Below are positions 1 through 35,316 of a stretch of 35,316 nucleotides of DNA, piece by piece. The stretch's first letter is position 1. Every line of letters starts with the position of its first letter. This DNA comes from Pelagibacteraceae bacterium (GTDB taxonomy: Bacteria > Pseudomonadota > Alphaproteobacteria > Pelagibacterales > Pelagibacteraceae), in the NCBI GenBank assembly GCA_009693705.1, contig SHWS01000013.1:1-35316 (forward strand), written 5' to 3'. The notes beneath the pieces are model-generated. The model did no database searches, was not told the origin of the DNA, and was given only the letters and a program-made list of their open reading frames with translations. The translations under genes and the position numbers were made by a program.

Positions 1-191
1 AACTTACTTAAAATTTTTGGAAAATTTAATAGGGAATAATAAATATAAATCAAATAATCGTGCCCATCGACCACTAAATCAAGGTAATTAATTGTTTGAG
101 TAATCCAAACAATTATACCTGAAATAAAAAGAGCGATTGAAAAAAAAATCATCCAATCAAATAGTAATTTTTTAAATATAATTTTTTTCAT
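1..191 (-). CDS. lptF: LptF, LPS export system permease (5' part only; runs off the window)
   Basis: This is the first 63 codons of a minus-strand gene that starts with ATG at 191 and leaves the window at base 1. The translation begins MKKIIFKKLLFDWMIFF, followed by a hydrophobic segment and then WITQTINYLDLVVDG, which matches the N-terminal membrane helix and the 'Q-x-x-x-x-LDL(I/V)V' region of the YjgP/YjgQ (LptF/LptG) family. In known members this permease pairs with LptG and the LptB ATPase and extracts lipopolysaccharide from the inner membrane. LptF rather than LptG is favoured because lptF commonly lies divergent from pepA, as here, but the fragment is too short to settle this. Confidence 0.72.
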   Translation of the reverse strand, partial: MKKIIFKKLLFDWMIFFSIALFISGIIVWITQTINYLDLVVDGHDYLIYIYYSLLNFPKILSK

Positions 192-219
192 TGAAATTAG
201 TTAATTTTATTCATATATA
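191..219 (+). promoter_or_regulatory. Predicted sigma70-type promoter for pepA
   Basis: TTGAAA (191-196) and TATATA (214-219) are separated by exactly 17 bases, placing a start site near 226 and the pepA ATG at 253. The -35 box touches the start codon of the divergent lptF. Such AT-rich DNA produces chance matches, so this rests on spacing and position only. Confidence 0.4.
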
Positions 220-252
220 CCATCCTACACGTCTAGTGAGTATTTAAAATTT

Positions 253-1710
253 ATGTCAATTAAAATTAATTATTTTAATCTTCAAAATATCAGTCAAATT
301 ACTATTTATACGCTGTTTGTTGAGGAGAATTTCAAGATCGACAATGTTAAGAACTTTTCCAATGCTGAGATCTCATATTTTAAGGATGTATTAAAAAAAA
401 ATGATTTTAAAAAAAATATAATAAGTTTTGATTTAAATTCAAAAAAAAAAATAATTCTGATTAATGTTAAAAAAAAAATAGAAAAAACAGATATTGAAAA
501 TCTTGGAGCTGAATTTTATAATTTTATTAAGGATCACAATTTAAATGAATTATCGATAAATTCTGAAAGTGTAAGAGAAAACCCAGAAAAAGATTTTATT
601 GGTCATTTTTTACTTGGCTTAAAATTAAAGTCCTATGAGTTCAATATTTATAAATCAAAAAAGAAAAATAATTTATTTATAATAAATGTTTTAGGAAAAA
701 AAAATAATTTTACAATTGAAAATGAATTAAAATTTAAAGCTATAGAAAATGGTATCACTTTCGCAAGAGATTTAGTTTCTGAGCCTGCTAACGTTCTTAA
801 CCCCAAAGAATATGTTAATAGACTTTTAAAATTAAGAAAATTTGGAATTAAAGTCACAGTTTACAACGAATTAAAAATGAAAAAATTAGGCATGAATTCT
901 TTGTTGGGTGTGGGCAGGGGAAGTGCCAACGAGTCTTTTCTTGTTACTTTAGAATGGTATGGAAACAAAAAAGATAAAAAATCTCTATTATCATTTGTAG
1001 GCAAAGGTGTATGTTTTGATACAGGAGGGATTTCATTAAAACCTGCAAAATTTATGGAGGAAATGAAATACGACATGGCAGGCTCTGCGGTGGTTGCTGG
1101 ATTAATTCAAAGTTTAGCAATTAGAAAATCAAAAATAAATGCAGTTGGAGTTTTAGGGTTAGTTGAAAATATGCCAGGTGGAAACGCTCAAAGACCAGGA
1201 GATATAGTCAAAGCTTATAATGGTAAAACTATTGAAGTTTTAAATACTGACGCAGAAGGAAGACTGGTTTTGGCTGATGCTTTAAGTTTTACAGAAAAAA
1301 AATTTAAACCAAAATTTATTATTGATCTAGCTACATTAACCGGAGCAATTATAATTTCTTTAGGAGAAGAATACGCGGGTTTATTTTCTAATAATGACGA
1401 TCTTTCAGAAAAAATTTTTAAAGCTGGAGAAAAAGTTAACGAAAAAGTATGGAGATTACCTTTGCACAAAAACTACGATAAGTTAATGGACTCCCCAATA
1501 GCAGATGTTCAGAATATTAATTATTCTGGAGGAGCCGGATCTATTACTGCAGCACAGTTTCTTCAAAGATTTATTGAAAAAACACCCTGGGCACACTTAG
1601 ACATAGCGGGAATGGCTTTTTCAAAAAAAGCTGCAAATTTAAATCCAGGAGGCGCAACTGGCTTTGGCGTAAGACTATTAAATCAGCTAATAGATGATCA
1701 TTATGAGTAA
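253..1710 (+). CDS. pepA: Leucyl aminopeptidase (cytosol aminopeptidase, M17 family)
   Basis: A 485-residue protein of normal M17 length. It is a cytoplasmic, two-metal exopeptidase that removes N-terminal residues from peptides. The C-terminal catalytic half is clear: FVGKGVCFDTGG and KYDMAGSA carry the metal-binding Lys and Asp residues, and NTDAEGRLVLADAL is the family signature with the metal-binding Asp and Glu. The N-terminal domain (about residues 1-160) is Lys/Asn-rich and poorly conserved, as is usual. The ATG at 253 lies behind a plausible promoter. The 3' end overlaps the start of ndk, so the two are probably cotranscribed. The pepA/lptF divergent pair is common in Proteobacteria. 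Confidence 0.95.
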   Translation: MSIKINYFNLQNISQITIYTLFVEENFKIDNVKNFSNAEISYFKDVLKKNDFKKNIISFDLNSKKKIILINVKKKIEKTDIENLGAEFYNFIKDHNLNELSINSESVRENPEKDFIGHFLLGLKLKSYEFNIYKSKKKNNLFIINVLGKKNNFTIENELKFKAIENGITFARDLVSEPANVLNPKEYVNRLLKLRKFGIKVTVYNELKMKKLGMNSLLGVGRGSANESFLVTLEWYGNKKDKKSLLSFVGKGVCFDTGGISLKPAKFMEEMKYDMAGSAVVAGLIQSLAIRKSKINAVGVLGLVENMPGGNAQRPGDIVKAYNGKTIEVLNTDAEGRLVLADALSFTEKKFKPKFIIDLATLTGAIIISLGEEYAGLFSNNDDLSEKIFKAGEKVNEKVWRLPLHKNYDKLMDSPIADVQNINYSGGAGSITAAQFLQRFIEKTPWAHLDIAGMAFSKKAANLNPGGATGFGVRLLNQLIDDHYE

Positions 1711-2113
1711 TTTGGAGAAAACACTTTCAATTATTAAACCAGATGCTGTTGAAAGGAATCTGGATGATCAAATTAAGAAAATGTTCGAAAACAAAGGTTT
1801 TAAAATAATCAAAGAAAAAAAAATTCAAATAGAAAAATCTGAAGCTGAGAATTTTTATAAAGTCCACGAAACAAAACCTTTTTATAATGATTTATGCACA
1901 TACTTGGCATCCGGACCTATTGTTGTTATGATAATTCAAAAAGAAAATGCAGTATTAGCCAACAGAGAGTTAATGGGCGCAACTAACCCAAAGAATGCCG
2001 AACAAGGCACAATCAGAAAAAAATATGGAATTTCAATAGATAAAAATTCTGTGCATGGATCTGACAGTGTTGAAAACGCAAAAATTGAAATAGATTTTTT
2101 TTTTAAAGATTAG
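1703..2113 (+). CDS. ndk: Nucleoside diphosphate kinase
   Basis: A 136-residue protein that transfers the gamma phosphate of ATP to nucleoside diphosphates through a phosphohistidine. It has the TLSIIKPDAVERN opening, the ANRELMGATNP loop and the active-site NSVHGSDS motif with His118. I chose ATG 1703 (MSNLEKTLSIIKPDA) over an in-frame ATG at 1694 because the family starts 4-6 residues before (T/F)SIIKPD. Both starts lie inside the end of pepA, so translation is probably coupled. The 3' end overlaps the convergent purN by 11 bases. Confidence 0.95.
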   Translation: MSNLEKTLSIIKPDAVERNLDDQIKKMFENKGFKIIKEKKIQIEKSEAENFYKVHETKPFYNDLCTYLASGPIVVMIIQKENAVLANRELMGATNPKNAEQGTIRKKYGISIDKNSVHGSDSVENAKIEIDFFFKD

Positions 2114-2687
2114 AAAAAATATTTGTAATTGCTTTAGGATATAATTTGTGCTCTTCCATTAATATTTTTTTAGCTAAGCTTTTATCTGTATCATTTTTAT
2201 TTATTCTAACTTTTTTTTGAATAATTATTTTACCAGAATCTAGTTTAGAACTAACAAAATGCACTGTGCATCCTGAAAATCTTTCTTTATTCTGAATAGT
2301 TCTTTTGTGAGTATTTAATCCTTTATACTTTGGTAGTAAAGAAGGATGTATATTTAAAATCTTTCCCTTAAAATTTTTAATAAAGTTTTTAGTTAAAATT
2401 TTCATAAAACCAGCAAGACAAATTAATTTAATTTTATTTTTTTTTAATTGAGAAATAATTTGTTTTTCAGCTAAGTCTTGATTTTTAAAATTAAAAATTT
2501 TTTTTTTAATTTTAAAAATATTTCCAAAATTCAAACCTTTTGCATTTAAATTATTTGAAATAATTAAGTTGATTGAAATCGGTGATTTTTTAAGTTTAGA
2601 GAATTTTATAAGGCTTTTTAAATTACTGCCAGTCCCAGAAATAAAAACTGCTGTTTTTACTTTTTTAAAACCAATTAACTTTTCCAT
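2103..2687 (-). CDS. purN: Phosphoribosylglycinamide formyltransferase (GART)
   Basis: A 194-residue enzyme of de novo purine synthesis that formylates GAR using 10-formyl-tetrahydrofolate. FISGTGSNLKSL (about residues 15-26) is the phosphate-binding loop. The catalytic triad is in place: Asn112 and His114 in LNIHPSLLPKYKG, and Asp150 in SSKLDSGKI, closely matching N106/H108/D144 of the E. coli enzyme. The ATG at 2687 lies 23 bases inside the end of purM, and no other Met is available near the N-terminus. The purM-purN order is the usual one, and the two form a translationally coupled unit. Confidence 0.95.
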   Translation of the reverse strand: MEKLIGFKKVKTAVFISGTGSNLKSLIKFSKLKKSPISINLIISNNLNAKGLNFGNIFKIKKKIFNFKNQDLAEKQIISQLKKNKIKLICLAGFMKILTKNFIKNFKGKILNIHPSLLPKYKGLNTHKRTIQNKERFSGCTVHFVSSKLDSGKIIIQKKVRINKNDTDKSLAKKILMEEHKLYPKAITNIFSNL

Positions 2688-3693
2688 TTAATTTAACTTT
2701 TCTTTTTCCACTAGATATTTTACCAATGACATAGGGTTTAAATGGATTTGAAAAATGTTTATTAATTTTATTATAGTTTCTTGGGTTAATAATTAAACAA
2801 AATCCTATACCACAATTAAATGTTTTAAGCATTTCGTAATCACTAATACCATTTTCTTTAAGCCATTTAAAAATTTTAAGTGGTTTAATTTTGCTTAAGT
2901 CTATATCGGCAACTAATTTATTAGGTATTATTCTTTCGATATTATCTGCTAATCCACCACCCGTAATATGAGCGCATCCATTGATTAGATTTTTATTAAC
3001 TAGACCGATAACTTCATTTACATAGATTTTAGTAGGTTTTAGTAACTCATTTTTTAAAAAATTATTTTTCTTAATATCAATTTTTTTTTTATTTAGAATA
3101 TATCTTACCAGTGAAAAACCATTTGAATGCAGACCACTTGAAGGTATTGCTAATATAATATCATTTTTTTTAATTTTATTTTGATTTAAAATCTTATTTT
3201 TATCAACAACACCAACTGCAAATCCAGCAATGTCAAATTTCCCTTTTCCATATGTGCCAGGCATTTCAGCTGTTTCCCCACCAACTAATTCACAGCCTGA
3301 ATATTCACATCCCCAAATTATGCCTTTGATAATTGATTTTAATTTTGGTAAATCAATTTTATTAATTGATATGTAATCTAAAAATAAAAGTGGTTTTGCT
3401 CCCTGTACTATTAAGTCATTAACGCTCATAGCGACTAAATCAATACCAATTGTATCGTATTTTTTTAATATATTTGCGATTTCAATTTTTGTTCCAACTC
3501 CGTCTGTGCAAGCGACAATTTTGGGATTTTTAATGTTATACGGAATATCAGATATTGAACCAAAGCCACCGATATTTGAAAACTTTTTTTTGCCTCTTTT
3601 TTTTGATGTAAGTAGTGATATGAATTTTACAAATTTATCAGCAGAATTAATATTTACTCCACTTTTTTTATAGGTAAAATTTTTTTTATTCAT
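2665..3693 (-). CDS. purM: Phosphoribosylformylglycinamidine cyclo-ligase (AIR synthetase)
   Basis: A 342-residue protein of normal PurM length. It closes the imidazole ring of AIR from FGAM using ATP, in the cytoplasm. Recognisable blocks are TYKKSGVNI near the N-terminus, ACTDGVGTKIEIA, IGIDLVAMSVNDLIVQGAKP, GGETAEMPGTY and HITGGGLADNIERI. It is the first gene of a two-gene purM-purN unit. Its ATG is only 11 bases from the ATG of the divergent DUF2066-like gene, so its promoter must lie mostly inside that gene. Confidence 0.96.
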   Translation of the reverse strand: MNKKNFTYKKSGVNINSADKFVKFISLLTSKKRGKKKFSNIGGFGSISDIPYNIKNPKIVACTDGVGTKIEIANILKKYDTIGIDLVAMSVNDLIVQGAKPLLFLDYISINKIDLPKLKSIIKGIIWGCEYSGCELVGGETAEMPGTYGKGKFDIAGFAVGVVDKNKILNQNKIKKNDIILAIPSSGLHSNGFSLVRYILNKKKIDIKKNNFLKNELLKPTKIYVNEVIGLVNKNLINGCAHITGGGLADNIERIIPNKLVADIDLSKIKPLKIFKWLKENGISDYEMLKTFNCGIGFCLIINPRNYNKINKHFSNPFKPYVIGKISSGKRKVKLNGKVNWF

Positions 3694-3704
3694 TATTATA
3701 AATT

Positions 3705-4784
3705 ATGATAATTAAATATAATTTTATTATTTTAAAAAGAATATATATATTTTTTTTGTTTCTGACTCTATTAAATATTTTTTTTCCCATAGCTAACGTT
3801 TATGCTAATACTCTTAGTGTTAATAATGTTGAAATTTCAAAACCATTTATAATTAATTTTAATAAGAACGACATAATTGATGAAGGTATAAGAGTAGCAT
3901 TCAATAGATTAATTATACCATTTATCAAATCAGTTGATCAAAATGAAATTAGCCAATTTTCAATATATCAAATTAAAAATATGATTGAAAGTTTTTCAAT
4001 TAATCAAGAAAAATTTATTAATGGAATTTACTATCTAAATTTAAGTGTAGAATTTAATAAAACAAAAATATTTAGTTTATTGAGAAATCAAAACACGAAT
4101 TCATATTCCCCATTTAAAAATAAAATATTTTTTATGCCAATTATTATTGATGAAAATACTGAGGAAATTTTTATATTTGACGAAAATATGTTGTTTAAAA
4201 AATGGAATATTGTTAGAAATGAAAACTCAGTATTGGAATATATTTTACCAGAAGATAATCTCGAAAATCTTAGGATTATAATAGAAAATAAAGATTATAT
4301 TGAAAATTACAATTTTGATCAAATAATTCAAAAATATAACTCAGATGGTTTTATTATTAGTTTAATTTATATTGATGGTCTTAACATAAAAGTAGTGAGT
4401 AAAATTAATTTTAATAAAATATTCAAAGTAAACACAAATAGATTTCAAAATGTTGATTTACAAAACAATGATAATATAGATAAGTTTATTAGTAATTTAA
4501 AAATTATTTATGAAGATTTTTGGAATATTAAAAACCAATTTGATAACTCCAATCAATCTGAATTGAATTTTTCTATAAACATTCAGGACAGTGAAAAAGT
4601 TTCCAACCTTGAAAAAATCCTAGCGAACTTGGAGTTGATTAATGATTATTATATTACCAAAATTGATAACAAATATATTTATTATAAAATATTTTTTAAT
4701 GGAGATTCAAATAATTTCCTTAAAATTATGAAAAATAATAATTATGAATTTTATATTCAAAATCAACTTTTGATTTTAAAATGA
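3705..4784 (+). CDS. Secreted DUF2066-like protein of unknown function
   Basis: A 359-residue protein with a typical N-terminal export signal: a Lys/Arg-containing start, a hydrophobic stretch (about residues 13-30), then a likely cleavage after NVYA (about residue 35). The mature part is Asn/Ile-rich with no catalytic motif I recognise. Assignment to DUF2066 rests on the early segment GIRVAFNRLIIPFIKS and on position: Gammaproteobacteria such as Pseudomonas also carry a DUF2066 gene between purM (divergent) and hda. It overlaps the next gene by the ATGA tetranucleotide at 4781-4784. Function is unknown; location is periplasmic or envelope. Codon use looks like that of its neighbours. Confidence 0.6.
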   Translation: MIIKYNFIILKRIYIFFLFLTLLNIFFPIANVYANTLSVNNVEISKPFIINFNKNDIIDEGIRVAFNRLIIPFIKSVDQNEISQFSIYQIKNMIESFSINQEKFINGIYYLNLSVEFNKTKIFSLLRNQNTNSYSPFKNKIFFMPIIIDENTEEIFIFDENMLFKKWNIVRNENSVLEYILPEDNLENLRIIIENKDYIENYNFDQIIQKYNSDGFIISLIYIDGLNIKVVSKINFNKIFKVNTNRFQNVDLQNNDNIDKFISNLKIIYEDFWNIKNQFDNSNQSELNFSINIQDSEKVSNLEKILANLELINDYYITKIDNKYIYYKIFFNGDSNNFLKIMKNNNYEFYIQNQLLILK

Positions 4785-5443
4785 CCGATTTAAATCAACT
4801 AATACTCAATTTTGATTACGAACAAAATTTTAAAGATCAAGATTTTTATGTTTCTAAAAGTAATCATCATTCTTTTCAATTAATAAATAGCTGGCCCAAA
4901 TGGGAAAAAAATTTCTTAAATTTATATGGAGAAAAATTTTCAGGAAAAACTCATTTAATAAATATTTTTTTAAAAAAATTCAAAGGTTTTAAAGTAGAGT
5001 CAAGTTCTATAACCAATAAAACTTTAACAGAAATTAAAGTATTTGAAAATATTGTAATAGAAAATCTTAATGAAAAAATAGATGAAAATTTACTTTATAC
5101 TTTTTTAAATATAATTGATCAGGATAATAAGTATTTAATAATTACTTCATTAAAACCGATAGTTAATTTGAATTTTAAACTTAATGATTTGATATCGCGA
5201 ACAAAAAATTTTTTATTGTCAGGTATAGAGAATCCAGATGATGATTTAATGTTTGCGCTAATTTTGAAAAACTTATCAGACCGTCAAATATCTATAGATA
5301 AAAAATTGATAAGTTTTATTATTAAACGAGTAGAGAGATCTTATGGCAAAATATCTGATTTCATATATAAAATCGATGAAATTAGTTTAAAAAAAAAAAA
5401 ACCAATTGATTTTAAAATTATAAAAAAAGTTCTTGGAGAATAA
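4781..5443 (+). CDS. Hda/HdaA-like DnaA-related ATPase, probable replication-initiation regulator
   Basis: A 220-residue protein resembling the AAA+ domain of DnaA without the DNA-binding domain. It has FYVSKSNHHSFQLINSWP as the N-terminal DnaA-like lead-in, a Walker A loop GEKFSGKTHLI (about residues 50-60), VIENLNE at the Walker B position, and a lid region ISRTKNFLLSGIENPDDDLM. The C-terminus carries LSDRQISIDKKLISFIIKRVERSYGKI, the family's helical end with the Arg of the sensor 2 region. In the alphaproteobacterial and E. coli relatives the protein promotes DnaA-ATP hydrolysis with the sliding clamp. The Walker B Asp pair seen in many homologues is replaced by Glu-Asn. A run of 13 A lies at 5389-5401. 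Confidence 0.78.
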   Translation: MTDLNQLILNFDYEQNFKDQDFYVSKSNHHSFQLINSWPKWEKNFLNLYGEKFSGKTHLINIFLKKFKGFKVESSSITNKTLTEIKVFENIVIENLNEKIDENLLYTFLNIIDQDNKYLIITSLKPIVNLNFKLNDLISRTKNFLLSGIENPDDDLMFALILKNLSDRQISIDKKLISFIIKRVERSYGKISDFIYKIDEISLKKKKPIDFKIIKKVLGE

Positions 5444-7228
5444 TTGAATAAATATAGAAGTCATCATTGCAATGAATTAAGAAAAGAGAATGTTGATCAG
5501 CAAATTATTCTATCTGGCTGGGTAAATAAAAAACGTGATCACGGCAATCTTCTTTTTATAGATCTAAGAGATAATTACGGTATTACCCAATGCATTATTG
5601 ATAAAGATAATAAAAGTTTCCATGATTTAGAAAAAACCCAATTAGAAACAGTTATTAGAATCGAAGGTAAAGTGATTGCCAGATCTGAAGATACAATCAA
5701 TCACGACATTCAAACAGGAGAAATAGAAGTCGTTATTAACAAGTTTAGCGTCTTAGGAGCATGTAAAGAATTGCCAATGCCAGTTTTTAGTGATCAAGAA
5801 TATGCTGAAGAAATTAGATTAAAATATAGATTTTTAGATTTAAGAAGAAAAAAAATTCATGAAAATATAATTTTAAGATCAAAAGTAATATCTTTTATTC
5901 GTAATGAAATGATGCAACTTGGTTTCTTAGAGTTCCAAACCCCAATTTTGACATCTTCCAGTCCAGAGGGTGCTAGAGACTTTTTGGTACCCAGTAGACT
6001 TAACCCAGGAAAATTTTATGCCCTACCTCAAGCGCCTCAGCAATTTAAACAATTAATTATGGTTTCTGGTTTCGATAAATATTTTCAAATTGCCCCATGC
6101 TTTAGAGACGAAGATGCCAGAGCCGATAGAAGCCCAGGAGAGTTTTATCAGTTAGATCTTGAAATGTCTTTTGTTGAGCAAGAGGACATATTTAATGTAG
6201 TTGAAAAATTATTGATAAATACTTTTAAAAAATTTTCTAATAAAAAATTAATGAATGAGAAATTTCCAAAAATTTCTTATTCTGAGGCATTGCTTAAATA
6301 TGGTAGTGATAAACCAGATTTAAGAAACCCTTTAATTATAAATGATATTACTGATATTTTTAAAAGAGAAGATGTTACTTTTGATATTTTTAAAAAATTA
6401 GTCAAATCTGGATCTAAAGCCAGATGTATTGTTACAAAAAAAACTAAAGATAAACCGAGAAGTTTTTTTGATAACATTGATAAGTGGGCAAAAGATCAAG
6501 GTGCATCAGGACTTGCATATTTTACAATTGAAAAAGATAAAGAAATTTCTGCTAAGGGTCCTATTGGAAAGTTTTTTTCAAAAGAAGCATTGTTAGAATT
6601 AATGAAAATAACAAATGCAGAAATTGGAGATAGTATTTTTTTAGCTTGTGCTAAGCAAAATGAGATAGAAAAAATTACTGCGCTTGCAAGAGATAAGATT
6701 GCTAAAGATTTAAATCTGATAGATGGTGATATTTTTGCTTTTTGTTGGATAGTTGATTATCCTATGTTTGAAAAAGATGAGATAACTAATAAAATTAAAT
6801 TTAGCCACAATCCTTTTTCAATGCCACAAGGTGAATTAAGTAATATAGATTTCGATCAACCATTAGAAATCCTTGCCTATCAATATGATATTGTTTGTAA
6901 TGGAATAGAATTGTCATCTGGAGCTATAAGAAATCATATACCTGAATTGATGTATAGGTTATTTCTGATTGCCGGCTATGATAAAAACCAAGTTGATGAA
7001 AAGTTTACTGGTATGATAAATGCTTTAAGTTATGGAGCTCCACCCCACGGTGGTATAGCTCCAGGAATTGATAGAATAGTAATGCTTCTAGCAAATGAAA
7101 AAAATATTAGAGAAGTTACAATGTTCCCAATGAATCAAAATGCTCAAGATTTGATGATGAACGCACCATCAGCTGTTAGTGATGACCAATTAAAGGAATT
7201 AGGTTTAGTTTTAAAATTAAAAAAATAA
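5444..7228 (+). CDS. aspS: Aspartyl-tRNA synthetase
   Basis: A 594-residue bacterial-type class II synthetase that charges tRNA-Asp. It has an N-terminal OB fold (about residues 1-105; SGWVNKKRDHGNLLFIDLRD), motif 2 with FRDEDARADRSPGEFYQLD, the bacterial GAD insert in the middle, and motif 3 with HGGIAPGIDRIVMLL. The start is TTG at 5444: it immediately follows the in-frame stop of the hda-like gene, so nothing upstream can be used. The resulting MNKYRSHHCNELR matches the family's MHxYRSHxC opening. Whether it also charges tRNA-Asn cannot be told from this window. Confidence 0.96.
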   Translation: MNKYRSHHCNELRKENVDQQIILSGWVNKKRDHGNLLFIDLRDNYGITQCIIDKDNKSFHDLEKTQLETVIRIEGKVIARSEDTINHDIQTGEIEVVINKFSVLGACKELPMPVFSDQEYAEEIRLKYRFLDLRRKKIHENIILRSKVISFIRNEMMQLGFLEFQTPILTSSSPEGARDFLVPSRLNPGKFYALPQAPQQFKQLIMVSGFDKYFQIAPCFRDEDARADRSPGEFYQLDLEMSFVEQEDIFNVVEKLLINTFKKFSNKKLMNEKFPKISYSEALLKYGSDKPDLRNPLIINDITDIFKREDVTFDIFKKLVKSGSKARCIVTKKTKDKPRSFFDNIDKWAKDQGASGLAYFTIEKDKEISAKGPIGKFFSKEALLELMKITNAEIGDSIFLACAKQNEIEKITALARDKIAKDLNLIDGDIFAFCWIVDYPMFEKDEITNKIKFSHNPFSMPQGELSNIDFDQPLEILAYQYDIVCNGIELSSGAIRNHIPELMYRLFLIAGYDKNQVDEKFTGMINALSYGAPPHGGIAPGIDRIVMLLANEKNIREVTMFPMNQNAQDLMMNAPSAVSDDQLKELGLVLKLKK

Positions 7229-7230
7229 AT

Positions 7231-8055
7231 TTATTTTTTACTTTTTAAACTTATTTTAACATCAGATAAATCGACAAGGTTTTTTTTATAATTATTTCTT
7301 ACAAAACCCTTACTAGTTATATCTTTTACAATTTTTAGTAATTGATTTTGAACTTCGGTATTATGGTCTTCTGGATTGGTAATATCTGTACCACCAATTG
7401 TTGGAGTATGAGCTAAATCCTCTCTATTATTATATGAAATTGCTAACTCTCGAAATATATAATCTAATATAGAACTTGCACTAAGAATTCTATCATTTCC
7501 ATGCACTTTTCCAGACGGCTCGAATCTTGTCCCCACAAAAGCACTTATGTATTCATCCAAGGGCACTCCGTACTGTAAACCTAGCGATACGGCAATTGCA
7601 AAGTTATTCATTAAGGCTTTAACTAATTCACCTTCTTTGCTGGTATCTATAAATATTTCACCTATTTTACCGTCCTCATATTCACCTGTATGCAAATATA
7701 CTTTGTGGTCTCCAATAGTTGCTTTTTGAATGTAGCCCTTTCTTCTATCAGGCATTCCAAATCTTTTACCACCTCGTTCTGAAGTTTTATTAAAATTAGT
7801 TAAATTTTTTTCATTAGAAACGTTATTAGATTCAATTTTTTCAGAGATTAAATCTATTTTATTGTTTGCGACGACTTTATTATTACTAGAATCTAGACTT
7901 TTAGTTTTTCTACTATCTAATTTAACATCTAATACCTCAAATTTTCCATCATCTCTTTTTTCAAGATTATTTAATTCAGTTTCGTTAATATCATCTAAAT
8001 AATGATCAACTTTAAAAGTACATGTATAATAAGTTTCAACTAAATATTTTGCCAT
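7231..8055 (-). CDS. Free-standing protein similar to the C-terminal domain of B12-dependent ribonucleotide reductase (NrdJ)
   Basis: A 274-residue protein. Residues about 104-215 ([20 protein letters not shown], then [40 protein letters not shown]) closely follow the C-terminal, TSCPD-like region of class II (adenosylcobalamin) ribonucleotide reductases. Here that region stands alone behind a different N-terminus ([16 protein letters not shown]) and an Asn/Lys-rich linker (about residues 48-100). There is only one Cys (residue 12), so it lacks a redox-active Cys pair. Split NrdJa/NrdJb enzymes exist in Pseudomonas, but no large NrdJ subunit is in this window. It ends 2 bases from the convergent aspS. 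The role is unknown; a ribonucleotide reductase partner or regulator is an inference. Confidence 0.72.
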
Positions 8056-8167
8056 TTTGTTTATTTTAAATTTTAATTTGATTAAAGAATCATATCCTTT
8101 ATATACAAATTCATATTTTAGTCTAATTTAAATTATACAATTTTAAATTGAAAAAATAAGATATTTT

Positions 8168-8527
8168 ATGATGTTAATGTTTAAAAAAATTTTTATTTGG
8201 TGGAATCAAGACACTTTCGGAACAAGATTAAAAACTATTTTTTTTGGTAAACTTGTAGGCACTGACTCTACAGGCAACAAATACTATGAAGGAAAAAATA
8301 GAAAAAGATGGGTAATTTACTCAGGTACAATTGATGCATCAAAAATACCAGTTGAATGGTATTCTTGGATCCATTTTATTAAAAATAAAATTGAAAAAAT
8401 ACATGATTTAAAAAAATTTGATTGGCAAAAACCTCATCAACCTAATTTAACAGGCACTGAAGAAGCTTATTATCCAAATAAAAATGAACATGAAATTAAA
8501 AAAAAATATAAAAGTTGGAAAATCTAA
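8168..8527 (+). CDS. NDUFA12-like NADH:ubiquinone oxidoreductase accessory subunit (17.2 kDa)
   Basis: A 119-residue protein. FIWWNQDTFGTRLKT near the start, then GKLVGTDSTGNKYYE, RKRWVIYSG and PVEWYSWIHF, are the conserved blocks of the NDUFA12/B17.2 family, a supernumerary complex I subunit shared by mitochondria and Alphaproteobacteria. It binds the peripheral arm on the cytoplasmic face. Alphaproteobacteria usually encode it away from the nuo operon and next to a DUF2155 gene, as here. Three in-frame ATGs (8168, 8171, 8177) are possible starts. Its 3' end overlaps the next gene by 44 bases in another frame. Confidence 0.9.
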   Translation: MMLMFKKIFIWWNQDTFGTRLKTIFFGKLVGTDSTGNKYYEGKNRKRWVIYSGTIDASKIPVEWYSWIHFIKNKIEKIHDLKKFDWQKPHQPNLTGTEEAYYPNKNEHEIKKKYKSWKI

Positions 8528-8912
8528 AGTTAATTTATTTTTTTTTTTTATTTTTTTTTTATTTTTTTATAAATCGTCTTATTCACAAACAATTTTTAAA
8601 TTACATTATGATTTTGAAGGAATTTATACTGAAATTAAAGTATTGGATAAAGTAAGTTCAAAAAATTTTCTTCTGAAATTGAGAAATGGCGATGAGCTGG
8701 TTTATAAAAATATATCTATAAAAAGTGTAAAATGTAAAAATTCTGAACTTGATGATAATCCAGAAATTACGGCTTATATTCAAGTCAGAGACTTAAATAA
8801 CAAAGATAATAATCAAGTTTTTGTTTTTAATGGATGGATGTTTTCTTCTAGTCCCTCAATAAATCCTTTTGATCATCCAGTTTACGATATTTGGTTAATT
8901 AATTGTTATTAA
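8484..8912 (+). CDS. Exported DUF2155 domain protein
   Basis: A 142-residue protein with a signal peptide whose hydrophobic core is almost pure Phe (residues about 18-30). It is followed by a DUF2155 domain: EIKVLDKVSSKNFLLKL, VKCKNSE, VFVFNGWMFSSSPSINPF and HPVYDIWLINC. Two Cys (near residue 95 and at the C-terminus) are at positions conserved in the family, which suggests a disulfide in the periplasm. The function of DUF2155 is unknown. The NDUFA12-DUF2155 pairing is conserved in Alphaproteobacteria, but a role in complex I is only a guess. ATG 8484 or 8490 could be the start. The end overlaps the convergent accC by 14 bases. Confidence 0.82.
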   Translation: MNMKLKKNIKVGKSKVNLFFFFIFFLFFYKSSYSQTIFKLHYDFEGIYTEIKVLDKVSSKNFLLKLRNGDELVYKNISIKSVKCKNSELDDNPEITAYIQVRDLNNKDNNQVFVFNGWMFSSSPSINPFDHPVYDIWLINCY

Positions 8913-10245
8913 AAATATTCTCGTTATCTAACCAACTTACATTAAAATCAGAATTAATAAATTTTTTATGATTTAGTAATTTTTTGTGAAGAGGTATTGT
9001 TGTGGTAATACCTTCAATTACAAATTCATCCAAAGATCTATTCATTCTTTGTATAGCTTCCGTTCTATTACGTCCTTGGCAGATTAATTTACAAATCAAA
9101 CTATCATAATAAGGAGTTACTTTATAACCTTGGAATATAGCCCCATCAACTCTTGTCCTAAAACCAGAAGGTTGATGACACATTCCAATAGTTCCAGGTG
9201 AAGGTTGAAAGTTTTTGCTTGGATCTTCAGCATTTATTCTGCATTCAATTGCATGGCCTCTTGGATTAATATCCGATTGTTTTAATGCAGTTTCACCAGT
9301 GAAAGCTATAGAAATTTGCTCTTTTATAATATCAATCCCTGTAACCATTTCTGTTACTGGGTGTTCAACTTGTATTCTTGTATTCATTTCTAAAAAATAA
9401 AATTTTCCATCTTCATAAATAAATTCAACAGTTCCAGCTCCCATGTAAGCAATTTTGGTAACCATTGTTACAGTCTTTTCAAAAAGATCTTTTCTAATTA
9501 CATCATTTAAAACTGGACTCGGAGTCTCTTCAATTAATTTTTGATGTCTTCTTTGAACGGTGCAATCTCTTTCATGAAGATGAACTACTCTATTTTTGCC
9601 TGCTAATATTTGAACTTCAATATGTCTTGGGTTTTGAAAAAATTTTTCAATATATATTTCGTCATTTCCAAAGTATTTTAAGGCTTCAGATTTAGCTGCA
9701 TAAAACAAAGTTTCAAATTGCTCTTCTTTATGAACAATTTTCATACCTTTGCCACCACCTCCTCCAGACGCTTTAATTAAAACTGGAAAACCTATTCTTT
9801 TAGATAATTCTTTTGCTTCGATTATATTTTTTATTCCTCCTTCAGAGCCTTCAATAACTGTTAACCCATTTTCTTTAGCGATTTTTTTTGCATTAATTTT
9901 ATCTCCCATCATTTGAATTAAATTTGACGAGGGTCCAATAAATTTAATTTTATTTTTTTCTAATATTCTCGCAAAATTATGATTTTCAGATAAAAATCCA
10001 TAACCTGGATGTACAGCTTCTGCTTTAGTTAGTTCTATTGCTGACATCAAAGCTGGAATATTTAAGTAGCTATTAGCTGGCTGGTGAGATCCTATACAAA
10101 CACTTTCATCAGCTAATCTGACATGCATACTATCTCTATCAACATCAGAGTGAACCGCAACAGTAGAAATTCCCCATTCTTTACATGCTCTGATAATTCT
10201 AACTGCAATTTCCCCTCGGTTTGCAATTAATATTTTTTTAAACAT
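8899..10245 (-). CDS. accC: Biotin carboxylase subunit of acetyl-CoA carboxylase
   Basis: A 448-residue ATP-grasp enzyme that carboxylates the biotin on AccB with bicarbonate, the first step of fatty acid synthesis. The N-terminal MFKKILIANRGEIAVRIIRA is the family signature. The Gly-rich ATP lid ASGGGGGKGMKIV is near residue 165. HERDCTVQRRHQKLIEE and EMNTRIQVEHPVTEM are the other catalytic blocks. The length matches E. coli AccC (449). The ATG shares one base with the accB stop (TAATG), so translation is coupled. The carboxyltransferase genes accA and accD are not in the window. Confidence 0.97.
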   Translation of the reverse strand: MFKKILIANRGEIAVRIIRACKEWGISTVAVHSDVDRDSMHVRLADESVCIGSHQPANSYLNIPALMSAIELTKAEAVHPGYGFLSENHNFARILEKNKIKFIGPSSNLIQMMGDKINAKKIAKENGLTVIEGSEGGIKNIIEAKELSKRIGFPVLIKASGGGGGKGMKIVHKEEQFETLFYAAKSEALKYFGNDEIYIEKFFQNPRHIEVQILAGKNRVVHLHERDCTVQRRHQKLIEETPSPVLNDVIRKDLFEKTVTMVTKIAYMGAGTVEFIYEDGKFYFLEMNTRIQVEHPVTEMVTGIDIIKEQISIAFTGETALKQSDINPRGHAIECRINAEDPSKNFQPSPGTIGMCHQPSGFRTRVDGAIFQGYKVTPYYDSLICKLICQGRNRTEAIQRMNRSLDEFVIEGITTTIPLHKKLLNHKKFINSDFNVSWLDNENIFNNN

Positions 10246-10682
10246 TAATCTAGAATAACAATGGTCTGTCCATATTCAACGGGTTGGCCGTCAGCAACAC
10301 ATATTTCTCGTACTACACCATCAGCAGTTGATGGAATATGATTCATAGTTTTCATAGCTTCAACTATCATAACAGTATCACCTTTTTTAATTTTTTTACC
10401 AATTTCTACAAATTTTTTCGCCCCAGGTTCAGACGCATGATAAGCCGTACCAATGATTGGTGAAGTAATTTTTTTTTCAGATTTTGTTTTTTCTTTTGAA
10501 GTCGAGGGTTCATTTGAAATAGAATAATTTAATTTTGAATGATCAGAATTGTACTGATTAACCGATACATAATTTCTTGAAACTTTAATTTTCGATTCTT
10601 TATCAGAAATTTCTATTTCAGAGAGATTAAATTCTTTGAGATAATTACTTAATTCTTTTATTATATTTTTATCAATTTTCAT
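10245..10682 (-). CDS. accB: Biotin carboxyl carrier protein of acetyl-CoA carboxylase
   Basis: A 145-residue protein with an N-terminal helical part, a Ser/Lys-rich linker (about residues 45-72), and a C-terminal biotinyl domain. VEAMKTMNHI places the biotinylated Lys at residue 111. SPIIGTAYHASEPGAKKFVEIG is the usual domain start, with the thumb region between the first strands. The gene overlaps the end of aroQ by 11 bases and accC by one base, giving a tightly coupled aroQ-accB-accC unit that is standard in Proteobacteria. Confidence 0.96.
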   Translation of the reverse strand: MKIDKNIIKELSNYLKEFNLSEIEISDKESKIKVSRNYVSVNQYNSDHSKLNYSISNEPSTSKEKTKSEKKITSPIIGTAYHASEPGAKKFVEIGKKIKKGDTVMIVEAMKTMNHIPSTADGVVREICVADGQPVEYGQTIVILD

Positions 10683-11121
10683 TTTTTTTTAATATCTTTT
10701 CTATAGAAATTATGGCTAAAATATATCCTTCAATACCCAATCCAAAAATCCCACCTGTTGCTATATCACTAATTAATGATTTATGTCTAAATTCTTCTCT
10801 TTTATATATATTTGATATGTGAACTTCTATTATTGGTTTTTTAAATACACTTAAAGCATCTCTTATAGCAACAGAAGTATGAGTAAAACCTGCAGCATTA
10901 ATTATAATACCATCAAATTTTTTTCTAGCATCTTGAATTAAATCAATCAATTCACCTTCAATATTTGATTGGACAAACTCTAGGTCAATCTTAAGTTCTT
11001 GAGCTTTTTTTAAACAATCTTGTTTTAATTTTTCAAAAGTAATTGATCCATATTGTGATTGTTCTCTTTCACCTAATAGATTAAGATTTGGACCATTAAT
11101 AATAATTATTTTATTATTCAT
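10672..11121 (-). CDS. aroQ: 3-dehydroquinate dehydratase, type II
   Basis: A 149-residue protein of normal type II length. It dehydrates 3-dehydroquinate in the shikimate pathway and works as a dodecamer in the cytoplasm. INGPNLNLLGEREQSQYG carries the phosphate loop and the catalytic Arg and Tyr (lid) region. NAAGFTHTSVAIRDAL and EVHISNIYKREEFRHKS contain the substrate-binding Asn, Thr/Ser and His residues. It is first in the unit with accB and accC. Its ATG is 13 bases from that of the divergent thiS. Confidence 0.96.
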   Translation of the reverse strand: MNNKIIIINGPNLNLLGEREQSQYGSITFEKLKQDCLKKAQELKIDLEFVQSNIEGELIDLIQDARKKFDGIIINAAGFTHTSVAIRDALSVFKKPIIEVHISNIYKREEFRHKSLISDIATGGIFGLGIEGYILAIISIEKILKKNEN

Positions 11122-11134
11122 TCATCACTTATAT

Positions 11135-11356
11135 ATGAAGAAAAAAATAAAAAAAATAAAAATTAAATTAAACGGCAAAATTAAATTAATTTCAGAAAAC
11201 ATCAAAATGTCTGATTTGATAAAAAGATTCAAAATTCCAATCAATAAAGTGGCAATTGAGCTTAACCGTGAAATAATAGATAAAAAAAATATTAATAAAA
11301 TTAATATTAAAAAAAATGACATATTAGAAATAGTTCATTTTATTGGAGGAGGTTAA
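11135..11356 (+). CDS. thiS: ThiS, sulfur carrier protein of thiazole synthesis
   Basis: A 73-residue ubiquitin-fold protein ending in Gly-Gly-Gly, with a Gly-Gly tail that is thiocarboxylated before sulfur donation to ThiG. IKLNGKIKLI (first beta hairpin), VAIELNREII and IKKNDILEIVHFIGGG match the family. It is slightly longer than usual at the N-terminus because of a Lys-rich MKKKIKKIK start, but no later Met is suitable. The gene sits directly before thiG. No thiF, thiO or thiE is visible here, so the adenylyltransferase and glycine oxidase must be elsewhere, or the pathway uses substitutes. Confidence 0.9.
   Translation: MKKKIKKIKIKLNGKIKLISENIKMSDLIKRFKIPINKVAIELNREIIDKKNINKINIKKNDILEIVHFIGGG
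11345..11350 (+). promoter_or_regulatory. Ribosome-binding site that selects the thiG TTG start
   Basis: GGAGGA lies inside the last codons of thiS (encoding its Gly-Gly tail) and is 7 bases upstream of TTG 11358. It argues for that codon over the in-frame TTG at 11343, which the Shine-Dalgarno itself follows. Most genes in this window have no site this strong. Confidence 0.7.
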
Positions 11357-11357
11357 A

Positions 11358-12131
11358 TTGAAAAAAGATAAATTGATTATTGCTAATAAAAAATTTAGCT
11401 CGAGATTAATTGTTGGAACGGGAAAATATAAAAATATGTCAGAATGCGCTAAAGCTGTTAAATTATCTGGTGCTGAGATCATAACTGTTGCTGTAAGAAG
11501 AGTTAATATATTTGATAAAAAAAAACCTCTTTTAATGGATTATATAGATCCAAAAAAAATAACTTATTTGCCTAATACTGCGGGATGTTTTAATTCCGAA
11601 GAAGCTTTAAGAACATTAAGACTAGCAAGAGATATAGGTGGTTGGAATTTAGTTAAACTAGAAGTCTTAGGTGATAAACAAAATTTGTTTCCAGATATGA
11701 TTGAAACATTAAAATCAACTGAAGTTCTTGCTAATGAAGGATTTAAAATTATGGTGTATTGTACTGATGATCCTTTAATGGCCAAACGTTTAGAAAATTC
11801 TGGTGCAAGTGCGATAATGCCATTAGCAGCACCTATCGGATCAGGTCTTGGAATACAAAATAAAATTAATATAAAGATTATAAGAAATCAAACTAAACTA
11901 CCTTTAATAATTGACGCTGGGTTAGGACAAGCATCTGATGCTGTTATTGCCATGGAATTAGGTTGTGATGGAGTTTTAGTAAATACGGCTATTGCAAAAG
12001 CAAAAAAACCTTATGAAATGGCTCTTGCTTTTAAGAATGGTGTTATTGCTGGAAGGCAATCATATCTTGCTGGGAGAATAGATAGAACTTTATCAGGTAG
12101 GCCTTCTTCACCTTTTGATGGGATTATATAG
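11358..12131 (+). CDS. thiG: ThiG, thiazole synthase
   Basis: A 257-residue TIM-barrel enzyme that joins deoxyxylulose 5-phosphate, the glycine imine and ThiS-thiocarboxylate sulfur into the thiamine thiazole. FSSRLIVGTGKY opens the barrel. WNLVKLEVLGD carries the catalytic Schiff-base Lys (residue 100). MPLAAPIGSGLGI and DAGLGQASDA form the phosphate-binding end. The TTG at 11358 is preferred because it is placed 7 bases after GGAGGA and one base after the thiS stop, and because the upstream extension MEEVK has no family counterpart. The 3' end overlaps the convergent RNase E gene by 8 bases. Confidence 0.95.
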   Translation: MKKDKLIIANKKFSSRLIVGTGKYKNMSECAKAVKLSGAEIITVAVRRVNIFDKKKPLLMDYIDPKKITYLPNTAGCFNSEEALRTLRLARDIGGWNLVKLEVLGDKQNLFPDMIETLKSTEVLANEGFKIMVYCTDDPLMAKRLENSGASAIMPLAAPIGSGLGIQNKINIKIIRNQTKLPLIIDAGLGQASDAVIAMELGCDGVLVNTAIAKAKKPYEMALAFKNGVIAGRQSYLAGRIDRTLSGRPSSPFDGII

Positions 12132-13941
12132 TTTTCTTATAAAAATTTTTTTTTTGAGGTTTTTTTGTAAATTTTTTTGCATCATAATTTTTTATCAGTT
12201 CATGATTTTTACTTTGTTGATCTAAACTTTTTAATTTTACAAAATGCTCAACAACTTCGATAGTTTTTCTTAATTTATTTTGAATATTAATTATGTATTC
12301 TGGTATTATCAAAGAATTATCAGTTATTATATCTATTGTCATTTTGTTTTTTTTTTCAAAATAAGTTAAATCATCTACAAAATTTTCTTTTAAAAAATCT
12401 GAAATTTTTTGACACACTCTTAATTCAACAAATTTAGCTTTACTGGTTATAGCTTTTAGTTCAACAGTTTTTAGTATTTTTTGAGCAAAAGATTCATCTG
12501 TAAGAATTATTTTCCATTTTATTGCACTCTCTCGAAGTCGTTGTCTGGACATTTCTAAAAGACCAAAATTGGTAATTTTTCCAATTTGGATACGTGCTCT
12601 ATCGGTTCTACATTTATCTTTTAATCTCTTTTCAACCAATCTTTTATTTCCATAGCTCAACATGTCTATAAAATCTATTATAATTAATCCTGATAAATCT
12701 CTGATTTTAATTTGTCTAGAAATCTCATCGGCAGCTTCTAGATTTGTATCTAAAGCTGTGCTCTCAATATTTTTACCTTTAATCGAGCTACCAGAGTTTA
12801 TATCAATAGACACCAATGCTTCAGTAGGATTAATTACTAAATATCCACCAGATTTAAGTTTAATTTCGGAGTCAAATATTTGATTTAATTGCTGTTCAAT
12901 GCCCTCCTGAATAAATAAAGGAATTTTACCTCTATATTTTTTTATTTTTTTTACATTTGCAGGCATCATAATTTTCATAAAATTTTGAGCCTTTTTATAA
13001 CCCTCATTTCCTTCAATAATAATATTTTTGGTATTATCATCATAGAGATCTCTTAATGTTCTTTTTATAATTTCACTTTCTTGATGTATTAAAGATGGAG
13101 CTATGGAATTAATTGCAGCATTTTTAATTTCATTCCAAGTGTTTATGAGGGTAATTAAATCCTGATTAATTTCATTTTTAGTTTTGTTACATCCGGCGGT
13201 GCGTACAATTAATCCCATCTCTTTTGGAATTTCAATTTCATTTAAAATAATTCTTATTTTCTTTCTATCTGCGGGATTAAAAATTTTCCTAGAAATACCT
13301 CCACCCTTGGGAGTGTTAGGCATTAGGACGATATATTTTCCAGCAATAGAAATGAAAGTACTTAATGCAGAACCTTTTTGTCCTCTTTCATCTTTAATAA
13401 CCTGAACCAGAATTACTTGTCCCGGCTTTATAACTTCTTGAATTTTGTATCTTTTAATAAATCTAAATTTTTTTTCGTATTTATGATCTTTATCAACTTC
13501 TTTTAAATCTATATTTTCATTATTTTGATTATTATCATTATTATTTTCAATATTTTCATTTAATTCTTTTTGAATTGGATCATCAATTTCTAATTTACCT
13601 TCAGCAATATTTTTTTCTTCTTTTGCTACAATTTCTTTCGAAAGTTCTTCTCTTGCTTTTTTTTCTTCTTCTTTTATTTTCTCAAGATCATTTTTTGGTA
13701 TTTGGTAATAATCCGATTGAATATCATTTAAAGATAAAAACCCATGTTTTTCTCTACCAAAATCTATGAACGCCGCTTGAAGAGAGGGTTCAATTCTACT
13801 TACCTTTCCAAGGTAAATATTATTCTTAATTAAATTATTTTTTAAACCTTCGTATTCGTAGTCTTCAATCTTGTCATCATGTTTGAAAACAACTCTAGTT
13901 TCATTTGGATTTGAAGCGTCAATATATAAATTTTTTTCCAT
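12124..13941 (-). CDS. rne: Ribonuclease E/G family endoribonuclease lacking the Zn-link
   Basis: A 605-residue protein with the RNase E/G catalytic core but no long C-terminal scaffold. The S1 domain starts at NNIYLGKVSRIEPSLQAAFID (residues 41-60) and is interrupted by an acidic, Glu/Asn/Lys-rich insert (about 84-160). The DNase-I-like metal-binding Asp residues are Asp380 (LVSIDINSGS) and Asp423 (IIIDFIDM). DRARIQIGKITNFGLLEMSRQRL is conserved. The CPxC zinc-link expected about 8-15 residues later is absent: LRESAIKWKIIL follows instead. The short C-terminus is Lys-rich. It probably performs general mRNA decay and rRNA/tRNA processing. Gene symbol could equally be rng. Confidence 0.9.
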   Translation of the reverse strand: MEKNLYIDASNPNETRVVFKHDDKIEDYEYEGLKNNLIKNNIYLGKVSRIEPSLQAAFIDFGREKHGFLSLNDIQSDYYQIPKNDLEKIKEEEKKAREELSKEIVAKEEKNIAEGKLEIDDPIQKELNENIENNNDNNQNNENIDLKEVDKDHKYEKKFRFIKRYKIQEVIKPGQVILVQVIKDERGQKGSALSTFISIAGKYIVLMPNTPKGGGISRKIFNPADRKKIRIILNEIEIPKEMGLIVRTAGCNKTKNEINQDLITLINTWNEIKNAAINSIAPSLIHQESEIIKRTLRDLYDDNTKNIIIEGNEGYKKAQNFMKIMMPANVKKIKKYRGKIPLFIQEGIEQQLNQIFDSEIKLKSGGYLVINPTEALVSIDINSGSSIKGKNIESTALDTNLEAADEISRQIKIRDLSGLIIIDFIDMLSYGNKRLVEKRLKDKCRTDRARIQIGKITNFGLLEMSRQRLRESAIKWKIILTDESFAQKILKTVELKAITSKAKFVELRVCQKISDFLKENFVDDLTYFEKKNKMTIDIITDNSLIIPEYIINIQNKLRKTIEVVEHFVKLKSLDQQSKNHELIKNYDAKKFTKKPQKKNFYKKTI

Positions 13942-14022
13942 AGTATTTTTTTTGATTGTTTCATGTTTTTTATTTTAATAAAATTCTGTATAATTGTAGT
14001 GCCTTACCTTTAACAAATTCTC

Positions 14023-14031
14023 TGATATAAT
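14023..14031 (+). promoter_or_regulatory. Predicted extended -10 promoter for the PBP1A gene
   Basis: TGATATAAT is an exact extended -10 element (TGn plus TATAAT), about 44 bases before the ATG at 14075, within the 133-base gap between divergent genes. The matching -35 region is weak. I see no other clear signal in that gap. Confidence 0.45.
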
Positions 14032-14074
14032 GGAAATAAAATGATTATATATATTGTAAATAAAATGAGCAGAT

Positions 14075-16426
14075 ATGACGGAAATGAAAATAAATAAATT
14101 AATAAAAAATATATTGATCAAATCAAGTGTTTTTTTATTTATTAGTTTAATTCCTATTTTGGTTGTTTTGGTGGCCTTATCTACCAGCATTCCTGACTAT
14201 AAATTTTTAAAAAATTATAAACCCCCAATATCAAGCAAAGTATACTCTGGAGAGGGAGAGTTTGTAGCTGATTTTTCAACGGAAAAAAGAGTTTTTGTTC
14301 CATATAGTTCAATCCCTAAAAATGTTATTTATGCTTTTTTGTCAGCTGAGGATAAAAATTTTTTCTCTCATCCGGGAGTTGATTTAAAAGGTATTATAAG
14401 AGCAATTATAAACAATATTTCTAATTTAAAATCTTCAAAAAGACTAGAGGGCGCCTCAACAATAACTCAACAAGTAGCAAAAAACTTTTTATTAACAAAT
14501 GAGCTTAGTTTTAAAAGAAAAATTAAAGAAGCAATACTTGCACTAAGGATTGAACGAGCGCTTTCAAAAGAAAGAATTTTAGAGCTTTATTTAAATCAAA
14601 TTTATCTTGGAAATGGAGCTTATGGTGTTGCAGCTGCAAGCCTAGAATATTTTGACAAATCTATTGAAGAATTAAATTATGCTGAAGCTGCTTTATTAGC
14701 TGCTCTTCCAAGAGCACCTAGCAGATATAACCCATATCGAGATATTGATACAGCTAAATCCAGAAGAGATATAGTTTTAAAAAATTTATTGGATAATGAT
14801 TATATAGACTCCGAAACATATGAAGAATTATTAAAAATAAAAATTAATTTGAATAAATCAGAAAAAGTTTATTTAGAAGATGCCCAGTATTATATTGAAG
14901 ATATTAGAAAAAATATAATAGAAAAACTCTCTTACGACAAAGTCTATAAAGAAGGACTTAATATTAATACACCAATTAATTTAGAATTACAGAAAGTTGC
15001 AACTTCATCATTAAGAGCTGGTTTAATAGAGTATGACAAAAGAAAAGGCTGGCGAGGTGCATTAGAAAATAAAGAATATTCAAAAGATTGGTTTAATAAT
15101 TTAGAAAAATTAAAATTAGAAAAATCAATAAACTGGAAAATCGCAATTGTAAAAAAAATTGATCAATTTTCAGTATTAATTGAAACTGAAGATAGCTTTA
15201 TAGGAAAAATTGAATCTAAGGATATTTCTTGGACTAATAAAGAATTTAAAAATTTATTAAAAATAGGTGATATTATTTACGTAGAAAAAATTCAAGATGA
15301 TAATTTTACGTTAAGGCAATTACCACTGACCGAAGGTGCAATTGTCGTAATGGATCCTTACACGGGAAGAGTGTTAGCTTTAGCAGGTGGTTTTAGTTTT
15401 AAAAAAAGTGAATTTAACAGAGCAACCCAAGCCCTAAGGCAACCTGGTTCTGCTTTTAAACCATTTGTTTATGCGCTTGCCTTAGAAAATGAGTATAATC
15501 CTTCTTCTTTAGTTTTAGATGCTCCTTTAGTTATAGATCAAGGTCCAGGTTTAAAAATGTGGAAACCAGAAAATTATGGTAAAGAATTTTATGGATTATC
15601 AACTTTAAGATCTGGCTTGGAAAATTCTAGAAACTTGATGACAGTTCGAATTGCCCAAAATTTAGGTGCTGATAAAATTGCTAAATTTAGTAAAGAAATG
15701 GGTATTTATGACAATCCAGATGAATTGATATCAATTTCTTTGGGCTCAGGAGAAACTACTCTTCTAAAATTAACTAATGCTTACGCATCTTTTGTTAATG
15801 GAGGTAAATTAGTTGAGCCAATATTAATTGATAGAATTCAAGACAGTGAAGGGAATACAATTTTTAATAACTATCAAAGAAAATGTATCAATTGTGATTT
15901 AATCTCTTTTTCAAGCTACGATTATCCAGAAATAATGGATAACTATAAACAGATAATCTCTCCTCAAACCGCTTATCAAATAACCTCGATGCTTGAGGGA
16001 GCAATTCAAAGAGGAACTGGACAGAATTTAAAAGAATTAAATCTTAATTTAGCAGGTAAAACTGGAACTACAAATGATAATATTGATACGTGGTTTATAG
16101 GATTTACCTCAGATTTACTTATTGGAGTTTATGTTGGAAACGATAACCCGGCATCATTAGGTAAGAATGAAACAGGCGCAAGAACTGCCTTACCAATTTT
16201 TAAAAAATTTGTTTCAAAAGTTGTTCAAAAACCTGACGCAAGACCATTTAAAGTTCCAGATGGAACTGTTATGATGTTGATCGATTTTAATACAGGGCAA
16301 AAAGCTGAACCTAATACAAAAAATAAAATTGTTGAGGTTTATAAAACAAAAGATGTTAACGAGGGGCAAGTTTTAAATTTAAATAACGATAGGTTAAACA
16401 ACAACAATATATTCAAGTTCTATTAA
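14075..16426 (+). CDS. mrcA: Penicillin-binding protein 1A (bifunctional transglycosylase/transpeptidase)
   Basis: A 783-residue inner-membrane protein with its catalytic part in the periplasm. There is one membrane anchor (residues about 17-38). The glycosyltransferase domain (about 60-235) has catalytic Glu92 in SAEDKNFFSHPG and the GASTITQQVAKN block. An OB-like insert (about 320-415) precedes the transpeptidase domain, which has the active Ser459 in GSAFK, SRN at 518-520 and KTG at 662-664. It polymerises and cross-links peptidoglycan. ATG 14084 (MKINK) is a possible alternative start. It is followed directly by prfB, whose ATG overlaps its stop (TAATG). Confidence 0.95.
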   Translation: MTEMKINKLIKNILIKSSVFLFISLIPILVVLVALSTSIPDYKFLKNYKPPISSKVYSGEGEFVADFSTEKRVFVPYSSIPKNVIYAFLSAEDKNFFSHPGVDLKGIIRAIINNISNLKSSKRLEGASTITQQVAKNFLLTNELSFKRKIKEAILALRIERALSKERILELYLNQIYLGNGAYGVAAASLEYFDKSIEELNYAEAALLAALPRAPSRYNPYRDIDTAKSRRDIVLKNLLDNDYIDSETYEELLKIKINLNKSEKVYLEDAQYYIEDIRKNIIEKLSYDKVYKEGLNINTPINLELQKVATSSLRAGLIEYDKRKGWRGALENKEYSKDWFNNLEKLKLEKSINWKIAIVKKIDQFSVLIETEDSFIGKIESKDISWTNKEFKNLLKIGDIIYVEKIQDDNFTLRQLPLTEGAIVVMDPYTGRVLALAGGFSFKKSEFNRATQALRQPGSAFKPFVYALALENEYNPSSLVLDAPLVIDQGPGLKMWKPENYGKEFYGLSTLRSGLENSRNLMTVRIAQNLGADKIAKFSKEMGIYDNPDELISISLGSGETTLLKLTNAYASFVNGGKLVEPILIDRIQDSEGNTIFNNYQRKCINCDLISFSSYDYPEIMDNYKQIISPQTAYQITSMLEGAIQRGTGQNLKELNLNLAGKTGTTNDNIDTWFIGFTSDLLIGVYVGNDNPASLGKNETGARTALPIFKKFVSKVVQKPDARPFKVPDGTVMMLIDFNTGQKAEPNTKNKIVEVYKTKDVNEGQVLNLNNDRLNNNNIFKFY

Positions 16427-17521
16427 TGGATAATAAATATTTAAATATAAAACAAGAATTAGAAAAAATTAATATTAGGATTAAGGAGTATCTTTGAAAA
16501 AAATAATATTTATTTAAAGTTACAAGATCACAATAAAAAAATGGCCGATATAAATTTTTGGCATGATAAAAATTTATCAAAAAATATAATAAAAGAAAAA
16601 AAACTATTTGAAGAATTAGTTAATTCTTTTAAAAACTCGACTCAACAATTAAAAGACCTAGATGATTTACATGAACTAGCAAATAATGAAAATAATTTGT
16701 CTGTCCAAAATGAAGTTATACAAAATATAAAAGATTTAAAAAAAATTGTAAAAAAAAATGAAATAAAATGTTTCTTATCTAAGGAATCAGACTCTTTAGA
16801 CTGCTACATCGAAATTCATGCTGGAGCTGGTGGCACAGAGAGTCAAGATTGGGCTGATATGTTGAGAAGAATGTATCTCAAGTGGGCTGATCATAAAAAA
16901 TTTAAGTCAGATTTAATTAGTGAGCATAGAGGAGATGAAGCAGGGATTAAATCTACAACAATCAAAATAGAAGGCGACTATGTGTTTGGCTGGTTAAAAA
17001 ATGAGTCAGGAATTCATAGATTAGTAAGAATTTCACCTTTTGATTCTGGAGCAAGAAGGCATACTAGTTTCGCTAGTGTATGGGTCTATCCTGTTGTCGA
17101 TGAAAATATTAATATAGAGGTCTTGGAAAAAGATTTAAGAATTGATACTTATCGATCCAGCGGAGCAGGAGGACAGCACGTTAATACTACCGATAGTGCC
17201 GTTAGAATAACTCATATTCCATCAAAAATTGTTGTACAATGCCAAAATCAAAGATCGCAACATAAAAACAAAGAAACCTGCATGAATATGCTTAAAGCAA
17301 GACTTTATGATTATGAAATGAAAAAAAAAGAACAAGCTAGTGAAAATTCTGAGGAATCAAAATCTGAAATTGGATGGGGACACCAAATAAGATCATATGT
17401 TTTACAGCCCTATAGATTGGTAAAAGATAATAGAACAAATTTTGAAAGCACAAGTCCTGAAAAAGTTTTGGACGGACAAATAGATGAATTTTTAGAACAA
17501 TCTCTTTATCAAATTAAATGA
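16426..17521 (+). CDS. prfB: Peptide chain release factor 2, with programmed +1 frameshift
   Basis: RF2 is encoded in two frames. Codons 1-23 run from ATG 16426 (MDNKYLNIKQELEKI) to CTT 16492-16494 and meet TGA at 16495-16497. Skipping base 16495 continues with GAA at 16496 to the stop at 17521, giving 364 residues, next to 365 in E. coli. Reading only the second frame from ATG 16541 would lose the first 38 residues. The stop-recognition tripeptide Ser-Pro-Phe is at about 203-205, and the catalytic GGQ is at about 248-250 in SSGAGGQHVNTTDSA. It releases peptides at UGA and UAA. It sits between the PBP1A gene (TAATG overlap) and an AsmA-like gene (ATGA overlap). Confidence 0.95.
16484..16497 (+). 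promoter_or_regulatory. prfB: prfB programmed +1 frameshift site
   Basis: The site reads AGGAG-TAT-CTT-TGA: an internal Shine-Dalgarno-like AGGAG (16484-16488), a 3-base spacer, the slippery CTT codon and the in-frame TGA (16495-16497). This is the arrangement of the classical RF2 autoregulatory site (AGGGGG-TAT-CTT-TGA in E. coli). The base after the stop is A instead of C. When RF2 is scarce, termination at UGA is slow and ribosomes slip +1, making more RF2. Confidence 0.95.
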
Positions 17522-19938
17522 AAAGATTAATAATTATATCTACTTTTTTAACTTTTTTTATTTTTGGCATAATAATTGGTTACTTTAGTTTGATAGGTCT
17601 TGAAACTAATTTATTTAATAATCAAATTAAAAAAAATATTTATAAAATTGATAAAAATTTAGATCTGGAGTTAAAAAAAGTTAAAATAATTTTTAATCCT
17701 CTAAAATTTGAAATTAACGCCAAATCAATTGGTCCAAAAATAAAATATAAAAACAAAATTATCGAACTTGAAAAAATAAATACACAAATTTCGTTAGTAT
17801 CATTGATTAAAAAAAATTTAGCATCAACTAGTTTGCAAATTTCAACAAAATCAATAAATTTAATTGATCTTAAAGAATTTCTTGCAGTTATTAAAGATAG
17901 ACCAGAGTTAGATTTTTTAGAAAGCAATGCTTTTAATGGATTTTTGATTGCTGATATCCAATTAAATTTTGATGAAAATGGAAAAATAGTTGATGATTAT
18001 AAAATTAGCGGAAACCTAAAAGAAGGAAGCATTGATTTATTCGAAAAGTACAATTTAAAAAAAATTAACTTTTTATTCGACCTAAAAAATAAATTTTATA
18101 ATTTTCAAAATATAAATTTCTCATTAAATGAAAATAAATTTTTATCTGAAGAGCTTAAAATAACAAACAATATTAGTGATTTCTTTTTCGAAGGAAAAAT
18201 CAAAAATGAAACATTAAACGTAAACAAAGATTATATTGACAATATAATTAATTTGAAAGATCTAAACTTAAATTTTAAAAAAATTAGTTTTAGTTCAATT
18301 AATAATTTTTCATTTAATCTAACTAATGAATTTAAATTCACAAATTTTAATTTAAAATCTGAAATTAAAGTTAATGAAATTGTATATAAAAAACCAATTT
18401 TAATTTCAAATTTATTTTCTGATAAAAGTGAGGATATTAGTTTAACAGATCATGATATTATATTAAATTATGTGGGTGATAATTTGTCAATTAGAGGATC
18501 TGGTAATCTTAAATTAGAGAGAGAAATAGACAAAATTGATTATGTTTTTTCAAAAAATGGAAAAAAAGTTAATCTTAACTCCAAAATTCAGTTAAATGAA
18601 CTAAATTTAAAAAAAAATCAATATTTGGTTGATTTTTTCCCAGAACTTGCAGACCAGATAAATTTAAAAAATCATCAAATTGACATTAATTATTTAGAAG
18701 AAAGTTTTTCTATAAATGGATCGGGTAAAATAAAAATACAAAATGAATTTGATGATATAATTTATTCAATTTCGAATAAAAAAAATAGTTATAAATTTAA
18801 AACGAATTTAACCCTTAACCAAAATTTATTTAAAGTCGATTTTTTAAATTATCAGAAGAAAAAAAAATCAGAAGCAAAACTATTTATCGAAGGTAATTTT
18901 GAAAAAAACAAGAATATTGTTTTTAATAAATTAAATATAACTGAAAGTGATAATAAAATTTTAATACAAAATCTAGTTCTAGATAACCTGTATAAATTTA
19001 TAAAAGTTGACTTAATAAATTTAAATTATCTTGACAGTTATAATAAAAAAAACCAATTAATCGTTCAAAAAAAAGAAGCCAATAATTACGAGATAAATGG
19101 TTCAAGCTTTAATGCTACTACTTTAATAAATAATTTATTAGAGGATACTGATCCACAAAAATCGAAAATTTTTAAAGAGGATTTATTTTTAACTTTAAAA
19201 ATAAACCAAGTATATATTGATGATGAAAGTTTATTAAAAGATTTAAATGGAAAAATTTCAATCAAAGATAGTGAAGCAAATACTGCTAATATTGATGCTT
19301 TTTTTGACGACAATACAAATTTTAAATATACAATAAATATTAATCAAAATGAAAAAGTAACAACTTTATTTTCTGCAAAAGCCAAACCATTTGTAAAGCG
19401 ATATAAATTTATTAAAGGTTTTGATGGAGGTTCTTTAGATTTCACTTCTATAAAATCAAACAATAATAATTCTGAATCAAAATTGAAGATCTATGATTTT
19501 AAACTTAACGAGTTGCCTGCTTTAACTAAGCTGTTAACTTTAGCTTCACTTAAAGGAATTTCAGATTTATTGAGTGGAGAGGGTATTAGTTTTAAAGAGC
19601 TTGAAATGAATTTTCAAAATAATGGAAACCTAATGACTATTAATGAATTGTATGCAATAGGTCCGTCAATTTCGGTACTAATGGATGGATATATAGAAAA
19701 GCAAAAACTTGTTAGTTTAAGTGGTACTTTGGTACCAGCAGCAACAGTTAATAAAGTAATTGGTTACATTCCTGTATTCGGCAAAATTTTAGTAGGCTCA
19801 CAAATAGGCGAGGGAATTTTTGGTGTAAGTTTTAAAATTAAAGGTCCTCCTAAAAATCTAGAAACTACAGTTAATCCTATAAAAACTCTTACTCCTAGAT
19901 TTATAACAAGAACTTTAGAAAAAATTAAAAACTATTAA
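17518..19938 (+). CDS. Large AsmA-like (DUF3971/YhdP-type) envelope protein
   Basis: An 806-residue protein with one N-terminal membrane anchor (residues about 4-24) and a long beta-rich periplasmic part. The C-terminal 150 residues (LLTLASLKGISDLLSGEGI, then LSGTLVPAATVNKVIGYIPV, GKILVGSQIGEGIF, SFKIKGPPKNLETTVNP) match the AsmA-like C-terminal domain of the YhdP/DUF3971 group, whose members are linked to phospholipid transport between membranes. Residues about 305-362 and 383-440 form an internal repeat (both containing a '(I/L)NY...(S)(I/F)xGSGxxK' pattern). It overlaps prfB by ATGA, and the convergent tyrS by 4 bases. The exact role in this organism is inferred. Confidence 0.75.
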   Translation: MKRLIIISTFLTFFIFGIIIGYFSLIGLETNLFNNQIKKNIYKIDKNLDLELKKVKIIFNPLKFEINAKSIGPKIKYKNKIIELEKINTQISLVSLIKKNLASTSLQISTKSINLIDLKEFLAVIKDRPELDFLESNAFNGFLIADIQLNFDENGKIVDDYKISGNLKEGSIDLFEKYNLKKINFLFDLKNKFYNFQNINFSLNENKFLSEELKITNNISDFFFEGKIKNETLNVNKDYIDNIINLKDLNLNFKKISFSSINNFSFNLTNEFKFTNFNLKSEIKVNEIVYKKPILISNLFSDKSEDISLTDHDIILNYVGDNLSIRGSGNLKLEREIDKIDYVFSKNGKKVNLNSKIQLNELNLKKNQYLVDFFPELADQINLKNHQIDINYLEESFSINGSGKIKIQNEFDDIIYSISNKKNSYKFKTNLTLNQNLFKVDFLNYQKKKKSEAKLFIEGNFEKNKNIVFNKLNITESDNKILIQNLVLDNLYKFIKVDLINLNYLDSYNKKNQLIVQKKEANNYEINGSSFNATTLINNLLEDTDPQKSKIFKEDLFLTLKINQVYIDDESLLKDLNGKISIKDSEANTANIDAFFDDNTNFKYTININQNEKVTTLFSAKAKPFVKRYKFIKGFDGGSLDFTSIKSNNNNSESKLKIYDFKLNELPALTKLLTLASLKGISDLLSGEGISFKELEMNFQNNGNLMTINELYAIGPSISVLMDGYIEKQKLVSLSGTLVPAATVNKVIGYIPVFGKILVGSQIGEGIFGVSFKIKGPPKNLETTVNPIKTLTPRFITRTLEKIKNY

Positions 19939-21164
19939 ATAAGTTCAATTTTAATATGTTTTTTTTTCCCAATAGAAAGTTTGACGAAATTGTCTATGAA
20001 TAATTGATTATTTATAATTAATTTTTCATCAGAAATTAGTTTATTATTTATTTTGATAGCGTTACCCTTTATTAGGCGTCTAATTTCACTTTTGGAGTTT
20101 TCTAGTTTAGATAAAATAACCAGATCAACAATATTAATTTCTTGATTTAAATTTTTTATTTTAATTTTAATAGAAGGAAGATTAGAACCAGTGTTGGTTA
20201 TGGAAAACGCCTCTTTAGCAATATTTTCGGACTCCATAGCTGCTATTTCACCGTACAACATAGCTGTCGCTTTATTTGCTAGTAATTTTTTTAAATTATT
20301 AATGTTATCATTTTTCATTTTTTCGATATCGTTAATTTCAATTTCAGTAAAAATTTTTAAAAATCTAATTACATCCCTATCGTCAATATTTCTCCAAAAC
20401 TGCCAATAGTCATAAACTGGCAGAAATTTTTTATCTAACCAAATAGCACCATTTTCTGTTTTTCCCATTTTAGTACCAGAGGCTAAAGTGATTAAAGGTG
20501 TAGTTAATCCATAACTTTGATTATTAGAATATCTTTTAATTAGCTCAACACCATTTACTATATTACCCCATTGATCTGATCCACCAATTTGTAAAACACA
20601 ATTTTCATTTTTATTAAGCTCCAAGAAATCATATGCTTGTAATATCATGTAATTAAATTCCATATAGCTTAGTGATTGTTCTCTATCAAGTCTAACTTTT
20701 ACACTATCAAATGTTAGCATTTTGTTAATAGTAAAATGTTTGCCAATATCTCTTAAAAACGAAATATAATTTAAATTTTTTAACCAGGAATAGTTATTTA
20801 CAAATATTGGTTTTGTTTTAGGGTTATTGTTATCTAAAAATTTTTTTAATATATTTTGAATATTTTTAATATTTTTTTCTATTTCTTCTTCATCTAAAAT
20901 TTTTCTTGTTTTATCTTTTCCTGACGGATCTCCAATCCGTGTAGTTCCTCCACCCAAAAGCACTATAGGACGATGCCCATTCTTTTGTAATAATCTTAAA
21001 CACATTATTTGAAGTAAGCTTCCAACATGTAAACTTTCAGCTGTACAATCAAAACCTATATAAGCCTTAATAGATTCTTTATCCAATAATTTAGACAGCT
21101 CCTCTTCATTGGTGCATTGATAGAAGAAACCTCTATCTTTAAATTCTTTTAAAAATTTATTCAT
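19935..21164 (-). CDS. tyrS: Tyrosyl-tRNA synthetase
   Basis: A 409-residue class I synthetase that charges tRNA-Tyr. The HIGH-like HVGS is at residues 46-49 in GFDCTAESLHVGSL, the KMSKS loop appears as KMGKT at 232-236, and YMILQAYDF and GGSDQWGN are the tyrosine-binding blocks. The C-terminal S4 domain (about 345-405) binds the tRNA. I chose ATG 21164 (MNKFLKEFKDRGF). A longer reading frame with an ATG at 21278 adds a hydrophobic 38-residue piece with no family counterpart that overlaps the divergent anmK. Confidence 0.96.
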   Translation of the reverse strand: MNKFLKEFKDRGFFYQCTNEEELSKLLDKESIKAYIGFDCTAESLHVGSLLQIMCLRLLQKNGHRPIVLLGGGTTRIGDPSGKDKTRKILDEEEIEKNIKNIQNILKKFLDNNNPKTKPIFVNNYSWLKNLNYISFLRDIGKHFTINKMLTFDSVKVRLDREQSLSYMEFNYMILQAYDFLELNKNENCVLQIGGSDQWGNIVNGVELIKRYSNNQSYGLTTPLITLASGTKMGKTENGAIWLDKKFLPVYDYWQFWRNIDDRDVIRFLKIFTEIEINDIEKMKNDNINNLKKLLANKATAMLYGEIAAMESENIAKEAFSITNTGSNLPSIKIKIKNLNQEINIVDLVILSKLENSKSEIRRLIKGNAIKINNKLISDEKLIINNQLFIDNFVKLSIGKKKHIKIELI

Positions 21165-21211
21165 AAGTCTATAATTCCACAATATACAAATTTTAATAAA
21201 AAAAAATAATA

Positions 21212-22363
21212 ATGGAAAAAAAAATTTATACAGCCATAGGTTTAATGAGCGGCACATCAATGGATGGTGTAGATGCATCGATAATTAGATCAGATGGCTT
21301 TAATCATTTTGAGAATATTTTAGATAAATATTATGAATTTGATGAAAAACTATATGAAAAATTAGTTAATTTAAGAAATTTGGTTTTAATTAAAGACGAT
21401 TTAAACACTCATTCAAATAAATTAGCTACTTTAGAAAAAGAAATAACAATTTTTCATAGTGAAATAGTTAATAATATTATCTCTAATCATAAAAATAATA
21501 TTGATCTGATTGGATTTCATGGTCAAACTATTTATCATAACCCAACTCAGAAAATTTCCAAACAACTCGGCGATGGAAGATTATTATCTCAATTAACCAG
21601 AAAAAAAGTGGTTTATGATTTTAGACAAAAAGATTTGAAAAATGGAGGTCAGGGAGCTCCATTAACACCTATTTTTCATAGTTTGATTGCTCGCCATATC
21701 CATAATAAAAATTATGTCGAATACCCAATTAATATTTTAAATATCGGAGGAATTTCAAATATTACAAGAATTAATTCTAAAGATATTGAAGTATCGAACA
21801 ATATTGAAGCATACGATATAGGACCAGGAAATTGTTTAATAAATAATTGGATAAGAGAAAACTCTAACAAAAGATTTGATGAAAATGGCTTAATAGCTAA
21901 ATCAGGAAAAATTAATAAAAATTTATTAAATCAGGCATTAGAAAATTTTAATATAAATTCTTATAACAATTCTTTAGATGTAAAAGATTTTGATATTTCT
22001 TTTGCAAGAGGTTTGTCTTGTGAAGACGGTTGTGCAACAATAACTAATTTTACAGCTTTTTTAATTGCTGAAGGCATAAAATTTATTAATCAAAATGAAA
22101 GAAATATTGTTAGTAGATATTTAATTTGTGGTGGAGGAAGAAAAAATTCTTTTTTAATTGAAACTATTAAAGATTACTTATCTGGTTTTAATAATTTGAT
22201 TTTAGAATCTATCGATAATTATAACTTAAATGGGGATTATATTGAATCTCAAGCATTTGGCTTTCTTGGCATAAGATCTTTGTTAAATTTACCAATTTCT
22301 TTTCCTAAAACTACAAGATGTAAAAGTCCCACATCTGGAGGTATTTTAATTAAAAATTATTAA
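21212..22363 (+). CDS. anmK: Anhydro-N-acetylmuramic acid kinase
   Basis: A 383-residue sugar kinase that hydrolyses and phosphorylates anhMurNAc released from peptidoglycan to MurNAc-6-phosphate in the cytoplasm. LMSGTSMDGVDASII is the N-terminal ATP-binding signature. GFHGQTIYHNP, ILNIGGISNIT, DIGPGNCLINNWI and ICGGGRKNSF complete the family pattern. The tyrS/anmK divergent pair (47 bases apart) is widespread in Alphaproteobacteria. The next steps of cell-wall recycling (murQ, nagZ) are not in the window. It ends 4 bases inside the convergent hydrolase gene. Confidence 0.96.
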   Translation: MEKKIYTAIGLMSGTSMDGVDASIIRSDGFNHFENILDKYYEFDEKLYEKLVNLRNLVLIKDDLNTHSNKLATLEKEITIFHSEIVNNIISNHKNNIDLIGFHGQTIYHNPTQKISKQLGDGRLLSQLTRKKVVYDFRQKDLKNGGQGAPLTPIFHSLIARHIHNKNYVEYPINILNIGGISNITRINSKDIEVSNNIEAYDIGPGNCLINNWIRENSNKRFDENGLIAKSGKINKNLLNQALENFNINSYNNSLDVKDFDISFARGLSCEDGCATITNFTAFLIAEGIKFINQNERNIVSRYLICGGGRKNSFLIETIKDYLSGFNNLILESIDNYNLNGDYIESQAFGFLGIRSLLNLPISFPKTTRCKSPTSGGILIKNY

Positions 22364-23016
22364 TATAAAGCAGTTTCTTTTTTAATATATTTATCTAAGT
22401 ATTTAACAAAGATAGCTTCATTTTTTGCAAAGAAATGATTTCCATCAGCAATAGCCTGAAACTCAATTTTAATACCTTTTTGAGAACTTAATCTTTTATC
22501 TAGTTCTACAATATATTCATTAGGAACCAATTCATCTTTTTTTCCGTAAATTATCATTCCTGAAGTTGGGCAAGGAGACAAAAAGGAAAAATCATAAACA
22601 TTTGGTTGAGGTGATATTGCAATAAATCTGTTTATCTCAGGTCTACGCATTAATAATTGCATTGCGATTAGTGAACCAAAGGAAAAGCCTGATACCCAAC
22701 ATTGACAATTGTCAAAATTCTCCCTTTCTAACCAATCCAAGGCAGCCGCTGCATCCGCAAGTTCTCCTTGACCATTATCAAACTCTCCATCACTTTTTCC
22801 AACTCCCCTAAAATTTACCCTACAAACTGAAAAATCATTTTCCATGAATGTGCGAAAAGTATCAACAACTACTTTATTATTCATTGTTCCTCCATATTGA
22901 GGATGAGGCTGCAAAACTAAAGCAATAGGTGATGTATTTTTTTTACTTTTGAAGTACTTGGCTTCCAATCTTCCTGCAGGGCCCGGAATAAATATTTCTA
23001 AAATTTTGTTATTCAT
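22360..23016 (-). CDS. Alpha/beta hydrolase (COG2945-like), substrate unknown
   Basis: A 218-residue single-domain hydrolase. The catalytic triad is visible: Ser112 in the nucleophile elbow GFSFGS, Asp161 in YGKKDELVP, and His194 in DGNHFFA. The oxyanion region HPQYGGTMNNK and NFRGVGKSDG fit this small cytoplasmic family. Alphaproteobacteria often keep a relative of this gene just upstream of, and divergent from, the iscR-suf genes, as here, but no functional link to Fe-S assembly is established from sequence. The substrate is unknown. Confidence 0.85.
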   Translation of the reverse strand: MNNKILEIFIPGPAGRLEAKYFKSKKNTSPIALVLQPHPQYGGTMNNKVVVDTFRTFMENDFSVCRVNFRGVGKSDGEFDNGQGELADAAAALDWLERENFDNCQCWVSGFSFGSLIAMQLLMRRPEINRFIAISPQPNVYDFSFLSPCPTSGMIIYGKKDELVPNEYIVELDKRLSSQKGIKIEFQAIADGNHFFAKNEAIFVKYLDKYIKKETALY

Positions 23017-23099
23017 ATGTGTTAATGATTATTATTCTCAAAAAAAAATTACGTTTATCACATGTCTGAGACAAAATGCTATTTTTTTTTGTAAAATGT

Positions 23100-23124
23100 A
23101 TACTTGACTGATTTAGTCAGGTAT
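23100..23124 (+). promoter_or_regulatory. Type 1 IscR operator overlapping the iscR-suf promoter
   Basis: A 25-base imperfect palindrome: ATACTTGACT, a 5-base centre GATTT, then AGTCAGGTAT. The half-sites agree at 9 of 10 positions, and the whole fits the E. coli Type 1 IscR consensus ATASYYGACTRWWWYAGTC followed by RRSTAT. It covers the -35 box, so holo-IscR should repress iscR and the suf genes when Fe-S supply is adequate. Confidence 0.88.
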
Positions 23125-23131
23125 GTATAAA
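23104..23131 (+). promoter_or_regulatory. Promoter of the iscR-suf operon
   Basis: TTGACT (23104-23109) and TATAAA (23126-23131) are separated by 16 bases. The -35 box is part of the IscR palindrome. The predicted start site is near 23138, which excludes an in-frame ATG at 23123 and supports ATG 23156 for iscR. Confidence 0.75.
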
Positions 23132-23155
23132 AACACAACAAAAACAAACAATAAT

Positions 23156-23581
23156 ATGAAACTAACTTCTAAAGGAAGATACGCGGTAATGGCATTAGCT
23201 GACATGGCTCAATTTAACAACGTTAACCCAGTATCTTTAAGAGATATTTCCTTGCGACAGGGGATATCATTGGTTTTTTTAGAACAGATTTTTTCAAAAT
23301 TAAAAAAAAATGAAATTGTTAGAAGTATTCGAGGAACTCAAGGAGGATATGTATTAAATGGAAATCCGTCTCAGATAAAGCTAACCAAAATTCTTAATGC
23401 TGTAAATGAAGAAGTTAAAACTGTGCAATGTAAAAAAGAATCTAAAAAAGGTTGTAATGGAAAATTAACAAAATGTATTACCCACAATTTATGGGATGAA
23501 TTAGAGATTCATATTAATGATTTTTTTGAAAAAAAAAGTTTACAGGATTTAATTAAAAATAATACAGAACAAAGAATATAA
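23156..23581 (+). CDS. iscR: IscR-type Rrf2 regulator of Fe-S biogenesis
   Basis: A 141-residue winged-helix repressor. [18 protein letters not shown] is the family opening, residues about 26-66 are the recognition and wing region ([26 protein letters not shown]), and the [2Fe-2S] ligands are Cys92, Cys100, Cys107 and His110 (E. coli C92, C98, C104, H107). A 33-base longer frame from ATG 23123 is rejected because that codon lies inside the promoter and operator. The gene is first in the operon with sufB starting one base after its stop, so IscR very likely controls its own operon. Confidence 0.95.
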
Positions 23582-23582
23582 T

Positions 23583-25025
23583 ATGAATTCCATAGAAAAA
23601 AATATAGATAATTTAAAAGATTATAAATACGGCTTTATAACTGATATTGAAAATATTAGAGCTCCAAAAGGATTAAATGAAGATACAATAAAATTTATTT
23701 CTAATATTAAAAAAGAGCCAAAATGGATGCTTGATTTTAGGATTAAAGCATTTGAGAGATTAAAATTATTAAAAGAGCCGAATTGGCAAAAGCCGAAATT
23801 TCCGAAAATAGATTATCAAGATTTATATTATTATTCAGCACCAAAAAGTATGGATGATAAACCTAAAAGCTTAGATGAATTAGATCCAAAACTTTTAGAA
23901 ACTTATAAAAAACTTGGAATACCACTTCAAGAACAAGCTAGATTAAATGGAATTGCTATAGATGCAGTGTTTGATTCAGTATCAGTTGCAACAACTTTTA
24001 AAGAAGAATTGATAAAACAAGGGATCATTTTTTGTTCAATGTCTGAAGCAATTCAAAAACATTCTGAATTGGTTAGAAAATATCTAGGATCAGTAATTCC
24101 AATAACTGATCATTTTTATGCAACTCTTAATTCAGCAGTTTTCACAGATGGATCTTTTGTTTACATACCAGAAGGAATTAGATGTCCAATGGAACTCTCT
24201 ACTTACTTTAGAATAAACGCTTCAGAGACCGGACAATTTGAAAGAACTCTAATCATAGCAGATAAAGGAAGTTATGTAAGTTATCTTGAGGGATGTACCG
24301 CACCAATGAGAGATAAAAATCAACTGCATGCAGCAAATGTTGAATTAATTGCTCTTGATGATGCTGAAATAAAATATTCCACTGTTCAAAATTGGTATCC
24401 TGGGGATAAAAATGGCAAAGGTGGAATTTATAATTTTGTAACTAAACGTGGTTTGTGTAAAGGAAAAAATTCTAAAATTTCATGGACCCAGGTAGAAACT
24501 GGTTCTGCTATAACGTGGAAATATCCAAGTTGTATTTTAAAAGGAGATAATTCTGTTGGTGAGTTTTATTCAATAGCAATTACCAATAATTATCAGATGG
24601 CTGACACAGGAACTAAAATGATCCATCTTGGAAAAAATACCAGAAGCAAGATTATATCAAAAGGAATTTCAGCAGGAAATTCTGACATGATGTATCGAGG
24701 TTTGGTTGATATTTCAGCTAGAGCTGATAATTCTAGAAATTTTACGCAGTGTGATTCTCTGTTAATGGGAAATAAGTGTGGTGCACATACTATTCCCTAC
24801 ATTAAAAATAAAAATTCAAAATCTAAGATAGAGCATGAAGCGACAACATCAAAAATTAGCGATGAACAATTGTATTATTGCAAACAAAGGGGACTAAACA
24901 GCGAAGAAGCAATTAGTTTAATTGTTAATGGGTTTTGTAAAGAAGTTTTACAGCAATTGCCAATGGAATTTGCAGTTGAAGCACAGAAATTAGTAGGAAT
25001 AAGTTTAGAAGGAAGTGTAGGTTAA
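23583..25025 (+). CDS. sufB: SufB, Fe-S cluster scaffold subunit
   Basis: A 480-residue beta-helix scaffold protein that builds clusters with SufC and SufD in the cytoplasm. [37 protein letters not shown] and [11 protein letters not shown] are typical. The C-terminal block with [17 protein letters not shown] and EHEATTSKI contains the conserved Cys and Glu used in cluster assembly. The length agrees with the family. It is second in the operon and abuts sufC exactly. Confidence 0.97.
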
Positions 25026-25760
25026 ATGTTATCTATAAAAAATTTGAGAGCAAAAATTGATAATAAAGAAATTTTAAAAGGTTTAAATCTTAATATTAAC
25101 CCAGGTGAAGTTCATGCAATTATGGGCCCAAATGGATCTGGAAAAAGTACTTTATCCAATATTTTGACAGGAAAAAAAGGTTATGAAATCGAAGGAGAAG
25201 TAACTTTTGAAAAAGAAGATTTGTTAAAATTGGAGCCAGAAGAAAGAGCCCATAAGGGAATATTTTTGGCTTTTCAGTATCCTTTAGAAATTCCAGGAGT
25301 AAATACAAATATTTTTTTGAAAACTTCTATTAATGCAATTAAAAAAGCAAGAGGTGAAAAAGAATTGGATGCAATTGAATTTTTAAAATTAATAAAAAAA
25401 AAATCAGCAGATTTGAAATTTGATGAAAAAATTTTAAGTCGTCAGCTAAATGTAGGTTTTTCTGGTGGTGAAAAAAAGAAAAATGAAATTCTTCAAATGT
25501 CAATTTTAAATCCTAAGTTAGCAATTTTGGATGAAACAGACTCTGGTCTTGATATTGACGCTTTAAGGGTAGTATCTGAAGGTGTTAATACTCTTCGAAA
25601 TCAAAATAATGCGTTTTTAATAATTACACATTATCAAAGATTATTAGATTATGTCATACCCGATTATGTTCATGTTTTAAAAAATGGACAAATCATAAAA
25701 TCTGGAGGACCAGAATTAGCCAAAAATTTAGAAAAATTAGGCTACAAGGATTTTAATTAA
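25026..25760 (+). CDS. sufC: SufC, ABC-type ATPase of the SUF complex
   Basis: A 244-residue ATPase. Walker A is MGPNGSGKSTLSN (about residues 36-47), the signature loop is VGFSGGEKKKNEILQM, Walker B with its Glu is LAILDETDSGLDID, and the switch His is in LIITHYQRLL. It drives conformational change of SufBD during cluster assembly and has no membrane partner. Its stop shares a base with the sufD start (TAATG). Confidence 0.97.
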   Translation: MLSIKNLRAKIDNKEILKGLNLNINPGEVHAIMGPNGSGKSTLSNILTGKKGYEIEGEVTFEKEDLLKLEPEERAHKGIFLAFQYPLEIPGVNTNIFLKTSINAIKKARGEKELDAIEFLKLIKKKSADLKFDEKILSRQLNVGFSGGEKKKNEILQMSILNPKLAILDETDSGLDIDALRVVSEGVNTLRNQNNAFLIITHYQRLLDYVIPDYVHVLKNGQIIKSGGPELAKNLEKLGYKDFN

Positions 25761-27007
25761 TGGAAAGTCAAATTAAATTAGATTTTGAAAATTTTTTAAA
25801 TAAAGAAAAGTTTTCTAGTTCGCAAATTCAATTAAAAAAAAATAATTTTAATGAATTTATTAAAAAAGGTTTTCCTAATAAACGTATCGAAGATTGGAAA
25901 TTTTCAGATTTAAATCAAATAATTCAAACTAATATAAAAAAACTTAATTTTATAAATTCTGACATCAAAAAAGAGGATTTTGAAATAACAACTGTTAAAG
26001 ATTTTGAACATAATAAAATCATCTTTCTTAATGGCGTAATTTTAAAAGTTGATTTTACATTTGAAGAAAATGATAAAATTATAATCCAACAAAATCATAA
26101 TATTAATGAAGACAATGTAGAAAACAGTCTTGTAAGTCTAAATTCTGCTTTTGTTTCAAACTATGTTAAATTTACTGTAAAAAAAGGATATGAGACTAAA
26201 AAACCTTTAATATTTTATAACTATTTAACAAGCGATATTACTTCTTCAGCTTTAAATATAAGGATAGACATTGATTTAGAGGATGGAAGTTCACTAAATG
26301 TAGTTGATTTATCAAATCAAAATTTAAATAATAACTTTATTAATCTTAGACAAAATTTTCATATAGGAGAAAACGCTATTTTAAAAAAATACTTTTTGGA
26401 TACAGGCAATTCTCCAAATATAAAATATATTTATAATAATTTAGATCTATCCAAAAATAGTCACCTGGAATATTTTATTTTATCCAGTGGATCAAAGTTT
26501 TTGAAAAATGATATTATTTGTTCATTAAATAATGAATATGGTTCAATTTCACTAAATGGAGTAATTAATTTAGATGGTGAAAAGCATCATGAAATTAAAA
26601 CTGTTATTAATCACAAAGATGAAAATTGTAAAAGTTATCAATTAATTAAATGCGTTTTAACTGATAAATCAAAAGGTGTTTACCAAGGAAAAATTTATGT
26701 TGATAATAAAGCTCAAAAAACAGATGGATATCAATTAAGTAGAGCTCTTTTATTAAATGATCAAACAGAGTTTAACGCTAAACCAGAATTAGAAATTTAT
26801 GCAGATGATGTTAAATGTTCACATGGTTCTACCTCAGGAAACATAGATGAAGACTCTATCTTTTATTTAATGTCTAGAGGTTTAAGTTATGAACAGTCTA
26901 AGCAGTTATTAGTAAATGGATTTTTACATGAAGTATTAGAAAAGATTACAGATGAAAAAATTAAAATTTTTATAAAAAAATTAACAGGACTTGAAAATGA
27001 ATATTAG
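25760..27007 (+). CDS. sufD: SufD, Fe-S scaffold subunit
   Basis: A 415-residue paralogue of SufB that forms the SufB-SufC2-SufD complex. The N-terminal helical part (RIEDWKFSDLNQIIQ) is followed by the beta-helix. The C-terminal DVKCSHGSTSGNIDEDSIF has the family His implicated with the SufB Cys in cluster formation, followed by MSRGLSYEQSKQLLVNGFLH. The end overlaps the start of sufS by 11 bases. Sequence is more divergent than SufB, which is normal. Confidence 0.93.
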   Translation: MESQIKLDFENFLNKEKFSSSQIQLKKNNFNEFIKKGFPNKRIEDWKFSDLNQIIQTNIKKLNFINSDIKKEDFEITTVKDFEHNKIIFLNGVILKVDFTFEENDKIIIQQNHNINEDNVENSLVSLNSAFVSNYVKFTVKKGYETKKPLIFYNYLTSDITSSALNIRIDIDLEDGSSLNVVDLSNQNLNNNFINLRQNFHIGENAILKKYFLDTGNSPNIKYIYNNLDLSKNSHLEYFILSSGSKFLKNDIICSLNNEYGSISLNGVINLDGEKHHEIKTVINHKDENCKSYQLIKCVLTDKSKGVYQGKIYVDNKAQKTDGYQLSRALLLNDQTEFNAKPELEIYADDVKCSHGSTSGNIDEDSIFYLMSRGLSYEQSKQLLVNGFLHEVLEKITDEKIKIFIKKLTGLENEY

Positions 27008-28217
27008 CCAAATAAAAAAAGAATTCCCAATCTTTGATGAAAAAATTCATAATAACGATTTAGTTTATTTAGATAGCGCTAATTCATCTCAAAAACCAAA
27101 AGTCGTTATTGATAGAATTAACGAATTTTATAGCAAGCAATTTTCTAATGTCGGAAGAAGTGTTCATTATCTATCAGTTGCCGCAACAAATTTGTATGAA
27201 AATACTAGAATTTCTGTTCAAAAATATATTAACGCTAAAGATAAAAATGAAATTGTGTTTACTAAAGGAGCCACTGAAGCACTAAATCTAGTTGCAAATA
27301 CCTTGGGTCAAAAATATTTACAGGAAGGCGATGAGGTATTAATTACAGAGCTCGAGCATCATTCAAACTATGTCCCTTGGCATTTTTTAAGAAAATCTAA
27401 AAATATTAAAATTAATTTTGCAGAAATAAATGAAGACGGAGATGTTCCATTGGAAAATATTGAAAAAGCACTAACATCAAGAACAAAAGTAATTGCAATC
27501 AGTCATTTATCAAATGTAACGGGAGCAATATTGCCAATTAAAGAAATAACTGATTTAGCTCATTCTAGAGGAATAATAGTTGTGATCGATGGTTGTCAAA
27601 GCGCGCCTCATTTAAAATTAGATATGCAAGATTTGGATTGTGATTTTTATGCAATTTCATGCCACAAAATGTACGGACCTACTGGACTGGGTATTCTTTA
27701 TGGCAAAAAAAAATGGTTAGAGGAACTTCCGCCATATCAAGGTGGTGGTGGGATGATTAAAGAGGTTAAAAAGGACAGAATTTCTTACAGTGATTTGCCT
27801 AATAAATATGAAGCAGGTACAATGGCCACTGCCCAAGTAATTGCTTTTGATCAGTCTATTAAATTTATGGAAAATATTGGCATAGAAAAAATTATGCTAC
27901 ATGAAAAAGAGCTAATAGAGTACGGACAAGAACTGTTGAGAAAAAATAATTCAGTGAAATTAATTGGCAATCCTAAAAACAAAGGTGGAGTTTTATCATT
28001 TACAGTAGAGGGAATTCATCCACATGATATTGCAACTATATTAGATGAAGATGGTATTGCGATAAGAGCAGGCCATCACTGTTGTCAAATTTTACATGAT
28101 AAACTGGGGATAACAGCTAGCGCTAGAGCATCAGTTGGTATTTATAATACCAAAGATGATTTGGACAAATTAAATAATTCAATAAATAATTGTAAAAAAA
28201 TATTTAATCTAAAATGA
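26997..28217 (+). CDS. sufS: SufS, group II cysteine desulfurase
   Basis: A 406-residue PLP enzyme that releases sulfur from cysteine for SUF assembly. The PLP Lys is Lys224 (SCHKMYGPTG) and the active-site Cys is Cys362 (RAGHHCCQ). Other blocks are YLDSANSSQKP and ELEHHSNYVPW. ATG 26997 is chosen over TTG 26991: it gives MNISQIKKEFPIF, and the earlier codon adds only two residues. It overlaps sufU by ATGA (28214-28217). No sufE is seen, and the neighbouring SufU can serve as sulfur acceptor. Confidence 0.96.
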   Translation: MNISQIKKEFPIFDEKIHNNDLVYLDSANSSQKPKVVIDRINEFYSKQFSNVGRSVHYLSVAATNLYENTRISVQKYINAKDKNEIVFTKGATEALNLVANTLGQKYLQEGDEVLITELEHHSNYVPWHFLRKSKNIKINFAEINEDGDVPLENIEKALTSRTKVIAISHLSNVTGAILPIKEITDLAHSRGIIVVIDGCQSAPHLKLDMQDLDCDFYAISCHKMYGPTGLGILYGKKKWLEELPPYQGGGGMIKEVKKDRISYSDLPNKYEAGTMATAQVIAFDQSIKFMENIGIEKIMLHEKELIEYGQELLRKNNSVKLIGNPKNKGGVLSFTVEGIHPHDIATILDEDGIAIRAGHHCCQILHDKLGITASARASVGIYNTKDDLDKLNNSINNCKKIFNLK

Positions 28218-28678
28218 ATTTAAAAGAACTTTACCAAGAAATAATTCTAGAACATGGAAAAAATCCAAAAAATCTTGGAAAAACAGAAAATTTTAATAAA
28301 GAGGCAAAAGGAAATAACCCTTTATGTGGAGACAATGTTCATGTGTATCTAAAATTAAATGATAAAAAAAATGTTGAAGATATATCTTTTGAAGGTAGCG
28401 GGTGTGCCATTTCCATGGCTTCAGCATCTATTATGACAGATTTAATTAAAGGGAAAAACCTTATTGAAGCTAAAGAAATTATTGAAGATTTTTTAGGAAT
28501 GATAAAAGAAAATCCAGAATTGCACTCAAAAAATTTAACTGATGATGAAAAAACAAAACTCATGTGCTTATCGGGTGTTAAACAGTATCCAATGAGAGTA
28601 AAATGTGCTACTCTTTCTTGGCATACTTTGGTTTCTGCTTTTGAAAATAAAAAAGCAGAAGTTAATACAGAAAATTAA
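28214..28678 (+). CDS. sufU: SufU, Fe-S assembly/sulfur acceptor protein
   Basis: A 154-residue member of the SUF-type NifU/IscU family. The three ligand Cys are Cys38 (NPLCGD, with Asp40), Cys64 (GSGCAIS) and Cys131 (RVKCATLSW). The stretch between the last two is longer than in IscU, which is the mark of SufU proteins. In Gram-positive bacteria these accept sulfur from SufS and bind zinc. Placement directly after sufS supports that role here. It is separate from SufT by 6 bases. Confidence 0.92.
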   Translation: MNLKELYQEIILEHGKNPKNLGKTENFNKEAKGNNPLCGDNVHVYLKLNDKKNVEDISFEGSGCAISMASASIMTDLIKGKNLIEAKEIIEDFLGMIKENPELHSKNLTDDEKTKLMCLSGVKQYPMRVKCATLSWHTLVSAFENKKAEVNTEN

Positions 28679-28684
28679 AATATT

Positions 28685-28984
28685 ATGTCGACAAAAGAAA
28701 AAATTATTGAAGAAATAAAAAAAATTTACGATCCTGAATTACCAGTAAATATTTATGAATTAGGATTAATTTATGATATTCAAGTTGAAAATAATAATTT
28801 TGCAAAAATTAAAATGACCTTAACAACTCCAAATTGTCCAGTCGCTGAAAGTTTACCAAAAGAAGTTAAAAATGGCGTGATGCAAGTGGAAGGTATTGAG
28901 AATGTCGATCTCGAACTAGTTTGGGACCCCCCATGGAATAAAGACATGATGTCCGAAGCTGCTAAATTGGAGTTAAATTTATAA
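28685..28984 (+). CDS. sufT: SufT-like DUF59/MIP18 protein
   Basis: A 99-residue protein of the DUF59 (PF01883) family. IYDPELPVNIYELGLIYDIQV, LTTPNCPVAESLP with its conserved Cys, and a C-terminal VWDPPWNKDMMSE match the small SUF-associated members. Known relatives help Fe-S cluster maturation under high demand. It lies between sufU and sufA, its stop shares a base with the sufA start, and it should be in the same transcript. Whether it binds a cluster cannot be told. Confidence 0.9.
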   Translation: MSTKEKIIEEIKKIYDPELPVNIYELGLIYDIQVENNNFAKIKMTLTTPNCPVAESLPKEVKNGVMQVEGIENVDLELVWDPPWNKDMMSEAAKLELNL

Positions 28985-29316
28985 TGAATCAGATAATCAA
29001 ATTAAGCGAAAATGCTGCATTAAGAATAAGAGAAATAATGTCAAATGCTGAAAAAGATTCTTTAGGTGTAAGAGTTTCAGTGAAGACAGGAGGATGTGCA
29101 GGAATGTCTTATGTTTTAGAATATAGTAAAAAAATCAATCCTAATGATGAAATAATTGAAGATAAGGGTGTCAAAGTTTTTGTCGACTCAGCTGCCATAA
29201 TGTATTTATTGGGTACTGAAATGGACTACAAAAAAGATGAACTTTCCTCATCATTTGTTTTTAATAACCCCAATGAAACTGAGCGTTGTGGATGTGGAGA
29301 GTCTTTTAAAATATAG
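28984..29316 (+). CDS. sufA: SufA/IscA-type Fe-S carrier protein
   Basis: A 110-residue A-type carrier that receives clusters from SufBCD and passes them to apo-enzymes. The three ligand Cys are in KTGGCAGMSY and the C-terminal RCGCGESFKI. It is the last gene of the operon. Whether it is best called SufA, IscA or ErpA cannot be decided by motif, but its position favours SufA. The next 59 bases up to a short ORF hold no obvious terminator. Confidence 0.93.
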   Translation: MNQIIKLSENAALRIREIMSNAEKDSLGVRVSVKTGGCAGMSYVLEYSKKINPNDEIIEDKGVKVFVDSAAIMYLLGTEMDYKKDELSSSFVFNNPNETERCGCGESFKI

Positions 29317-29375
29317 TTATCCATTTTAAACATACCAGACTTGCTTTTTATGCATATCCATGTTACTAGAAGTTA

Positions 29376-29546
29376 ATGAATAAGTTTGAATTTAAAAATC
29401 TAGTTAAAAACCTTAAACATTCTTTGATGGAGAAATCTTTTTTTAAAGTTCTTCGAAAAGAAGTTGAAATAGGTGCAAATGGCACCCAAGACTACGTCGT
29501 TAAAAAAGGTATTAACAAAGATAAAATTGCAACAACTAGACAGTAA
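29376..29546 (+). CDS. Small ORF of 56 codons, unassigned
   Basis: ATG 29376 to TAA 29546 encodes 56 residues starting MNKFEFKNLVKNLKHSLMEK and ending DKIATTRQ. It is basic, with no membrane segment or Cys. It is unusual in being uninterrupted and non-repetitive in the only gap of about 240 bases in the window (29317-29556), between sufA and convergent glnA, with 10 bases left before the glnA stop. I do not recognise a family. It could be a real small protein in the suf transcript or a chance frame. Confidence 0.4.
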   Translation: MNKFEFKNLVKNLKHSLMEKSFFKVLRKEVEIGANGTQDYVVKKGINKDKIATTRQ

Positions 29547-29556
29547 TTAAAAAATA

Positions 29557-30963
29557 TTAACTGCTATAGTACATCTGAAATTCGATAGGATGAGGAGCGT
29601 GTTCGAATTTATGAATTTCCTCAAACTTAAGAGCAATGTAAGCATCAATTTGATCGTCAGTAAATACATTTCCTTGAGTTAAAAACTCTCTGTCTTTATC
29701 TAAGTTCTCCATAGCTTCTCTTAAAGAACCACATACCGTTGGGATTGATTTAACCTCTTCAGCTGGTAGATCATATAAATCTTTATCAAAAGATTTACCT
29801 GGATGAATTTTATTTTTAATTCCATCAATACCCGCCATAAGCATTGCAGAAAATGTTAGATAAGGATTTCCGGCAGCGTCTGGAAATCTTATTTCACATC
29901 TTGCACCTTTTTTACTTAAAGTAATTGGTATTCTGCATGACGCAGATCTGTTTCTTGCTGAGTAAGCAAGTAGAACAGGTGCTTCAAAACCTGGAATTAA
30001 TCTTTTATAACTATTAGTAGTAGAGTTAGAAAAAGCATTTATTGCTTTTGCATGTTTTAAAATACCACCAATATAGTGGAGTGCGGTATCAGATAATCCT
30101 GCATAAACATCACCCGAAAATAATGGTTTATCACCTTTCCAAATAGATTGATGAATGTGCATTCCTGATCCATTGTCACCAGCTATTGGCTTCGGCATAA
30201 AGGTAGCAGTTTTTCCAAAAGAATTAGTAACCATTTGAACAACATATTTATATAATTGAACATTGTCAGCTTGATCAACTAAGGTTCCGAAATATATTCC
30301 AAGCTCGTGTTGGCTTGGAGCAACTTCATGATGATGTTTCTCAACTTTGATCCCAACTTCTTTTAAATTTTTTAAATATTCACCTCTCATGTCTTGTTCA
30401 CTATCAACTGGCGGAACTGGAAAGTAACCACCTTTTACTGGCGGCCTATGACCCATATTTCCATTTTCATATATTTTTCCAGAGTTGTAAGGACCTTCTT
30501 TGCTATCAAGAACAAAACCTGTGTTATTAGGATCGTTGCTTATTCTAACGTCATCAAATACAAAAAATTCTAGTTCTGGACCAAATAAAGCCTTATCACC
30601 TATTCCGGAAGATTTTAAATATTCCTCTGCCTTTTTAGCAGTTCCTCTTGGATCTCTTTCATAAGGAGATCTTTTAACAGCATCAAAAATATCACAGAAT
30701 AAAACTGCGGTATTATGGGAAGTAAAAGGATCCATAAACATTCTTTTCGTATCTGTTTTTAAAATCATGTCCGATTCATTTATTGCCTTCCAACCAGCTA
30801 TAGAGGAACCATCAAAAAAAATACCTTCGTTAAGCATTTCTTCATCTAGGATCGTTGAGTCCATTGTTAAGTGCTGAAGTTTACCTCTGGGGTCGGTAAA
30901 TCTTAAATCTACAAATTCAGCTTCTTTTTCTTTAATAAATTTTAAAACATTACTAGCGCTCAT
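29557..30963 (-). CDS. glnA: Glutamine synthetase, type I
   Basis: A 468-residue GSI that makes glutamine from glutamate, ammonia and ATP in the cytoplasm as a dodecamer. IFFDGSSIAGW, ELEFFVF, NGSGMHIHQSIW, NRSASCRIP and RFPDAAGNPYLTFSAML are the conserved active-site blocks. Tyr397 in KDLYDLPAEE matches the adenylylation site of the E. coli enzyme, also residue 397, so control by GlnE is possible. The usual glnB partner is not upstream: a YbaK-like gene diverges instead. The start is set by AAAGGAGAC just upstream. Confidence 0.97.
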   Translation of the reverse strand: MSASNVLKFIKEKEAEFVDLRFTDPRGKLQHLTMDSTILDEEMLNEGIFFDGSSIAGWKAINESDMILKTDTKRMFMDPFTSHNTAVLFCDIFDAVKRSPYERDPRGTAKKAEEYLKSSGIGDKALFGPELEFFVFDDVRISNDPNNTGFVLDSKEGPYNSGKIYENGNMGHRPPVKGGYFPVPPVDSEQDMRGEYLKNLKEVGIKVEKHHHEVAPSQHELGIYFGTLVDQADNVQLYKYVVQMVTNSFGKTATFMPKPIAGDNGSGMHIHQSIWKGDKPLFSGDVYAGLSDTALHYIGGILKHAKAINAFSNSTTNSYKRLIPGFEAPVLLAYSARNRSASCRIPITLSKKGARCEIRFPDAAGNPYLTFSAMLMAGIDGIKNKIHPGKSFDKDLYDLPAEEVKSIPTVCGSLREAMENLDKDREFLTQGNVFTDDQIDAYIALKFEEIHKFEHAPHPIEFQMYYSS

Positions 30964-30966
30964 TTT

Positions 30967-30975
30967 GTCTCCTTT
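30967..30975 (-). promoter_or_regulatory. Strong ribosome-binding site of glnA
   Basis: On the minus strand the sequence reads AAAGGAGAC, ending 3 bases before ATG (30963). It fixes the glnA start and is one of the strongest sites in the window, in keeping with high expression of glutamine synthetase. Confidence 0.8.
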
Positions 30976-31103
30976 AAATTTTTTATACGATAATTAACAA
31001 AATTTTATAGATAAATATTGTACTTTTAATAAATAACACATATGCAATTTTTACATAACTAGATATTTTAGGCAATAAATTAATTATAAAAAAAGTAGTT
31101 TTT

Positions 31104-31586
31104 ATGAACTCAATTAAAACAAATGAAACAGTTAAACGCGTAGAAGTGGCTTTAAAAAAATTTGACAAAAATCTTAATATAATTTTTTTAGAGCAATCAG
31201 CAAAAACTGCTTTGGATGCTGCTACAGCTTTAGGTTGTAATGTAGGAGCTATTGTTAAAAGTTTATTATTTAGAACTGAGCTTAATTATATTTTGTGTTT
31301 AGTTGCTGGAGATAAGCGATGTTCTTTAAAAAAACTAAAAATATTTTTAGATTTAAAAGATATATCAATGGCATCACCTGATGAAGTTAAAAATATTACG
31401 GGTTATACAATTGGAGGAGTTTCACCGATAGGACACCTAAATAAAATTCAAACTTATATCGATAATAGTTTAGAAAGATTTGATAATATTTATGCTGCTG
31501 CAGGACATCCAAACTGCGTGTTTAAAATTAGTTTTATAGATTTACAAAAAATTACCAATGGTCAAGTCAAAAATATTATTGAATGA
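31104..31586 (+). CDS. YbaK/EbsC-family aminoacyl-tRNA deacylase-like protein
   Basis: A 160-residue single-domain protein. EQSAKTALDAATALGC, VGAIVKSLLF, LVAGDKRCSLKKLK (with the conserved Lys of the editing site) and TIGGVSPIGH follow the YbaK/ProX/EbsC fold, whose members remove mischarged amino acids from tRNA in trans. It diverges from glnA across 140 bases and overlaps the next gene by ATGA. Which tRNA it edits cannot be told from sequence. Confidence 0.9.
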   Translation: MNSIKTNETVKRVEVALKKFDKNLNIIFLEQSAKTALDAATALGCNVGAIVKSLLFRTELNYILCLVAGDKRCSLKKLKIFLDLKDISMASPDEVKNITGYTIGGVSPIGHLNKIQTYIDNSLERFDNIYAAAGHPNCVFKISFIDLQKITNGQVKNIIE

Positions 31587-32470
31587 AAAAACCAAAATTA
31601 ATCGATTATTTATTGTTAACTTTCTTAGGTTTAATTTGGGCGTCAGCTTTTTTCAATATAAAAATTGCAACATATTCATTTGGACCTGTGACCATTGCAT
31701 TTTTAAGAGTTTTTTTTGGAGCGATACCCGTGTTATTGCTTTGTTATTTTAAAAATATAAAAATTGAGGCTTTTTCAAAAGATTGGCGTTGGTTTGCTAT
31801 AATTGGATTTATTAATCTAGTAGCTCCATTTTTTTTAATAGCTTATGGCATAAAATCGGTTCAGAGTAATTTAGCAGCTATTTTAATGTCCACTACACCT
31901 TTGACCGCTACAATACTTGGACATTTTTTTACTAAGAATGAAAAATTTGATTTAGTTAAAACTTTTGGAATTTTAATAGGTTTTTCAGGAATAGTTTTTT
32001 TATTTTCAGATAATTTATTAATTGACAAAAATAACTTTATATCTGCTTTGGTGATTTTACTTGGAGCTACCTGCTATGTGGTTGGTGGTCTTTTGACCTT
32101 AAAAATAAGTAAAAAAAAAAATGAGAATGTAACTGGATCAATATTAATTTGGGGAATTATTATTTTAATACCACTTGCAAGCTTTATAGAGCAACCTTGG
32201 CATATTATTCCAAGAACCGACTCTTTAATTTCTGTTATATATCTTGGAATAGTTCCTACGGGATTTGCTTGGTTGATAAGATTTAAGATATTAAAAAAAA
32301 ATGGTTTAATATTTCACACTCAAGTATCTTATCTTATACCAATATTTGGTACAATTTTAAGCTACATCTTTTTAAAAGAGTTGGTGACAGCAAAAATTTT
32401 GATTTCATTAGTAGCGGTTATAGTTGGAATTTATTTTGTTAATAAAACAAAAAACAAAAACATTACTTAA
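31583..32470 (+). CDS. EamA/DMT-family transporter
   Basis: A 295-residue inner-membrane protein with about ten hydrophobic segments in two EamA repeats. The first repeat has LTFLGLIWASAFFNIKIA, and the second starts with VILLGATCYVVGG (about residue 155) and has YLGIVPTGFAWLIRF. Such proteins export or import small metabolites such as amino acids, but the substrate here is unknown. It is cotranslated with the YbaK-like gene through an ATGA overlap. The C-terminus is short and Lys-rich. Confidence 0.88.
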   Translation: MKKPKLIDYLLLTFLGLIWASAFFNIKIATYSFGPVTIAFLRVFFGAIPVLLLCYFKNIKIEAFSKDWRWFAIIGFINLVAPFFLIAYGIKSVQSNLAAILMSTTPLTATILGHFFTKNEKFDLVKTFGILIGFSGIVFLFSDNLLIDKNNFISALVILLGATCYVVGGLLTLKISKKKNENVTGSILIWGIIILIPLASFIEQPWHIIPRTDSLISVIYLGIVPTGFAWLIRFKILKKNGLIFHTQVSYLIPIFGTILSYIFLKELVTAKILISLVAVIVGIYFVNKTKNKNIT

Positions 32471-32476
32471 TTAGTG

Positions 32477-32492
32477 ATTTTAATATTAAAAT
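32477..32492. terminator. Possible bidirectional terminator between convergent genes
   Basis: A perfect 16-base palindrome (ATTTTAAT / ATTAAAAT) followed by a T-run on the plus strand lies in the 28-base gap between the EamA and 2OG-oxygenase stop codons. It has no G or C in the stem, so it is weak, and could be chance in AT-rich DNA. Confidence 0.3.
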
Positions 32493-32498
32493 AATTTT

Positions 32499-33083
32499 TT
32501 ACAAAACAATTTTTGCATTAAAGGAGAAGGATCTTCTCTCTCCTTCAATATTAAATGGATATGCGGTATGCATTAAATAATTTGGAAAAATTATTAAATC
32601 CCTTACTTTTGGTACGACGTTATAAATACTTTTATTTAAAAAAGCTTTTTGACCGTTAATAAAATCTATTGTTCCATTAGTTTTGTGTTTTTTATTTTTA
32701 ACCATTTTATTTAATGTCATGTTTTTTGGTATTTTAAGATATCCCACACCAGAAATATCGCCCTCATGGTAGTGAATAGGATTATATTCTCCTTTAAATT
32801 GACGTACTACCCAAAGATTTAGTATTTTAATATTTTTAATTTTTTTTAATCCTTCATTAAACAAAAACTTTTTAATTTTATTTTTTAACTCACTTTCTAA
32901 ATTTTTTTTTATAAATTTATTTGAAAATTTAATTTCATTTTTGATTTGACTTGCTAATTTTGAACTATAATCTATTTTCTTTGATTTGATATTAAGATCG
33001 AATTCATTATTTAATTTATTAATAAAATTTTTAGAAATTTTAGTTTTGCCTATAGAAGGTCCAAAAGGTTTTATATTTTTCAT
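32499..33083 (-). CDS. Putative 2OG-Fe(II) oxygenase-like protein
   Basis: A 194-residue protein. NPIHYHEGDISGVGYL (residues 101-116) and the distal block RDLIIFPNYLMHTAYPF (161-177) with His172, then ERRSFSFN with Arg183/184, fit the C-terminal jelly-roll of the putative 2OG-Fe(II) oxygenase family PF13759. The first 80 residues are Lys/Ile-rich and helical. The substrate is unknown. Homologues occur in marine bacteria and cyanophage, which is background knowledge and not seen here. It is convergent with the EamA gene and followed by the TauE-like gene on the same strand. Confidence 0.75.
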   Translation of the reverse strand: MKNIKPFGPSIGKTKISKNFINKLNNEFDLNIKSKKIDYSSKLASQIKNEIKFSNKFIKKNLESELKNKIKKFLFNEGLKKIKNIKILNLWVVRQFKGEYNPIHYHEGDISGVGYLKIPKNMTLNKMVKNKKHKTNGTIDFINGQKAFLNKSIYNVVPKVRDLIIFPNYLMHTAYPFNIEGERRSFSFNAKIVL

Positions 33084-33126
33084 AGTCAGTAATTAAATAT
33101 ATTAAAAGAAGAAGACTAAATCAACT

Positions 33127-33873
33127 TTATGTCATTAATCTAGTGCCCATTCTTATAGCCACAAAAATAACCAAACAAGCTGTTGCTAAGGCTAAAGTTC
33201 TATTGGAAAATATTTTTAAGTTTATGTAATTTCCAATTTGTCCACCAATTAAAACTGCCAGAAACAATATCCAATATCCAGAAATTTGGTTCAAAACATT
33301 ATCCTTTGTTAATTGTCCAAGAACACCTGATATTGAATTGATTAATATAAAAAAAGATGCAGTTGTTGCTATTTGTTTTGGCTGAGCTGCTTTTAGTAGG
33401 AATAAAATAGGACTTAAAAATATTCCTCCACCTATGCCAACTATACCTGAAGCAAAACCTATTATTGATCCAATAAAAAGAGATATAAATAGTGAGGGTG
33501 TTTTAATTGTTATATTTTTTTTTGTAAAAGATTTATTTTGAATTAATAATAAAATACCTGCAATTAATAATATTAAAAATAGTAATAACTCAAATATTTT
33601 TTTTTCTATTGATAAAGATCCGCCAATAAATGCAAAAGGAACTGAACCAAGCAAATAAGGAGCAACTAACTTTAAATTAAAATTTCCAGTTTTTGAATAG
33701 TTGATACAATTTCCTGAAACTACAATAATATTGCAAATTAAAGCAATAGCTGGAAAAATATAGTATGGAATTTCCCAAATCAATAAAAGAGCCAAATAAG
33801 TAGATCCACCACCAAATCCAATACTAGAATATAAAATTGCTGTTATAAAAAATAAAATTGATAATATAATCAT
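33127..33873 (-). CDS. TauE/SafE-family permease (UPF0721)
   Basis: A 248-residue inner-membrane protein with about seven hydrophobic segments. GFGGGSTYLALLLIWE at the N-terminus and GFASGIVGIGGGIFLSPIL in the middle are the two repeat motifs of the sulfite-exporter TauE family. LVIFVAIRMGTRLMT closes it. Members carry sulfite, sulfoacetate or other organic anions, and the substrate is not evident here. Its ATG is 9 bases from that of the divergent moaB. Confidence 0.9.
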   Translation of the reverse strand: MIILSILFFITAILYSSIGFGGGSTYLALLLIWEIPYYIFPAIALICNIIVVSGNCINYSKTGNFNLKLVAPYLLGSVPFAFIGGSLSIEKKIFELLLFLILLIAGILLLIQNKSFTKKNITIKTPSLFISLFIGSIIGFASGIVGIGGGIFLSPILFLLKAAQPKQIATTASFFILINSISGVLGQLTKDNVLNQISGYWILFLAVLIGGQIGNYINLKIFSNRTLALATACLVIFVAIRMGTRLMT

Positions 33874-33882
33874 TTAAATTTT

Positions 33883-34383
33883 ATGAGAGTAAATATTGCA
33901 CTTCTAACAGTAACAGATACTAGAACTTTTGATAATGATAAATCAGGGGCAATATTGGTAAATAAAATAAAGGAAGCAAATCATAATCTTGTGGATAGGA
34001 AAATTTGTAAAGATAATAAACATGAAATAGTTTCTATTCTTAACGAATGGATTCAGCATTCTGATATAGACACTATTATAACCACTGGAGGTACAGGTTT
34101 AACCGGTAGAGATATTACTCCAGAAGCACTTGATGAGGTCGCTGAAAAACACATCCCAGGTTTTGGTGAAATTTTTAGAAATATAAGTTTAAAAACCGTA
34201 GGTACTTCAGCCATACAATCTAGAGCATGTGCGGTTCTAGCAAATGGCAAATATATATTTGCTCTTCCAGGTTCTTCAGGTGGAGTTACAGATGCGTGGG
34301 ATGGAATTCTAAAATATCAATTAGATATTAATAATAAACCTTGTAACTTTGTTGAATTATTTCCAAGACTTAAGGAAAAATGA
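33883..34383 (+). CDS. moaB: MoaB-type molybdopterin biosynthesis protein
   Basis: A 166-residue protein of the MoaB/Mog fold. MRVNIALLTVTDTRTFDNDKSG is the family opening. TIITTGGTGLTGRDITPEAL contains the conserved binding loop, and PGFGEIFR and FALPGSSGGVTDAW complete it. Relatives adenylylate molybdopterin or are thought to. No other molybdenum cofactor gene is in the window. The stop abuts the convergent DUF1244 gene with no spacer. Confidence 0.93.
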   Translation: MRVNIALLTVTDTRTFDNDKSGAILVNKIKEANHNLVDRKICKDNKHEIVSILNEWIQHSDIDTIITTGGTGLTGRDITPEALDEVAEKHIPGFGEIFRNISLKTVGTSAIQSRACAVLANGKYIFALPGSSGGVTDAWDGILKYQLDINNKPCNFVELFPRLKEK

Positions 34384-34629
34384 TTATTTTTGATATTTTT
34401 TTTTCCATTCGTCGTAAGGCATTCCGTAAATGTGTTCTCTTGCATCAGGATCTGAAATAGTAATATTTTTCTTTTCAGCCTCCTCGCGGTACCATTTAGA
34501 CAAACAGTTTCTACAAAATCCTGCAAGATCCATTAAATCAATATTTTGAACATCTTTTCTATTTCTTAAATGTTCAACTAATCTTTCAAATACAGCTGAT
34601 TGTAGCTCTTTTTTTGCATTATTATTCAT
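34384..34629 (-). CDS. DUF1244 family protein
   Basis: An 81-residue protein that matches DUF1244 nearly end to end: FERLVEHLRNRKDVQNIDLMD, then GFCRNCLSKWYREEA with the two conserved Cys, and YGMPYDEWKKKYQ at the end. The family is common in Alpha- and Gammaproteobacteria; its function is unknown. It is probably cytoplasmic. Its ATG is 24 bases from the divergent CoxG-like gene. Confidence 0.92.
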   Translation of the reverse strand: MNNNAKKELQSAVFERLVEHLRNRKDVQNIDLMDLAGFCRNCLSKWYREEAEKKNITISDPDAREHIYGMPYDEWKKKYQK

Positions 34630-34653
34630 AAAAGTTTAATATAAAATCAACAT

Positions 34654-35205
34654 ATGAAACTATCAGGATCGTATCAAATCAATTTAATAAAGCAAAAAGT
34701 TTGGCAGGCGCTAAATGATCCAAACATACTGCAAAAAGCTATTCCAGGTTGTGAAGAATTTAAAAAAAACTCAGATACAAAATTTATAGCAAAAGCGACA
34801 AATAAAATTGGTCCCTTTAACGCAAGTTTTACTGGAGAAATTGAACTAAAAGATTTTGATCCACCTAACAGTTATAAAATTGTAGGATCTGGAAATTCTC
34901 CAGTTGGATTTGCTTCGGGTGAAGCATGGGTAAGACTAGAAAATAATCAAGGAGGTACCAAACTAATTTATGAAGTTCAGGCAAATGTTGGAGGTAAAAT
35001 TGCTCAAGTAGGATCAAGATTAATTGATATGACAGCAAAAAAAATGGCAGATATTTTTTTTGGAAAATTTTCTGAGTTGATTTCACCTAAAGATATAGAA
35101 AATAAAGATATAGAAAATAAGGTAGTTAAAAAAAATGCCAATAAAAAAATATTCTATACAATCATTACAATTGCGATTTTATTTTCATTATATCAATTGA
35201 TATAG
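34654..35205 (+). CDS. CoxG-like SRPBCC protein with C-terminal membrane anchor
   Basis: A 183-residue protein. MKLSGSYQINLIKQKVWQAL, then LQKAIPGCEEF, FTGEIELKDFDPPNSYKI and GEAWVRLENNQGGTKLIYEV match the CoxG (carbon monoxide dehydrogenase subunit G) SRPBCC domain, with a lipid-like pocket, through about residue 145. Residues about 165-182 form a hydrophobic C-terminal anchor. No coxL, coxM or coxS is nearby, so a CO dehydrogenase role is not supported here. Some lone homologues exist in marine Alphaproteobacteria. Confidence 0.87.
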   Translation: MKLSGSYQINLIKQKVWQALNDPNILQKAIPGCEEFKKNSDTKFIAKATNKIGPFNASFTGEIELKDFDPPNSYKIVGSGNSPVGFASGEAWVRLENNQGGTKLIYEVQANVGGKIAQVGSRLIDMTAKKMADIFFGKFSELISPKDIENKDIENKVVKKNANKKIFYTIITIAILFSLYQLI

Positions 35206-35212
35206 AATTCTT

Positions 35213-35231
35213 ATTCTACCATAGGTAGAAT
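35213..35231 (+). terminator. Hairpin after the CoxG-like gene
   Basis: ATTCTACC and GGTAGAAT form a perfect 8-base stem around ATA, 8 bases after the stop codon. Only a weak TTTATA follows, so intrinsic termination is possible but not certain. Confidence 0.45.
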
Positions 35232-35271
35232 TTATAAATTTAAGTTGAACCTAAAGTAGTACTATGATGTA

Positions 35272-35287
35272 TTTTGGTTTACCAAAA
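35272..35287. repeat. Short inverted repeat in the last intergenic stretch
   Basis: TTTTGGT and ACCAAAA form a 7-base inverted repeat with two bases between them. It lies about 15 bases before an ATG at 35302 that begins MQKIN and leaves the window. The repeat could be an operator or a terminator-like hairpin. The start of the next gene is too short to identify. Confidence 0.35.
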
Positions 35288-35316
35288 CTAAAAAAAATTT
35301 TATGCAAAAAATTAAT

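Follow-up and report, generated by a model that had tools for sequence, protein, structure and literature searches.

The window analyzed here, the whole 35,316-nucleotide stretch of Pelagibacteraceae DNA, carries an rne gene on the minus strand (positions 12124 to 13941) whose 605-amino-acid product is an RNase E/G without a zinc link. Its divergent neighbor, a plus-strand gene for a PBP1A-family penicillin-binding protein (14075 to 16426), is followed by prfB, encoding release factor 2 (16541 to 17521, plus strand). On the other side, rne converges with a plus-strand open reading frame (11343 to 12131), with an 8-base overlap (12124 to 12131); this frame looks ThiG-like by eye, and its NCBIfam matches were weak and all below cutoff. 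A PBP1A-like reading frame, also seen by eye, adjoins rne in a second alphaproteobacterial locus (L186). Elsewhere in the window, a row of Fe-S assembly genes was recognized by eye (23123 to 29316), with an Rrf2-type regulator, SufB, SufC, SufD, SufS, a SufU-like protein, and small partners.

In a search of the 1.29-Mb genome, the rne product was the sole match to PF10150, scoring 311.6 bits against a cutoff of 25.5 over residues 198 to 468 (Pfam), and its score of 451.5 bits against TIGR00757 (NCBIfam; cutoff, 325.95) places it within RNase E/G. Scores were below cutoff for the RNase G equivalog NF008689 (268.9 bits versus 594), even though RNase G shares both the PF10150 catalytic core and the short length of the window protein, and also for the RNase E equivalog NF008074, whose profile is 1068 positions long (405.9 versus 908). 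Among solved structures the best match was E. coli RNase E (2bx2 at 8.6e-104, with the best stretch at residues 164 to 472), and RNase E chains also headed the Foldseek list obtained with the predicted model.

The catalytic and 5′-sensor residues are in place. The PF10150 core (positions 12538 to 13350, minus strand) contains D380, N382, and D423 of the active site and R247/T248 of the 5′ sensor, which were invariant across 36 aligned proteins and which we take to be the equivalents of E. coli D303, N305, D346, R169, and T170. In having these catalytic and 5′-sensor residues the window protein resembles E. coli RNase E (2bx2 and 2vmk), from which it differs in lacking CPxCxGxG and the C-terminal half and in carrying an insert within its S1 domain, a domain also found by Pfam. 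This charged insert (residues about 83 to 164; positions 13450 to 13695, minus strand) contains a helix at residues 83 to 114 in the predicted model, at low confidence (block means, 54 to 58). Such inserts within S1 are described for alphaproteobacterial RNase E in PMC4245959, where a Caulobacter fragment with the insert binds RhlB, and the window protein shares both the insert and the domain order with the enzymes of Caulobacter crescentus and other alphaproteobacteria.

Between the core and the small domain, the block LLEMSRQRL (residues 461 to 469) runs directly into a shortened linker, LRESAIKWKIIL (residues 469 to 480; positions 12502 to 12537, minus strand), at the site of an 11-residue deletion of the zinc link. 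The first-pass annotation of this DNA had proposed that the zinc-link cysteines were absent after the SRQRL block of an enzyme with intact catalytic aspartates 380 and 423, with Cys 444 preceding the block and the cysteine of a VCQKI stretch lying downstream, and closer analysis bore out each point. The only cysteines in the window protein are at 251, 444, and 510 (VCQKI spans residues 509 to 513), and no CxxC occurs anywhere in its 605 amino acids. In a 15-core alignment of ten Pelagibacterales proteins and five zinc-link alphaproteobacterial proteins, all ten Pelagibacterales rows shared one clean 11-column gap over the CPHCxGxG stretch, so that SRQRL is followed by RESAIKWKIILTDES in the window protein versus RPSLLESSTMPCPHCQGRGYVRSIES in locus L052. 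The deletion thus takes out CPxCxGxG, the motif that marks a zinc-linked RNase E and lies where the DNase I subdomain gives way to the small domain.

The link region was read in 339 loci in all, and the loss, which the first-pass annotation had proposed checking across the clade, was universal in Pelagibacterales (SAR11) and was found in no other alphaproteobacterial locus read. CxxC was absent from 90 of 90 Pelagibacterales loci, representing two families and 89 distinct cores; these comprise 71 genomes of the order (the window's included) and 19 Pelagibacteraceae records, the Pelagibacterales label resting on the 19 nearest relatives titled Pelagibacteraceae and on kinship codes. Other Alphaproteobacteria kept CxxC in 201 of 201 loci read, 200 from the alphaproteobacterial sets (197 by script, with L186, L320, and L321 by eye) and one (L233) from the phylum set. 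These 200 loci combine 61 named loci with 139 from the class sample, in which 187 genomes outside Pelagibacterales had a match (one match per genome, 48 matched genomes being left out of the reading). Named and other records may partly represent the same species. CxxC was also present in 49 of 49 loci of the phylum set, or 48 of 48 from other Pseudomonadota after setting aside the alphaproteobacterial L233. Because Cyanobacteria, Actinobacteria, and Bacteroidota lay outside the sample, the loss can be described as specific to Pelagibacterales only with respect to the Pseudomonadota loci read.

That the missing cysteines might simply be a trait of short or RNase G-type enzymes, a reading that would have undone the original observation, was ruled out by the same data. 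Thirty-two of the 48 loci from other Pseudomonadota were RNase G-like, with the signature LGLxx(M/L)TRKR, and unlike the window protein, all 32 keep CxxC. Short alphaproteobacterial RNase E proteins outside Pelagibacterales likewise differ from the window protein in retaining it, for example, L108 (open frame of 562 amino acids) and L320 and L321 (598 amino acids). More generally, the RNase E proteins of other alphaproteobacteria differ in keeping CxxC and in having mostly longer open frames, where the window protein has the invariant Trp/Leu pair in its linker and ends in nothing more than a Lys-rich tail.

In a tree with 127 rows (24 without the link, 103 with it), built by a quick method from the 265 residues preceding the FGLLEMSRQR block plus nine and excluding the link itself, a single change of state accounted for the loss (SH-aLRT, 96), with warnings for long branches among the zinc-link rows and for odd composition in L001 and L106. 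Judged from its distribution and from the tree, the 11-residue deletion of the zinc link happened in the common ancestor of Pelagibacterales, within the loci read. No RNase E/G match was obtained in 5 of 118 genomes of the order, 3 of which (G098, G107, and G110, all of the window's own genus) are 94% complete, or in 4 of 41 genomes of another sample, and these cases are taken as probable assembly gaps. In another Pelagibacterales genome (G103), the RNase E frame (L323) ends early, within the small domain.

A 2025 paper describes CxxC as “conserved throughout” alphaproteobacterial RNase E homologues (PMC12510024), and neither SAR11 nor Pelagibacter turned up when its main text was searched for these words. 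The SAR11 enzyme is a clear exception to CxxC conservation in alphaproteobacteria. Literature searches, for which most subscription papers were out of reach, yielded no publication on zinc-link loss in SAR11. The zinc link has been regarded as structurally necessary for RNase E, and SAR11 offers a natural exception, common to all sampled members of the order, in which the rest of the enzyme is intact, making it testable what the zinc is for and whether bulk mRNA decay needs tetramers. SAR11 are very abundant marine bacteria, and RNase E is their main RNA-cutting enzyme.

Where the link is missing, two residues of the shortened linker, W476 (positions 12514 to 12516, minus strand) and L480 (12502 to 12504, minus strand), did not vary in any of the 89 distinct Pelagibacterales cores, despite the presence of 53 different 24-residue motif-plus-linker strings, and positions 473, 475, 477 to 479, and 482 vary freely in the order. 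Outside Pelagibacterales, none of 246 scripted loci had the arrangement R-x(5-7)-W-x3-L at the linker. A Trp kept in an otherwise drifting spacer is best read as having a packing role, which might be within or between chains. The first-pass annotation had passed over this Trp/Leu pair, as it had the retained small domain and the stepwise erosion of the C-terminal GWW motif in the order. The linker was modeled less well than the domains around it, with block means of 60 and 78 in two models.

Columns fixed in Pelagibacterales and conserved as a different residue elsewhere (53 versus 95 rows, at thresholds of 95% and 85%) numbered only two in the core, K202 and K412, both of them Lys-for-Arg replacements. 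With only these two conservative replacements specific to Pelagibacterales, nothing points to a remodeled DNase I face, and a rebuilt interface of this kind was dropped as a candidate. The predicted DNase I domain and its V. cholerae counterpart superposed at 0.9 Å over 109 residues. Comparison of the DNase I and small domains of the model with residues 277 to 498 of E. coli RNase E aligned about 200 residues with a Z score of about 20 and a root mean square deviation of about 8 Å, the latter because the two domains of the monomer model do not have the relative orientation found in E. coli.

The small, thioredoxin-like domain (residues about 481 to 566; positions 12244 to 12501, minus strand) was predicted with a pLDDT mostly above 90. 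PF20833 matched residues 480 to 551 of the window protein at 28.6 bits (cutoff, 26.8), far below the 83 to 110 bits found in ten zinc-link alphaproteobacteria, in part because the profile begins at the deleted motif; in L168, for example, the profile match starts at 617 and CPHC lies at 618. Pfam recognized the domain in 18 of 19 members, the window included, and the remaining one had no match at an E value of 0.001. At matched core divergence, it diverges about as in zinc-link alphaproteobacteria in three of four bins: small-domain identities were 0.257 in Pelagibacterales and 0.285 in other alphaproteobacteria at a core identity of 0.5 to 0.6, 0.377 and 0.363 at 0.6 to 0.7, and 0.417 and 0.408 at 0.7 to 0.8. 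The closest bin (0.8 to 0.9) gave an opposite trend, with 0.542 in Pelagibacterales versus 0.699 in other alphaproteobacteria. A relaxed small domain, also considered, was unsupported in three of the four bins and weakly supported in the closest one. Retention of the active site, the 5′ sensor, and the small domain shows that this enzyme is still under strong constraint.

For the assembly of such an enzyme, the first-pass annotation had suggested a dimer or an interface formed in another way. The question can be approached from the E. coli architecture set out in PMC2631609, in which the dimer interface consists mainly of self-complementary contacts between DNase I subdomains, small domains join dimers, and zinc lies between, and in which mutation or deletion of the zinc link prevents tetramers and substantially reduces activity. 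According to PMC12510024, RNase E activity is preserved when the tetramer is kept artificially, and a Caulobacter RNase E preparation showed no zinc binding in vitro. In the account of PMC3997798, the 5′ end binds a pocket of one protomer and cleavage occurs in an active site; we take this to be the partner protomer's, in which case the dimer would be worth retaining.

Following the ancestral 11-residue deletion, which removed CPxCxGxG, SAR11 RNase E most likely still forms an oligomer. Its principal dimer would rest on the self-complementary DNase I contacts already dominant in E. coli, and the shortened linker would replace the zinc clamp, with W476 and L480 packing on the partner or at the hinge between the large and small domains. 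Since the small domain has been retained, two such dimers might also pair without metal. Zinc would then no longer be needed for building the active enzyme. Points against this reading are the lower modeling confidence of the linker, the reduced Pfam score of the small domain and its lower identity in the closest divergence bin, the one member with no Pfam match, and the early stop in L323. To the core of this proposal, a zinc-free, DNase I-mediated principal dimer in which the Trp/Leu linker replaces the zinc clamp, we give an even chance. Its fuller version, a Pelagibacterales-wide swap of a metal-sharing clamp for a Trp/Leu linker across the dimer that would yield a zinc-independent oligomer with full 5′-end-dependent activity, is put forward more tentatively.

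The main rival to the Trp/Leu clamp is plain loss of the tetramer under genome streamlining, in which the zinc link and the tetramer would have gone together, leaving an enzyme of basal activity that is a DNase I-mediated dimer or perhaps just a monomer, and Trp/Leu would serve only as an intrachain anchor of the small domain to the large one. The dependence of E. coli tetramers on the zinc link (PMC2631609) speaks for this possibility, which we consider somewhat doubtful: the small domain, which makes the dimer-dimer contacts, is kept in all but one of the members searched with Pfam, and in three of the four divergence bins it is about as conserved as in alphaproteobacteria with the link.

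Zinc economy, in which the link was dropped owing to the scarcity of zinc in surface seawater, appears unlikely as the explanation and could account for no more than a share of what is seen. In its favor, the link is missing across the order as sampled, and PMC4771312 describes a pelagic surface ocean extremely poor in zinc and a minimized versatility of trace-metal uptake in SAR11; the same account notes high-affinity zinc uptake as an exception, however, znuA being present in 50% of the SAR11 genomes it examined. Against this explanation also stand the four CxxCxGxG repeats kept by DnaJ of the window genome and the CxxC pairs kept by a UvrA-like protein named by eye, from which it follows that zinc knuckles were not purged wholesale. 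Ribosomal protein L36 (PF00444) matched two loci in the genome (L345 and L346), where no open reading frame contains C..C...C. Since cysteine-free L36 is usual in alphaproteobacteria, this does not discriminate.

Replacement of the zinc link by another metal or by a disulfide elsewhere in the protein is very improbable. Two candidates, C444 and H286, occur in 57% and 80%, respectively, of the distinct Pelagibacterales cores, and every Cys and His position varies within the order across residues about 129 to 570 (residues 1 to 128 and the tail being left out). A sequencing or assembly error, raised by the first-pass annotation as a way in which the loss might prove false, or a pseudogene or degenerate paralogue, was ruled out by the identical deletion in 90 loci, by the single copy in the genome, and by the intact catalytic residues.

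The first-pass annotation had also stated that the C-terminal degradosome scaffold is missing, which holds for the window protein and does not extend to the whole order. After the small domain, the window protein has only a Lys-rich tail of about 36 residues ending in KKNFYKKTI (residues 570 to 605; positions 12127 to 12234, minus strand; pLDDT below 50), with no GWW and no long C-terminal region, and thus no scaffold. In alphaproteobacterial RNase E, GWW is where PNPase binds (PMC3376730), and PNPase is encoded in the window's genome. A C-terminal GWW, a feature that f2 Pelagibacterales share with the enzymes of Caulobacter and other alphaproteobacteria, was found in the 16 f2 genomes read and in L177, or 17 of 90 Pelagibacterales loci. 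Tails of the form LW(V/I/T)R end 14 f1 loci, and Lys-rich, KKRFYKK-like tails were seen by eye in most remaining loci, the window's genus among them. The tails compared were those of L002 to L014, L021, L044, L133, and L177 versus those of L032 to L040, L042, L049, L131, L164, L166, and the window, and four further frames (L016, L019, L045, and L155) run off the end of the locus before the C terminus. In other alphaproteobacteria, GWW lies within the last 40 residues in 108 of 193 loci, a set in which many frames are truncated where the locus ends.

Because f2 keeps GWW and the window tail is without it, the PNPase site was lost inside Pelagibacterales, after the zinc link. Short RNase E in Pelagibacterales and Rickettsiales had already been noted in PMC5436854, whose passages on length make no mention of the zinc link, and the window protein matches that description in its short length. 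Across the order, the tails suggest that PNPase docking was lost by degrees: GWW is kept in f2, some f1 loci have what looks like a decayed form of it (LWVRRKK), and Lys-rich ends take its place in the window's genus.
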